This document shows positions 1 to 57,330 of a stretch of 57,330 nt of DNA, one piece after another. This DNA comes from Myxococcales bacterium. Its GTDB lineage: Bacteria > Myxococcota_A > UBA9160 > UBA4427. Numbering within the stretch: the first letter of the stretch is position 1; each line of letters opens with the position of its first letter. Made by a program: the position numbers and the translations under genes. The stretch spans positions 1-57,330 of the forward strand of contig JADFNE010000027.1 of assembly GCA_022563535.1 (NCBI GenBank). Reading direction: 5' to 3'. Below the pieces are notes generated by a model. That model searched no databases. It was not told the DNA's origin and saw nothing but the letters and a program-made list of their open reading frames with translations.

Positions 1-107
1 TGGTCTGACTCGCTTCTCGTGTTGGCGTCAAAGACTCGCTTGGCAGCGGAGCGATTTCCCGTTGTTGCGTCATTGTTGCCGCAGAAAGAGCCCTTCCGTG
101 TCTCCCT

Positions 108-269
108 GTGACATGGGTTCAAGCGTATGAGAAGGACGATGCGATCCGCGCGGGACGCATCCGCCGCGAAACGCTCGTGTGGAGTGCTGGCATGGAGGTT
201 TGGGTCGAGGCGGGGCAGGTCCCAGCGCTCGCGGGCCACTTCGCCTCTGAACCCCCACCTGTTCCGTAG
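108..269 (+). pseudogene. GYF_2-like domain remnant
   Basis: Reading from a GTG at 108 gives about 53 residues ending in a TAG at 267-269, and the frame stays open upstream to about position 9. The core (AGRIRRETLVWSAGM, then EVWVEAGQVPAL) has the look of the C-terminal half of a GYF_2 domain, a small peptide-binding module usually found near the end of membrane proteins. The N-terminal half of the domain is not visible in this frame and there is no ATG. It may be a decayed gene, the tail of a gene interrupted just upstream, or a GTG-initiated small protein. The domain call rests on motif memory only. Confidence 0.4.
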
Positions 270-309
270 CGACTACGGCAATAGCAACTACGGCAATGGA
301 AATTTGGAC

Positions 310-1680
310 TTAACGAGGCACCGGGGCGACAAGCTTCAACCAGCTCTCGAAGTTGCCCGTGTAGTTCACTGCCTGTTGTCGCTCGGCCACCCGGGCGAGG
401 GTCGCGTCGTACGCGGCAGCGCTCGGAGCTGGCACACTGGCGAGATGTTCTGCCACGGCGTCTGCACTCTCATTGGCAATGGCCGCGGCCTGGCTTTCCA
501 TGTTCTCGCGCGACGCCTCGAGGTCATCGCTTACTCCGAGGTAGCTTTCGATGGCGGCGGCAGTGACATGCTCTGCGTGTTTACGCGAAGCGATGATGTT
601 GCCCTTGCCCGTCACGACATTGCCCACTGAAAAGACCGTCGGGAAATCGGGTAGCCGACCCATATCCCAATCGGTGAAGTTGAAGAGTTCGCCATTCATG
701 CCGATGCCAGAGATCGGCTGAGGAATGCTGCCGATCGAACTGATGATCTGGGATCCGCGGCATTCGAACTTTTCGTCGGTCATCACCACGCGCCCATCTT
801 CGATCTTGGTACGCCTGAAGACGAGTCCAACCAGCCGGTCGTCTTCGATGATGAGCGAATCCGCCACCGAGAGTTCCTGGATCTTGAAGCAGTACTTCCG
901 CATGGCCTTTTCGAGCAGCGTCCCGCGACTTTTGCGTGCCTTGGCCTCGCGCTCCGGGGTTGCATCTTTGGGTATCGCAACCACGGGCATGTCTTCGATT
1001 CGGCGCCGGTAGAAGATCGTGCATCCCGCGAGGCCCAGGTCCTCGAAAACGAGCCCGTGGGTCTCGAGAATCTTGGGGATTCCCTTGACCTCGAGCGTAA
1101 TGACATCGACTTCGATGCCGCGCTCGAGCAGCTTCGCCCGGGTAATTTCGAGCATTACGATCTTGGCGACGTCGATGGACGCCAGGCCTCCGCCCAACAC
1201 GATCGAATTGTCGGTGACTTCGAAGGTTGGGCCGCTGTAGTTCGACTCTTCGAGGTGGTTCCACCAGGTTACGAAGGGGTTCTGGTAGATCAGCCCCTTG
1301 TCGACATAGTTGTCGGCTCCACGGATCGATACGGGTCGATCCCGCCAGGCTCCGTTGGCAAGTACGACCGCGCTGAAGCCCCAGTCGTTGCACAGCGCTG
1401 CGAAGTCGACGTCGATCCCGATCTCGGTGTTCGGTACGTAATGTACGTTCGGGTGAGACAGCTTGCCTTCTATGGCTCGATACTCTTTCTCGCGCAGCTT
1501 GTGATGCCAGCGCGGAAGCCCATCTTCTATCTTTCCGAACGGGCGCGGATTCTGTTCGAAAACCGCGACGGAAACGCCCTTTTCCGAAAGTAGGCCAGCG
1601 ACCTGGGCTCCGGAGACGGCACCTCCAATGACGGCAACACAATGAGGACGTGTGCTGGCTTGATTGGTCATGACGGCCAA
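310..1680 (-). CDS. FAD/NAD(P)-dependent oxidoreductase, ferredoxin-NADP reductase-like
   Basis: The 456-residue product has two dinucleotide-binding folds. An N-terminal FAD site (IGGAVSG, residues 18-24) is followed by an acidic strand end (VFEQN), and a second nucleotide site lies at 161-170 (VLGGGLASID). A third conserved segment near the C-terminus (FSVGNVVTGKGNI) matches the FAD-closing motif of the glutamate synthase small subunit and adrenodoxin-reductase families. It probably moves electrons between NAD(P)H and an unseen ferredoxin or oxygenase partner. It stands alone on the minus strand, divergent from the tRNA. The start could be the ATG at 1680 or the one at 1671. Family assignment is solid; substrate is unknown. 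Confidence 0.8.
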   Translation of the reverse strand: MAVMTNQASTRPHCVAVIGGAVSGAQVAGLLSEKGVSVAVFEQNPRPFGKIEDGLPRWHHKLREKEYRAIEGKLSHPNVHYVPNTEIGIDVDFAALCNDWGFSAVVLANGAWRDRPVSIRGADNYVDKGLIYQNPFVTWWNHLEESNYSGPTFEVTDNSIVLGGGLASIDVAKIVMLEITRAKLLERGIEVDVITLEVKGIPKILETHGLVFEDLGLAGCTIFYRRRIEDMPVVAIPKDATPEREAKARKSRGTLLEKAMRKYCFKIQELSVADSLIIEDDRLVGLVFRRTKIEDGRVVMTDEKFECRGSQIISSIGSIPQPISGIGMNGELFNFTDWDMGRLPDFPTVFSVGNVVTGKGNIIASRKHAEHVTAAAIESYLGVSDDLEASRENMESQAAAIANESADAVAEHLASVPAPSAAAYDATLARVAERQQAVNYTGNFESWLKLVAPVPR

Positions 1681-1742
1681 TTATGTCAGCTTCCGATGAC
1701 CACCACAACAAATCCGCGCGACCGTGTTACGCTCTGCCTCGC

Positions 1743-1818
1743 GGGCCCTTAGCTCAGCGGTTAGAGCACCCGGCTCATAACCGGGTAGTCCCTGGTTCAA
1801 ATCCTGGAGGGCCTACCA
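1743..1818 (+). tRNA. tRNA with anticodon CAT, probably tRNA-Ile2 (lysidine type)
   Basis: A 76-nt cloverleaf with encoded CCA (1816-1818). The acceptor arms 1743-1749 and 1808-1814 pair over seven positions with a G-U first pair. The D-arm (TAGCTCAG.GGTTAGAGCA), the anticodon loop CTCATAA with CAT at 1776-1778, and the T-arm (GGTTCAAATCC) are all present. CAT is shared by initiator Met, elongator Met and Ile2 tRNAs. The 5' end GGGCCCTTAGCTCAG and the missing extra D-loop base resemble minor tRNA-Ile2, in which C34 is changed to lysidine by TilS. Elongator tRNA-Met cannot be excluded by eye. Confidence 0.93.
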
Positions 1819-3334
<1,516 letters not shown>

Positions 3335-3401
3335 TCGCCCAGATACCATTACGCTTGCGTCCCCTGGCAGATTCCGGGACGCAGGCCTGGGAGAGTTCGA
3401 C

Positions 3402-4322
3402 ATGTTGGACGGGAAAGTAGCGATCGTTACCGGCGCGGCCCGAGGGCTGGGCCGGGAAGAGGCGCTCGAACTCGCACGCCAGGGCGCGCGGGTCGTGGTC
3501 AACGATCTTGGCGTGTCTTCCGATGGGACGGGACAAGACACCAAAGCGGCAGACGCCGTGGTGGAAGAAATTCGCTCGGCTGGCGGTGAAGCTGTGGCGC
3601 ATTTTGGGGACGTCGCCGATTGGAACGATTCCCAGGCGATGATCCGGACCGCAATCGACACCTATGGCGACCTCAATATTCTGGTCAACAACGCGGGCTT
3701 CTGTCGCGACCGGATGATCTTCAACATGAGCGAAGAAGACTTCGATGCCGTGATCCGCGTGCACGTGAAGGGAAACTTCTGCTCCTTGAAGTTTGCTGCG
3801 ATGTACTGGCGCGAACGAGCCAAGAGCACCGGCGGGCCGGTCTACGGTCGCATCATCGGCACTTCGTCAGAGGCTTTTCTCTACTGCCCGGTCGGCCAAC
3901 CCAACTACGCGGCAGGCAAAGCGGGAATTACGGCACTGACCCTCTCGACCGGACAGGCCGTTATGAAGTACGGAGTTACAGCCAACGTAATCTGCCCCCG
4001 GGCCCGCACCCGTATGACGGATACCGGTGGGATGCTCTCGCAAATGTTCGCCAAGCCCGAAGAAGGCTTTGACATGTTCGATCCCGCGAACATTGCACCC
4101 TTGGTCGCCTACCTGGGATCACCGGCTGCGAAAAATATCTCGGGACAAGTTTTTACTTGCTGCGGCGAGAACATCACCGTGGTGGGACGACCTGATATCA
4201 CCCAGCCCGAAAGTCAGTTCCACAATCAAGGAGCGTGGACAACCGAAAAACTCGAGCAACAACTCGGGTCGTACTTTGCGAAGCGTAAGTTTGGCGAGGG
4301 CTACGCGCTACCGAGTGCGTGA
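3402..4322 (+). CDS. SDR family 3-hydroxyacyl-CoA dehydrogenase, MFE-2-like
   Basis: A 306-residue short-chain dehydrogenase with the cofactor motif TGAARGLG (10-17), NNAG (96-99) and the catalytic YAAGK (Tyr169, Lys173). The N-terminal segment ARQGARVVVNDLG and the 35-residue insertion after it are typical of the dehydrogenase domain of peroxisomal multifunctional enzyme type 2, and the length fits that group better than 250-residue FabG. Asn/Asp after the second strand suggests NAD preference. It likely oxidises 3-hydroxyacyl-CoA just before the thiolase step. It runs towards the convergent Sel1 gene with 25 bp between the stops. A FabG-like role is the alternative. Confidence 0.85.
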   Translation: MLDGKVAIVTGAARGLGREEALELARQGARVVVNDLGVSSDGTGQDTKAADAVVEEIRSAGGEAVAHFGDVADWNDSQAMIRTAIDTYGDLNILVNNAGFCRDRMIFNMSEEDFDAVIRVHVKGNFCSLKFAAMYWRERAKSTGGPVYGRIIGTSSEAFLYCPVGQPNYAAGKAGITALTLSTGQAVMKYGVTANVICPRARTRMTDTGGMLSQMFAKPEEGFDMFDPANIAPLVAYLGSPAAKNISGQVFTCCGENITVVGRPDITQPESQFHNQGAWTTEKLEQQLGSYFAKRKFGEGYALPSA

Positions 4323-4347
4323 GGGCGAAGGGGTTTAGAACGGGCCG

Positions 4348-5304
4348 CTAGAGCGTGTTGTCCGCGCTGAAGTGTCTCTTGTTCCAACTGTCGGCAGCGC
4401 GTCGAGCAGCGGCACTCTGTCCATCGGACAGCAGCCCGACAACGTTTTCCAGGTGGTTCTGGGCCTGCATGTTCCCCGCATCCGAGGCGAGCAACAGCCA
4501 TTTATGAGCTTCGACTGGATCGCGATCCACTCCGTCACCTGAATAGTAAGCCAGGCCGAGTCGGTACTGCGCAACGGGAACGCCCCTGTTCGCAGCTTTG
4601 TGATACCAGCCCATCGCTTCTTCGATATCGCGATCGACTCCGACCCCAAATTCGTAGTTGGACGCAAGGTTGTACTGGGCAAGCGCGTGGTCCTGCTCTG
4701 CAGCTTTGGTGTACCACTCGATCGCAGTCGCCGGGTCCTTGTCGACACCGCGACCCCGGGCGTAGGCAACGCCGAGATTGGCTTGCGCCTTTGCGTATCC
4801 CTGTTCCGCCGCGAACTGGAACCATTTCAGCGCTTCGTCTGGATCTTTTGGCACAATCTCGCCACTGAGATAGAGAAGGCCGATGTTGAACTGTGCGTCG
4901 GCGTCGCCGAGATCGGCAGCGCTGCGCAGCCATTTCAGAGCCTCTTCGACGTCGTGTGGGACGCCGTCTCCCGTGAAATAGGCCATGCCGAGGTTGTACT
5001 GCGCTTCGGGAAGAGCCTGATTCGCACTCTTGGTGTACCACTCGGCGGCCTTCACCGGGTTGAGCATCACACCCTGGCCGTACGCGTACGCGAGTCCGAG
5101 GTTGTATTGCGCAAGTGGGCTGCCGGCCGTTGCTGCGTCCTGGAGTGCCTGAAACGCTTCGACGTTCATTGTCGAGTGATCCGCAGCGCTGCGTTCCACT
5201 TTATCGAGACCTGTTTTTTGGCTCAAGCTGGCGCAACCGGAGAGCAAGCTCGATCCGAGCATCAGCGCAAAGATGGATGTGATCTTTCGAGTTTTCATGC
5301 CCAT
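4348..5304 (-). CDS. Sel1-repeat lipoprotein
   Basis: The 318-residue protein starts with a lipoprotein signal (basic start, hydrophobic stretch, lipobox LLSGC with Cys24), so it should be lipid-anchored in the envelope. From about residue 60 to 300 it is built from six to seven Sel1-like repeats of about 36 residues, each with AQYNLG.AY..G.GV..D...A..WY..AA. Such solenoids are protein-interaction scaffolds and carry no catalytic site. It sits 32 bp downstream of the PEP-CTERM gene on the same strand and may be co-transcribed with it. The partner is unknown. Confidence 0.9.
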   Translation of the reverse strand: MGMKTRKITSIFALMLGSSLLSGCASLSQKTGLDKVERSAADHSTMNVEAFQALQDAATAGSPLAQYNLGLAYAYGQGVMLNPVKAAEWYTKSANQALPEAQYNLGMAYFTGDGVPHDVEEALKWLRSAADLGDADAQFNIGLLYLSGEIVPKDPDEALKWFQFAAEQGYAKAQANLGVAYARGRGVDKDPATAIEWYTKAAEQDHALAQYNLASNYEFGVGVDRDIEEAMGWYHKAANRGVPVAQYRLGLAYYSGDGVDRDPVEAHKWLLLASDAGNMQAQNHLENVVGLLSDGQSAAARRAADSWNKRHFSADNTL

Positions 5305-5336
5305 GCGAATCCCCGGTTGCTTCGACGTTGTGGGTT

Positions 5337-5996
5337 CTATTCCCTGCGTCTCTCGTTGAGTTTACGTCGAACCGCGAGAGCGACCAATCCAAGTCCGAGC
5401 AGAGTGCTGGATCCGGGTTCGGGGACTGCGGGAATCGAACCTTCACCTTCGTCCGGGTGTCCAGCCAGATCGAGGAGATTGTTGTCGAGGGGATCGTTGA
5501 AGACCCATCGGGGTCCAGAATCTTCTTGCGCTGTATCGCGGTCGGAGTTGTCGAATACGGCATTAATGAACATCGACTTTGGTGGCGCCGCGCGGAGATC
5601 GTCGAGGATCACCAATTCCTGGGCAGCCTCAACCGGAGGGGTACCCCCCTCGTCGCCACTGCTCAGGTTGGGGTCTTCGACTCTGGGGGGATTGCGGTAA
5701 TCAGGAAAGCGCTCTACGAAGTTCAGGACCTGCGGCAATTGGCTATCGCGTTTCACGACTTCGGCGCGTGCTAGCAACGGGGAAACACGGGGCATCGTGT
5801 AGCTGCGTTGATGCTGAGTGGCGATTCTGGTTTCGGTGTCGCGCGATTCTCCATACCTGACCGAGCCGACGGCGAACACGGAGAGCAGGAGCAACAACAT
5901 CAAACTCGCGGCGGTGATACGCTGGCGACGTCTGCGTGATTTTGCACGACGTATCCGGCCACGCGCCTTTCTGCGAACGTTCCAGTCATCCATCAC
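5337..5996 (-). CDS. PEP-CTERM sorting domain protein
   Basis: The 219-residue protein ends in VPEPGSSTLLGLGLVAL followed by a basic tail (about 191-219). This is the tripartite PEP-CTERM signal (PEP motif, hydrophobic helix, Arg/Lys) read by exosortases during export to the cell surface or polysaccharide matrix. The N-terminus is unusual: about 27 very basic residues precede one hydrophobic helix (about 28-48), so this may be an anchored protein rather than one with a classical cleaved signal. The middle is acidic, proline-rich and without a known domain. No exosortase gene is in the window. The sorting tail is certain, the function unknown. Confidence 0.75.
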   Translation of the reverse strand: MMDDWNVRRKARGRIRRAKSRRRRQRITAASLMLLLLLSVFAVGSVRYGESRDTETRIATQHQRSYTMPRVSPLLARAEVVKRDSQLPQVLNFVERFPDYRNPPRVEDPNLSSGDEGGTPPVEAAQELVILDDLRAAPPKSMFINAVFDNSDRDTAQEDSGPRWVFNDPLDNNLLDLAGHPDEGEGSIPAVPEPGSSTLLGLGLVALAVRRKLNERRRE

Positions 5997-6544
5997 GGCT
6001 GGTCATCTCCCACCCGAACGAGTTTGCGAACAGTGCGCAGCTCACAACATAAAATCGTGATATTTCTGGGGATAGAGAACACGCACACTCCGAATTAGGT
6101 CTTTCATTCTCATCGGGTCGATCGACGTGTTGCTTTAACCCCTAGTTGTGATTTTTGACCCAATTTCGTGTCGGCCACAGTGCGGTTCTGTGTTTTACAC
6201 GAATACTGGAACAGTGGAATTCAAAGGTGGCGGGGTCGCGTATTTTCAAGAATTGATTTTTCGAGAATTCCGTCGATTTCCGGAGTTCGCGCGGGCTTCA
6301 CTCCACGTCTGGTGGGACGCGCTTGCCCGGGCCGGGTTCTCGCTCGGGGAGGGGCGGGAATGGCTGCGTGATTCTTCTCTTATTGATCAAGAAAGCCAAG
6401 TAAAGTCAATGGCTTGACATACCCCGGTCCACACGCGGTTCGACCGTGGGGCGCTCAAGGTTTGCTATGTTCGCCCCGAAGTCCAGGGGACGTGCGCTCG
6501 ACGCGCGTCCTGGGTGCCAGCAAGCTGAATCCGGTGGATCTTGG
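5997..6544. other. Intergenic region upstream of TPR-zincin gene
   Basis: Some 550 bp between divergent genes, visibly more AT-rich than its surroundings in the first 300 bp. A GTG-initiated frame of 89 codons (6148-6417, plus strand) has no recognisable domain and no clear ribosome binding site. A TTGACA hexamer lies at 6414-6419, but I see no good -10 box at the right distance. The region probably holds the promoters of both flanking genes. No hairpin or repeat was recognised. Confidence 0.4.
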
Positions 6545-7582
6545 ATGCGGAACGATAAGGACAGATACTGGGACTGCCTGGATCAGGCGATGGATGCCTC
6601 CCATCGGGGTCGCACGGAAGAAGCCCTCGCCTGGCTCGACGAAGCCCTGCGCGCCTATCCCGCCGGCGCTGAGGCCCACAACGGTCGCGGTGAAATTCTC
6701 TGGGACGACGGTAGGGTCGACGAAGCGGTTCACGAGTTTGAACGCGCGATCCACGCGGATTCCAAGTTCATCGCCGCACACTTGAACCGCATCGAACTCA
6801 TGATCGAAGAACTGGGTGCGTTCGATACCGCGCTTCAGCTATGCGATGAGCTGCTATCGGGACGTCTTGATCTGCCCCGACCCGAAAAATCAGTACAGGC
6901 CGAGGTCTACTATCTCAAGTCGAAAGCGTTGTTCTATGTCGACGACCTCGAAGGGGCAATCTTCCTCGTGCGCCGGGCGGGCAAGGCTTCGGGGGATCAG
7001 CCCGCGTACTCTGCCTTCGAAGGTCAGTTGCTGTTTGAGTTGGGTCGCTACGAAGAAGCCAAACGCGTGCTCGAGCACACGGCGATCGCCGATCCAGATT
7101 CGGCCCACGTCGTCTACTACCTCGGCCTCGTGTTGGAGCATCTCGAAGATCCCGATGCCGCCGAAGCGTTCGCACGGGCCAATTCCCTCGATCCGAACCA
7201 CTACCCAATGCCGATGGAGGTCAGCCGGGAGGAATTCGAGGAGATCGTCGCCGAGGCTCTCGACAACCTCCCGCGCTCGATCCGCGAATACATCGCCGAT
7301 GTCCCAGTCTTGCTGGAAGACCTTCCGTCCCGAGAGATGATTGCCGCGGAGAACGTATCCCCTCAAATTCTGGGGCTCTTTGTCGGTTCGCCACGCACCG
7401 AAACGTTGGCGACTTCCCCGGCTCTCGATCTCGATCGCGTCCTGCTCTTCATCAAGAATCACGAGAAGATCTGCCACGATCGCGAAGAACTCATCGAACA
7501 GGTCCAGATCACCGTGAGGCACGAGATTGGTCACTACCTGGGCCTCGACGAAGAAGACATGGATCGCCTGGGCCTGGCCTGA
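6545..7582 (+). CDS. TPR protein with C-terminal minimal zincin metallopeptidase domain
   Basis: From the ATG at 6545 the product has 345 residues. The first two thirds are TPR-type helical repeats (for example EALAWLDEALRAYP and EAVHEFERAIHADSKF). The last third resembles the small zincin-like family Zincin_1 (formerly DUF1025): it ends with VRHEIGHYLGLDEEDMDRLGL, where HExxH plus a downstream Asp would bind zinc. Zincin_1 proteins are usually about 120-130 residues and stand alone, so a TPR fusion is noteworthy. An upstream ATG at 6446 adds 33 Arg/Pro-rich residues and looks spurious. Predicted cytoplasmic; proteolytic activity is inferred from the motif only. Confidence 0.8.
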   Translation: MRNDKDRYWDCLDQAMDASHRGRTEEALAWLDEALRAYPAGAEAHNGRGEILWDDGRVDEAVHEFERAIHADSKFIAAHLNRIELMIEELGAFDTALQLCDELLSGRLDLPRPEKSVQAEVYYLKSKALFYVDDLEGAIFLVRRAGKASGDQPAYSAFEGQLLFELGRYEEAKRVLEHTAIADPDSAHVVYYLGLVLEHLEDPDAAEAFARANSLDPNHYPMPMEVSREEFEEIVAEALDNLPRSIREYIADVPVLLEDLPSREMIAAENVSPQILGLFVGSPRTETLATSPALDLDRVLLFIKNHEKICHDREELIEQVQITVRHEIGHYLGLDEEDMDRLGLA

Positions 7583-7681
7583 TTCGCAAGATCTCCAATA
7601 TAGGAAGTGGCGCGACAGGGTTCGGTATCTGGCAGTCGGTAGAGCATCCTTCTATGGTTCCGCCATGACGACACCGCGCGT

Positions 7682-9118
7682 ATGACCGCCCTGGTCGACC
7701 AGCTCCGAGCGATCGTGGGGCAAGAAGCTTGTCTCTCTCGGCCCGAAGAACTCTTTGTCTATGAGTGCGATGGCCTGACGCTGGACCCCTCCCTTCCATC
7801 GATCGTGGTGTTGCCGAAGACAACATCCCAGGTCGTCGAGATCGTCAAGGCTTGTCGTCAGCACGACACGCCGTTCGTCCCCCGCGGCGCGGGAACAGGC
7901 CTCTCGGGTGGAGCCCACGCCAAGTCGAACGCGGTGGTGATCGAAACCTCGCGCATGAATCGCATCATTGATGTCGATGTGGAGAATCGCATCGCACGAG
8001 TTCAGCCCGGTCTGGTGAACCTGCACTTGTCCAAGGCAGTGTCGCCTCACGGTCTCTATTACGCCCCCGACCCATCGAGCCAGCAGGTCTGCACAATTGG
8101 TGGCAACGTCGCCGAAAATGCGGGCGGCCCCCACACCCTGAAGTACGGGGCCACGACCGACAATGTGCTGTCGGTCGAGATCGTGATGCCGGACGGCGAG
8201 GTTCTGGTACTGGGACACGAATCGGGTTTCGGATCCGGCTACGACCTGGTAGGGGTCGTTACTGGTAGCGAGGGTACTTTGGGAATCGTCACGGAAGTGA
8301 CGGTCAAGTTGTTGGAAATTCCCGAAGGCATCGAAACTCTGCTCGGCATCTTTCCGGACGTCGTTTCGGCGTGTCGCGCGGTGATGGATATCATCGGCAG
8401 TGGCATGGTCCCGGCGGCGCTCGAGATCATTGATCGCAGAACCATCGAAGTTGTCGAAGACAGTGTCTACAGGGCCGGCTTGCCCCGCACGGCGGGTGCC
8501 GTACTGCTGGCGGAACTCGACGGTGCGCGCTGTGCCCTCGACGATCAGGTTGTGCGCATGCAGCAGCTCTGCCGCGACGCGGGGGCCAGCGAGGTGCGGA
8601 TCGCCAAGGACAGCGAGGAACGGGATCTGTTCTGGAAGGCGCGCAAGGGTTCGTTTGGCGCGATGGGGCGTCTCGCGCCCGATCTCTACGTGCACGATGC
8701 CGTTGTCCCCCGCGCCCAGTTGCCGGGAATCCTCGAGCAAGTGAGCGAAATTGGCGAGCGTTACGGCCTGCTGTTGGCCAACGTTTTTCACGCCGGGGAC
8801 GGAAATCTGCATCCCATCATTTCTTTTGACAGGCGCGACCCCGACGAACTCGATCGTGTGATGAAGGCCGGCCGTGAGATTTTAGAGGCCTGCCTTGCGG
8901 TGGGAGGCGTGCTCACGGGGGAGCACGGTGTCGGCACTGAAAAGCGGGAATTCATGAGTCTGCTCTTCAGCGACGCAGACCTCGACGCCATGATGAGGCT
9001 GCGGCGCTGCTTCAACCCGGATGGCTGTTGTAATCCCGGCAAGGTGCTGCCGGTTACGCGTGCGTGCGTGGAATCGAATCCGGCTGCGCGAGACGCTCTG
9101 TTGGAACTCATCCCATGA
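7682..9118 (+). CDS. glcD: Glycolate oxidase subunit GlcD, FAD-linked
   Basis: A 478-residue flavoprotein with the FAD_binding_4 loop (PRGAGTGLSGGA, about 62-73) and, at the C-terminus, the FAD-oxidase C domain with HAGDGNLHP and TGEHGVGTEKREF. E. coli GlcD is about 500 residues. GlcD is the catalytic flavin subunit that oxidises glycolate (or D-lactate and related 2-hydroxyacids) to the 2-oxoacid. The stop codon overlaps the next start as ATGA, and glcE and glcF follow directly, which makes the operon diagnosis firm. No strong Shine-Dalgarno was found before 7682. Confidence 0.95.
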   Translation: MTALVDQLRAIVGQEACLSRPEELFVYECDGLTLDPSLPSIVVLPKTTSQVVEIVKACRQHDTPFVPRGAGTGLSGGAHAKSNAVVIETSRMNRIIDVDVENRIARVQPGLVNLHLSKAVSPHGLYYAPDPSSQQVCTIGGNVAENAGGPHTLKYGATTDNVLSVEIVMPDGEVLVLGHESGFGSGYDLVGVVTGSEGTLGIVTEVTVKLLEIPEGIETLLGIFPDVVSACRAVMDIIGSGMVPAALEIIDRRTIEVVEDSVYRAGLPRTAGAVLLAELDGARCALDDQVVRMQQLCRDAGASEVRIAKDSEERDLFWKARKGSFGAMGRLAPDLYVHDAVVPRAQLPGILEQVSEIGERYGLLLANVFHAGDGNLHPIISFDRRDPDELDRVMKAGREILEACLAVGGVLTGEHGVGTEKREFMSLLFSDADLDAMMRLRRCFNPDGCCNPGKVLPVTRACVESNPAARDALLELIP

Positions 9119-10407
9119 CCGCAGCTGTGATCGAACGACTCCGCAACGCATTTGATCCCGCAATCTTCGAAGAGCCATCGGGGATCGAGGTTGATGGGTG
9201 TGAGATCATCGGCCAGTTGTCGCCTCGCGACGTCGAATCTCTATGCCAGGTGCTTGCGTTGTTGAATGAGCAACAAATTCCCGTCTTGATCCGCGGTGGC
9301 GGGACCCGCATCGGACTGGGCAACTGTCCAGATGAAGTACAGGTCTTGCTCTCGACCCGCTCTCTTTCCGGAGTTCGGCGTTTCGAGCCGGATGACGGAG
9401 TGGTCGAAGTGTCGGCGGGCACACCACTCGAGGAAGTCCGCAAAGCCGTGCTGGCCAAAGGCTGGGAACTACCCATTGACGCCGGAGGCTCGCGGGCAAC
9501 CGTTGGCGGCGCGATCGCGTGCGCGGCATACGGTCCGCGCTGCCTGGGCTTTGGGCCCGTGCGGAGAAACGTGCTCGGGCTCGAGGTCGTAAACGCAGCG
9601 GGCACACTGACCCGATGCGGGGGGCGAGTGGTCAAGAACGTTACGGGTTTCGATCTCGCCAAGATCTACACCGGTAGCCTCGGCACCCTCGGTGTCATAT
9701 CGGGTGCCTGGTTGCGCCTGCAACCGAAGCCCCGGGCCATCGAAGTGCGGGTGGCAGAATTTTCGCAAACCGATCAAGCGCTTGCCGGCGGCATTCGGGT
9801 GAGTCGCCGGAGTTCGGCGCGAGCATGCGTGTTGCTCAGTCCCGAGGTTGCGCGACGGGTCGGACTCGAACACTCGTTGGCGGCAAGTTGGATTCTACTG
9901 GCCGAGTTCGCGGGTGAAGCGTCCGAGTGTCGCCACGACGCCGCTTGGCTCGAAACTGAAATGGGCGCCAACCGGCCAAGCGTGTCCTCGGGCGACGACG
10001 CCCTCGCCATGATCGACGCAGTGCGGGATTCGCTGGTCGCGGGTCCCGAGGTCGCAGGGGTTCGAGTTCGAATCGCCGCATTGGGGACCAAGCTCGAATC
10101 GTGCATTCGCCCCCTGACCAAAGCGGGTGCGCGCATGACCGTGGATCCCGGCCTGGGTCTGGTGTTTGCGGAGCAAGCGGCGGGAAGTGGACCCGGAGAA
10201 GTCAGCGCGTTCATCGAGGTGGCGCGTACTGCGGCCCAGACGGCTTCGGGAACTCTGGTGCTGGAGTCCGTACCCAGCGAGTTCAAACGAGGCATCGATG
10301 TGTTTGGCGACGAGCTCGGCCCGGAACTGGCCCTGATGCGGAAACTCAAAGAAGAGTTTGATCCAAAGCGTCTGTTGAACCCCGGTCGCTTCGTGGGAGG
10401 GATCTGA
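9115..10407 (+). CDS. glcE: Glycolate oxidase subunit GlcE, FAD-binding
   Basis: The chosen ATG at 9115 overlaps the glcD stop in an ATGA, giving 430 residues; the frame runs further upstream inside glcD but that part is a shadow. The FAD_binding_4 region is clear (LIRGGGTRIGLG about 61-72; ELPIDAGGSRATVGG; GGRVVKNVTGFDLAKIYTGS). E. coli GlcE is about 350 residues, so this one carries an enlarged C-terminal half ending in FDPKRLLNPGRFVGG, a motif of the FAD-linked oxidase C domain. GlcE is the second flavin subunit of the membrane-associated GlcDEF complex. Confidence 0.92.
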   Translation: MTAAVIERLRNAFDPAIFEEPSGIEVDGCEIIGQLSPRDVESLCQVLALLNEQQIPVLIRGGGTRIGLGNCPDEVQVLLSTRSLSGVRRFEPDDGVVEVSAGTPLEEVRKAVLAKGWELPIDAGGSRATVGGAIACAAYGPRCLGFGPVRRNVLGLEVVNAAGTLTRCGGRVVKNVTGFDLAKIYTGSLGTLGVISGAWLRLQPKPRAIEVRVAEFSQTDQALAGGIRVSRRSSARACVLLSPEVARRVGLEHSLAASWILLAEFAGEASECRHDAAWLETEMGANRPSVSSGDDALAMIDAVRDSLVAGPEVAGVRVRIAALGTKLESCIRPLTKAGARMTVDPGLGLVFAEQAAGSGPGEVSAFIEVARTAAQTASGTLVLESVPSEFKRGIDVFGDELGPELALMRKLKEEFDPKRLLNPGRFVGGI

Positions 10408-10411
10408 GCCC

Positions 10412-11707
10412 ATGGCCGAGCTCTCCCGCCTGGATGCGATCTACCAAAAGAGCCTCGACTGCGTTCACTGCGGCCTGTGTCTGTCTGCTTGCCCCACCTA
10501 TCTCGCGACGGGACAAGAGAATGCATCGCCTCGGGGCCGCATCTATCTCATGCGCGGCGTCGTCGAAGGTAGAATTCCCTTGGCGGGACTCGCCGCCGAA
10601 GAAGCGTTCAGATGCGTAGGTTGCCGCGCCTGCGAAACCGCGTGTCCCTCGGGTGTCGAATACGGTTCCATGCTCGAGTTGATGCGTGAGGAAGTCGACC
10701 AGCAGGGGCTGCGAGACGGATGGCCGCGCAGCATCGAGCGGTTTGCGTTGCGCCAGATCGTCCCCAAACGATGGCGACTGCACGCCCTCGTCTCTCTGCT
10801 CGGTCTTGCCCAGCGCTCAGGTCTTGATCGCTTCGTCTTATCGTTGTTGTCGAAGCTTTCGCTGCTGCCCGAATCCGTGCGCCATGCCCATGGCTTCATG
10901 CCGGATATCCCCTCTCGGCGCGCTCGCCGACCGCTCCCAATCCACACTCCTGCGATCGGCGAACGGCGGGGTTGCGTCGCATTTCTCGCGGGTTGTGTGA
11001 TGCACGAGATCTTTCCGGATGTGAATCGCGCCACGGTGCGGGTGCTCGCTGAAAACGGTTACGACGTTTTGGTGCCCAGAGCCCAGGGTTGTTGCGGCGC
11101 ATTGCATGCCCACACTGGAGACTCCGAGACCGCTCATCGCCTGGCGGAGCGCAACGCCGCTGCTTTCGCTGAACATTCGATCGACGCCCTGGTGGTGAAC
11201 TCGGCCGGCTGCGGAACCGCTTTGCGAGAGGCCGAGGCGTGGATCGGCGAAGAGGGCCGCGCGCTCGCAGAAAAAGTTCGAGACGTCTGCGAGTTCCTCG
11301 ACGAAGTGGGCCTGCGATTTCCCGAGAACCCCAACGACAGACCACCGATTCGGATCTGTTACGACGATCCCTGTCATCTGATTCACACGCAAGGCGTCGC
11401 CAAGGCGCCCCGGCGTTTGCTCGAATCGCTGCCCGGAGTGGAGTTGGTCGCGCACGAAAATCCCGACCACTGCTGCGGCGCCGCCGGAATTTACAATCTC
11501 ACTCAGCGCGAACTCTCCGGACAAATCCTGGAAGAGAAGATGAACTCACTCGCACAGGTGAATCCCGACCTGATCGCGACCGGCAATCCGGGTTGCATGA
11601 TGCAGTTGCGACGCGGAGTCGAGGAACGGGGGATGAAGACCCGGGTGCAGCATCCGATCGAGTTGATCGCCGCGCTCTATCCAATCGGTCCCACGGAGTC
11701 CCGCTGA
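10412..11707 (+). CDS. glcF: Glycolate oxidase iron-sulfur subunit GlcF
   Basis: The 431-residue product has two 4Fe-4S ferredoxin motifs near its N-terminus (CVHCGLCLSACP and CVGCRACETACP) and two CCG domains further on (GCCGALHAHTGD and HCCGAAGIYN), the standard GlcF layout. It should pass electrons from the GlcD/GlcE flavins towards the quinone pool at the inner membrane face. It starts four bases after the glcE stop. With glcD and glcE it completes a glycolate dehydrogenase; glcB, glcG and the transporter glcA are not in the window. Confidence 0.95.
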   Translation: MAELSRLDAIYQKSLDCVHCGLCLSACPTYLATGQENASPRGRIYLMRGVVEGRIPLAGLAAEEAFRCVGCRACETACPSGVEYGSMLELMREEVDQQGLRDGWPRSIERFALRQIVPKRWRLHALVSLLGLAQRSGLDRFVLSLLSKLSLLPESVRHAHGFMPDIPSRRARRPLPIHTPAIGERRGCVAFLAGCVMHEIFPDVNRATVRVLAENGYDVLVPRAQGCCGALHAHTGDSETAHRLAERNAAAFAEHSIDALVVNSAGCGTALREAEAWIGEEGRALAEKVRDVCEFLDEVGLRFPENPNDRPPIRICYDDPCHLIHTQGVAKAPRRLLESLPGVELVAHENPDHCCGAAGIYNLTQRELSGQILEEKMNSLAQVNPDLIATGNPGCMMQLRRGVEERGMKTRVQHPIELIAALYPIGPTESR

Positions 11708-11738
11708 ACCGAAGTCGAAACCGCGAGATCCGGCCGCG

Positions 11739-12603
11739 TCATTGCGGCGATCCGTCGCTCCCCAGCAACTCGATCTGGGCATCTCGCCATTGGGTTTCGA
11801 GATCCTGATAGATCAGCGGAAGGTAGTCGGTGCTGAGGCCCAGCTCGAGCCAGGCGTCATGGTTCAGTGGCGCCACCAGGTGCTCTCCATTGCTCCCCAT
11901 GGCCCGAGCTTCGACGAGAAATTCCGAAACGTGGAGGATGTTTGCGACCCGAGGAAAACGCTTTGTTCGGGAGGGAGTGTGATGGGCGTTGACCGCCTCG
12001 ACCAGCGCGTCGGGGAGACCCCAGAGTTGCAGGAGTTCGCGACCTACGTCCGCGTGGTCGAAGCCGAAGATCCCGCGCTCGGCTTCGGAGAGATATTGAT
12101 GATCATTGATACAGCGATTCATGAGTCGTTTGAGCTTCCGGCCGCCGCGCAGGTAGATCACGATGCTTCCGATATCGTGCAGCAAGCCCGCTACAAAGAA
12201 ACGTTCGACGTTGTCTTCTCCGCAGTGAACCGCCAGTAGTCGTGCACACACTGCGGTCGCCAGACAGTGCCGCCAATAGGATTGGCATGTCGACGAACTC
12301 GATCGAGATGTCCTCGAACATCTCGATCACACAGGTCGCCAGGGCAAGGTCGCGTAGCTGTTGGGTTCCCACCAGGGAGATGGCTCGGGAAATCGTGTCG
12401 ATTTGTCCTGGGAAGGAAAACAGAGAGCTGTTGATCAGTCGCAACAGGCGGGTGGTCAAGCCCGGGTCTTGCATCACAACCTTGGCAATCTCTTCCGATG
12501 AAGAACTCGGCTTGGCGACCACCCGGTTTACGAGTTCGAAAATCTCGGGGAGGGACTGGATCTCCGGAGTGCCTCGGACGAATTCGGCGGCGGTTGCCTT
12601 CAC
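11739..12603 (-). pseudogene. HDOD-domain signalling protein, split by a frameshift near 12280
   Basis: Two minus-strand frames make one HDOD domain. The first runs from a GTG at 12603 (VKATAAEF...) to DMP near 12283 and contains LLRLINSSLF and QLRDLALATC. The second continues, one base shifted, with YWRHCLATAVCARLL and LLHDIGSIVIYL down to 11739. Removing one A from the CCAATCC run (plus 12279-12285) restores a continuous protein of about 287 residues. HDOD proteins are non-catalytic HD relatives in bacterial signalling. The GTG overlaps the upstream stop as GTGA, supporting that start. The shift may be a real lesion or a sequencing error. Confidence 0.8.
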
Positions 12604-12941
12604 TCGGTAGCCTTGGGGCCTGTAGCACTGCATTCGCGCGCATGGTTCAGACATTCGTCGAACACCGCTCGAGCAAAATCATCGTCGAGATTGACATGGC
12701 GGAAGCGGCCGGTGATTTCTCTCTCTTGTTCTCTCGTGAGTGGCGGCAGTTCCGGAGCACAATTGTGCTCTTCAAATGAATCGTCGGTCACGTACACAAT
12801 CGGAATCAGAGCGGTCTCCAGGACTTCGAGCAAGCGATCGGTCAGCTCGGTCTTGGCACCGATCAACATGCGCCCCTGGCGATCCATGGCATCGCTATCG
12901 AGGATCATGCCGGGTGACAAATTCGTTCGAAGTACCCGCAA
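12600..12941 (-). CDS. Small conserved protein preceding the HDOD gene
   Basis: The frame is open much further upstream, but that part is antisense to folP; only the last 113 residues look real. A TTG at 12941 follows a GGGGGCAAAG stretch and opens with RVLRTNLSPGMILDSDAMD.QGRML, a pattern often seen at the start of HD-GYP and HDOD regulators (xxLxPGMxLxxDVxDxxGxxLL). The tail is charged and ends 4 bp inside the HDOD start (GTGA), so the two are translationally coupled. It may act as a separate input module for the HDOD protein. No catalytic motif is seen. Confidence 0.6.
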   Translation of the reverse strand: MRVLRTNLSPGMILDSDAMDRQGRMLIGAKTELTDRLLEVLETALIPIVYVTDDSFEEHNCAPELPPLTREQEREITGRFRHVNLDDDFARAVFDECLNHARECSATGPKATE

Positions 12942-13109
12942 TCTTTGCCCCCATCTGCTGTACGCATACACGCGCCAGAGCCTCTCGGGCCTGTCGGCGT
13001 ATCGTCTGCGGCACTGAAACTCGAAGAAGGTGGCTACTTGTTCCACGTTACCGTCGAGCGATGTCGAGTGAGTTCGTATTGGCCGAATGCCGGAGAGGGG
13101 GTAGGGTTG

Positions 13110-14027
13110 ATGTCTCATTTTGAAATGTCGGAGTGCCAGACCATGCCCAGACGATCTTCCATGCGCGCTCCAGAACTCGTGGGCATCTTGAATATCACCG
13201 AGGATTCGTTCTCGGACGGCGGCCAATTTCTCGCACCCGATCGTGCGGTCGATCACGCTCGTCATCTGATGGACAGCGGCGCAAGGCTCGTCGAACTCGG
13301 TCCCGCGTCCAGTCATCCAGATGCACAGAAGGTTGGGGCCGATCTCGAGATCTCGCGCCTCGAATCCGTGGTCGGCGCTCTGGTCGAAGCGAATATTCCC
13401 TTCGGAGTCGATTCGTTCGAAACCGCTACCCAACGTTGGTCTCTCGCCGGGGGGGCTTCGATGCTCAACGACATCCAGGGTTTTGCGGACGAGAAATTCT
13501 GGGACGAACTTGCAGATCACAGCTGCGATCTGGTGGTGATGCATTCAATCCAGGGGCGCGGCCCTGCCACCCGCGCGCCCGCACAGAAGGGGCCGATACT
13601 GGATCACGTGCTCGCCTTCTTCGAGACTCGGCTCGCCAGTCTCGAGCGGGCGGGAATTGCGCGCGAGCGAATTGTGGTGGACCCCGGCATGGGGTTCTTC
13701 CTGGGTGCAAGTCCGGAGCCATCCCTTGCGGTGCTGCGAGAGCTTTCCCGACTGCGCCGGGAGGTTGGATGCAGGGTTCTCATTTCGGTATCTCGCAAAT
13801 CGTTTCTGGGTGCGCTTTGTTCGGATCCTCGGACTGGAAGCGAGCGCCCCATTGCGGAGCGTCTGCCCGCGACATTGGCAGCTGAACTCTTTGCCGCGCG
13901 CCAGGGTGTGGATTGGATTCGAACCCACGATGTAAAGAGCCTGAGCGATGTCCTCCAGACCAGCCTCGTCCTCGAAGGCGAGTCGTTCTTCGCACCCCAC
14001 GCTCTCAATTCGGATTTGTTAGATTAA
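13110..14027 (+). CDS. folP: Dihydropteroate synthase of the Sul-like group
   Basis: From the ATG at 13110 (purine-rich GAGAGGGGGTAGGG upstream) the protein has 305 residues with GILNITEDSFSDGG (25-38), GPASSHPDA (64-72), DSFETATQR (101-109), LNDIQGF (119-125), VVMHS, DPGMGFFLG (191-199) and SVSRKSFLG (226-234). The reaction is condensation of p-aminobenzoate with the pterin pyrophosphate in folate synthesis. The segments GPASSHPDA, LNDIQGF and DPGMGFFLG follow the Sul1/Sul2 sulfonamide-insensitive enzymes, as I remember them, rather than the canonical ESTRPGA type. It is a single chromosomal copy without mobile context. Resistance is not shown by sequence alone. Confidence 0.85.
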   Translation: MSHFEMSECQTMPRRSSMRAPELVGILNITEDSFSDGGQFLAPDRAVDHARHLMDSGARLVELGPASSHPDAQKVGADLEISRLESVVGALVEANIPFGVDSFETATQRWSLAGGASMLNDIQGFADEKFWDELADHSCDLVVMHSIQGRGPATRAPAQKGPILDHVLAFFETRLASLERAGIARERIVVDPGMGFFLGASPEPSLAVLRELSRLRREVGCRVLISVSRKSFLGALCSDPRTGSERPIAERLPATLAAELFAARQGVDWIRTHDVKSLSDVLQTSLVLEGESFFAPHALNSDLLD

Positions 14028-14060
14028 ACCGACGAAACCGGGTAAAGGAGATCACTCCCC

Positions 14061-15554
14061 ATGAGTCTCAACCTCGGAAGTATTCTGCAAGCGAGTTGCG
14101 CCGATCGACCTGACTCCAAGGCGCTCCGGCTGGGCGAGTTCTCGATGAGCTACGCCGAACTCGATGCGGCAGCGCGCGGTGTTGCCAGCGCCCTGGCTGA
14201 GCGCGGCATAGAGGCCAACGACTGCGTTGCGGTCTTGATTCCGAATGTTCCCGAGTTCACGATTGCCTACTTCGGCATCTTGTACGCCGGAGCGACGGTT
14301 GTTCCCATCAACGTCCTGGCCACCGCGGTCGAAGTCGACTACTTCCTGCGCGACTCGAAGGCCAAGATGTTGATCGCCCACAAGAATTTTGAAGATGTGG
14401 GGACAAAGGGTGCAGCGCTCGCGGACGTTCCCTGTGTGAGCGCCGGCAACGAGGGCGAGGGAACTCTCGCCGAGCTGATGGCGAGTTCGCCGGTCGATGG
14501 CATCTACCCCACATCACCGGACGACACTGCGGTCATCCTCTACACGTCGGGCACCACGGGAAAACCCAAGGGCGCGGAACTCACCCATTCGAACATCCTG
14601 CTCAATTGTGCAATCGTGTCGCCCAAGCTCGTGCCCGTACCCTTGGGACAGGCAAACTACCTCGCGACCCTCCCGCTCTTCCATTCCTTTGGACAGGTGG
14701 TCGTACAGAACGCCAGCATCTCCAGCGGTGGCTGCTTCAGCCTGTTGCCTCGTTTTGATCCGGGCCAGGCGCTCGAGATCATCGAGCGCGACAAGATCAA
14801 CGTGTTTGCCGGAGTTCCGACGATGTACTTTGCCATGCTGCATCACAAGGGCGATCGCAGCTACGACGTCTCGAGCCTGGAGTTCTGTTTGACCGGCGGT
14901 GCGCCGATGCCGATCGAAGTCATGAGCGCCTTCGAGAAGAAATTTGGCGTCACGATCTTCGAGGGCTACGGGCTTTCCGAAACTTCACCGATCGCGAGCT
15001 TCGGCACCCTCGGTCGACCGCGCAAAGCGGGATCCATCGGTTACCCGGTTTGGGGAGTCGAACTGCAGATTGCGGACGAAAAAGGCAAAGCACTCCCGGA
15101 TGGGGAGCGGGGCGAGATCTGCATTCGAGGGCACAACATCATGAAGGGTTACCTCGGTCGCCCCGAAGCCACCGCAGAAGCATTCGAGGGCGGCTGGTTC
15201 CATTCGGGAGACATCGGATATCGCGACGACGACGGCTGCTATTGGATCGTCGACCGCAAGAAGGACATGATCTTGCGCGGCGGCTTCAACGTTTATCCGC
15301 GAGAAGTCGAAGAGGTCCTCTATGCCCATGAAGCGATCGCGGAAGCTGCCGTCGTGGGCGTGCCCCACGAAAGCCACGGAGAAGAAGTCAAGGCCGTCGT
15401 GTCCCTGCTCGCTGGCAAGACCGCGAGCGAAAAGGAAATCATCGCCTTCTGCAAAGAGCGGCTCTCGGCTTACAAATATCCCCGCACCGTAGAGTTCGTG
15501 GACGCCCTGCCCAAAGGACCCTCGGGCAAGATTCTCAAGCGGGAGTTGCGCTGA
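14061..15554 (+). CDS. Long-chain acyl-CoA ligase (AMP-forming)
   Basis: The 497-residue enzyme has the ANL superfamily motifs in order: the phosphate loop YTSGTTGKPKG (about 163-173), EGYGLSETSP, the hinge HSGDIGYRDDDGCYWIVDRKKD, GGFNVYPREVE, and the C-terminal catalytic lysine in PSGKILKREL. It activates a carboxylic acid with ATP and loads it on CoA. AAAGGAGATCA lies 10-17 bases before the ATG, and the gene follows folP after 33 bp. The length fits bacterial FadD-like medium/long-chain ligases, but specificity cannot be read. Confidence 0.9.
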   Translation: MSLNLGSILQASCADRPDSKALRLGEFSMSYAELDAAARGVASALAERGIEANDCVAVLIPNVPEFTIAYFGILYAGATVVPINVLATAVEVDYFLRDSKAKMLIAHKNFEDVGTKGAALADVPCVSAGNEGEGTLAELMASSPVDGIYPTSPDDTAVILYTSGTTGKPKGAELTHSNILLNCAIVSPKLVPVPLGQANYLATLPLFHSFGQVVVQNASISSGGCFSLLPRFDPGQALEIIERDKINVFAGVPTMYFAMLHHKGDRSYDVSSLEFCLTGGAPMPIEVMSAFEKKFGVTIFEGYGLSETSPIASFGTLGRPRKAGSIGYPVWGVELQIADEKGKALPDGERGEICIRGHNIMKGYLGRPEATAEAFEGGWFHSGDIGYRDDDGCYWIVDRKKDMILRGGFNVYPREVEEVLYAHEAIAEAAVVGVPHESHGEEVKAVVSLLAGKTASEKEIIAFCKERLSAYKYPRTVEFVDALPKGPSGKILKRELR

Positions 15555-15650
15555 AGGTTTTGTGGTAGCCGGTATCGGTCGCCCGCTGCTCGGGTCCCGC
15601 ATTCGGATCCCATGAGTGACGCTCAGCCTATCCGGTGACGGTCAGGCGGA

Positions 15651-16007
15651 TTACTTGTTCACGTCATCCAGTGTGGCCGCTGCGTCCTCGGCGCGTCCAC
15701 GTGGTTCGCGATGTTCTTTGCGGCGCGATCGCATGTGTCGCACCTGTTGTTTGAAATTTTCTAGTGCGTCGTGAAGTGCGCGCTCCATCTTGGGTGCGCT
15801 GCGACTGGCGACGATCTCTTGTCCTCGAGCATCACAGGTGATTTTGACTTCGTGCTCGGTGTGGCCCCAGTGGCGGGATGGGTTTCCGGAAATTCTGATA
15901 TCGAGGAGGTCGTTGTGTCCTTGGTCTGCGAGGGCGTGAATGCGCTCCTCGATTTCAGCTCGTTGTTTGTCTCCTACGAATTTGGTCTGGTGCCAATGTA
16001 TTTGCAA
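15651..16007 (-). CDS. hpf: Ribosome hibernation-promoting factor, HPF/YfiA family
   Basis: The 118-residue product begins MQIHWHQTKFVGDKQRAEIEE and continues with the beta-alpha-beta fold of S30AE proteins (HEVKITCDARGQEIVA and then ERALHDALENFKQQVR). It has the short-HPF length without the C-terminal dimerisation domain of long HPF; instead there is a charged tail. Members bind the 30S decoding region and silence ribosomes in stationary phase. It stands alone, with an AGGAGA ribosome binding site upstream. It is not next to rpoN, where hpf often sits. Confidence 0.82.
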   Translation of the reverse strand: MQIHWHQTKFVGDKQRAEIEERIHALADQGHNDLLDIRISGNPSRHWGHTEHEVKITCDARGQEIVASRSAPKMERALHDALENFKQQVRHMRSRRKEHREPRGRAEDAAATLDDVNK

Positions 16008-16313
16008 GTGTTCTCCTTTCCTGTTCGGTTGAGAGTGGCTTGCTGCTGCGCATCTAACAATCGATACCGAAATTGAAAGCGCCGCGCCTCGTCGGTTTTT
16101 TGCCCGGATCAGTGCGCTTTTGGTCGCAACTCTCTCTCAAATTTCTCGGGTTCGATACGGACATTCTTGAGGGGGAATCGAGGCAGGTGGTTTTAACTAG
16201 TGGCTGAGTCGCCCCTGTATAGACGCCGAGAACAGGGTGAACTGAAACTGCTGCCCAGCTGCGCGCAAGCCGCGCAGCTGTGAAAAGTCTCGCAGCGGAA
16301 CCGGAGAAAAGAA
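16008..16313. other. Intergenic region with two hairpins
   Basis: No gene is seen between the HPF start and the thioesterase stop. The stretch should contain the hpf promoter. It also holds two inverted repeats: CCCTGT/ACAGGG at 16213-16218 and 16232-16237, and the strong 10-bp stem described separately. Confidence 0.5.
16256..16280 (-). terminator. Terminator-like hairpin after the thioesterase gene
   Basis: CAGCTGCGCG and CGCGCAGCTG form a perfect 10-bp stem with a 5-base loop, centred about 45 bp past the thioesterase stop on the minus strand. There is no clear T-run after it in either direction, so it may be an imperfect intrinsic terminator or an mRNA 3' stabilising structure. Confidence 0.45.
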
Positions 16314-17021
16314 TCACCTGGGCTCGGATTCTGGTTCGAGGTTGGCGTCGGCAATTTCACCTTTCTGGATGCGCCTCTCTTCTTCGCGTTCCTGGCCTTC
16401 CATATACAAGTCGCTCAAGCGTTCAGCGCTGATGTTTAGGAAGAGGGCATCGGCAGATGCGGTGAGGCGATCTTCCGCAAATACTTTGCCACTCACATAG
16501 GTCTTGCGTCCATCGACGCGATCAATTTGGGCCTTGAAGTGGAGTTCGGTGTTGAGTGGGGTCGGGCGTTTGTAGTTGACCGTCAATTGCGCGGTCATTC
16601 CCGGATTGCCGGTGAGGGAATAGACGTAGCCCAGCACTTCATCGAAGGCGGCGGAGATGAATCCGCCGTGGACACAGGCGGGTGGGCCTTCGAACGCCGG
16701 ACCAAACACCACGCTGCCGTCTACCGTCATCTGGTCGCGATCTGCCATTAGCGAGATTGGCGGTGAAAGTGGGTTTGCGAGGCCGATCAGTGGACTGTGG
16801 TCGAAGAACGCCGCGGCATCCCCCGACAGGGCAGTCTCAGCCCAACCTTCGTACTTGGTGCAGTTGGGATATTCGGCGAGTCGCTTGGAATAACGCTCGA
16901 GAGCGTCGGCGGCTTCTGCCAGATCCGCTTCTGGCGCATCGATCACAACCAGTCGCTGGATCACTTTGCGCATCGCCTGGGCGAGCCGTCGGCGCTCCGC
17001 CCAAGCGCCCGTGGCGTTCAT
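16314..17021 (-). CDS. PaaI-type hotdog-fold thioesterase
   Basis: The first ATG is at 17021, giving 235 residues; a TTG at 17123 would add 34 polar residues of no clear origin. The C-terminal two thirds form a hotdog domain with the hallmark PPACVHGGFISAAFDEVLGY (HGG followed by an acidic residue on the central helix) and a strand LTVNYKRPTPLN. The N-terminal about 80 residues form a separate helical, charged extension. Members hydrolyse acyl-CoA thioesters. It is isolated from the other acyl-CoA genes. Confidence 0.8.
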   Translation of the reverse strand: MNATGAWAERRRLAQAMRKVIQRLVVIDAPEADLAEAADALERYSKRLAEYPNCTKYEGWAETALSGDAAAFFDHSPLIGLANPLSPPISLMADRDQMTVDGSVVFGPAFEGPPACVHGGFISAAFDEVLGYVYSLTGNPGMTAQLTVNYKRPTPLNTELHFKAQIDRVDGRKTYVSGKVFAEDRLTASADALFLNISAERLSDLYMEGQEREEERRIQKGEIADANLEPESEPR

Positions 17022-17392
17022 CGAACTCGCATCCCAATGGGTGAATCTCCGTTCTTGGTCGCTATCGATGCTCACTTCGGAGATTCCCCGCTGTTTGATT
17101 GTGTGACGTTGGACAGCATCCAATGGATCATCGGCTCGCCGTACCGGTCGATGAACTCCAATCCTTCTGCAAAGAGTAGATCACTGCAATTGGGGTCGCG
17201 ATGATTCACAGGAACGTCGATTCCCCGCTGGAACGAATACCGAAGTTGTTTCGAGCGGCAGCAACTGAGATTTTTTTCAAAGAACCGAATGTGGGTGACC
17301 GGATCTGTCACGTTTGAGCGCTTTTATGTCGTGAACTGGAACTCAGCCCCCCTAGAACTCTCAACGGCGGAAACCGCACGGAGTTCTTGGCA
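17022..17392. other. Region upstream of thioesterase, one doubtful small ORF
   Basis: A GTG-started minus-strand frame of 79 codons (17072-17311) lies just upstream of the thioesterase. Its product contains an FFEKNLSCCRSKQ stretch and the phrase LLFAEGLEFIDRYGEPMIHW. It resembles real protein in composition, but I recognise no family and see no good ribosome binding site. The rest should hold divergent promoters. Confidence 0.35.
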
Positions 17393-17452
17393 ATGACAAC
17401 ACCAGCAACAGCACCAGTAACGACGCCAATAACAACAAAGAGGACGCCCTAA
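17393..17452 (+). CDS. Tiny Thr/Pro-rich ORF coupled to the zinc-ribbon gene
   Basis: ATG at 17393 opens 19 codons (8 Thr, 4 Pro, 3 Ala) ending in a TAA that overlaps the next start as TAATG. A GGAG lies about 9 bases before the ATG. This is the arrangement of a leader peptide or a translational coupler. The underlying DNA is a quasi-repeat of ACN codons, so a simple-sequence accident is the alternative. Nothing downstream makes threonine. Confidence 0.35.
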   Translation: MTTPATAPVTTPITTKRTP

Positions 17453-17661
17453 TGATGGCACTCAGAAATTCTCCGAAATCTTGCGAAGTCTGTGGATCCT
17501 CGGCGATCCAGCACGACGAGGTCTTCGCTGCGGGTCGGCTGCTCCTCAGCCAGTGCGATCGCTGTCACCACCGCTGGACCCAGGCTCGACCGTTTCCGGT
17601 CGCGCCCCAGCTCGCCCTCACACGCCGGGTTTCCGTGGCGGAGGTCGCGATGGCTTCGTGA
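17452..17661 (+). CDS. Small zinc-ribbon-like protein
   Basis: A 69-residue protein with two Cys pairs, CEVC (11-14) and CDRCHH (35-40), separated by about 20 residues, which is the spacing of a zinc ribbon. The C-terminal 25 residues are hydrophobic and without a motif. It lies 12 bp before the first ArsA-like ATPase and is probably in the same transcript. It could be a metal-binding or nucleic-acid-binding adaptor. No family name is certain. Confidence 0.55.
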   Translation: MMALRNSPKSCEVCGSSAIQHDEVFAAGRLLLSQCDRCHHRWTQARPFPVAPQLALTRRVSVAEVAMAS

Positions 17662-17673
17662 TATTGTTTCCCC

Positions 17674-18912
17674 ATGCGCCTGGTTCTGTACACCGGTAAG
17701 GGCGGAGTGGGGAAGACTACGACGGCCGCCGCGAGCGCGCTGTGGAGCGCCTCCCAGGGTAAGCGGACTCTGCTGATTTCGGCGGATTCTTCACACAGTC
17801 TGTCCGATGTGCTCGATCGAAAGATCGGCCCCGAACCCATCGTCATCACTGACAACCTGAAGGCGGTCGAAGTCGACTCTCGGGTCGAGATGGGTCGCCA
17901 TTGGGGCAGCATCAGCGACTTTCTCGTTTCGCTGTTTCGCTACCAGGGAATCGAAGGCGTGGTGGCAGAGGAACTCGCCCTGCTGCCGGGTGCCGAAGAA
18001 CTCACGACCCTGCTCGCGGTAGATCGGTTTGCCCAGTCGGGCGAATTCGATTTTGCCGTCGTCGACTGCGCCCCGACCGACACCACATTGCGACTGCTGG
18101 CACTGCCCGATGTGGCGCACAGCAGCCTTCGCTTGTTGCTCAAGATCCAGCGTGCGCTCGCGGGGGTCATGACTCCCCTGGCGCGGAACTTTGTCTCGAT
18201 GCCACTACCGAGCGCCGATGTGTTCGCCGAAGCCGAGGCGTTGCTCTACGCCAAGTTGCGAGCATTGCGGGCCCGAATCATTGATCCACAGACGAGCGTT
18301 CGTCTCGTTGTCACCACGGAGAGAATGGTGATTGAAGAAGCGCGGCGGGCTTTCACCGACCTATGTCTTTTTGGGCTCCGCTGCGACGCCGTCGTGGTCA
18401 ATCGCCTGTTGCCCGAAATCGCTATGCGCGAGCCGTTCTTTCGCGAGTGGGGTGAAGTTCAAGAAGAGCGGCTGGCGGAGATCAGCGAACTATTCGCTCC
18501 GCTCCGATTGCTCCCCGCCGTTCTCGGAGAGGAAGAAATCATCGGCCCGGAGTCGCTGCTGGATCACGGTCGTCGACTCTTTGCCGACTGCCGACCCGAC
18601 GACGTGCTCTCGAGTGCCCGCGCGATTGAATTTCACAGCGAACAGGGTCGCTACTCGGTTTCGATCCCGCTCCCCGGCGCGACCCTCGACAGTGTCGAGA
18701 TCACCAAGGTGGAGGGCGAACTCCTGGTCCGGACAGCATCAGTGTGTCGTGCACTGAGGTTGCCGCGCCGCATGGCAACGCTCGAGGTGACCGAGGCACA
18801 TCTGCGCGATGGGATGCTCTCGGTCTTCTTTCGCAGCGAGCAGGCCCAGGGTGACGTCGATGATGCCTGCGGCCCCCATTCCCCCACGCCGGCGCAGGGG
18901 CCTGATCCGTGA
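17674..18912 (+). CDS. ArsA/Get3-family ATPase, first of a tandem pair
   Basis: The 412-residue ATPase opens with the deviant Walker A motif GKGGVGKTTT (8-17) carrying the signature lysine of the SIMIBI class. A switch I variant (ADSSHSL, about 37-43, where DTAHSL is usual) and switch II VVDCAPTDTTLRLL follow. After about residue 315 it has a beta-rich tail (SVEITKVEGELLVR, LRLPRRMATLEV) like the HSP20-like domain of bacterial ArsA homologues. I see no CxxC dimer zinc site or arsenite Cys triad. It probably targets membrane proteins or acts in the envelope, not in arsenic export. The stop overlaps the next start as GTGA. Confidence 0.85.
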   Translation: MRLVLYTGKGGVGKTTTAAASALWSASQGKRTLLISADSSHSLSDVLDRKIGPEPIVITDNLKAVEVDSRVEMGRHWGSISDFLVSLFRYQGIEGVVAEELALLPGAEELTTLLAVDRFAQSGEFDFAVVDCAPTDTTLRLLALPDVAHSSLRLLLKIQRALAGVMTPLARNFVSMPLPSADVFAEAEALLYAKLRALRARIIDPQTSVRLVVTTERMVIEEARRAFTDLCLFGLRCDAVVVNRLLPEIAMREPFFREWGEVQEERLAEISELFAPLRLLPAVLGEEEIIGPESLLDHGRRLFADCRPDDVLSSARAIEFHSEQGRYSVSIPLPGATLDSVEITKVEGELLVRTASVCRALRLPRRMATLEVTEAHLRDGMLSVFFRSEQAQGDVDDACGPHSPTPAQGPDP

Positions 18913-20084
18913 GGGTTCTCCTCCATATGGGCAAGGGCGGAGTCGGAAAGACGACGCTTTCATTGGCGACGGCGCTGGGTTGTGCACGCGCGGGGCACCG
19001 GGTGATCGTGTTGTCGACCGACACCGCTCATAGCCTGGGAGACGCTCTTGGCCGCCCGGTTGGCCCGAAGTCCGTCGACATTGCAGAGCGCGTGGTCGCG
19101 CGCGAAGTCAGCGTGTTCGAAGAACTCTCGCACTCATGGTTCGAAATTCAAAACTGGCTGCGTGAGCTCTTGCGCGATGAAGCCGACGAGATGGTGGTCG
19201 AAGAACTGCTGGTCTTTCCCGGTTTGGAAGAGCTCATGGCTCTGCGAGCCGTGTGCGAAGTCGAAGCCAGCGGTGAATTCGACGTCTGCGTCGTGGACTG
19301 CGCGCCAACCGGTTCGGCCCTGCGCATGCTGCGCTATCCAGACGTGCTCGAGATCTTCATGGAGCACTTCTTCGAGTTCGAGCGAAAGGGCGCCCAGCTC
19401 CTCCGCCCTCTGCTGAATGGTCCTCTACTCAGCGGCATCAACGCTGGGCGCTTGTTGCCGAGCGAAGAGTTTTTCGTCGCATTCGAGCAGCTCTATCGCG
19501 AAGTCTCGGATGTGCGTAAGATTTTGATGGACAACACACGAACGAGCGCGCGACTCATCGTCAACCCGGCCCAGGTCGTGATCGCAGAATCTCGGCGAAC
19601 GTACGCGTATCTCGGCCTATACGGTGTTGCGACCGACGCGGTGCTGATCAATCGGGTTTTGCCGAGTTGTGCCGCGGATGGCTATTTCGCGCGCTGGGCG
19701 GAACGCGAAGCAACCGGATTGGCCGAGATCGCTGAATCGTTTCCGATTCCCCAATTCACGGCGCCCCTACACAATCGAGAGATCATCGGAATTCCCGCCC
19801 TCGAACAGCTAGCGAGCGAAGTCTACAACGCGCGAGATCCCGCCGAGGTCATGACCCGTGCCCGGCCATTTCGCGTGCGAAAACAGGGTCGGCAGACGCT
19901 GTTGGAAATTGATCTGCATGGAATCGAAAAAGACGAGATTGAGCTTCTCAGCACCGGAAGCGAGCTTCATCTACGGGTGCGCGATGTCGCGCGGCGTATT
20001 TCTTTACCCTCGTCGATCGCCGGCAAGCCGATTGCGCGTTCTCATTTCTCGCAGGGGGTGCTGCATGTTCTTTTCTGCGACTGA
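18909..20084 (+). CDS. ArsA/Get3-family ATPase, second of a tandem pair
   Basis: Starts with GTG in a GTGA overlap with its paralogue. The 391-residue product repeats the architecture: GKGGVGKTTL (8-17), a canonical TDTAHSL switch I, VVDCAPTGSALRMLRYP, and the C-terminal HSP20-like segment (LLEIDLHGIEKDEIELL, RRISLPSSIAGK). Tandem fused-domain ArsA pairs are known in mycobacteria and green sulfur bacteria and may form heterodimers. The first copy has the altered switch I and this one the standard one, which suggests division of labour. The client is unknown. Confidence 0.85.
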   Translation: MRVLLHMGKGGVGKTTLSLATALGCARAGHRVIVLSTDTAHSLGDALGRPVGPKSVDIAERVVAREVSVFEELSHSWFEIQNWLRELLRDEADEMVVEELLVFPGLEELMALRAVCEVEASGEFDVCVVDCAPTGSALRMLRYPDVLEIFMEHFFEFERKGAQLLRPLLNGPLLSGINAGRLLPSEEFFVAFEQLYREVSDVRKILMDNTRTSARLIVNPAQVVIAESRRTYAYLGLYGVATDAVLINRVLPSCAADGYFARWAEREATGLAEIAESFPIPQFTAPLHNREIIGIPALEQLASEVYNARDPAEVMTRARPFRVRKQGRQTLLEIDLHGIEKDEIELLSTGSELHLRVRDVARRISLPSSIAGKPIARSHFSQGVLHVLFCD

Positions 20085-20542
20085 GATGGGCCGATTTGTT
20101 CGACTCGTGCAATCCGGCGTGGTAGCCTCGCCGCGCGTGAGCCTCAGCCGGATCCAGCCCCCCCGAGGTCCCTCCAGGTCCCAGCTGAGCTAACGGCCTT
20201 GTAACTAGAAAGAAAGATCTAGTGACTGGAAAGAGGCCCGACGATGAACACGAAGGACGACCGGACAGCCAAAATGGGGTTATTTAGCCACGTGTGTTCG
20301 CGTTTCCACTGCGGTCTACCTTCCCCGAAACCAATTCAGTCATCAAATCGATCAATCCGAGTTAAAGACAGAACCCCCCGACCCGAAAAGAAATGTGCAA
20401 GTTCTTGAATCGGAGCGCGTTAGGTCGGAAGAAATCGCATGTTCATTCATGCGCAGGGTGAGCGCCGAATGCACCGTGGGGCACGGTGCGGCACCGCTCT
20501 GGAAACTCAGGGGTCGCTATCGATATGCATGTTAATTGCGGA
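20085..20542. other. Intergenic region upstream of AMIN-domain gene
   Basis: About 460 bp without a convincing gene. A short ATG frame from 20244 (about 54 codons, starting MNTKDDRTAKMGLF) follows a GAAAGAGG sequence but has no recognisable features. An ATG frame open from 20486 joins the downstream gene; its first 19 residues are not signal-like, so they are treated as leader DNA. No hairpin with a T-run was recognised after the ArsA gene. Confidence 0.4.
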
Positions 20543-22132
20543 ATGAAACGGGCAAAAGCTCGTGGCGTGCCGGGGAAAAGGGGGCGATCGCGTCGAGCGA
20601 TGTTCCGTTTACTTTCTTCGGTGTTCGCCATTGGGTTTTGCGCAATGTCTACAGCGGCCGTTGCTGCTGAAGTCGTAGATATGCGACTGGGACGACATGC
20701 GGGCTTCACGCGAGTCGTATTCGAACTCGACGCGCCCGCGGGTTATAGCCTGGAGCAGAACGTGCTCGAAGACGGGAGCACAGAACTCGTAGTGACCCTG
20801 GACGCGAGTGCTGTCGACCAGGAAAAGTCGCTTGACAAGTCGCTGGTCAAGGGAGTTCGGCTCACCGGTAAGGGCAGCCAGTCGGTGGCGCGCATTCGTC
20901 TCGGCGCCGGCAAGCTGCGGGTCAAGGAGATGATCCTCGGAAGCCCGCCGCGAATCGTATTGGATGTGCTCGCACCGGCTAGAGCTGCAAAGACCGCGAA
21001 GGCAGACACGCCAACGACTACACCGACGGGAAAGGCTGCTCCGGCGGCTGCGCCGCCCAAGATCGCAAGTGTGTCGCGGACCACGTGGCAGGTCGAAGCC
21101 AACCCTCCGGTTGCTTCGCTCAATCACGGTGCGGTGCCTGGGCGGGTAGCAAAACCATCCGCGGTCGCACCTGCGGCAAGGCCCGCTGCGAAGCCAACGG
21201 CGGTTGCTCCGGCAAAGCCCACTGCGATGGTCGCCAAAAAGCCTCCGGTCGTTGTGCCCAAAGCGCCCGCAAGGACTGTGGCTGTAGCGCCAAAGACATC
21301 GGTCACCGTGCCGGCAAAGACACCGCCTCCACCGGCACGTCAGAAGCCTGCCAAGAACACGCGTTCGATGCCCACCGCGCCGGCTGCAATTCCTCAGTCT
21401 AAATCGCTGCTCACGGCCACCAACATCGGCGGAGGTCTGGCACTGCTGGGTCTAGTCGGTGGCGGCACGTTCTTCATGATGCGTCGCCGCGGTGGTGCGG
21501 AACTGCTCGACGAAGATGATTTAGAGCAGGATCCGTTCTCGACCGACAATCCGTTTGCAGAGATCAACGACGCTTCGGAACTCGTCGATGCACCCTCGCA
21601 AGCGGAAGAAACAGCGGAGATTCCGATTGCGACTGTTGTGGACGAATTCGACTCGGACACCGCCGCTGAAGACGCGGATATCCCGGTGGCAAAGGTATCT
21701 GCCGACTCGGGACCCGGAGAAGGTTTATTCGATACCTCGGTGACGGAATCACTCGCAGCCGAAGACACGGACACACCAGTCAATATGCCCGACGCGCCAA
21801 GCGCCGAAGGCTCAGGAGACAACATGGAAGCCTACGGAGATTCGACGGAAGATACGGTCGTGAACACGATGCCCCCGATTCCGGGTGCTGGAGACAGCTC
21901 GGACACGATGCGCATGCTGCGCGAGTTTGAACAGCGCATGGCGGCGATGGAAGCGCGGCTCGACGAAGTCAGTGAAGCGAAGGAGCGACTCGAGCGACAA
22001 GTCGCGGCCCAGACCGAGGAACTGCGGGTACAGCGTGCCGCAATTGCACGAACCCAACGCGCCCTGCGAAACCTGAGCCGACCCGACGACGAATCGCCGA
22101 CGGAGCCAGCACTGCGGGATTCGAACTCCTAG
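20543..22132 (+). CDS. AMIN-domain envelope protein with transmembrane helix and coiled coil
   Basis: From the ATG at 20543, 529 residues. A basic start and hydrophobic stretch ending AMSTAAVAAE form a signal peptide. Next comes an AMIN-like beta domain (VVDMRLGRHAGFTRVVFELD, about 41-150), which in other proteins binds peptidoglycan or helps place secretins. A long Ala/Pro/Lys-rich linker follows, then a transmembrane helix (GGGLALLGLVGGGTFFMM, about 308-328), an acidic region, and a coiled coil (MRMLREFEQRMAAMEARLDE...). The layout recalls FimV-like cell-pole or pilus assembly factors. The exact role is unknown. Confidence 0.7.
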   Translation: MKRAKARGVPGKRGRSRRAMFRLLSSVFAIGFCAMSTAAVAAEVVDMRLGRHAGFTRVVFELDAPAGYSLEQNVLEDGSTELVVTLDASAVDQEKSLDKSLVKGVRLTGKGSQSVARIRLGAGKLRVKEMILGSPPRIVLDVLAPARAAKTAKADTPTTTPTGKAAPAAAPPKIASVSRTTWQVEANPPVASLNHGAVPGRVAKPSAVAPAARPAAKPTAVAPAKPTAMVAKKPPVVVPKAPARTVAVAPKTSVTVPAKTPPPPARQKPAKNTRSMPTAPAAIPQSKSLLTATNIGGGLALLGLVGGGTFFMMRRRGGAELLDEDDLEQDPFSTDNPFAEINDASELVDAPSQAEETAEIPIATVVDEFDSDTAAEDADIPVAKVSADSGPGEGLFDTSVTESLAAEDTDTPVNMPDAPSAEGSGDNMEAYGDSTEDTVVNTMPPIPGAGDSSDTMRMLREFEQRMAAMEARLDEVSEAKERLERQVAAQTEELRVQRAAIARTQRALRNLSRPDDESPTEPALRDSNS

Positions 22133-22236
22133 TCGCAAAATCAGTAACGCGAATTGACCTGCCCCTCATCATCGAACTAGCTCTAGTGAGCTCGAACGAG
22201 GTGGGGGGCTCGTCATTTGTGGAGCAGGGTTGCGGC

Positions 22237-23112
22237 TCAAGCTTCGAGGTCGCAAAGAATGAGCGCGCCGGTGGCGCCGCCGAACTCGCAATGGGGAAGG
22301 AACAGTGGCTTGCGGCCCATGTCATGGGTTCTCGCGGCCAGGACATCGCGCAAGAAGGGGTTGCCGCGCAAGGTCGATCCGCCAAACACGATCTGCTCTG
22401 CTTTGCTCACATAGGACAAGCCGCCACAGATCAGACCGACATTTTCACCCACGAGCCCGAGAATTGCGGCGGCGAGATTCTCTGGTTCTTTGCCGCCCGA
22501 CGTATCGCTGATCGTGCCGAGCTTGCCGAATGAGGCAGCGGTGAGATCGTCGGGCAAGTTGATTTCACCGGGGCGATAGATGTCAGACACCATCAGGTCA
22601 ACGCGGGTCCGGTCCCCAGCTTGGGCAAGAGCGCAAATCTCATCAAAGTCATGGGTCCCGATCATGGCTTTCGCCAGACCCAGGATGGTTCCGCCCCCGA
22701 TCGCCGTGCCACCTATGCGGGTTGTCGAGTCGCCGTCCATCAGCAACACCGAGGTTCCGGTGCCGAGCGAGATCAACAGGCTGGGAGAATCGCCCGACCA
22801 GGCTTCGGCATCGAGCAGTCGCCGGGCCCCGGCGCCCCAGGAAGAAAACTCGTCGTGGCGCTGGCAGGGAATGTCCAGCAGTTCGGCGAGCCGCGAAGCT
22901 CCGCCGCCGGTCAAACCCACGTGTTCGGGCTCGAGGGAGAGAATGCGCTGCTTGAGCCGATCGATTTCGGGAGCCGGGAGGCATTCGAAATGCAACTGAC
23001 CACTGGAGTCGCGGAACACGATTTTTGCCAGGGTGGCGCCCAGATCGACTCCCATGGCGCAGGGCGCTTTTGGGGCTGGACTGTGAACTACTGTGTCCTT
23101 CACTTCATCCAT
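22237..23112 (-). CDS. coaW: Type II pantothenate kinase
   Basis: The 291-residue protein has the ASKHA-fold motifs of the eukaryote-like (fumble) pantothenate kinases: GVDLGATLAKIVF (phosphate 1), SLGTGTSVLL (phosphate 2), GGTAIGGGTILGLA, and IVFGGSTLRGNPFLRD near the C-terminus, followed by GGATGALIL. It is close in length to Staphylococcus CoaW (about 267). It phosphorylates pantothenate in the first step of CoA synthesis. Most bacteria use types I or III, so type II is uncommon. It is divergent from gspA. A BadF-type ATPase or other ASKHA kinase is the less likely alternative. Confidence 0.8.
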   Translation of the reverse strand: MDEVKDTVVHSPAPKAPCAMGVDLGATLAKIVFRDSSGQLHFECLPAPEIDRLKQRILSLEPEHVGLTGGGASRLAELLDIPCQRHDEFSSWGAGARRLLDAEAWSGDSPSLLISLGTGTSVLLMDGDSTTRIGGTAIGGGTILGLAKAMIGTHDFDEICALAQAGDRTRVDLMVSDIYRPGEINLPDDLTAASFGKLGTISDTSGGKEPENLAAAILGLVGENVGLICGGLSYVSKAEQIVFGGSTLRGNPFLRDVLAARTHDMGRKPLFLPHCEFGGATGALILCDLEA

Positions 23113-23191
23113 TCTGGGGAGACCGCCGCGAGTTTCGAATAATGTCTTTCGGAATCCATCAGTTACAATCGCACACCGGATATCAATCGAG

Positions 23192-24868
23192 ATGTATACC
23201 GCGTTTTACGGGCTTTTCGAAAAGCCCTTTTCTCTGAGCCCTGACCCTCGCTACCTGTTCTTTGCGGATTCTCACCGCGAGGCGCTGGCACACATGCGCT
23301 ACGGGATCGATCAGGGTGAGGGCTTCATTGCGGTGACGGGTGAGGTGGGGATGGGCAAGTCGACCCTGTGTCGCGCGTTGATCGAAGAGCTTGGCCCCGA
23401 AACCGAAGTGGCGTACCTGTTCAATCCTCCGCGCTCCGCGACCGAGTTGCTGCAGGCGATTGCTCACGAGTACGGACTCGATCCGGCCGGACACCAGCGC
23501 CACGCGCTCAACGATCAACTCAACCAATTTCTGCTCGAACGAAAGCGCTGCGGCCAACAGGTGCTGTTGGTCATCGACGAGGCCCAGAACCTCGACGCAC
23601 ACGTGCTCGAAGAAATTCGCCTGCTGTCCAATCTCGAGACTGCCAACAGCAAACTGATCCAGATTGTGTTGTTGGGTCAGCCGGAACTCGACCGCAAACT
23701 CGACTCCCATGAGTTGCGCCAACTGCGCCAACGCATCAGCGTCCGCTGGTTTTTGACGCCGCTGACCCGGGTCGAGACCAGCGCCTACGTGGCGCATCGA
23801 CTCTATGTTTCGGCCGGTGGAGAGCGCCCAATCTTTACCTCGAGCGCCCAACGAGAAATTTACAAACGCTCGGGTGGAGTCCCTCGTCGGATCAATCTTC
23901 TGGCCGACCGAAGTCTGCTGGCCGGCTACGGCGCAAATGCTGCGCGGATTGGCCCCGGCATCGTGCGTCAGGCGGCGCGCGAGATTGACGAAGGTGGGCG
24001 AATCAAAAAACCGCGCCGCACATCGCTTGTCGCTCTGCGGATCGCCATGGCCCTCGGGTTGTTCGTGCTCGCGGGAGTCCTGGGCAACTTGGTGGGACAC
24101 TCCGATTCATTGCGCAGTCTGGTCGCCGTAAATTTCGGCTCGCGAACGAATTTGGCTCCGGTATCCGCAGCGAAGACGGAATTATCCCCCGAGGAGACGG
24201 CATTCGGAGCGTTGAACGCCGGGGATTCGATTGAACAAACCGGCCCCGTGACGACTCCCATTCCTGCGCCCTTGACTCCAGGACCAGACACCAGTGGCAT
24301 CCCCGCAGCCGAGTTGGAAGGTGCTTCGATCCCTGTTGAAGCGCCTGAATCGGACACCCTGCGCGGCAGCAAGGCCCTGACACCCGGACCGGTGGGAAGC
24401 CGCGCCGAACGCCTGCGCAATACCCTGTTGCCCGGGAGTTTTTTGGGACGCCTGCTCGATCATCAGGACGCAGCCGCGGGGCGCGCAATTGCCCTCAACG
24501 CGATACTCGCTTCTTTTGATCTCCTCCCCGCGTTGGACACTCCATTGGATGACCAGGACATTGCGACCCACCTCGAAGGGCGCGGTCTCTCGGTGTTGCG
24601 AGTTCACGGTGCCACCCTCGAAGAACTTCGCGCGATGAACCACCCAGTGATGCTTTCGCTGCGCACCGAACAAAGAGGATTGCGCAGCGTGGCGCTGCGA
24701 CATCTCGACAACGACAGTGCGTTGCTCTTCGGGGTCACCGGCCTCGATTCTCTGAAGGTTCCCGTTGTCGAAATTGATCACCAGTGGGATGGCGAGGCAC
24801 TGATCGTCTGGGAGAAGCTCCCTCGCGATCAGGGCCCGCGGCTGCTCGACCAGAGAGGTGCAGGATGA
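23192..24868 (+). CDS. gspA: GspA/ExeA-type AAA ATPase
   Basis: The ATG at 23192 gives 558 residues beginning MYTAFYGLFEKPFSLSPDPR, the standard opening of ExeA/GspA and of the exosortase-associated ATPase family. Walker A is GEVGMGKST (50-58) and Walker B LLVIDEAQ (about 125-132). After the AAA part (to about 270) comes one membrane helix (ALRIAMALGLFVLAGVLG) and a periplasmic part whose end resembles the C39-like/peptidoglycan-associated region of GspA. With GspB it is thought to open peptidoglycan for assembly of the type II secretin. The stop overlaps gspB as ATGA. Confidence 0.85.
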   Translation: MYTAFYGLFEKPFSLSPDPRYLFFADSHREALAHMRYGIDQGEGFIAVTGEVGMGKSTLCRALIEELGPETEVAYLFNPPRSATELLQAIAHEYGLDPAGHQRHALNDQLNQFLLERKRCGQQVLLVIDEAQNLDAHVLEEIRLLSNLETANSKLIQIVLLGQPELDRKLDSHELRQLRQRISVRWFLTPLTRVETSAYVAHRLYVSAGGERPIFTSSAQREIYKRSGGVPRRINLLADRSLLAGYGANAARIGPGIVRQAAREIDEGGRIKKPRRTSLVALRIAMALGLFVLAGVLGNLVGHSDSLRSLVAVNFGSRTNLAPVSAAKTELSPEETAFGALNAGDSIEQTGPVTTPIPAPLTPGPDTSGIPAAELEGASIPVEAPESDTLRGSKALTPGPVGSRAERLRNTLLPGSFLGRLLDHQDAAAGRAIALNAILASFDLLPALDTPLDDQDIATHLEGRGLSVLRVHGATLEELRAMNHPVMLSLRTEQRGLRSVALRHLDNDSALLFGVTGLDSLKVPVVEIDHQWDGEALIVWEKLPRDQGPRLLDQRGAG

Positions 24869-25806
24869 GCACGATCCTCAAAGCACTCCGAAAACTGGAA
24901 GAAGACCAACCCGAGCGGCCCGGGGCGAGCTCCATGGAACTCGACCGTCAGATTCTGGCTCGGGGCCGGTCCCAGGGAGGCAGCGAGAGATCGCGACCCT
25001 GGCGGCGTGTCGCTCTGGTGGTGACCGCGGTGCTGTTTTCGGGAGTTGCGGGTGTAGGGGTCACCCTCGTGGCACTCTCCTATTGGCAGACGAGCCTGTT
25101 TGCTTTGCAGAGCGAAGCGATGACGGCCGATGTCGAGATGGAAGACGCGGCCAAAGTCATGGCCGATGTCGCAGCCGCACCGAGTGACTTCGCTCCTGCA
25201 TCCACGCCAGATCTCGCAGAACAACCCAGCGTCGTGATTGTGGCGGACGTATTGAAGCGGCGAGACACCGCGTTCGATGAAACTGCTGCGTCGACATTTG
25301 ATCGTGTCGAGTCGGCCGAGTCGACACCAGTCGCCATATACAACCGCCAACAAGGCCCGATTTCGCGACTGGCGGCCGCGCGCGAAGCGCGCATGACCCG
25401 CGCACCCATAGATGTTCGGTCGCAGGTCGCGTACGAGGAACCCGCGCCAGCCGAACCCGAACCCGTTCAGATCGCGGCGGTGCGAGTCGAAGTTGCGCCG
25501 GCAGAGCCCTTGCCGGTTCCCGTGGTGCAGGATGAACCGGTCGAGGCATCAGCCCCTCCTGCATTGCCCGAGATCGCGCGTGAACCCGTGCCGTCAGTCG
25601 CGGTGGTGAGCACCGTCTGGCATCCGAGGCGTGAGCGCCGCCGCGCCGAATTTTCGGTCGAGGAAGGTGGCGAGATTCGAACCGTGGAGCTGCGCGAGGG
25701 CGATTTTCTCGGACCCCTGAGACTCAGCGAGATTGGTCCCATCGGTGTCACGTTTGAACTCGAAGGCGTGGAAGTCGAGCACCGGGTCGGCGGTACGCGC
25801 AGATAA
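24865..25806 (+). CDS. gspB: GspB-like type II secretion assembly protein
   Basis: ATG at 24865 overlaps the gspA stop. The 313-residue product begins MSTILKALRKLEEDQ, the typical cytoplasmic GspB start. It has one membrane helix (VALVVTAVLFSGVAGVGVTL, about 51-75), a long Ala/Pro/Glu-rich spacer, and ends in a T2SSB-type domain (TVWHPRRERRRAEFSV, GEIRTVELREGDFLGPLRL, IGPIGVTFELEGVEVEHRV). It should pair with GspA across the inner membrane. No other gsp gene is present here, so the secreton must lie elsewhere, or the pair serves another envelope machine. Confidence 0.82.
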   Translation: MSTILKALRKLEEDQPERPGASSMELDRQILARGRSQGGSERSRPWRRVALVVTAVLFSGVAGVGVTLVALSYWQTSLFALQSEAMTADVEMEDAAKVMADVAAAPSDFAPASTPDLAEQPSVVIVADVLKRRDTAFDETAASTFDRVESAESTPVAIYNRQQGPISRLAAAREARMTRAPIDVRSQVAYEEPAPAEPEPVQIAAVRVEVAPAEPLPVPVVQDEPVEASAPPALPEIAREPVPSVAVVSTVWHPRRERRRAEFSVEEGGEIRTVELREGDFLGPLRLSEIGPIGVTFELEGVEVEHRVGGTRR

Positions 25807-25861
25807 CCCGAAAACTGCAGGCTGGTGACTTGGGCGCACATAGATGGACAGGCGCTGGGGA

Positions 25862-26782
25862 TCAGTGAATCGAGACCGTACCGTTCGAGGTGCGGAGCTT
25901 GATCATCGGGCCGCCGAGCCCGAGCTTGCCGCGAACCCGACCCGCGCTTTGAGGGATGTCGGAATCTATCGTGCGGTCGTTGCGGATCACGCCGTTGTCG
26001 ACGCGAATGTCCATTTCAGCGTCGAGATCTTTTGGAAGATCGAGCACGATGCGTCCGTTGCTGGTCGCGAGCTTGACGCCGTCCTCTGAAAGTTTTGCGA
26101 CCGAAGCGCGAATCGATCCGTTCGAGGTCATGGCGTCGATCCCGCCCGTGTGATCGTGTAGCTCTACATTGCCGTTGCTCGACCGCGCCTCGAGCAGGCC
26201 GCAGGTATGCTCGCAGCAGACCTTGGCGTTGGCCGCGCTCAGGGTCAGATCGCCGATCACGTCCTGGATACAGACGCTGCCGTTATCCGAACGCGCGTGG
26301 ACGTTGGCCCGCATGCCGCAAACGTTGACCTTGCCGTTCGCAGACGAAACTTCGATCTGTACATGATTTGGAATTCGAATCGTGAGTGCCACGCGACCGT
26401 GCCGATTCCACTTGCGCGGAATCTCGATGTCAATTTCCAGGATGCCCGCCACCTCTTCCGCGCTGACGCCCATCGTGCCGATCAACTCTGCCGCCGCGAT
26501 CGGACATTCGGCCCGAGCTTGCTTGGTGGCCGTCACTTCGATGTCGTCACGCTCCTCGCCGATGATCGCAGTTCGGCCGTTGGCGTTGTGAATGTGAACG
26601 ACGTTCTTTTCCGGCACCTCGAGCAGTAGGGTTTCTTCGCCCTCGGCCGCTTCGCCCCAGGGGATCCCATTCACCAGGCCGCGGAGAAATCCGCCGAGCA
26701 AACCGTTCGAAAGGCGGGTTCCCGATCGTTCGCCGCGTCCGTGCTGATGGGCGCCCACTACCAGACACTCGCAGGCGCGCAA
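25862..26782 (-). CDS. DUF4097-type beta-repeat protein
   Basis: A 306-residue protein of the DUF4097 (putative adhesin) type. After about 70 residues without a clear signal peptide it has a run of short beta repeats of the form SSNGNVEL, SDNGSVCI, TSNGSIRA, TSNGRIVL and TSNGTVSI, typical of a right-handed beta solenoid. No enzyme motif is seen. The rhomboid protease gene lies 24 bp upstream on the same strand, so they probably share a transcript. DUF4097 proteins are often linked to anti-sigma or envelope-stress loci. The start is uncertain. Confidence 0.65.
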   Translation of the reverse strand: MRACECLVVGAHQHGRGERSGTRLSNGLLGGFLRGLVNGIPWGEAAEGEETLLLEVPEKNVVHIHNANGRTAIIGEERDDIEVTATKQARAECPIAAAELIGTMGVSAEEVAGILEIDIEIPRKWNRHGRVALTIRIPNHVQIEVSSANGKVNVCGMRANVHARSDNGSVCIQDVIGDLTLSAANAKVCCEHTCGLLEARSSNGNVELHDHTGGIDAMTSNGSIRASVAKLSEDGVKLATSNGRIVLDLPKDLDAEMDIRVDNGVIRNDRTIDSDIPQSAGRVRGKLGLGGPMIKLRTSNGTVSIH

Positions 26783-26806
26783 ACGTGACGTGGGTGAGGG
26801 CGCGGT

Positions 26807-27571
26807 CTAATGATACGTGTGGTCATCATCTTCCCTTTTTCTTTCACGGCGCTCTTCTTCGTGAACCGCGCGCAGCTTCTGGCGCATCTGGTAGCGACGC
26901 CATTTCAACTTGAGGGTAGCGATTGTCGGTGCACCGGGGGTGCGCCCCTCGCGCACGAGATACACCCAGCCGACCAACACGCCGCCCAGGTGTCCGACGT
27001 GGCTCACGCCTTGTTGGCCAGAGCTGAACTCCATGAAGAACAGAAAAGGAATCAACCAGATCGCCTTGATGGGGATCGGCGGAAAGATGAGTTGGATGGT
27101 TCGATTGGGCCAGGTGAGGGAATAGGCCAGAAGACATCCCATGACCGCGCCCGAGGCGCCGAGGGTTGGAATCATGAGTGCGTGGGTCAGCGGGCTGATG
27201 CCCATGATCACCGGGATAAAGGGCACGGTCGCAATCAGGAATCCGGCGCCGATGCCACATATGAGGTAGTAGCGGATGAAGCGTTGCTCACCCCAGTGGA
27301 GGGCCATCTGGCTGCCGAACATCCACAGGGCGAACATGTTGAAAATGATGTGAAAGGGAGAATTTACGGAGTGGAGCCACATGTAGGTGAACGGGCGCCA
27401 CAACTCGAAGTTGAGCCAGACCGAAGCCGGCGAGACGACCGCCCAGTCGGACACGAGTCCTTTGGTCAAATACTGAGCGATGAAGACCACGCCGTTCGCG
27501 ATGATCAAATTCTTGATGATGTTTGGAGTTACCGGGGGTCCGAACCCCATCTGGTTACCTCGGCCGTACAC
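26807..27571 (-). CDS. Rhomboid-family intramembrane serine protease
   Basis: The 254-residue polytopic protein has about six hydrophobic helices. The catalytic Ser is in GASGAVMG (Ser140) and the catalytic His in SHVGHLGG (His191). The L1 loop WRPFTYMWLH and HIIFNMFALWMFG (68-86) fit the bacterial rhomboid core. It cleaves transmembrane segments of unknown client proteins. The C-terminal about 45 residues are highly charged (RRERKREDDDH) and lie in the cytoplasm. Confidence 0.9.
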   Translation of the reverse strand: MYGRGNQMGFGPPVTPNIIKNLIIANGVVFIAQYLTKGLVSDWAVVSPASVWLNFELWRPFTYMWLHSVNSPFHIIFNMFALWMFGSQMALHWGEQRFIRYYLICGIGAGFLIATVPFIPVIMGISPLTHALMIPTLGASGAVMGCLLAYSLTWPNRTIQLIFPPIPIKAIWLIPFLFFMEFSSGQQGVSHVGHLGGVLVGWVYLVREGRTPGAPTIATLKLKWRRYQMRQKLRAVHEEERRERKREDDDHTYH

Positions 27572-27775
27572 AAATAAGCACTCCTGATCTCTGGACTCGA
27601 GGAACCTCTACAGGCTCAAGCGTGATGGGGGTGGATCTATTCGTCGTGACGAATCGACTGGCAAACGTGCCTCGGGTTCGTCCAAAGGCGGGGCGCCTCA
27701 CCCAACGGACAAAAAAAGGCTACGGATTCTGGCTAGTTCCGTCAACGTTGGCCGAAAATGAGCAATTAGCCCGTT

Positions 27776-28309
27776 TCAGGCGCCGGCACCATCGAGTCGG
27801 CCCAGGAGTCGCGCGGCTTTTATCAGCGCAATGATGCTCTTTGCATCGGTCAGTTCCCCGGACCAGATGAGCTCCAGGGCACTTTCGAGGGTCATGGGCG
27901 CCTGCTCGATGATCTCGTCGTCCTCTAAGGCTTGAGGGACATCCTCGAGGTCGAAGGCGGCAAACAGGTAGATTTGCTCGTCGGTGAAGCCCGGGGTAGT
28001 GAAAATCGACCCCAGAGGCTCGATGCGGCCGGCCTTCTTGCCGGTTTCCTCCTCGAGTTCTCTACCTGCACAAATTATGGGCTCTTCCCCCGGTTCGAGT
28101 TTGCCCGCGGGTACCTCGAAAATCGTTCCCCCGGCCGCGTGCCTGAATTGGCGGATCAGCAGCACGCGATCGTCGTCCAGGAACGGAACCACCGCAGCTG
28201 CGCCCGGGTGACGGATCAGGTCGAGGGTGGCCGTGCGGCCGTTGGGAAGCACGACCTCCTCGGTCACCATCTCGAGAAACTTGCCTCGGTATCGCCCCAC
28301 CACGGCCAT
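27776..28309 (-). CDS. Nudix hydrolase, ADP-ribose pyrophosphatase-like
   Basis: The 177-residue enzyme has a complete Nudix box: G-x5-E-x7-REL-EEETG, seen as GKLEPGEEPIICAGRELEEE (about 69-88). The preceding strand HAAGGTIFEVPAG and the length are typical of the ADP-ribose/NDP-sugar pyrophosphatase group. It hydrolyses a nucleoside diphosphate linked to a second moiety. An AAGGAGGCGTC ribosome binding site precedes the ATG. It is divergent from the alpha/beta hydrolase gene. Confidence 0.9.
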   Translation of the reverse strand: MAVVGRYRGKFLEMVTEEVVLPNGRTATLDLIRHPGAAAVVPFLDDDRVLLIRQFRHAAGGTIFEVPAGKLEPGEEPIICAGRELEEETGKKAGRIEPLGSIFTTPGFTDEQIYLFAAFDLEDVPQALEDDEIIEQAPMTLESALELIWSGELTDAKSIIALIKAARLLGRLDGAGA

Positions 28310-28366
28310 GACGCCTCCTTTTCAATACGCTGTGAGGGTAGCCGCAGGGGGGTTGGCGCGGCAGTC

Positions 28367-28409
28367 TGTTGTTGTGGTGTTGTTGTGTGGTGTTGTGGAG
28401 TGGTGGGTG
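28367..28409 (+). repeat. TG-rich simple sequence in a divergent promoter region
   Basis: About 43 bases made almost only of T and G (TGTTGTTGTGGTGTTGTTGT and so on) between the Nudix and hydrolase starts. Such tracts can slip or act as a spacer. There is no regulatory consensus that I recognise. Confidence 0.6.
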
Positions 28410-28449
28410 ATGCAGCGCTCACCTGGCGGGTCGAAGGAGTCAGACAGAC

Positions 28450-29097
28450 GTGGCGAATCGAATGGAGCGACCGGCGACGATCGCGCTGGCGGATCGAAAT
28501 GATCGTGTGGGTTGGGTGCTCGAAGCCCTCTACCGGGTCGGGTTGGGTACGGAAACCGGCGGTGCGGTGATCGCGCCTCCCCACCCGCTGTACGGCGGCA
28601 GCATGGATTCACCCGTCGTCAATGAAATTGCCTTTGCCTGTGAGAAGGCCGGCATTGCGAGTCTGCGTTTCAACTGGCGCGGGATCGGGGCCAGTACCGG
28701 GGAAGCGAGCGGCGCTCCAGAAGACGCACGCGAAGACTACTGTGCGGCGCTCGACTTTCTCGAGGAATCCGTATCCCCACCCCTGGTCGCGGCGGGCTAT
28801 TCCTTCGGAGGCATCACGGCAGTTGTCGCTGCAGATCGCACAACCGTCCGTCGGCTGGCCCTCGTCGCGCCACCGCCCTCCATGCTGGATCGTTCCCGCC
28901 TCGAAAGCTTCAAGGGCAAGGTATTCATCGCGGTGGGAGATGACGACACACTGGCACCAGCACGCGAACTCGAAGAGATTGCCAGGGGACTGGATCGCGT
29001 AAATTTCGAAGTACTAGACAAGACCGACCACTATTTCGTAACAGGACCCGGCCTAAAAGACCTATGCTCCAGACTCACAAACTGGCTCGAAACCTGA
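28450..29097 (+). CDS. Alpha/beta hydrolase
   Basis: A 215-residue (GTG start at 28450; ATG alternative at 28462) small alpha/beta hydrolase. It has the strand-loop APPHPLYGGSMD, FNWRGIGASTG, the nucleophile elbow GYSFGG with Ser, and near the end VGDDDTLAPA and DHYFVTG, which supply the likely Asp and His of the triad. The layout matches the dienelactone hydrolase-like/DUF1749-type small lipases (HPHPLxGGxMxNxV signature). It is placed upstream of the catabolic island on the opposite strand. Substrate unknown. Confidence 0.8.
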   Translation: MANRMERPATIALADRNDRVGWVLEALYRVGLGTETGGAVIAPPHPLYGGSMDSPVVNEIAFACEKAGIASLRFNWRGIGASTGEASGAPEDAREDYCAALDFLEESVSPPLVAAGYSFGGITAVVAADRTTVRRLALVAPPPSMLDRSRLESFKGKVFIAVGDDDTLAPARELEEIARGLDRVNFEVLDKTDHYFVTGPGLKDLCSRLTNWLET

Positions 29098-29131
29098 CCC
29101 CCAATCGACAGCCTCAACCAACTCCACACCC

Positions 29132-30148
29132 CTACAACCAATCCGGAAACGGCAACCCCTTCTCTTTCAGGAATGTGGGATTGAACATCTTGCTCTGGTA
29201 GCGAGTTCCACTGTCGCAAAGCATGGTCACAATCGTGTGTCCCGGCCCCATCTCCTTTGCGAGTCGAATCGCTCCCGCGACATTGACCCCGCTAGAACCG
29301 CCGACACAGAAGCCGTCCAGTTTGAGCAAGTCGAAGACGATCGGCAGCCACTCTTCGTCGGGAATCTGGTACAGCTCGTCTAGAGGGGTTCCTTCGATAT
29401 TGGCGGTGATGCGTCCCTGGCCGATGCCCTCGGTGATGGAGGTTCCGCTCGACTTCAGTTCGCCGTACTTGAAGTAGCTGTAGATTGCGGCGCCCATCGG
29501 GTCTGCGAGTCCGATCACGACGTTTTTGTTGCGCTCCTTCAGCGCCATCCCCACTCCGGAAAGCGTCCCGCCGGTGCCCACTGAACAAATGAACCCATCG
29601 ACCTTGCCGTCGGTCTGATTCCAGATTTCGACCCCCGTGAAATCGAAATGGGCCTGGCGGTTGGCGAGGTTGTCAAATTGGTTCGCCCAGATTGCACCGG
29701 CTTCTTCGGTCTTCGAGAGTTCTTCGGCGAGGCGTTGCGAGACGTGCACGAAGTTTTCGGGGTTCTTGTACGGCACCGCCGGGACTTCGCGCAGATCTGC
29801 TCCGCACAGCCGGAGCATGTCCTTCTTTTCCTGGCTCTGGGTGTCGGGAATCACGATCACCGTGCGGTACCCCAGAGCATTGCCCACCAACGCCAGGCCG
29901 ATCCCGGTATTGCCCGCGGTGCCTTCGACGATGGTTCCGCCCGGCCGGAGCTCTCCCTTCTTCTCGGCATCCAGCACGATCGCCAATGCGGCGCGATCCT
30001 TGACGGAACCGCCCGGGTTGAGGAACTCGGCCTTGGCAAGAATCTCGCAACCGGTGAGATTGGAAACCCGATCCAGCCGAATCAGCGGCGTATTCCCAAT
30101 GCTGCCAACAAATCCAGAACGCGTATCCATGCTTTGACTCCTGCTCAA
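29132..30148 (-). CDS. PLP-dependent cysteine synthase-like enzyme
   Basis: The 338-residue fold-type II PLP enzyme has the Schiff-base lysine in GGSVKDRAA (Lys50), the substrate loop EGTAGNTGIG, the phosphate-binding GTGGTLSG and the C-terminal FCVGGSSGVNVAGA. This is the O-acetylserine sulfhydrylase/cystathionine beta-synthase catalytic domain; the usual length is about 310-330. It starts either at 30148 or at an inner ATG (30130). It is 12 bp downstream of the SDR, last in a presumed catabolic operon. Whether it makes cysteine or an unrelated amino acid cannot be told. Confidence 0.85.
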   Translation of the reverse strand: MSRSQSMDTRSGFVGSIGNTPLIRLDRVSNLTGCEILAKAEFLNPGGSVKDRAALAIVLDAEKKGELRPGGTIVEGTAGNTGIGLALVGNALGYRTVIVIPDTQSQEKKDMLRLCGADLREVPAVPYKNPENFVHVSQRLAEELSKTEEAGAIWANQFDNLANRQAHFDFTGVEIWNQTDGKVDGFICSVGTGGTLSGVGMALKERNKNVVIGLADPMGAAIYSYFKYGELKSSGTSITEGIGQGRITANIEGTPLDELYQIPDEEWLPIVFDLLKLDGFCVGGSSGVNVAGAIRLAKEMGPGHTIVTMLCDSGTRYQSKMFNPTFLKEKGLPFPDWL

Positions 30149-30160
30149 TTGTTCTTCTGC

Positions 30161-30943
30161 TCAGGCGCGTTGACTGCTCACTGCGACGGTTTCGCCGGTC
30201 ATGTACGAAGAGTAGTCACTCGCGAGAAACACCATCACGTTGGCGACTTCGAACGGCTGTGCCCCCCGGCCAAAGGCTTCCTGGGCTTCGAGCTGGTCGA
30301 GGGTTTCTTTGGGTGTGGTCTTCACCAGGAAGGGGTGGGTCGCGAAGCTCGGGGAAACTGCGTTGATGCGAATCCCGTATTCGGCGGCTTCGAGAGCTGA
30401 GCAACGAGTGAGTGCCATCACGCCGGCCTTGGCCGCCGCGTAATGTGCCTGACCTACCTGAGCACGCCAGCCCAGCACCGAGGCGTTGTTTACGATCACC
30501 CCGCTCTCGCGCTCCATCATGTGCGGCAATACCGCACGTGTCATTCGGAATGTTCCCGTCAAAGTAACGTCCAGTACCGTGTGCCATTGCTCGTCGGTCA
30601 TGTCTACGACGTTCGCCGTACCGCCCAGGCCCGCGTTGTTGATCAGGACGTCGAGTTGGCCGAACTCGCTGATGGCGGTTTCGACCAGCCCCCGGACGTC
30701 TTCTTCCTGTGTCACATTGCACAGGCGAGATGGCACGCGATCGCCAGCGAGCTTCTCGAGAGTCTCGGCCGCTTCGGCGAGCCGGCGCTCGTGGATGTCG
30801 CTGATCATCACCCGCGCACCTTCTTCGATGCATTTCTTTGCGGCTGCAAAGCCGATCCCCTTCCCGGCGGCGGCAGTTACGAGCACCGTCTTTCCGGTGA
30901 GCAGGCCGTGTCCCTCGACATAGGGGGGCGGAGTTTTGCTCAT
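30161..30943 (-). CDS. SDR family oxidoreductase
   Basis: A 260-residue classical SDR: TAAAGKGIG cofactor loop (23-31), NNAGLGG, a catalytic Ser in NNASVLGW and YAAAK with Tyr and Lys. The cofactor loop is TAxxxKGIG rather than TGxxxGIG, a variant also found among actinobacterial steroid-ring SDRs such as IpdF. It sits between the acyl-CoA dehydrogenase (33 bp upstream) and the PLP enzyme. A 3-hydroxyacyl-CoA or ring alcohol is a likely substrate, by context only. Confidence 0.87.
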   Translation of the reverse strand: MSKTPPPYVEGHGLLTGKTVLVTAAAGKGIGFAAAKKCIEEGARVMISDIHERRLAEAAETLEKLAGDRVPSRLCNVTQEEDVRGLVETAISEFGQLDVLINNAGLGGTANVVDMTDEQWHTVLDVTLTGTFRMTRAVLPHMMERESGVIVNNASVLGWRAQVGQAHYAAAKAGVMALTRCSALEAAEYGIRINAVSPSFATHPFLVKTTPKETLDQLEAQEAFGRGAQPFEVANVMVFLASDYSSYMTGETVAVSSQRA

Positions 30944-30976
30944 CGCCAGTTCTCCTTTTGGAATTCTCTCTGGGCT

Positions 30977-32164
30977 TCAAGTCGGGCGCGGTTCGCGAGG
31001 CATACCCAGTGCTCGCTCGCTGATGATGTTGCGCTGGATCTCGTTCGACCCGGCGTAGATGGTGTCCGAGCGGGTAAAGAGATACATGCGCTGGAGCGCA
31101 TTCAACTGGTATGGCGCCCCCTCGGTAATTTCAGAGTGGGCACCCATCACGTCCATTGCGAGTTTGCCGAGATCTCGGTGCCAGGTGGCCCAAAAAATCT
31201 TGGTGATCATCGACTCGCGGCCCGGGACACCGCCCTCGTCACGACTGAGCGTCCGGAGCGCGTTGTACCGCTGCAAGCGCAGGCCAATCCAGGCGTTTGC
31301 GATGCGCTGTCGCATCACGGGGTCCTTGGCTTTTCCATTGCGTTTGGCGATCTCGATAATCTGTTCGAGTTCGTTGTTGAACAACATCTGTTGGCCGAGA
31401 GTAGAAGCGCCGCGCTCGAAGGCGAGGGTGCCCATCGCCACTTTCCAACCGCCATTTTTGCCGCCCACGATGTTGTCCGCAGCAGTTCGGGCATCATTGA
31501 AGAAGACTTCGCTGAACTCGGAATCGCCGGTCATTTGTTCGATCGGGCGGATCTCGACGCCAGCTTGATCCATCGGCACCAGGATGTACGAAATCCCGCG
31601 GTGTTTCGGCTGCGCTTCGGGATCCGTGCGGCAGACCACGAAGCACCAATCGGACCACGCCGCGCCAGAGGTCCATACCTTTTGCCCGTTCAATACCCAT
31701 TCGTCGCCCATGAGCTCGGCCCGGGTTTGCACGTTGGCGAGATCCGAGCCCGCGTTGGGTTCGCTGTATCCTTGACACCATATGGTTTCGCCTCTCAAGA
31801 TGCCGGGCAAGAAGCGCTGTTTCTGTTCGTCGGTTCCGAAGTGGATGAGCGTGGGAGCGAGCAAGCCTTCACCGATGTGTCCGACCCGGGCGGGTCCCTT
31901 GGCCCGGGCATACTCTTCGTAGAAGATCACCTGCTGGTTCAGGCTCAGGTCGCGCCCACCGACATCCTTGGGCCAACCGATGCCGATCCAGCCGTCTTCC
32001 CCCAGTTTCTTTTCCCAGGCGTGGCGTTCTTCGAAAAGCGCGTTTTCGTCACCGGGACCCCCGCGTCCCATGACGCTGTGAAAATCGCCCTGCAGATGTT
32101 GGGACAGCCAGCTCGCGATCTCGTCTCGGAAGACTTCGTCTTCTTTGCTGAAGCGGGTATTCAC
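30977..32164 (-). CDS. Acyl-CoA dehydrogenase
   Basis: The 395-residue flavoprotein carries the FAD/substrate signature QGYSEPNAGSDLA (131-143), TGDSEFSEVFF, and the C-terminal motif DTIYAGSNEIQRNIISERALG. It introduces the alpha,beta double bond in an acyl-CoA. Its ATG overlaps the stop of the F420-type oxidoreductase gene by 4 bp, so the two are tightly coupled. In actinobacteria a ring-degrading FadE has a similar setting with LLM and SDR partners, which suggests, but does not show, steroid or terpenoid breakdown. Confidence 0.92.
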   Translation of the reverse strand: MNTRFSKEDEVFRDEIASWLSQHLQGDFHSVMGRGGPGDENALFEERHAWEKKLGEDGWIGIGWPKDVGGRDLSLNQQVIFYEEYARAKGPARVGHIGEGLLAPTLIHFGTDEQKQRFLPGILRGETIWCQGYSEPNAGSDLANVQTRAELMGDEWVLNGQKVWTSGAAWSDWCFVVCRTDPEAQPKHRGISYILVPMDQAGVEIRPIEQMTGDSEFSEVFFNDARTAADNIVGGKNGGWKVAMGTLAFERGASTLGQQMLFNNELEQIIEIAKRNGKAKDPVMRQRIANAWIGLRLQRYNALRTLSRDEGGVPGRESMITKIFWATWHRDLGKLAMDVMGAHSEITEGAPYQLNALQRMYLFTRSDTIYAGSNEIQRNIISERALGMPREPRPT

Positions 32165-33036
32165 GATGGGGCGCCGCCAAACTTCGCGATGACTTGTTCG
32201 CTGAACTCACCCAGGCTGCGCTTTGCGGATTCGAGGTCCGGTTCCACCGATGCGATCAGCATTCGCTGGGCGCCCGCTTGTTCGATCTCGAGAGCCATGT
32301 CATGAGTGGCGGCTCCCGAGTAGGTGAGTTCGATAGCGCTCGGGTCACGCCCCGCTTCGCGCGCCGATGCCTCGACCACCTCGAACAACTTGCCCAGTTC
32401 AGAAATGCTGCCGCCCAGCGGGAGGAAGCCATCGCCGAGTCGTCCGGCCCGACGCGCGGCAGCCTTCGAATGGCCGCCGATGTGGATCGGGACTCCGCCT
32501 TTCTGCACCGGTCGCGGGTTGCACTTGACCTCGCTGAACGACACGTACTTGCCCGAGTAACTCGCGATGGGGTCGCGCCAGAGAACCTTCATGGCTTCGA
32601 TGTATTCGTCGGTTCGAGCTCCGCGATCCGAAAAATCGGTGCCCACAGCTTCGGCTTCTTCCTTGAGCCAGCCGATGCCAACCCCCAGGATCGTGCGCCC
32701 TCCGGAAAGAGCATCGAGACTCGCGAGTGTCTTCGCGTAGGCGACCGGGTTGTGCTGGGGCAGGATCACCATCGCCGTGCCGACGATCAGGCGGGTAGTC
32801 TGTGCGGCTGCCCAGGTATTCCAGATGAGCGGATCGGGAATGTCCGCGTCGGGGATCGGCATGCGACCGTCGGCCGCGTATGGGTAACGCGATGTGTAAT
32901 GCTCCGGCATCACCACGTGCTCGACGGGCCAGACGGATTCGAAGCCCAGGTCTTCGGCGAGGCGGGCGAAGCCCGATGCGTATTCGGCGGTCGCGACCGG
33001 TGCTGCGTAGTAACCGGGAATGATTCCAAACTTCAT
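32161..33036 (-). CDS. LLM-class F420-dependent oxidoreductase
   Basis: A 291-residue TIM-barrel protein of the luciferase-like group. It has the start FGIIPGYYAAP, the segment ESVWPVEHVVMPEHY, LDALSGGRTILGVGIGWLKEEAEAVG, and VQKGGVPIHIGGHSKAAARR. These match the TIGR03619-type actinobacterial F420-dependent enzymes. F420 or FMN use cannot be told apart with certainty. It is the first gene of the minus-strand operon, facing the acyl-CoA ligase across a 270-bp promoter region. Confidence 0.87.
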   Translation of the reverse strand: MKFGIIPGYYAAPVATAEYASGFARLAEDLGFESVWPVEHVVMPEHYTSRYPYAADGRMPIPDADIPDPLIWNTWAAAQTTRLIVGTAMVILPQHNPVAYAKTLASLDALSGGRTILGVGIGWLKEEAEAVGTDFSDRGARTDEYIEAMKVLWRDPIASYSGKYVSFSEVKCNPRPVQKGGVPIHIGGHSKAAARRAGRLGDGFLPLGGSISELGKLFEVVEASAREAGRDPSAIELTYSGAATHDMALEIEQAGAQRMLIASVEPDLESAKRSLGEFSEQVIAKFGGAPS

Positions 33037-33160
33037 GCTTGGGCCTCCTGGACCGGGTCAGATCGCTCGCCGCACTGCTACTGCCCGCCGCACTGCCCGC
33101 ATTGTAGGGAGCGGGGGAGTGCGGTACGGCAGGTACGGATTCTCGAAGAGAGCTTTACGT

Positions 33161-33173
33161 TACGATACGATAC
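33161..33173. promoter_or_regulatory. Overlapping TACGATAC half-sites in the divergent promoter
   Basis: TACGATACGATAC contains the 8-base arm TACGATAC twice, 5 bases apart. The same arm forms a perfect palindrome in front of the TetR gene at 35502-35522. Here the right-hand arms are poor, so this is a candidate weak or degenerate operator between the LLM operon and the ligase. Confidence 0.45.
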
Positions 33174-33307
33174 GACCCGCGTGCAAGCCTGTGGGCCGCG
33201 TCCCGTCCTCCAGGTGCCCGACGTCCGACGAGAGACGAGACCCACTTGGCAGAACGATCGGTCCGCATTCAGAGTCCCCGCCTTTGAGTCAACGGAGCCC
33301 CCGACCC

Positions 33308-34882
33308 ATGGAAGAAACCATTCCGCGACTCGTCTTTGGCGCAGCCGAGCGATTCGCAGATGCGCCCGCGATCGAGGACGAGGGTGTCGTCACGAGCTTT
33401 CGCGAGCTCGCCGATGCGGGGCTCGGTGCTGCGCGCGCGTTCATCGCCGCGGGCATCTTGCCCGGAGATCGCGTTTGCGTGTGGGCTCCGAATCTGTGGG
33501 AATGGGTGGTTGCCGCGATCGGTATCCAGATGGCGGGCGGCGTGTTGGTCACGCTGAACACGCGATTGAAGGGCAGCGAAGCCGCGTACATCCTGCGCAA
33601 CAGCGGCGCAAAAATATTGTGCACGATGGGCGAGACCCTCGGCAGCAACTTTCTCAACATCAAGTACGTCGAGATGCTCGCGAGCCAGGATCTTCCGGAT
33701 CTCGAACGCATCGTGACCCTGCGCGGAGAGGCTGCAGGTACCGTGGGTTGGAGTGATTTTCTCGCCGAGGGTGCGCATGTTTGCGCGGACGTAGCCCGTG
33801 AGCGAGCGCTTGCGGTCAAGCCCGACGATCTGTCGGATCTTCTCTTTACTTCTGGAACCACCGGCAGTCCCAAGGGCGTGATGAGCTGCCATGGGCAGAA
33901 CATCCGCGCCTTCATGTCCTGGAGCGAAGTCGTGGGGCTGCGCCAGGGTGATCGGTACCTGATCGTAATGCCGTTCTTTCATTCTTTTGGCTACAAGGCC
34001 GGATGGCTCGCATGTCTGATGCGGGGGGCTACGGCGATCCCCCATCAAGTTTTCGACGTCTCGGTCATTCTCGAGCGCATCGCCAGGGATCGCATCAGCG
34101 TGTTTCCAGGTGCGCCAGCCATTTATCAGAGCATGCTCGCCTACCCGGATCTCGCAAAGCATGACATCTCGTGTCTGCGCCTCGCGGTCACCGGCGCGGC
34201 ACCGACACCGGTCGAATTAATTCACCGCATGAAGGACGAACTCGGCATTGAGACGATCATTACCGGTTACGGGCTCACCGAGACCTCCGGCATTGCGACG
34301 ATGTGTCGCTTCGACGACGACCCCGAGACCATCGCAACGACTTCAGGCCGGGCGATTCCCGATGTCGAGGTGCAGTGCGTGGACGAGCACGGCAACGAAG
34401 TGCCGCGGGGCGAGCCGGGTGAAGTGTGGGTGCGCGGGTACAACGTGATGCGGGGCTACTTTGGCGATGCCGCAGAAACCGAAAAGACGATCGATCGCGA
34501 GGGTTGGCTCCACACGGGGGATGTCGCGATCATGGACGACGCTGGCTACATCAAGATCACCGATCGCATCAAGGACATGTACATCGCCGGTGGCTTCAAC
34601 TGCTATCCGGCGGAGATTGAAAGCGCGCTCTACGGCAGCGGGGAGTACGCACAGGTCGCCGTGATCGGAATTCCTGACGAACGCATGGGGGAGGTCGGGA
34701 TGGCGTTTGTCGTTCCGGCGCCCGGTGCGAACCCGACGCCGGAGTCGGTGATTGCCTGGTGTCGAGAGAACATGGCGAACTACAAGGTTCCGCGCCGGGT
34801 TGAGATCGTGTCGGAACTGCCGGTTAACGCTTCGGGCAAGGTGACTAAATTTGTTTTGCGCGAGCTTGCGGCGCGGGGTTAG
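33308..34882 (+). CDS. AMP-forming acyl-CoA synthetase
   Basis: The ATG at 33308 gives 524 residues; the frame is open upstream but that part lies in the promoter. The ANL motifs are complete: FTSGTTGSPKG (phosphate loop), ITGYGLTETSG, HTGDVAIMDDAGYIKITDRIKD, GGFNCYPAEIE, and a C-terminal NASGKVTKF lysine. It activates an acid to its CoA thioester. Placed opposite the LLM/FadE operon and next to TetR, it resembles FadD3 of the actinobacterial KstR2 regulon by context. It is convergent with tetR, whose stop overlaps by 4 bp. Confidence 0.88.
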   Translation: MEETIPRLVFGAAERFADAPAIEDEGVVTSFRELADAGLGAARAFIAAGILPGDRVCVWAPNLWEWVVAAIGIQMAGGVLVTLNTRLKGSEAAYILRNSGAKILCTMGETLGSNFLNIKYVEMLASQDLPDLERIVTLRGEAAGTVGWSDFLAEGAHVCADVARERALAVKPDDLSDLLFTSGTTGSPKGVMSCHGQNIRAFMSWSEVVGLRQGDRYLIVMPFFHSFGYKAGWLACLMRGATAIPHQVFDVSVILERIARDRISVFPGAPAIYQSMLAYPDLAKHDISCLRLAVTGAAPTPVELIHRMKDELGIETIITGYGLTETSGIATMCRFDDDPETIATTSGRAIPDVEVQCVDEHGNEVPRGEPGEVWVRGYNVMRGYFGDAAETEKTIDREGWLHTGDVAIMDDAGYIKITDRIKDMYIAGGFNCYPAEIESALYGSGEYAQVAVIGIPDERMGEVGMAFVVPAPGANPTPESVIAWCRENMANYKVPRRVEIVSELPVNASGKVTKFVLRELAARG

Positions 34883-35469
34883 TGGGTGTGGAGGCCGCGG
34901 AGGGCCAGGTCGACCATGGGGTCGACCATTTCGGGTTTAATGCGGCCGCCCTTGAAGAAGAGGGTGACTGCGATGGGACCTACCACGAGGTCGGCTGCCA
35001 GTTCGAGGTCGATGTCGCTGGCGAGCTCTCCGCGCTCGCGAGCGCGTTCAAAGGCGGCGATCAGTGGGCGTCGCCGATCGATGGAAACTGGATCGAAAAG
35101 CACTGAAAGTTCGGGGTTGTGGAAGCGCTCGCCCGCCAGGCTCGGGAGCACGGCTGATAGCGCGGTTGAGTTGAAGACCTCGAGGTAGCGTCGAAGCATT
35201 TTCTTCAAATCGTCGGCAAGGTTTCCCGTGTCGCAGTCTTCGAACCCGGGTAGCTGTCCAAAGGCTTCGACGATCAATGGAAGCTTCGAAGTCCAGCGGC
35301 GATAAATTGTCGCTTTTCCCACTCCCGCACGATTCGCCACGCCTTCGACGGTCAGCGCCGAAAAGCCGAGTTCGACCAGTAGCTCGAGGGTGGCGTCGAG
35401 AATCGCCTGATGGGCCTCTTCGCTGCGGGGCCGGCCCGCACTCGAATTCGCGAGATTGTCTGCACTCAT
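34879..35469 (-). CDS. TetR-family transcriptional regulator
   Basis: From the ATG at 35469 (MSADNLANSSAGRPRSEEAHQ) 196 residues. The N-terminal helix-turn-helix is clear (AILDATLELLVELGFSALTV, then VGKATIYRRWTSK, about 22-65), with a ligand/dimer domain behind it. An in-frame ATG at 35559 is rejected because the extra residues are encoded by the 21-bp palindrome that should be the operator. The gene ends inside the ligase stop. It probably represses itself and the adjacent acyl-CoA genes, released by an acyl-CoA ligand. Confidence 0.87.
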   Translation of the reverse strand: MSADNLANSSAGRPRSEEAHQAILDATLELLVELGFSALTVEGVANRAGVGKATIYRRWTSKLPLIVEAFGQLPGFEDCDTGNLADDLKKMLRRYLEVFNSTALSAVLPSLAGERFHNPELSVLFDPVSIDRRRPLIAAFERARERGELASDIDLELAADLVVGPIAVTLFFKGGRIKPEMVDPMVDLALRGLHTH

Positions 35470-35501
35470 TGCCGCCACTCCAATCCAAGGCCAATCCGCA
35501 T

Positions 35502-35522
35502 TACGATACAGCACGTATCGTA
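35502..35522. promoter_or_regulatory. Perfect 21-bp palindrome, TetR operator candidate
   Basis: TACGATAC, five bases, GTATCGTA: a perfect 8-bp inverted repeat ending 33 bp before the tetR ATG. Its size and position fit autoregulation by the neighbouring TetR protein. A matching site occurs at 45367-45387. Confidence 0.7.
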
Positions 35523-35577
35523 TGCTTTCATTCCCCCAGGACTGTTTCGTGGCGCCCACTGCGCTCGAAAAGCGGGC

Positions 35578-36549
35578 TCAATCTTGGCCGGCGCGCCAGA
35601 GCACAACGCGATTTCGGCCGCGATCCTTTGCCATGTAGAGGGCCTTGTCGGCCTCTCCGACCACGGTCTTCCAGCTCTCTCGCGTGCGGTCGAGCGCCGC
35701 TTCATGGGCGATCCCGGCGCTGATCGTCACGAAACCCTCATCGGATTCGCAGTGCTCGAAACCCAGATCCAGAACACTCGCGCAGATTCGCTCGGTGATG
35801 ATCGCGGCACCGGTGGGCAGGCATTCCGGGAACAGCAGCAGGAACTCCTCGCCTCCGTAGCGGTAGATGCGGTCGGACTTTCGCAGCAATTCGGTGAGGC
35901 GATCGGATAGCTTGCGCAAGAGTTCGTCGCCGGCCTGGTGGCCGTAGTGATCGTTGTACTGTTTGAAGTAATCGATGTCGAACAGCGCGACCGAATAGGG
36001 GCGATGGAATCGCATGGCGATTGCGTGAACGTTGTCGAGTTCGAGTTCCATCGCTCGGCGGTTTCCAAGTCCCGTCAGGCCGTCTTCGAGGGCAAGGCTC
36101 TTGAAGCGCTCGTTCATGATTGCGAGTTCTTCGTTTCGGCTCTCGAGTTCGACGAGCAGTCGGGCGGTTTCGTCCTGGGCTTCTTTGATCCGCAGTGCCG
36201 AGCGAACCCTCGCCAGCAGAATTCTCTTCTTGACCGGCTTGGAAACGTAGTCCCACGCCCCAGCCTCGAGGGACGCCAGGATGTGCTCGTCTTCATCGTT
36301 CGCGGAGACCATGATGATGGGGATCGACTCGGTTCGAGGATTGCTCTTGAAGCGCCGGCACGTCTCCACGCCGTCGATTCCGGGCATGCCGATGTCCAGC
36401 AAGATGACGTCGGGCAAGCGGTGCGCCGCAAGTTCGAGGCTCTCTTCGCCTCGACGTGCTTTCGTGACGTCAAACCCGTCCTTCTCGAGCAACATCGAGA
36501 TCAGGGCGAGATTGTCCTCACTGTCGTCTACAACCAGAATGTTCGTCAA
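35578..36549 (-). CDS. Response regulator with GGDEF domain (diguanylate cyclase)
   Basis: A TTG at 36549 with AGGAG six bases before it is chosen, giving 323 residues. The upstream frame is Arg/Pro-rich and lacks a ribosome binding site. The receiver domain has acidic VVDDSEDN (6-13), the phospho-accepting Asp in ILLDIGMPG, and SKPVKK. After a coiled-coil linker (ETARLLVELESRNEEL) comes the cyclase domain with DGLTGLGNRRAM and the active-site YGGEEF. It should make cyclic di-GMP when phosphorylated. No cognate histidine kinase is near. A PleD-like orphan regulator. Confidence 0.92.
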   Translation of the reverse strand: MTNILVVDDSEDNLALISMLLEKDGFDVTKARRGEESLELAAHRLPDVILLDIGMPGIDGVETCRRFKSNPRTESIPIIMVSANDEDEHILASLEAGAWDYVSKPVKKRILLARVRSALRIKEAQDETARLLVELESRNEELAIMNERFKSLALEDGLTGLGNRRAMELELDNVHAIAMRFHRPYSVALFDIDYFKQYNDHYGHQAGDELLRKLSDRLTELLRKSDRIYRYGGEEFLLLFPECLPTGAAIITERICASVLDLGFEHCESDEGFVTISAGIAHEAALDRTRESWKTVVGEADKALYMAKDRGRNRVVLWRAGQD

Positions 36550-36800
36550 GTCTGGCTCCTGTGATGCGGGCCCAATGCGGTCGCGCGCGGGGCCACGGCA
36601 CGGCAATCAGTGGAATCAATCGGCCGATTCAGCTTGTGACTGCACGAGTTTTCCAGTCCACGACGTTGAGCTTCTGGATCGAGGGATACTCCGGACGCCC
36701 AGGATCGGGCAAAACCATGAGCAGCGCGGGAAAAGCCCGGTCCTTTCGCGGTACCCTGGCGTGAGATTTGCGAGCATGGGTCAACGCCGGAGGATCGTCT

Positions 36801-37742
36801 TTGAAGGACCAAAAGCTCAAAGTTCTGCTGCATTTCAACCCGGATTTCGTCGACGAACGGCGCGCTGATTTTCCCGAAGTCGAATTCATCACCGTGCCGC
36901 GAACCGGAGAGATCCCCGCTGGTGTCGAGGGCGAAGTGCTGCTCACACTGGCATGGGGCACGGAGAATCTCGCCGAGGTCGTGAAGCGCGGTGTTCGTTG
37001 GATTCACACCATCGGCACCGGTGTCGATCGGTTTCCGATCGACGCCATCGGCGACTGCGTATTGACCTGCGCCCGGGGCGCGAGTGCAATCCCCGTTGCG
37101 GAGTGGACCCTTGCGATGATGTTGGCCTTTGAAAAGCAGCTTCCCAAAAGTTGGATCAAAAAAGAGCCGGAGCACTGGAACATTGCCCAGCTCGGGGGAC
37201 TGCACGGAAAGACCCTCGGGCTGGTGGGGCTGGGATCGATCGGCGAAGCGATTGCCACCCGTGCTCAGGCGTTTGGCATGGGGGTGATCGCCTGTCGCCG
37301 CAGCGCCCAACCGAGTGGGGTGTCCGATGTGGAAGTGGTGTCGGATTTGGCCGAACTGCTGCCACAGGCCGATCATCTCGTGATTGCGGCTGCGGCCACG
37401 GCGGAGACGCGACACTTGATCGACGCAAAAGCTCTGGCCCAGGTCAAACCGGGTGTCCACCTCGTCAACATCGCTCGGGGTTCGATCATCGATCAAGCTG
37501 CGCTCGAGGTCGCCCTCGATGATGGCCGGGTCGCGTGCGCTTCTCTCGATGTCTGCGAGCCCGAGCCCCTGCCCGAAGGACACTGGCTGTATCGACATCC
37601 GCAGGTCAACTTGAGCTCCCACATCTCCTGGTCGATGCCGGGATCCATGGCGATGATTCGCGAGACGTTCTATCGCAATTTGCGCCGCTTTCTCGACGGT
37701 GAAGAGTTGGAAGCGCAAGTCGACCGCTCGCGGGGCTATTGA
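36801..37742 (+). CDS. D-2-hydroxyacid dehydrogenase
   Basis: The TTG at 36801 has a GGAGGA ribosome binding site; earlier in-frame codons have none. The 313-residue product has the NAD-binding GLVGLGSIGEAIA (about 137-149) and the catalytic Arg in NIARGSIIDQ, Glu in EPEPLPEGH and His in SSHISW, as in the phosphoglycerate/glyoxylate reductase family. It reversibly reduces a 2-oxoacid with NAD(P)H. It is slightly shorter than the typical 320-330. The substrate is unknown. Confidence 0.87.
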   Translation: MKDQKLKVLLHFNPDFVDERRADFPEVEFITVPRTGEIPAGVEGEVLLTLAWGTENLAEVVKRGVRWIHTIGTGVDRFPIDAIGDCVLTCARGASAIPVAEWTLAMMLAFEKQLPKSWIKKEPEHWNIAQLGGLHGKTLGLVGLGSIGEAIATRAQAFGMGVIACRRSAQPSGVSDVEVVSDLAELLPQADHLVIAAAATAETRHLIDAKALAQVKPGVHLVNIARGSIIDQAALEVALDDGRVACASLDVCEPEPLPEGHWLYRHPQVNLSSHISWSMPGSMAMIRETFYRNLRRFLDGEELEAQVDRSRGY

Positions 37743-37785
37743 AACACGAACAGAAGAATGAGAGCAGGTGAAAAGGAGAATGACG

Positions 37786-38883
37786 ATGAGTGAATCCGAA
37801 GAGCGAGTCCTCAGCGGCGAGGTCTGGGACGATTTTTGCGAAGCGTTGAAGGAAGCGGGCCGACTCGTACAGAGTGCGGGCGCTCCCGATGATGCCTTCA
37901 ACAAGGCCGAGGGTTATCGCTACCTGAGCCGCATGCTTCGCTCCGGACTCGAAAGTTTTCTCGAACACGGCGACCCCGCTTTTCCGGAGCTTCGCTGCCC
38001 CTGCCACACGACGATCAAGATGGGCGCGGACAACCCGGACAACTACTACCAGAGCACGTCACTCGACCCCGGGTACGACTACCGCATTACGGGCACGCGA
38101 GGCACGGTCGACTATCTGGGCTTCGGCACGGTAATCAACCGCTACAGCACAGGCGGCGGCATGAAGACAACGGGTTATCTCGACTCGAGCGAATTGGAAA
38201 TAGACGCAGACGGTCGTCTCGAAATCATCGTCAGCCAGAAAGAGCACCCAGGCAACTGGCTTCCGATGGGGCCCGAGAGCAATTCACTGAATGTGCGCCA
38301 GACCTTTCAGGATCGCGTCAACGAGAAGCGCGCGGAAATCACGATCGAGCGGATCGGCGCCGATCAGGAGCGCCCGGCTCCACTCACTCCCGAAAAGTTG
38401 GATCGCGGTCTCACCGGCGCGGCGAGGTTTCTTCGCGTCACGACCCAGATGTTCGAAAACTGGTCCGAGAGCTTCGTTCCGACCATGAACGAGCTGCCTC
38501 CCGCCGATCAAGACTATTGCCAGGCGATCGGTGGCGATCCCAACATCTTTTACTTCCACAGCGCCTGGAAACTGGCGGACGACGAAGTCCTGGTGATCGA
38601 CGCCGAAAAAATCCCCGAGTGTCAGACTTGGAATTTTCAGCTCGACAACTGGTGGATGGAGTCCCTCGACTATCGCTATCACACGATCCATATCAACAAA
38701 CACACCGCCAGCTACCGGCCCGATGGTTCTGTGCGCCTGATCATCTCCCACACGGACCCGGGGCTGCCGAACTGGATTGAAACGGCGGGCCACAATCTGG
38801 GCACGATGTGCTGGCGCTGGATCGGCGCGACGGATCACCCATTGGTGACGACCAAGGTGATGAAGCTCAGCGAATTGAGCTGA
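37786..38883 (+). CDS. DUF1214-domain protein
   Basis: The ATG at 37786 follows AAAGGAG at a good distance; 365 residues. The first half (WDDFCEALKEAGRLV, RYLSRMLRSGLESFLEH) is helical. The second half has DPNIFYFHSAWKLADDEVLVI, WNFQLDNWWMESLDYRYH and a C-terminal DPGLPNWIETAGHN, the pattern of DUF1214 proteins. Such proteins occur near steroid and aromatic catabolism genes, but their activity is unknown. The 3' end overlaps the convergent kinase gene by 17 bp. Confidence 0.8.
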   Translation: MSESEERVLSGEVWDDFCEALKEAGRLVQSAGAPDDAFNKAEGYRYLSRMLRSGLESFLEHGDPAFPELRCPCHTTIKMGADNPDNYYQSTSLDPGYDYRITGTRGTVDYLGFGTVINRYSTGGGMKTTGYLDSSELEIDADGRLEIIVSQKEHPGNWLPMGPESNSLNVRQTFQDRVNEKRAEITIERIGADQERPAPLTPEKLDRGLTGAARFLRVTTQMFENWSESFVPTMNELPPADQDYCQAIGGDPNIFYFHSAWKLADDEVLVIDAEKIPECQTWNFQLDNWWMESLDYRYHTIHINKHTASYRPDGSVRLIISHTDPGLPNWIETAGHNLGTMCWRWIGATDHPLVTTKVMKLSELS

Positions 38884-39970
38884 ATTCGTACAGCGCAAGC
38901 TTTCGCACTGCATCGAGATCCAACAACAGTTCAAATTGCGCGCTCGTGGCGAGTAGCCCGAAGCCGAGGACCGTGGCCAGCAGGGCTGCGATCGAAACGC
39001 GTCGCCAACTGTGCGTCGTCGCGCCGCTGACGGGTTCAAACGTGCGCACAACGGTCTCGTTGTCGCGACATTCGAAGACCTGGTGTTCCCACAACCAGCC
39101 GGCGAGTTGCTGCCGAAGATCCGTGGGGGAGGGCTGACCGAGTTCGCGTTCGAGTCGGCGCCGGATGAGTGCAGCGCTTGCGATTCGCTGTCGAGGTTTC
39201 GCTCTGAGACAACCCCGGACGATCTTTCGCAGATAGCGGGGCACGCCACTCACGTGAGTGCTGAGCCGGGGATAGCGTTCTTTGCCCATCCTCTTGAGCA
39301 AGCCTTCGGTTTGAGACTTCGTTGAATCGGGTTCCGGGTAGGGAAGCCGATTCGACAACAGCTCGTAGAGCACAACGCCCAGGGAAAACAGATCGCAACG
39401 CGCATCGACGCGTTCCCCCAGCATTTGCTCGGGGGGCATATAGGGCGGTGAGCCGAGCATGACCCCGGGTTGCGTGAGCCCCGCCCCCCGGGCATCGAGG
39501 GCCAGGCCGAAGTCTGCAATCTTTACCTCGCCCCGTCGCCCCACAATGATGTTCTGGGGTTTGAGGTCGCGGTGCACGGTGCCCTGGTCGTGGACCGCTT
39601 CGAGTCCCCGAACGATTTCGAGGGCGATCATCGCTGCGATGCGGGAAGGCAAAGGGCCACAGCACTTCAACACGCTGGCGAGATCGGCTCCGTCGACATA
39701 CTCCTGGGCGATGTACTCGTTGCCGCGCCAGACAAATCGATCGTATACCGTGACCACATTGGGGTGATGGATGGCGGCCGCGGTTCGCGCTTCGCGGCGG
39801 AACCGTTCGGCCATTTCCAGGTTCTCCCGGAGTTCCGGGCGGATGCGCTTCAATACGGCTGGACGATCCAGGGAGACCTGCCGGGCGAGCAACACCACCC
39901 CCATGCCGCCGCTGCCCAATTCGTCTTCGACCAAATAGTTGCCGAGGGTTTTGCCGACCAGCGTAACCAT
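38867..39970 (-). CDS. Hanks-type Ser/Thr protein kinase, membrane-anchored
   Basis: The 367-residue protein has the kinase glycine loop GSGGMG (19-24), the ATP lysine (Lys41), the catalytic loop VHRDLKPQN (Asp135), DFG (153-155) and PPEQM. After residue 290 a linker leads to one transmembrane helix (ALLATVLGFGLLATSAQF, about 328-346), with about 20 residues outside. It should phosphorylate cytoplasmic targets. The FHA protein gene lies 64 bp upstream on the same strand, so this is a likely kinase-FHA signalling pair. The tail overlaps the DUF1214 gene. Confidence 0.93.
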   Translation of the reverse strand: MVTLVGKTLGNYLVEDELGSGGMGVVLLARQVSLDRPAVLKRIRPELRENLEMAERFRREARTAAAIHHPNVVTVYDRFVWRGNEYIAQEYVDGADLASVLKCCGPLPSRIAAMIALEIVRGLEAVHDQGTVHRDLKPQNIIVGRRGEVKIADFGLALDARGAGLTQPGVMLGSPPYMPPEQMLGERVDARCDLFSLGVVLYELLSNRLPYPEPDSTKSQTEGLLKRMGKERYPRLSTHVSGVPRYLRKIVRGCLRAKPRQRIASAALIRRRLERELGQPSPTDLRQQLAGWLWEHQVFECRDNETVVRTFEPVSGATTHSWRRVSIAALLATVLGFGLLATSAQFELLLDLDAVRKLALYEFSSIR

Positions 39971-40034
39971 TGCCGCAATTCTCCTCGCCGCGCCCTGGAA
40001 AGTCGACGCTCGTCAGGTCGCCAGTCGCGCAGAG

Positions 40035-40451
40035 CTAATCCTTGATCCAATGCGTCTTGCCCGACTTCGCAATGGGCTCGAGGACAAAGCGGAGCATTGC
40101 GTTGCCGACTTCGATCGAGTCTCCGTGCTTGAGATCGGCGACCAGGACTTCGGCGCCGTTCACCCTCATGCCGTTGGTGCTCGCCAGATCCCGCACGCGA
40201 AATCCGTCGGTCTGCAATTCGAATGCAACGTGTTCTTTAGACATCGCGTCGTCGGAAATGCAGAAATCGGCTTTCGGGCTGCGTCCCACAATGGCCTGCT
40301 CGCGCTCGATCACAAATTCTTCGCCCGCAGCGGGCCCCTTTTCGATGATGAGAGACACGCAATTCCTCGCAAAGAAGTCATCGGTGGCGGAATGATCATC
40401 GGGTTTTTTTATTCGTACGGTGTGACCGTCCTTCATCAGGTTTGCTCCCAA
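40035..40451 (-). CDS. FHA-domain protein
   Basis: The 138-residue product is essentially one forkhead-associated domain: IVGRSPKADFCISD, MSKEHVAFEL and DLASTNGMRVNG hold the Arg, Ser, His and Asn that read a phosphothreonine. Start may be 40451 or the ATG at 40436. It is located directly upstream of the Ser/Thr kinase and is probably its phospho-reader. No other domain is present. Confidence 0.9.
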   Translation of the reverse strand: MGANLMKDGHTVRIKKPDDHSATDDFFARNCVSLIIEKGPAAGEEFVIEREQAIVGRSPKADFCISDDAMSKEHVAFELQTDGFRVRDLASTNGMRVNGAEVLVADLKHGDSIEVGNAMLRFVLEPIAKSGKTHWIKD

Positions 40452-40599
40452 AAACGCAATTCTTGAGAAATCTATCGGTCCATCGTTCGTGTACTCTTGT
40501 GATCTACATCACTCAGTACGTCGGTTTGCGACACAGCCGCCGACTGAACCTGATGTATTGTTCGCGACCACCGTGGGACATCGAAGCGAGGAACTCAGG

Positions 40600-41385
40600 T
40601 TGCACAAGACAAGCGTCACTCTCTGGTTGGGGATCGTATTGGGACTGCTGGTCGGCGCGCCGGTGCAGAGTCAGCAACGTGCAATGCCGCCCGGTCATCC
40701 CGTCGTCGATCAGACGAAGTCCAATGCGAGGAGCGCGCATTCCTTTGGCGAACGGAGCATCACGGGAACCGTGATCGAAACCATGGATGCGTCGAGTTAC
40801 ACCTACGTGCACGTCGATGCGGGAAGTCGGTCGGTCTGGGCGGCGGCGCCGCAGTTTCCGGTAAAGGTCGGCGACCGGGTGTCGATCCCCACCGGGAGCC
40901 CCATGCAGAACTATCGAAGCGATTCCCTGGGGCGAACATTTCCACTGGTCTATTTTGCCGGCAAGATTCGCGTCGCGGCGGCCGGAACCCGGGCCGAACT
41001 CGCAACGGATCGCTCCGCACCTCATCCGAGTCCGTCCCGCGTCTCGCGTGCATCAGCACTGTCGTTCGAAGGGATCGTCAAGCCCGACGGCGGTCGCACG
41101 ATTGGCGAAGTCTTTGACGGAGGAAAGGGGCTTGCGGGGAGTGAAGTTGCGATTCGCGGCCGCGTCGTCAAGTACTCGCCGAGAATCATGGGGACCAACT
41201 GGATCCATCTCCAAGATGGGACCGAGGGAAGAGATGGCGACAACGATCTGGTGATCACGACCGACGATGTCGCTTCGGTCGGCGATCTCGTGTTGGTGCG
41301 CGGTGTCGTCCGTGCCGACCGGGACTTCGGCTACGGATATTTCTACGAACTCATCGTCGAAGGGGCGAAGGTCACCGCAGAGTAG
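40600..41385 (+). CDS. Exported NrfJ-like OB-fold protein
   Basis: A TTG at 40600 with GAGGAACTCAGG upstream opens a signal peptide (HKTSVTLWLGIVLGLLVG...VQSQ) and 261 residues in all. Two related OB-like modules follow. The first (ITGTVIETMDASSYTYVHVD, VWAAAPQFPVKVGDRV, RTFPLVYFAGKI) matches NrfJ-like periplasmic proteins; the second (GRVVKYSPRIMGTNWIHLQD, GDLVLVRGVVRADRDFGYGY) matches the common GW/OB partner domain. A periplasmic metal or heme-related role is possible. It starts opposite the FHA-kinase operon. Confidence 0.72.
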   Translation: MHKTSVTLWLGIVLGLLVGAPVQSQQRAMPPGHPVVDQTKSNARSAHSFGERSITGTVIETMDASSYTYVHVDAGSRSVWAAAPQFPVKVGDRVSIPTGSPMQNYRSDSLGRTFPLVYFAGKIRVAAAGTRAELATDRSAPHPSPSRVSRASALSFEGIVKPDGGRTIGEVFDGGKGLAGSEVAIRGRVVKYSPRIMGTNWIHLQDGTEGRDGDNDLVITTDDVASVGDLVLVRGVVRADRDFGYGYFYELIVEGAKVTAE

Positions 41386-41396
41386 GCCGCTTCGGA

Positions 41397-41819
41397 TCAG
41401 TTGTTTGCGGCTCCCTCGATCACCCAATCGATCAGCACGCCGTACATGCCCTCGACCGTCGACTTCGCTGTGGGGTCGTCGACGCCCTTGGCCTCGAAGC
41501 TCCCGGTCCATTCGATCCGACAACCACTCCCATACTCGGATATGGTGACGGAGGCGTTGTAGTTCTGGACCGGCAGGGGATTGCCTTCGGTAATGGTGTA
41601 CGAGACCTTGCGCGCGAGATCGTCACGCTCGAGCAACTTCTCTCGGACCGGCGAGCCGTCCGGGGTTGGGTAGATGTTGCGAACCATTCCGACTCCGTCG
41701 CCTTCGACCTCGGTCTTCGCGATGCCCTTCATCCAGCTCGTATTGCCAAAATCCGCGAGCAGATCGTAGACGTCATCGGCGGACGATTCAGAACTCTTGC
41801 TCACCGTTACTTCGATCAT
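41397..41819 (-). CDS. SRPBCC/polyketide cyclase-like protein
   Basis: The ATG at 41819 has AAGGAGTCCGCC in front; 140 residues (an upstream frame to 41891 is rejected). The pattern MIEVTVSKSSESSADDVYDLL, WMKGIAKTEVEGDGVGMVR and ERDDLARKVSYTITEG is the START-like helix-grip fold that binds hydrophobic ligands. A strand pattern SVTISEYGSGCRIEWTGSFE follows. It is the last gene of the minus-strand block headed by the CoA-transferase, 49 bp after the dehydrogenase. Ligand unknown. Confidence 0.82.
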   Translation of the reverse strand: MIEVTVSKSSESSADDVYDLLADFGNTSWMKGIAKTEVEGDGVGMVRNIYPTPDGSPVREKLLERDDLARKVSYTITEGNPLPVQNYNASVTISEYGSGCRIEWTGSFEAKGVDDPTAKSTVEGMYGVLIDWVIEGAANN

Positions 41820-41868
41820 GGCGGACTCCTTCGACTGACATGACAGGTCGCATTCCGGGTCGGAAAAA

Positions 41869-42981
41869 CTAATCGAGCATTTCGCTCGCAATCAACTCTT
41901 CGAGGTAGCTCGTGTCCCACCAACTGATCTGCAGCTGTTTGGCGCGTCGGAAGTATAGCTGGATGTCATACTCGACCGTAAAGCCTACCCCGCCGAAGAC
42001 CTGCTCGGCCATCGCGGTGAGATCTCGGTAGGTCTGGCAGGCAAACATCTTCGCCATCGGAGCCAGACGCGCGATCGGTTTGCCCGCGCCGCTCGCCCAG
42101 GCCGCTTCGTACATGAGCGTACGAGCGCCGGCGAGGTTGGTCGACGCATCGGCGAGATAGTGGGAGATTGCCTGGAAGGCCGCGATCGGCTTGCCGAACT
42201 GCTCTCGTTGCTGGGCGAATTCAACCGTGAGTTCGAGGGCCCGGCCGGACCCGCCAACCGCGAGTGCCGCGAGCAGGATGACGCCTTCGTACATGGTGGC
42301 GTTGAAAGAAGCCCAGTTGCCCACAATGTCGCCCTGCGAAACCTCGACGCCGTCGAAGTCCACCCGGTACTGGGTGTCGGAAGACAAACTCTTGAGCTGG
42401 ATGAGGCTCACTCCCTTTGCACTGGGATCGACGAGAAAGATCGAAACATCTTCTTCGGCGTCGCCCGTGCGAGCCAGTACCAACAGGCGGTCGGCTTCAC
42501 TGGCAAAGTGGACGTGCAGTTTGGTGCCGCTGATCGTGAATCCACCACCGCTCGCCTGGGCTCGCACCTGAACGCCCTTGGGACCGAAGCCGTTGTGAGG
42601 TTCGAGCCATGCCGGAGTGAGGATCGAGTCGCCGCTGGCAATCTTGGGCAGCCATTCGGATTTCTGGTCTTCACTTCCGCTGGCCAGCAGAATCTTGGCT
42701 GAGAGAATTGCGCTGTGGAAGTGGGGGCTCGGGCAAAGACGGCTGCCCAACTCTTCGTAGGTGATCGCGGCTTCCATCATGCCCATATCCGAGCCACCGT
42801 ACTGTTCGGGAATGATGATGCCCGTGAGACCCAGCTCTGCAAATTGCTTCCACAGATCGTCGGGGTAACCCTTGGGATCGTCTTCCATGGCGCGCACGAC
42901 CGCGGGGCTCGCGAGTTCGTCACACACACCGCGCACGGTTTCGCGCAGCATGTCTTGCTCTTCGGTGAAATCGAGATTCAT
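41869..42981 (-). CDS. Acyl-CoA dehydrogenase, divergent FadE type
   Basis: A 370-residue acyl-CoA dehydrogenase (N-terminus MNLDFTEEQDMLRETVRG; the IIIPEQYGGSDMGMMEAAI motif; C-terminus AEQVFGGVGFTVEYDIQLYF). The usual EPxxGSD signature is replaced by WLEPHNGFG. This resembles one subunit of the heterodimeric (alpha2beta2) dehydrogenases used on steroid side chains, where one subunit lacks the catalytic Glu. A partner is not in this block; the other FadE is at 30977. Assignment as dehydrogenase is solid, heteromeric state is inferred. Confidence 0.87.
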   Translation of the reverse strand: MNLDFTEEQDMLRETVRGVCDELASPAVVRAMEDDPKGYPDDLWKQFAELGLTGIIIPEQYGGSDMGMMEAAITYEELGSRLCPSPHFHSAILSAKILLASGSEDQKSEWLPKIASGDSILTPAWLEPHNGFGPKGVQVRAQASGGGFTISGTKLHVHFASEADRLLVLARTGDAEEDVSIFLVDPSAKGVSLIQLKSLSSDTQYRVDFDGVEVSQGDIVGNWASFNATMYEGVILLAALAVGGSGRALELTVEFAQQREQFGKPIAAFQAISHYLADASTNLAGARTLMYEAAWASGAGKPIARLAPMAKMFACQTYRDLTAMAEQVFGGVGFTVEYDIQLYFRRAKQLQISWWDTSYLEELIASEMLD

Positions 42982-43065
42982 ATCGTCGTCCTCTTACGGC
43001 GGGGCTCTGCGCACTTCAGACGTGCTTGCAGAGAGTATAAGCTGTTGATTGTCAGGGCATGGCCC

Positions 43066-43551
43066 TTAGGGTTTCCAGCGCTCTCCCTTGCGCTTCCAGG
43101 GGTTGTCGTTTTCGTCGGCCGGGAGTGCCACACGCACCGTGCAATCCGTCACAGTCTTTTCATCGACCGATAGATTGATCTCGAGGGTTGCCCAGTGACA
43201 GCCGGTGTCGTCCGTTTCAATTTCGCGCACTGTGCCGCGAAAGACCATGGTGTCGTTGGGATACACAGAGTCCTTCATGCGAAACTGCATTTTGCCGAGT
43301 CGTGCTCGCGGTCCCGTCCAATCGCTTACATACCGCTCGAACCAGGTCGATTGGTTGGGCGTATTGAGAAAGATGTCCTTGGTACCACTGTGGTTGATGG
43401 CGAAGTCCCTGTCGTGGTGCATCGGGCGCGTGTCGCGAGTCGCCAGCGCGCCGAGAATGACGGTCGTGGCCGTTACGTCGTACGAGAAGTCGGGCAGGGC
43501 GTCGCCGCTCTTGACCTGGCTGGCGGTGAGGCTTGCAAGGGCGGCGCTCAT
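43066..43551 (-). CDS. MaoC-like hotdog hydratase, C-terminal type
   Basis: The 161-residue hotdog protein contains the MaoC-like segment TRDTRPMHHDRDFAINHSG, where Asp and His of the hydratase 2 motif (D-x4-H) are retained, and IFLNTPNQSTWFERYV. It overlaps the next gene by 4 bp (ATGA), and the two probably form a heteromeric enoyl-CoA hydratase like ChsH1-ChsH2 in cholesterol side-chain breakdown. That would act after the acyl-CoA dehydrogenase. Confidence 0.83.
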   Translation of the reverse strand: MSAALASLTASQVKSGDALPDFSYDVTATTVILGALATRDTRPMHHDRDFAINHSGTKDIFLNTPNQSTWFERYVSDWTGPRARLGKMQFRMKDSVYPNDTMVFRGTVREIETDDTGCHWATLEINLSVDEKTVTDCTVRVALPADENDNPWKRKGERWKP

Positions 43552-44072
43552 GCTGCGTTCCTCCGGTAGCCAAACCCCGTGTAGGATTCGGTTCCGACGT
43601 ATTCGTCGTTCTGGTTGGTGTAGACGACGTCGATCAGCCAGAAGCGACCGGTCCCCAGTTTAGTCGTCTTCGGGTCACTCAGGGTGCGGAGAATTTGAGC
43701 AGTGCGCAGCCGGTCGCCGGGGCGCACGGGCTCGCCAAACGTCACCGTGTAGTCGGACATGATCGCTTCCGGGAGTTCGAGGACTTCCTTCAAATCAAAG
43801 TGGATCTGCAAGGGCAGCGCCTGTTTGGTGCGGCCCGGGGCCCAGTGGTGGGGGCGAAACCAGGTCGAGATCATGGTGGGCGGTGCGATCGGGCCATCGG
43901 TCAGTTCATTCGCGACCTTCTCGTCCCAAAAAAGCGGATTGCCCATTTCGACCGAAGCGCACGCGGTCCAGATATAACCTTGCTCGACCGGAAACTCGCT
44001 TACTTCCCGGTAGCGCTCCTCACCGATCCAGTCCCTTACCTCGGCCGGAATTTCCGGCAGTGCGTCACTCAT
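43548..44072 (-). CDS. MaoC N-terminal/FAS1-like dehydratase
   Basis: The 174-residue protein has the MaoC N-terminal-type pattern: EVSEFPVEQGYIWTACASVEMGNPLFWDE, APPTMISTWFRPHHW and a C-terminal TESYTGFGYRR. The catalytic Asp/His pair of true hydratase-2 is not obvious, consistent with a partner subunit. It is coupled to the 43066 gene by an ATGA overlap. Confidence 0.8.
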   Translation of the reverse strand: MSDALPEIPAEVRDWIGEERYREVSEFPVEQGYIWTACASVEMGNPLFWDEKVANELTDGPIAPPTMISTWFRPHHWAPGRTKQALPLQIHFDLKEVLELPEAIMSDYTVTFGEPVRPGDRLRTAQILRTLSDPKTTKLGTGRFWLIDVVYTNQNDEYVGTESYTGFGYRRNAA

Positions 44073-44132
44073 GCTGTCGCGCTCCTGTTCGTTGCTGCCC
44101 GCTCGTTGCCGCGCAAGGGAAATTGCACGGCA

Positions 44133-45311
44133 CTACTCAATCGCCCCTTCGGCCGCGAGCTTTGCAATTTCTCCTGCGTCGTAGCCGGCCGCGGTCAATA
44201 ACTCCGACGCGTCGCTGCACCCAGCGGGCCGAACCTGGTGGGTGGGCTGGTCGCGAATTCCACCCGCGAGGATCGGACCCACCTGGCGAAACTCGCCGTG
44301 TTCAACGTGAATGGCCTGCATGAAGATCTTGCGGGCTGCATGGTGAGGATCATCGACTACTTCGGGAATCGTGAGCACGGGTGCCACGCAGGTGTCGTTG
44401 GGCGCGAGGGCTTCGGTCCACTCGTCTCGCGTGCGGGTCAGGAAGGCCTGCTTGAACGCCTCGCGAATCTCGTCCTGCATTGCGTCGTCCAGCTGGGACT
44501 TCGCGTACTGCGATAGCTCCAGCGCGTTACACAGATTTACGTAGAACTTGGGTTCGATCGCGCCGACCGAGACCCACTTGCCGTCCTTTGTGGGGTAGAC
44601 GTCGTAGAACGCGTAGCGCCCGGTCAGGAGAACCTGGCGCGGTCCCGCGACCTGGCCCGTCGCGAGATACTGATCGATTGCCAGCGCCATCAGGGAAAGC
44701 ACACCTTCGGTTGCGGAAACGTCGAGATACGTGCCTTTGCCGTTGTTACCGTCATGGCCGCGCTTCACCAATGCGGCCATGATCGACATGGCGGCGTGCA
44801 TGCCCCCCCCCGCACTGTCGGCGACGGTCGCCCCCGGAATGGGGGGCCCGCCGTCTTCACGCGGTTCCGTGCAGGCGAGGAAACCCGACATGGCCAGGTA
44901 ATTGATGTCGTGCCCCGCCCAGCTCGAAGCGGGCCCGTCCTGGCCGTAGCCCGTAGTCGAGCAGTAGACGATGCGTTCGTTGCGCGCGGATACCTCCGCG
45001 TAGCCGATCCCGAGGCGGTCGACGACGCCCGGACGAAAACTCTCGATCATCACGTCTGCATGTTCCACCAGGCGCAAAAATCCCTCGCGCCCCGCGTCCG
45101 ACTTCATATCGATCGCGATGTGCTTGAGACCACGCCCCGCGCCATAGGTGTGAAAGGGAGGTTGAATCTGCACGGCGCCCTGCTTTGCGATCGGCCCGAC
45201 CTGAACCACGCTGGCGCCGTAATCTGCGAGGGTCCGCGCCGCCCGGGCAGCGGGGCCCACGCTCGCGAGATTGAGCACGGTGATGGCATCCAGCAAGGGG
45301 GTCGTGGACAT
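44133..45311 (-). CDS. CaiB/BaiF-type CoA-transferase
   Basis: The 392-residue family III CoA-transferase has ADYGASVVQVGP, the catalytic region with MIESFRPGVVDRLGIGYAEV and DISYLAMSGF-type motifs (seen as GHDINYLAMSGFLAC), and ATDGVLSLMALAI-like segments. It moves CoA from an acyl donor to an acid, activating it for beta-oxidation. It heads the minus-strand operon with two hydratases, FadE and SRPBCC; the palindrome at 45367-45387 lies about 56 bp before its start. Confidence 0.9.
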   Translation of the reverse strand: MSTTPLLDAITVLNLASVGPAARAARTLADYGASVVQVGPIAKQGAVQIQPPFHTYGAGRGLKHIAIDMKSDAGREGFLRLVEHADVMIESFRPGVVDRLGIGYAEVSARNERIVYCSTTGYGQDGPASSWAGHDINYLAMSGFLACTEPREDGGPPIPGATVADSAGGGMHAAMSIMAALVKRGHDGNNGKGTYLDVSATEGVLSLMALAIDQYLATGQVAGPRQVLLTGRYAFYDVYPTKDGKWVSVGAIEPKFYVNLCNALELSQYAKSQLDDAMQDEIREAFKQAFLTRTRDEWTEALAPNDTCVAPVLTIPEVVDDPHHAARKIFMQAIHVEHGEFRQVGPILAGGIRDQPTHQVRPAGCSDASELLTAAGYDAGEIAKLAAEGAIE

Positions 45312-45366
45312 GGGCGCCTCGGCGTCAAAACCGGTGATTGAGCCTTCGGAGAAGGCGTTTAATATA

Positions 45367-45387
45367 TACGAGACGATGCGTCTTGTA
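45367..45387. promoter_or_regulatory. 21-bp near-perfect palindrome, TetR-type operator
   Basis: TACGAGACG-ATG-CGTCTTGTA has 8 of 9 arm pairs matched and lies upstream of the CoA-transferase gene. It aligns base for base with the 35502-35522 operator (consensus TACGANAC-N5-GTNTYGTA); the change at arm position 6 is compensated on the other arm. Confidence 0.6.
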
Positions 45388-45427
45388 AATGCCCGGAGCC
45401 TTTCGGCTGCGCAGGCTAGCTGGCGGC

Positions 45428-46312
45428 CTACCAGCCGAGCGCGTCCGCGACCCGGTCGAGTTCCGCGGGATCGGAGGTGGTGGGGACGAGGCTCAGTTCA
45501 TCCGCGCCTGTGTCTTCTACGCGCCGCACCCAGTCCTTGAGGGCCTGGGCAGAGTCGCAGCTCACGCTCTCGGCCAGCTTTTGGGCCACGTCAGGTTCAA
45601 AGAAATTCAAATACCGATTGAGATAGCGATCCAGTTGTCCCCGGGCGTCGCTCCCCAGGGCAAACCAGAAGCTGGTGACCAGCCGCGGCTGGCTTTCTCT
45701 CCCCGACTCTTTCCAGTACTTGCGCGCAAGCGCAAAGCTGTTGTCGATCTCTTTTATAGACGGACCGAAACTGAAACCCGCGAGCCCATCGGCCCAGCGT
45801 GAAACATGTTTGATGGCCGGCTCGGAGAGCGAAGCCGCCAAGATCTCCGGGCCGCCCGGCTGAAGCGGAGCGGGTTCGACGGGTCGCAGCGGCCCTTCGA
45901 CCACGATCTCTCCCGCCCACACGCGCTTCATCGTGGCGATCTGTTGTTCGAGTTGCGACAGCCTGCGTTTGCTGAACGTCGCCCCGAGGGCCTGGTAGTC
46001 CTCTTCACGCGCCCCGGCCCCCACCCCAAGGCACAGGCGCCCGCCCGAGATCACGTCAATGGTGGCGAGCTCCTTCGCCCGGTTGACCGCGTTGTGCATC
46101 GGCATGATGAGCACGTAGGACATGATGCGCACGCGGTTGGTCACCGCCGCCGCCACGCTGAGGGTCACCATGGCGGCGAGATTGGGAAAGTTGATCCGCT
46201 CGCCCACGGCGAGACTCGAATAGGGGCCCTTGTCGATTCCCACGCACCAGGCCAGCAGGGTTTCGCGGTCCAACCCCGGGACCATCACGGGCACATTCAT
46301 GCCGATATCCAT
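45428..46312 (-). CDS. LLM-class oxidoreductase
   Basis: A 294-residue luciferase-like protein: GMNVPVMVPGLDRETLLAWC start, INFPNLAAMVTLSVAAAVTNRVRI, ATIDVISGGRLCLGVGAGAREEDYQALG and a C-terminal SLVPTTSDPAELDRVADALG. It is a flavin/F420-dependent TIM-barrel, of a different branch from the enzymes at 32161 and 46740. It lies upstream of the CoA-transferase on the same strand, separated by 116 bp with the palindrome, so it may be a separate unit. Confidence 0.85.
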   Translation of the reverse strand: MDIGMNVPVMVPGLDRETLLAWCVGIDKGPYSSLAVGERINFPNLAAMVTLSVAAAVTNRVRIMSYVLIMPMHNAVNRAKELATIDVISGGRLCLGVGAGAREEDYQALGATFSKRRLSQLEQQIATMKRVWAGEIVVEGPLRPVEPAPLQPGGPEILAASLSEPAIKHVSRWADGLAGFSFGPSIKEIDNSFALARKYWKESGRESQPRLVTSFWFALGSDARGQLDRYLNRYLNFFEPDVAQKLAESVSCDSAQALKDWVRRVEDTGADELSLVPTTSDPAELDRVADALGW

Positions 46313-46739
46313 TGAGAATCTCCGTCGGTCGACCCGTGCGTTCGGCTGTCCGCACCCTTGATCGGTTACACCAGATTGGTTGTGGATTCACCTGCGGAGT
46401 TATTGCATTCATTGCGCGATTTCCCCGTATCCATCTCGACAGGCAGGGCGACTCAATGATCGCGGCAACTGTGCCTCGCTCAAACTCAGCCTGTGCAGGA
46501 CGAGCGAAGAGCGAAAGCGGCTGGAGCACCGAGACGTTTCTGCAGAGATCGTGGCAGAGGTGTACCCAGCAGGAAGCCGGGGGGGCGGTCCAAGGCGGAT
46601 CGCCCCTTTGCTCGTGGGGGCGTCATCGTGTCCCTCCAGTTCCTAAATCGAGTCCCACTCCCGTCCCGCCCTCGCCGCTCCAACCGGCTGCTAGAGTTTT
46701 TCGCGCGTTCCAAACACAAGCTTCTAGGAAAACTGGATC
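46313..46739. other. Divergent promoter region between two LLM genes
   Basis: About 430 bp without a convincing gene; frames here are short and antisense to each other. It should contain the promoters for the 45428 and 46740 genes. I found no TACGANAC-type palindrome here. Nothing else was recognised. Confidence 0.5.
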
Positions 46740-47579
46740 ATGAAGATCGGCGTCGCAATCCACGCCACCGACAAATCGATCAGCCCGGTCGACCTCGCCC
46801 GCGAAGCGGAGGCCCGAGGCTTCTACTCTCTCTACATCCCCGAACACACCCACATTCCCACCAGTCGGCGCACGCCGGCACCGACGGGAGAGGATGAACT
46901 CGGCGAAGAATACGCGCGCAGCCCCGATCCCTACATCTCGCTGGCCGCGGCCGCGAGCGTGACCGAGACCATTCGTCTCGGCACCGGAATCAGCCTGCCC
47001 GCCCAACACGACCCAATCACACTTGCAAAAGAGATCGCAACCCTCGATCTGGTTTCGAACGGACGGCTGGTGTTCGGGATCGGGTTTGGTTGGAATCGGG
47101 AAGAGATGGAGCACCATGGCGTTGTCTATGCGACGCGACGTGCGCAGGTGCGCGAACACATGCTCGCTATGCAGCAGCTTTGGGCCAACGAGGTTGCGGA
47201 GTACCACGGTGAGTTCGTGCATTTTGATGCGAGTTGGCAGTGGCCCAAGCCCGTACAGAAGCCGCGGCCCCGTACTCTGATCGGTGGGGGCGCTGGCCCC
47301 AAGCTCTTTGATCACATCGCCGAGTACGCTGACGGTTGGCTGCCGATTGGCGGCGCGGGCTTACGGGAATCGTTGCCGCGCCTGCGAGCGGCTCTCGAAG
47401 CCCGCGATCGCGATCCCTCGACCCTCCACATCGTGCCTTTTGGCGTTCAACCGGACACTGCCAAGCTCGACTACTACGCTGAACTCGGTGTTACGGAGGC
47501 GGTACTGCGCCTGCCGTCCGCGCCGCGTGACGCGGTGCTGCCAGTACTCGACGATTTTGCTCGCTATCTTTCGCGCTGA
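46740..47579 (+). CDS. LLM-class F420-dependent oxidoreductase
   Basis: A 279-residue luciferase-like enzyme of the TIGR03619-like actinobacterial F420 type: YIPEHTHIPTSRRTP, PYISLAAAASVTETIRLGTG, ATLDLVSNGRLVFGIGFGWN and PRTLIGGGAGPKLF. It is the first gene of a plus-strand unit that continues with the Rieske oxygenase (21 bp) and the selenoprotein. Its function is inferred only at family level. Confidence 0.88.
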   Translation: MKIGVAIHATDKSISPVDLAREAEARGFYSLYIPEHTHIPTSRRTPAPTGEDELGEEYARSPDPYISLAAAASVTETIRLGTGISLPAQHDPITLAKEIATLDLVSNGRLVFGIGFGWNREEMEHHGVVYATRRAQVREHMLAMQQLWANEVAEYHGEFVHFDASWQWPKPVQKPRPRTLIGGGAGPKLFDHIAEYADGWLPIGGAGLRESLPRLRAALEARDRDPSTLHIVPFGVQPDTAKLDYYAELGVTEAVLRLPSAPRDAVLPVLDDFARYLSR

Positions 47580-47600
47580 ATCACTGAATTGGAGAGATCC

Positions 47601-48752
47601 ATGGATCGCGAGTCGTCGCTTGCCATCACCAAGCGATTGATCGAACACGTCGTGGCCGATACCACGGATCTGGCCGACGCCCCGATGGTCGAGCCCGCCG
47701 AAATCTTTCTCGATCGCGATCGCTGGGAGCGGGAACGCGAACAGTTCTTCTTCGATACTCCACAAGTGATCGGATTTGCCGGGGAGGTGGCCGCGCCGGG
47801 TTCATTCATGACCGCCGAGGTGATGGGCGTTCCCGTTGTCGTGGTGCGAGACGAGGACAACACCTTGCGGGCCTTTCTGAATGTTTGCTCCCACCGGGGT
47901 GCCCGGGTCGCAACGGGTTGTGGCAAGCGGAAGCGGTTGGTTTGTGGCTTTCACGGCTGGAGCTACGAGCTGAACGGGAAGCTCGCTGGACGCGGTCGAG
48001 CCGAGGCCTTCGAACCCGAAGCGTCGAACCCCAGCTTGCAGCCGCTACCCGTGAGCGACCGCGCGGGCTTGATCGTGGTCGGCGTGCGGCCCGGGATGGG
48101 GCCGCTGCGGGTCGAACACGCCCTCGACGACATTGCGTCCGCGCTCCTGGGTCATGGACTCGAGCAGATGACGTTGGTGGGGAGTGAACGGTTCGAAGTT
48201 GCGGCCAACTGGAAGCTGGTGGTCAATCTGAGCCATGAGGGGTACCACTTTTCGACACTTCACCGGGACAGCCTTGCGCCGCTGATGACTGGCCACGGTG
48301 TTGTCGACGAGTTTGGCATTCACACCCGCTGGGCGTTTCCCTTGCGCGGCATCGAGAGCTTGCGCGACAAGGACGAAGCCGACTGGCCAGATTTTCCTCG
48401 CGCTGCCGTGAATCACACGTTGTTTCCCGGCACGGTGGTTGTCGCCAACGAGGGCAATGCACAGATGATTCGCGTCGAGCCGGGAGAACACCCCGGCAGC
48501 TCTGTGGTCTACTTCTCTTCTGTTTCGGAAGTCTTGGGTTCGGAAGTTTCAGGGGACGCGGAAGAAAACGAAATCTCAGAAGCTGCTCTCGCGATCTACG
48601 AGTTCGGTCGCAATATCTTCGCAACCGAAGATCTTCCCATTTCCGAGGAGTGCCAGCGGGGGATCGAAGCTAGTGGGCGCCCCGTCATAATCGGACGCAA
48701 CGAACCCGTGGTGCAGATGTGGCAGCGCCGCTGGTCGGAAGAACTGGAATAG
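47601..48752 (+). CDS. Rieske 2Fe-2S aromatic ring-hydroxylating oxygenase, alpha-type
   Basis: ATG at 47601 follows TTGGAGAGATCC; 383 residues. The Rieske cluster ligands are CSHRGA...CGFHGWSYE (Cys-His and Cys-His, about 93-117). The catalytic part has NWKLVVNLSHEGYHFSTLH, with two His of the mononuclear iron site, and a distal FATEDLPISEECQRGIEAS with Asp. It inserts oxygen in a ring or demethylates; a separate reductase/ferredoxin is needed but not in this block. The FAD reductase at 310 could serve, by guess. Confidence 0.92.
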   Translation: MDRESSLAITKRLIEHVVADTTDLADAPMVEPAEIFLDRDRWEREREQFFFDTPQVIGFAGEVAAPGSFMTAEVMGVPVVVVRDEDNTLRAFLNVCSHRGARVATGCGKRKRLVCGFHGWSYELNGKLAGRGRAEAFEPEASNPSLQPLPVSDRAGLIVVGVRPGMGPLRVEHALDDIASALLGHGLEQMTLVGSERFEVAANWKLVVNLSHEGYHFSTLHRDSLAPLMTGHGVVDEFGIHTRWAFPLRGIESLRDKDEADWPDFPRAAVNHTLFPGTVVVANEGNAQMIRVEPGEHPGSSVVYFSSVSEVLGSEVSGDAEENEISEAALAIYEFGRNIFATEDLPISEECQRGIEASGRPVIIGRNEPVVQMWQRRWSEELE

Positions 48753-48820
48753 CTGCGGACGTTGGCTGCGAAAGTGGTTGACGCGCGTTAGGCTCTGTTC
48801 GGCGCCCCACAGAACCGGGA

Positions 48821-49534
48821 ATGCGAATGACCGAATTCGATATCGATGCGTTGAAAGATGAATTGAAGGCCGGGCTCGAAGCCAACGCGGGCGAAGATGG
48901 CTTGAAAGAAATGGACGTGGACGACCTGATGGACGCCATGTCACATCCCAAGGCTGCGGATATCGTGAAGGCGTTGATCGAGCTCGAGCCCGACACGATT
49001 CAGTCCGGAGAGCTCGCACCAGACTTCACCTTGCCCTGGCTATCCGGACAAGGTCCAGACGGAAGCTCTTCGGTAACGCTCTCGGACTATTTCGATTCGC
49101 GTCCCGTTGCGCTGATCTTCGGCAGCTACACCTGACCTCCTTTTCGGGCCCAGGCTGGGACCCTCAACGAGATCTACCGCGAGTTCTCGAATCAGGTCGA
49201 GTTCTTTGTCGTCTACATCAAAGAGATTCACCCAACGGACGGTTGGCAAGTCAAAGAAAACGAGCAGGACGCAATACTCTTTCGCACCCATGAATCGCTG
49301 GCAGAGCGCGTGGCAGTGGGCCGGTCGTGCATGATCAAGTTGGCCCTCGAAATGCCCGCACTGGTCGACGAAATGGACGATGCGGTCGCCACGATCTACG
49401 GCGCCATGCCCGAACGCCTCTACCTGATCAGTCGAGACGGCAACGTCGCGTACAAGAGCGGTATGGGCCCCATGTTCTTCAAGCCCCGGGAATGGCAGGA
49501 AGCGATTCGGTCCTACCTGGCTGAAGAGCGCTAG
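48821..49534 (+). CDS. Deiodinase-like selenoprotein (UGA read as selenocysteine)
   Basis: One frame of 238 codons runs from the ATG at 48821 to the TAG at 49532-49534, interrupted by a single TGA at 49133-49135 (codon 105). The context IFGSYT-U-PPF equals the active-site motif of iodothyronine deiodinases (FGSxTUPPF). Downstream the homology persists: VYIKEIHPTDGW (Glu135, His137), a second conserved His157 and IYGAMPERLYLI. Sec-to-Glu (+30) and Sec-to-His (+32) spacing equal those of human DIO1. The fold is thioredoxin-like, without the membrane anchor of animal enzymes; a roughly 70-residue helical leader precedes it. It lies 68 bp after the Rieske gene. Natural substrate is unknown. Confidence 0.87.
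49146..49163 (+). promoter_or_regulatory. Candidate bacterial SECIS hairpin
   Basis: Ten bases after the UGA, GGGCCCA (49146-49152) pairs with TGGG-A-CCC (49156-49163): seven base pairs with one bulged A and a three-base loop GGC at 49153-49155. The loop starts 17 bases after the UGA, within the usual bacterial distance of about 16-37, and has a G at the top as SelB requires. Confidence 0.6.
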
Positions 49535-49549
49535 TCGCGCTCGCATCCC

Positions 49550-50185
49550 ATGTGGTTGTTTCTATTTGTCGTACTTCCCCTCGCGGTCGTGTTCGGGAGC
49601 GTGGCGCTGGTCTACACGGCGCAGACAATTCCAAAGCGCTTTCGAGGTCGATGCTACGACGACGTCGTGCAGATTCCGGCCAATCGAGTTGGACTGGTGC
49701 TCGGCTGCGCCCGCAATCTGCGCAGCGGTCGGCCCAACCTCTACTTCACCAAGCGCATCGAGGCCGCGGCCGCGCTGTTTCGCGCGGGCAAGGTCGAACG
49801 ATTGCTCGCGAGTGGAGCGAGTCGTGGGGCAGACATCAACGAAGTGACCAGTATGAAACAAGCCTTGATCGAGGCGGGAGTGCCCGCCGACTGCATCGTC
49901 TGCGATCACCACGGGTACCGGACCATCGACAGCGTGTTGCGCGCTCAACTCGTTTATGGCCAGGACCGTCTGACGATCATCTCGCAGCCGTTTCACAACC
50001 AGCGCGCCCTCTACCTGGCCGAGCATCGCGGCATCGACGCAGTTGGTTTCAATGCTGCGGATGTGCTTCCACCCCGAGGACGAAAAGTGCGATTCCGAGA
50101 ATTCTTTGCGCGCATGCGCGTCGTGATCGACATCCACATCAACCACACTCAACCCAGGGTGCTAGGAAAACGCGAACCGCTTTGA
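49550..50185 (+). CDS. SanA/YdcF-type DUF218 membrane protein
   Basis: The 211-residue protein starts with one transmembrane helix (WLFLFVVLPLAVVFGSVALVY) and has the DUF218 domain: VGLVLGCARNLRSGRPN, FTKRIEAAAALFRAGKVERLLASGA, IVCDHHGYRTIDSVLRAQLV and the final LTIISQPFHNQRALYLAEHRGIDAVGF. SanA-type proteins act at the inner membrane in cell-wall integrity. Whether it is SanA or ElyC-like is open. It starts 15 bp after the selenoprotein stop. Confidence 0.83.
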   Translation: MWLFLFVVLPLAVVFGSVALVYTAQTIPKRFRGRCYDDVVQIPANRVGLVLGCARNLRSGRPNLYFTKRIEAAAALFRAGKVERLLASGASRGADINEVTSMKQALIEAGVPADCIVCDHHGYRTIDSVLRAQLVYGQDRLTIISQPFHNQRALYLAEHRGIDAVGFNAADVLPPRGRKVRFREFFARMRVVIDIHINHTQPRVLGKREPL

Positions 50186-50206
50186 TCCCCGCGAATCGAT
50201 AGCACG

Positions 50207-52516
50207 CTACCGATAGAGAAACGCGTCGGGAGTTTCTCTCGGCTTTCGCCAGCGCGGAAACGCGGCGATCCCGGCGCTTGAAAAATCGCCGCGCACCACC
50301 AGATCAAAGGGCAGCAGCGAATCGCGTCCGCGCACCATTCCAAAGCGCTCGCGCGCGCTCCGGAACACGTAGTTGGATTGGGCGGTTGCGCGCAGATCGA
50401 TTTCTTCGGTCAGGCCGAGTCGCGCGCGTTCGATGAACAGCTCGCGACGGGGGTCTGGAGCGAGGTCGGAGTCGGGATCCACTCGGAAGTTGCGGCGCGC
50501 GGTGTCGTCCAGAATTGCAACCAGTCGAGCCAGCCGCGCCTGAGAAATTTTCTGCCGCACTTTGTTTGGCGGATCATCTTCGTCGCCAGACTCGGCGAGA
50601 AACTCGAACTCGAGGTAGCGACCGCCAATAAAGCTCACTCCTCTCGGATGGAGTTCTCCGTTGGCGTTGTCTCCGTCGATCAGTTCACTGCGGATACCGA
50701 GCGCCCGAGGCCCCGACACCTGCGGATTCTCGATCAAGAACCCCCGGGTCATGCGAATGCTCTGGGCCGTGGCATTGTCCCGTTGCTCCCGCGCCGCGAC
50801 CCCCGCGCGATGGCCCGCCTCAGATTCCGGGAACTCTCGCACCGCTTGACGAAGGGTCGAGCCCCTGCGATCCCGCCGTTTACTCCTGCGTGCAATCTCG
50901 ATCTGTTGTTCTGCGGCCTTCTCTACGAGTTCGCTGCGTTCTTCGGGATCGAAGCGCGGAAAATAATCCGCCATGCGAAGTGCGGCGTTCCAGTTTTTAC
51001 GCTTCGACTCATAGTCGAATAGCCAGCGCGAGAGTTCGTCTTTGTAGTAACCCTCGGGTTCGCGATCGAGGTAGCGATACGCCGTGATCGCCACAGGTCG
51101 ATCGAAATCGGGTTTTTCGCTGATTGGCGAGAAGATCAATCGAACAGGCGCGAAGAGCACGGTGTTGACTAGCAGGGGGAGGTCGAGCAACCAGGCGAAG
51201 GGTTGGGGCAATCTCCGGTAACGCGGGCCCTGGGCGAACGGACCGAAGATGCGCCAAAGCACCTCGTTCTTGCGCTGAATGCGCTTTACCCGTTCGAATC
51301 TTCCGTAGGGGTTCTGTGCGGAATCTCGAACCAGTGTACGGGCGTGACGCGCCATTGAATGTTGGCCGGGGTCTCGGCCCGCGAGATCGCGCAATCGATC
51401 CCAGCTCGCCACCTCGTCTCCGCGTTCGGCCAGCGCGGTGGCGGCGACGTAGACGCCCACGTCCGCATATTCATCGATGCGCGATAGCGATAGCCCATGG
51501 CTGCCAAGATCCGAACCCGCGAGCAGCAGCCCGGTAGCATGAGTCGCGTCCTCGAGGCTCAAGCGGTCGAACGCCACTTCCTGACTGCGAATCCTCTCAC
51601 TGCGTTCGTGTTCAATCGCGAGTCTCGCCCGATCGGCGAGCTTGGCTGCTTTCTTGTTTTCCGGGTCAGTCTCCAGCGCGCTCTCGGCCAGCCATTTGGC
51701 GGCGCGCTTGTTGTCGTTCTTCATGGCGAGATTGGAACGGAAGACGATCTTCTTTGCCTGCTCGCGGTTGAGTTTGCGTCGAGCCTTTTCGATTTGACGC
51801 GCAACCTCCGGAGCTTCTTCCGAGTCGGGAAAGTGCGCCAGGAATCGTTCGCGGTGAACCAGTGCCTGACGCCACTGCAACGGGAAGGCGTCGCGTTCGT
51901 TGAGCCCTGCCAGGTAGTTCGCCACGCTGTTGGCGAGGTAGTAGGGCGTGAGGAGGCCTCCGCTCAAAAGAGACTGGCTCAGCGGTTCTGCGACCGCGTT
52001 GTAGGTATCGGCCCAAAGCGATTCGAACGAATCCCGGATCCGCCGTCGAGCCAGGCGCAGGGAGTCGTCGGCCACACATTCTTCGAGTCGGCTGTCGAGC
52101 CGCGGGTCGTCGTGAACGCCGCTCTTCTTGATCTCTCGCATGAGCGCCATACAAGCGGCGCGGTATTCCACGGGGTCGTCGAGGGTCGAGTTGCGCAAGT
52201 CGACACTCATCGGGATGCGGCGCGCGAGCTTGCGTTCGGGCTCGAGTCCGTCTTCCGCGAGTTTCCGCAGCCTTGCGAGACTGCTCTCTATACCGTTGCG
52301 GTCGCTCTGCAGTGCGGCGCGGATCAGGTCGCGGCTGGCGAGATCGCTGTCGCTCGGCTGCAGGGCAGCCATGGGGACCAGGGGCGTGAGGATGTTGTCC
52401 TCGACGATTTGTGCGGGGGTTGTGCAAGCGAGCGCGCTCATGCTGGCTGCAAAGCCCAAGGCGAAAAGAACCCGCGCTTTTACGGCTCGTCTACTTACAG
52501 TTCGTCTACTGGGCAA
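50207..52516 (-). CDS. Large predicted lipoprotein, unrecognised
   Basis: A TTG at 52516 opens a basic then hydrophobic segment with lipobox SALAC (Cys about 30) and a protein of 769 residues; the frame beyond it overlaps the upstream gene and is not signal-like. The body is helical, Arg/Glu-rich and TPR-like in places (KRAAKWLAESALETDPENKKAAKL), with a hydrophobic stretch around WLLDLPLLVNTVLFAPVRLIFS in the middle. I recognise no family. Its start overlaps the stop of the next lipoprotein by 11 bp, so they form a two-gene unit. Confidence 0.6.
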   Translation of the reverse strand: MPSRRTVSRRAVKARVLFALGFAASMSALACTTPAQIVEDNILTPLVPMAALQPSDSDLASRDLIRAALQSDRNGIESSLARLRKLAEDGLEPERKLARRIPMSVDLRNSTLDDPVEYRAACMALMREIKKSGVHDDPRLDSRLEECVADDSLRLARRRIRDSFESLWADTYNAVAEPLSQSLLSGGLLTPYYLANSVANYLAGLNERDAFPLQWRQALVHRERFLAHFPDSEEAPEVARQIEKARRKLNREQAKKIVFRSNLAMKNDNKRAAKWLAESALETDPENKKAAKLADRARLAIEHERSERIRSQEVAFDRLSLEDATHATGLLLAGSDLGSHGLSLSRIDEYADVGVYVAATALAERGDEVASWDRLRDLAGRDPGQHSMARHARTLVRDSAQNPYGRFERVKRIQRKNEVLWRIFGPFAQGPRYRRLPQPFAWLLDLPLLVNTVLFAPVRLIFSPISEKPDFDRPVAITAYRYLDREPEGYYKDELSRWLFDYESKRKNWNAALRMADYFPRFDPEERSELVEKAAEQQIEIARRSKRRDRRGSTLRQAVREFPESEAGHRAGVAAREQRDNATAQSIRMTRGFLIENPQVSGPRALGIRSELIDGDNANGELHPRGVSFIGGRYLEFEFLAESGDEDDPPNKVRQKISQARLARLVAILDDTARRNFRVDPDSDLAPDPRRELFIERARLGLTEEIDLRATAQSNYVFRSARERFGMVRGRDSLLPFDLVVRGDFSSAGIAAFPRWRKPRETPDAFLYR

Positions 52517-53528
52517 AGCGATCGCGATCCACGCGGAGGGTAAAGGCCAAGAATGCTTCGAGTCGCCGCGTCGCCTCGAGCTTCTCACTGGTTCCATCCT
52601 GGGCGGCGACCGTGCGGTATAGACCCACGGCGGCGTCCACCAGTTCCTGAAATTTGGGTGGGTCAAAGTGCAAACTCTCGGGTGGCACGGCTTGTACGTA
52701 CTCCCGTGAAATCGTGGCGTAGAGATCCGCGAGTTCGAGCATGTGCTGGCGTCGGTTTTGACTTGCGCCGTGACGCGTGAGCAGCTTCTGGAGTTCTGCC
52801 ACGGAGCGAATCGAACCGTCGGGGATCACGTGTCGCAGGGCCAGGAAGTAGTGGCTGCGGATCACGTCCGCGCGCTCGATCTCCTGTCGAATTACGGCTC
52901 GGTAGTGGGAGTTGGGTTGGTGGGAAGTATCGAGTCCCGCCAAGATGTTGAGCAGTTCGGCGATGCGCCGGTCGAGCTGGACCACGACTTCGTCGGTATC
53001 CATGCTCAACGGCACCACAACGGCTGCGACCGGGTCCGGGAGATCGATGCCAATTTGGTTCGCCGCGTAAATGGCTTCGCATATGTTTGCACTGCGCAGC
53101 GCTTCGTCGCGCAGTTCCCGGTCCTTGCGCGCGGCTTCGCGATACAAACGAGCGGCGAGGTCGAAGCCCCGCAAACGCTCGAGACTGCGCGCCTTAGAAA
53201 AATCGATCACCGCATCCATGTAGCCACTGCGCAGTTCGTCGCTGTGAATTCGCTCGATGTTCTCGAGGCGGAGCAACGTCGAGCGATAGACATTCCGGCC
53301 GGTGAAGTCGCGACCGGGAGGGAAGCGGTACGTGTCGTCGGGAACGTGTCGTCGCAGCACGGCGACAATTTCGGTGAGGCTCTCCGCCGGGTCGTAGATC
53401 GCAGCGGCTCTACGCTTGGTATATGGCGTGCACCCGGTGAGGAATAATCCCAGGACTAATCCCAGGACTACTCCAAGGACCACGCCCCGGATCGGGAGTG
53501 CAACCAAATTTTGATCTGCGAGGCGCAA
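52506..53528 (-). CDS. Predicted lipoprotein, unrecognised
   Basis: The 340-residue product has a lipoprotein signal: hydrophobic VVLGVVLGLVLGLFLTGC with Cys about 33. The signal is encoded by near-tandem repeats (CCCAGGACTA twice on the plus strand). The rest is helical, with many Arg/Glu, and no domain was recognised. It precedes and overlaps the larger lipoprotein gene. The pair may form an envelope complex. Confidence 0.6.
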   Translation of the reverse strand: MRLADQNLVALPIRGVVLGVVLGLVLGLFLTGCTPYTKRRAAAIYDPAESLTEIVAVLRRHVPDDTYRFPPGRDFTGRNVYRSTLLRLENIERIHSDELRSGYMDAVIDFSKARSLERLRGFDLAARLYREAARKDRELRDEALRSANICEAIYAANQIGIDLPDPVAAVVVPLSMDTDEVVVQLDRRIAELLNILAGLDTSHQPNSHYRAVIRQEIERADVIRSHYFLALRHVIPDGSIRSVAELQKLLTRHGASQNRRQHMLELADLYATISREYVQAVPPESLHFDPPKFQELVDAAVGLYRTVAAQDGTSEKLEATRRLEAFLAFTLRVDRDRFAQ

Positions 53529-53579
53529 TACGGGGTCCTTCTCCCAAAGACCTGAAGCATCGAGCCGCCTGCGCTGCGG

Positions 53580-55286
53580 TCAGCGGGCGGTGCGCTTGCT
53601 ACTCGACGCGGTTCTAGGTTTCGCGCCGGATTTGGTTTTGGCCTTGGTTTTCTTTTTGCGCTTGCTCGAATTGCGATCGCGCTGGGCAGATTTTGCAGCC
53701 TTGGGCTGAACCAGGAGATTCAGCATCTTTTCGGTTGCAATCACCGCAGCGTTCAGCTGATCGGTATCGACACCACTGGTGGTGAACACGCCCGCGTTGT
53801 TGCGGCCCGCTGCCTGGTTCCAGGTGATGATGGTTTCGACAATGGCGCCGGTCTTGCCGCCCGGCGGAATGCGCACGCGAAAGTCTTCGAGTGCCGGGAC
53901 TTCGAGTTCAAAGCTCTTCACGGCTTTCTTGATCGCATTCATGAAAGCGTCGTAGCCGCCGTCTCCGGTCGCGGTCGCCTTCTCGATTCGGCCGTGAAAG
54001 CTCACAGCTACATCGGCTTCGGGGATTTCGTCGCTGCTGATCGAAACCTGGAAACGTTCGACGCGCACCAGTTGTTCGCCGGTGGATTTGAGCACATCGT
54101 TGATGATGTAGGGCAGGTCTTCCATCGAGACCGTGTGCTTGCGATCGCCGAGTTCGATCACCCGCTTGAGCACCAGGTTGCGGTTGGCGCTGCTCAGTTG
54201 AACCCCCAGCGCTTCGAGGTTGTGATCCAGCGAAGCTTTGCCCGAGAGCTTTCCGAGCGCGTAACGTCGCGCGCGCCCAAAACGACCCGGCGCGAGTCTG
54301 GTGCCGTAAAGGTCGCCCTTGGCGTCGCCGTCCGCGTGAATGCCCGCGGTCTGGGTGAATACATCGCGCCCCACGATCGGAGTGTTGGCCGAGATGTCTT
54401 TGCCTGTATAAGTCGCCACGATCTGTGAGACACCGGCCAGCCGAGATTCGACGACGCCAGTTTCAAGCGACGTGTGGTCGTGAATGGCGGCCACCACTTC
54501 GGCCAGGCTCGTGTTGCCCGAACGCTCTCCCATGCCGTTTACGCTGGTATGAACTCCCCGCGCTCCGGCGCGCAGGGCCACTAGGCAATTCGCCACCGCG
54601 AGTCCGTAGTCGTTGTGGCCGTGGAATTCGAAGTCGACCTCGGGCCAGGTAGAGACCATCAGGTCGACGTAGCGGGCGGTGTCGTCCGGCGCAAAAATGC
54701 CGAGGGTGTCGGGCAGATACACTCGAGCGACGCGCAACTCGCGAAGCAAATTCACCAGGGCAAAAACGTAGTCAAACGAATCTTTGACTCCATGTGACCA
54801 GTCTTCGAGGTAGACGTTTACGGTCATGCGCTTGCGGCGGGCATAGCGGATCGTTTTCTCGATCTGAGCGCGATGCTCTTCGGGGGTCATGCGCAGCTGC
54901 ACACGGCAGTGTCGCTCGCTGCCCTTGGTCAGCAGGTTGATCACCTTGCCCCCCGCACTCGCGATCCAATCGACGGAAGTTGCACCGTCGCAGTAGCCCA
55001 GCATCTCGATCCGCTGGATCACCCGGTTCTTGCGCGCCCAATTACAGATCAGCGTGGCGGATTCGTACTCGCCGTCGGAAACCCGGGTCGACGCGACTTC
55101 AATGCGGTCGACCTCGACCTCGAGCAAGAGCCGCCTCGCGATCAGCAGCTTTTCTTCGGGGGTATACGAGACGTTTGGGGTTTGTTCCCCGTCGCGCAAC
55201 GTGGTGTCCATCACCGCGATGTACCGCGGTTCCTGGAATTCGCTGGCTCGATTGCTGCTGCCGTCTTTGTTCAAACCGGTGCTCAT
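53580..55286 (-). CDS. cimA: (R)-citramalate synthase, Leptospira-type
   Basis: The 568-residue enzyme has the HMGL-like barrel with DTTLRDGEQTPNVSYTPEEK (about 27-46), HGHNDYGLAVANC, NGMGERSGNT, followed by the LeuA-type regulatory domain (FQVSISSDEI, GDGGYDAFMNAIKKAV, RIPPGGKTGAIVET). Segments INLLTKGSERH, VNVYLEDWSHG, PIVGRDVFTQTAGIHADGD and RFGRARRYALGKLSGKASL match the Leptospira citramalate synthase, as I recall it. It condenses pyruvate and acetyl-CoA for isoleucine synthesis. A Lys/Arg-rich tail of about 27 residues (KRKKKTKAKTKSG) is an unusual addition. A 2-isopropylmalate synthase role is the alternative. Confidence 0.85.
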   Translation of the reverse strand: MSTGLNKDGSSNRASEFQEPRYIAVMDTTLRDGEQTPNVSYTPEEKLLIARRLLLEVEVDRIEVASTRVSDGEYESATLICNWARKNRVIQRIEMLGYCDGATSVDWIASAGGKVINLLTKGSERHCRVQLRMTPEEHRAQIEKTIRYARRKRMTVNVYLEDWSHGVKDSFDYVFALVNLLRELRVARVYLPDTLGIFAPDDTARYVDLMVSTWPEVDFEFHGHNDYGLAVANCLVALRAGARGVHTSVNGMGERSGNTSLAEVVAAIHDHTSLETGVVESRLAGVSQIVATYTGKDISANTPIVGRDVFTQTAGIHADGDAKGDLYGTRLAPGRFGRARRYALGKLSGKASLDHNLEALGVQLSSANRNLVLKRVIELGDRKHTVSMEDLPYIINDVLKSTGEQLVRVERFQVSISSDEIPEADVAVSFHGRIEKATATGDGGYDAFMNAIKKAVKSFELEVPALEDFRVRIPPGGKTGAIVETIITWNQAAGRNNAGVFTTSGVDTDQLNAAVIATEKMLNLLVQPKAAKSAQRDRNSSKRKKKTKAKTKSGAKPRTASSSKRTAR

Positions 55287-55573
55287 GATGCGTTCCCGAG
55301 GCGGCTAGCCCCTTCAGGCCCGCCGCCCCGTCCCGGCATCAGACTGAGCCGGGTTTGGGATGGGGGCAGGACCTTCTCCGAATTGCGATCGCCGCGCGCG
55401 CAATCCCCTGTGCGGCGGCTATCGACTCGATCCAAATGAAGGTGGTTCTCGTGCTCATGGAGTGCGAGGTTACCCATGCGCTCCGGGCCTGTCGACCTCG
55501 CGCGCGGGCTGGACGAGTATCACGAGCGAGAAATCATGGCTTTTAAACGGGCTGCCGGGGGGCCAGATTGGGA

Positions 55574-56524
55574 ATGGATCAGGGCCGCGAAAGGCTCGAA
55601 AGAGTGCCCGACACGAGGGCCGGGACCCGGCTCGACCAGTTCCTGGCCGAGTGTCTCGAGGTTTCGCGCGGCGAGGCTCGCCGTCTGCTCGAGGCCGGCA
55701 AGGTCAGTCTCGACGGGCGCATAGCATCCGTCCGGGACAAGGGGCGGGCGCTGCAGGCGGGGGCCGAGGTGGGGGTGGTCGATTTCCGACCTCCGGATCG
55801 ACAGCGGATCGAACCCGATACGGCAGCGGACCCGGATGCAGCCATTCGCGGAATTCTGGCCCGGGGCGAAGGTTGGCTCGCGGTGGACAAATGCCCGGGT
55901 TTCCCCGTCCACCCGCTGCGGGAGCACGAAACAGGAACCGTGCTCAATTGCGTTGCGTCGCTTCACCCGGAGCTTCAGGGCATAGGCGAAGGGGGGCTGC
56001 GCAGCGGTGTCGTCCATCGGCTCGATGTCGAGACGTCTGGGATCTTGTTGGTCGCCACCGAGCAGGCCGCTTGGAATCGCTTGCGGCGGGGGTTTCACGA
56101 ACACCGGGTAGACAAGGTCTACCGCGCCATCGTGGCAGGAAATCTACGCGAGTCGTTGGAGCAAGAGGTGGGTCTTGTGGTTGCCCAGCATCGTCCCGCG
56201 CGGGTGCGAGTCGTCGACCAACCGGACGGGTCCAAGTCCGGAGGCGTTCGCGCGGCGGTGCAGCGGGTGCGCCCGCTCGAGCAATTCGAAGGTGCATGCC
56301 TGGTTGAGGTCCGGCCCCGAACGGGGTTCCTGCATCAAATTCGGTCGACCCTGGCCCACCTGGGTCATCCGGTGCTCGGCGATCGAACCTACGGTGGGGA
56401 TCGAGAACATCCCTGGATCTCGCGGCATATGTTGCATGCCGCGGAGCTTCGCTTCGAGGAGATCGAAGTCAGCAGCCCCGATCCAGCGGATTTCGCAGAG
56501 GTGGTCGCGCGACTGCGGCACTGA
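55574..56524 (+). CDS. RluA-family pseudouridine synthase
   Basis: The ATG at 55574 gives 316 residues. An S4 RNA-binding domain (RLDQFLAECLEVSRGEARRLLEAGKV, about 20-45) precedes the catalytic domain with HRLDVETSGIL, whose Asp is the nucleophile, and VRPRTGFLHQIRSTLAHLGHPVLGD. It converts uridine to pseudouridine in rRNA or tRNA. The exact site (RluC, RluD type) cannot be told. It is divergent from cimA. Confidence 0.9.
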   Translation: MDQGRERLERVPDTRAGTRLDQFLAECLEVSRGEARRLLEAGKVSLDGRIASVRDKGRALQAGAEVGVVDFRPPDRQRIEPDTAADPDAAIRGILARGEGWLAVDKCPGFPVHPLREHETGTVLNCVASLHPELQGIGEGGLRSGVVHRLDVETSGILLVATEQAAWNRLRRGFHEHRVDKVYRAIVAGNLRESLEQEVGLVVAQHRPARVRVVDQPDGSKSGGVRAAVQRVRPLEQFEGACLVEVRPRTGFLHQIRSTLAHLGHPVLGDRTYGGDREHPWISRHMLHAAELRFEEIEVSSPDPADFAEVVARLRH

Positions 56525-56577
56525 TGCGGAGCACTAGCGGCCGCGCATAACGCTGAAGCCACTATACTGGCGACGCC

Positions 56578-57330
56578 ATGGAGATCCGGACACTCGAGAA
56601 ATCGGAACGCGACCGTGTGCTCGGCCTGCTCGACCAGTGGGAACTGCAAGACGGCTGGCGCGGCCGCAACTACTTCCGCCGCCATATGGACTATGACCCG
56701 GGCTACCGGGATCAGAACATCTGGGTGGCCGCGGAGGGCGAAGAACTGCTCGCCTGTGTGCAGATCTACCCCCGCCGCGTTCGCGTGCTCGGCCATGGGA
56801 TTCCGACCGGCGGCCTGGGGACGCTCTTTACGGCCCCGGAACACCGGGGCAAGCGCCTGGCGAGCATGCTGATCGAAGCGGCGGTGAATGCAATGATCGA
56901 GCAGGGGATGGAGATCTCTCTGCTCCACGCCCAGAACCAGGACATCTTTTTAGCTCGTGGCTGGCACAGTTGGACGAGTGACCGAAGCATCTTGCGCAGG
57001 ACGGGCAGCGGGTCGGTCGCGTCAGATCCCAAGTCCACGGATTCAATCCCGCCGAGTCGCGAGGTCAAGTTCGCCCCGTTTGATCACGCTCGCGATCTGG
57101 CGGCGGTAAAGGTCATTCATTCCGCCTACTCGGCTTCACGCAGTGGCACCGTGGTGCGCGATGACGAGCAGTGGGATGCGAGTCTCTGCCTGGCCGGGAA
57201 CCCGATGGAAGAGTTTCTGGTGGCGAGACAAAACGGCGCGGTGGTCGCCTATGCGCGCTGCACCCTGCTCGGGGGTGTCCTCACTTTGACGGAACTCGGA
57301 CGCCTCGAAGATGCGTCCCTTGCACTCGCC
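56578..57330 (+). CDS. GNAT-family acetyltransferase, Eis-like, partial
   Basis: ATG at 56578 opens 251 codons up to the window edge without a stop. The first domain has the acetyl-CoA loop APEHRGKRLASMLIEAAV (about 84-101), preceded by GIPTGGLGTLFT, as in Eis-like N-acetyltransferases that carry a second GNAT-like domain, whose start appears further on (KFAPFDHARDLAAVKVIHSAY). The C-terminal part lies outside the window. The substrate is unknown. Confidence 0.82.
   Translation, partial: MEIRTLEKSERDRVLGLLDQWELQDGWRGRNYFRRHMDYDPGYRDQNIWVAAEGEELLACVQIYPRRVRVLGHGIPTGGLGTLFTAPEHRGKRLASMLIEAAVNAMIEQGMEISLLHAQNQDIFLARGWHSWTSDRSILRRTGSGSVASDPKSTDSIPPSREVKFAPFDHARDLAAVKVIHSAYSASRSGTVVRDDEQWDASLCLAGNPMEEFLVARQNGAVVAYARCTLLGGVLTLTELGRLEDASLALA

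Follow-up and report, generated by a model that had tools for sequence, protein, structure and literature searches.

A Sul-type dihydropteroate synthase as the only DHPS found in a Myxococcota draft genome, with an empty ancestral folP slot

The locus and its neighbourhood

The window, i.e. the whole stretch of 57,330 nucleotides analysed here (contig JADFNE010000027.1 of the Myxococcales bacterium assembly GCA_022563535.1), carries a gene for a dihydropteroate synthase (DHPS) of the Sul type (FolP*), which is listed with its motifs and neighbours in Table 1. The translation is free of internal stops, and the four motifs reported in the first-pass annotation were all located in it. Met1, Met12 and Met18 are the candidate start codons, and the start is uncertain since the conserved core sets in only at about residue 22, after a segment whose length varies among the relatives. 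An ORF on the complementary strand (12600-13544), antisense to part of the gene, is conserved in genome G003 only outside the overlap (59%, 113 aa), so that the overlapping part is probably not coding. The promoter scan gave nothing above chance.

Table 1. Coordinates of the Sul-type gene, its motif codons and the neighbouring genes in the window
Feature	Position	Strand	Remarks
glcD, glcE-like and glcF-like glycolate oxidase genes (upstream)	7682..11707	+	Conserved beside the gene in G001
HDOD/HD-type regulatory gene	11739..12654	-	Read as two ORFs that overlap in different frames; also kept in G002 and G003
Sul-type (FolP*) dihydropteroate synthase gene	13110..14027	+	305 aa; sole DHPS found in the genome
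GPASSHPDA codons	13299..13325	+	Residues 64-72; Sul loop 2 (canonical GGESTRPGA)
LNDIQGF codons	13464..13484	+	Residues 119-125
DPGMGFFLG codons	13680..13706	+	Residues 191-199; two-residue insertion, helix alpha-6; pattern match 13680-13700
SVSRKSFLG codons	13785..13811	+	Residues 226-234; active-site Lys230
Acyl-CoA ligase	14061..15554	+	Begins 34 bp past the Sul-type stop codon; adjacent in G001 and G005
Ribosome hibernation factor (HPF/YfiA-like)	15651..16007	-
Two tandem ArsA/Get3-type ATPases	17674..20084	+

In genera g1 and g3 the Sul-type gene is flanked by the block that comprises the acyl-CoA ligase, HPF and ArsA genes, with glcF or the HDOD gene on the opposite side in g1, and this neighbourhood was common to five genomes of the two genera. 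The acyl-CoA ligase gene is possibly co-transcribed with the Sul-type gene; it is missing from the corresponding region in G002 and G003. Each of the two ArsA/Get3-type ATPases, which are kept beside the Sul-type gene in both genera, carries a C-terminal HSP20-like domain. Elsewhere in the window (6446-7582), TPR repeats are fused to a zincin-like metallopeptidase domain.

The GC content of the gene (0.60) is close to that of the window (0.61), and its GC content by codon position is like that of its neighbours. The scan of the window proteins (most of the larger ORFs, not all) revealed no transposase or integrase, and the single tRNA is 11 kb distant from the gene. The plasmid matches were sul1, sul2 and sul3 (44-54% identity). 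The clade that the protein shares with Sul1-3 (see below) might raise the suspicion that a mobile gene for sulfonamide resistance was captured here recently, but the low identity to the plasmid genes, the recurrence of one neighbourhood in diverged species and the matching base composition rule out a mobile or recent acquisition, which we regard as hardly credible. The description of the gene as a resident chromosomal copy in an ordinary metabolic block, devoid of mobile context, was thus borne out.

Family assignment, active site and phylogeny

In profile searches the protein passed the dihydropteroate synthase model TIGR01496 (232.2 bits, curated cutoff 162.6) and the Pfam family Pterin_bind (PF00809; 2.7e-57, 194.7 bits, cutoff 25.5). 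Its best NCBIfam scores were 267.8, 240.8 and 214.2 bits for Sul2, Sul3 and Sul1, respectively, under the exception cutoffs of those models (575, 475 and 600 bits, respectively), and the E. coli-type model PRK11613 gave 140 bits. On the Sul4 model, with which only membership in the DHPS family is shared, it scored just 86.9 bits, below the canonical FolP of the sister genera (195.6 bits).

The window protein was aligned with Sul1-3, with the FolP of E. coli and with one canonical FolP from its own family. The catalytic residues N28, D32, D101, N120, D191, K230, R271 and H273 were invariant in this alignment. The canonical loop 2 (ESTRPG) and DPGxGFGK are absent from the window protein, whose helix alpha-6 reads DPGMGFFLG against DPGFGF--GK in E. 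coli FolP. By residue counting in the alignments, Phe196 corresponds to Phe178 of Sul1 and Phe179 of Sul2. In the AlphaFold model (pLDDT 90.1, pTM 0.87) residues 195-198 form a short helix; the nearest solved folds were Sul3 (8scd) and Sul2 (7s2k), and Sul2 and Sul3 were also the best sequence matches among solved structures.

The motif is common to 13 relatives in the same family, and a scan of the phylum with a 21-base motif pattern gave matches in 23 of the 379 genomes and none with the reversed control pattern, which together argue that the motif is not a product of chance. One of the 23 matches (in G082) lies outside any DHPS and was discarded. Motif-bearing sequences of other phyla were sampled by a scan of named genomes, among the matches listed. 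In reference genomes, a contig of Sandarakinorhabdus encodes a protein nearly identical to Sul1 and a contig of Actinobacillus minor one identical to Sul2; the contigs are short, and the two genes are probably genuine mobile sul genes.

A tree of 67 proteins was built, with a second version of 226 columns from which the four motif blocks had been removed. Leptospira and Parvibaculum were represented by stand-ins, a Leptospirales protein (L038) and an alphaproteobacterial one (L036), respectively. A branch with support of 100/99 separated all Sul-type sequences (Sul1-3/FolP*) from the canonical FolPs of the same family, order and class; it was retained after removal of the motif columns, so that clustering by the motif alone is ruled out. 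Model scores, motif alignment and both trees agree with the first-pass assignment of the protein to the Sul type rather than to the housekeeping FolP type, and the protein did not take a firm place among canonical FolPs. It grouped with its genus at 100/99, and this group was joined to genus g3 less firmly when the motif columns were left out (91/50). The g10 proteins grouped with L036 in the two tree versions (99/95 and 99/93). The gene of L036 has glmM and ftsH as neighbours, which resembles the Rhodobiaceae arrangement in PMC6335563. A single clade of the g1, g3 and g10 Sul-type proteins was rejected (AU test, p=0.0017), and one acquisition for the whole family was thereby ruled out. Two Bacteroidota Sul-type DHPSs (L034 and L035, from Lewinella and a Bacteroidia MAG) grouped with Sul3 and the Leptospirales protein (99/93 and 97/93), which possibly bears on the origin of sul3.

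The window protein thus has the motif, the catalytic residues and the clade in common with the mobile Sul1-3, and differs from them by an N-terminal extension of about 20 residues, by an insertion of 7 residues after SRKSFLGA and by its resident chromosomal locus, where it serves as the only DHPS found. At 44-52% identity to them in the alignment, it appears to be a cousin of the mobile sul genes and not a demonstrated source. With the canonical FolPs (E. coli b3177 and the ftsH-linked FolP of the sister genera) it shares the DHPS family, the barrel fold, the catalytic residues and the single-copy status, whereas it is 29-30% identical to them, belongs to a separate clade and is encoded outside the ftsH operon.

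In the Sul enzymes the phenylalanine equivalent to Phe196 was shown to keep sulfonamides out, and with glycine in its place the enzyme binds the drug and is sensitive again (PMC10328974). Phe196 is expected to act as in Sul1-3, blocking sulfonamides sterically while p-aminobenzoate is still admitted, and the bacterium would then be intrinsically insensitive. An enzyme which makes dihydropteroate and is nevertheless sensitive, its motif being kept for another reason such as affinity for p-aminobenzoate, is quite unlikely. The key position can vary, for a Sul-type DHPS of the same class (L207, G342:C1:23862-24644) reads DPGMGLFLG, with leucine replacing the phenylalanine and the insertion retained. 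Every feature of Sul1-3 tied to insensitivity is, however, conserved in the window protein, and in E. coli the sulfamethoxazole MICs measured with two chromosomal FolP* proteins, from Leptospira and Parvibaculum, were 512 and >512 mg/L, against 8 mg/L for the control (PMC6335563). The leucine variant offers a natural test of the phenylalanine mechanism.

Gene complement and the ftsH-cdaA slot

The genome is a draft of 4.63 Mb in 147 contigs (97.9% complete). PF00809 matched two of its proteins, the Sul-type DHPS and the methionine synthase MetH; a second, canonical folP, for which the first-pass annotation had advised a check, was not found by this search in the draft, and the ancestral slot of that gene was empty as well. 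The folK, folC and DHFR genes are all present.

The compared genomes of the class are nearly all drafts. The Sul-type motif occurs in 21 of the 91 (10 of 53 genera), and in none of the 91 did two DHPSs score above the TIGR01496 cutoff. The second matches in the g10 genomes and a few others were all below this cutoff and were fragments or a degenerate paralogue. The paralogue is represented by L214 and L215 of g10, DHPS-like proteins with about 100 bits on TIGR01496 and without the SRK and DPGxGF motifs; similar low-scoring matches occur in G007 and G326. A DHPS match was absent in the drafts G040, G305 and G328 (91, 95 and 77% complete, respectively), which reflects either folate auxotrophy or sequence that the drafts lack.

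In four canonical genomes of the same family (G004, G009, G013 and G014) the gene order is ftsH-folP-cdaA-(ybbR-like)-glmM, where the ybbR-like gene is named by position only, and ftsH and cdaA are 876-883 bp apart. Eight Sul-type genomes (that of the window, with 65 bp and no folP, together with G001, G002, G003, G005, G012, G022 and G028) have 26-84 bp between these two genes, and neither folP nor a remnant of it was detected in the gap of any of the eight. The slot is thus empty in the genus of the window and in two other genera. The Sul-type genes sit away from it, at unrelated loci, the g10 neighbourhood being different from that of g1 and g3. The simplest reading is that at least two replacements occurred within one family.

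Vertical descent from a class ancestor that had both DHPS types, one of which was kept in each lineage with no late horizontal transfer, is an unlikely account of these data. Both types are indeed scattered over the class, and the Sul-type proteins of family f12 branch near the group of the window. Such descent is at odds, however, with the lack of any genome holding two full DHPSs, with the different neighbourhoods and the rejected common clade of the g1/g3 and g10 genes, and with the grouping of the g10 type with an alphaproteobacterial protein.

Proposed explanation and meaning

We consider the gene to encode a housekeeping DHPS of the FolP*/Sul branch, sulfonamide-insensitive by analogy, that was gained at a new site with clean loss of the ordinary folP (probability of roughly 0.8 for this reading as a whole). 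Judged from its sequence, the resident enzyme would condense dihydropterin pyrophosphate with p-aminobenzoate and so provide the 7,8-dihydropteroate from which folate is made, with helix alpha-6 carrying the extra phenylalanine-containing segment of its branch. The Sul-type gene would have been gained, presumably by a horizontal route, in the ancestor of the window genus and g3, and the ordinary folP would then have been cleanly lost from the ftsH operon, in what is the probable order of events.

Leptospiraceae and Rhodobiaceae have earlier been found to carry FolP* on their chromosomes (PMC6335563), and the window gene is therefore another member of that kind: it is likewise chromosomal, carries the two-residue Sul insertion, falls into the Sul1-3 clade and is free of mobile elements. 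It differs by its lineage and neighbourhood and by an ancestral ftsH-cdaA slot that is demonstrably empty. The origin of the sul genes has been tied to chromosomal FolP*, the direct ancestor being stated as unknown, and hundreds of sequences in the databases were reported to contain the GFF motif (PMC10328974). No published description of the present FolP* reservoir and of its clean gene swap was found, and the main text of PMC6335563 makes no mention of Myxococc-, Deltaproteobacteria or Bacteroidetes. What is new is a further lineage with FolP* as its only DHPS, together with direct evidence that the ancestral slot has lost its folP.

The broader proposal, that in this class Sul-type DHPSs repeatedly replaced the ordinary FolP, each time with one enzyme left and with clean loss from the ftsH operon where this was checked, is advanced tentatively and may well not hold. 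If it is true, enzymes that exclude sulfonamides would have been favoured by a natural pressure, e.g. a natural mimic of p-aminobenzoate, long before the drugs came into use, and as a reservoir the class would equal in diversity the Leptospiraceae and Rhodobiaceae, from which the sul genes have been proposed to stem. Sul-like matches in environmental metagenomes can be housekeeping genes and not acquired resistance, which should be borne in mind as a warning. A lineage with FolP* only and close relatives with the ordinary FolP at the ancestral locus form a natural before-and-after pair, with which it can be asked what FolP* costs or gains its host and whether the insensitivity evolved for another reason.
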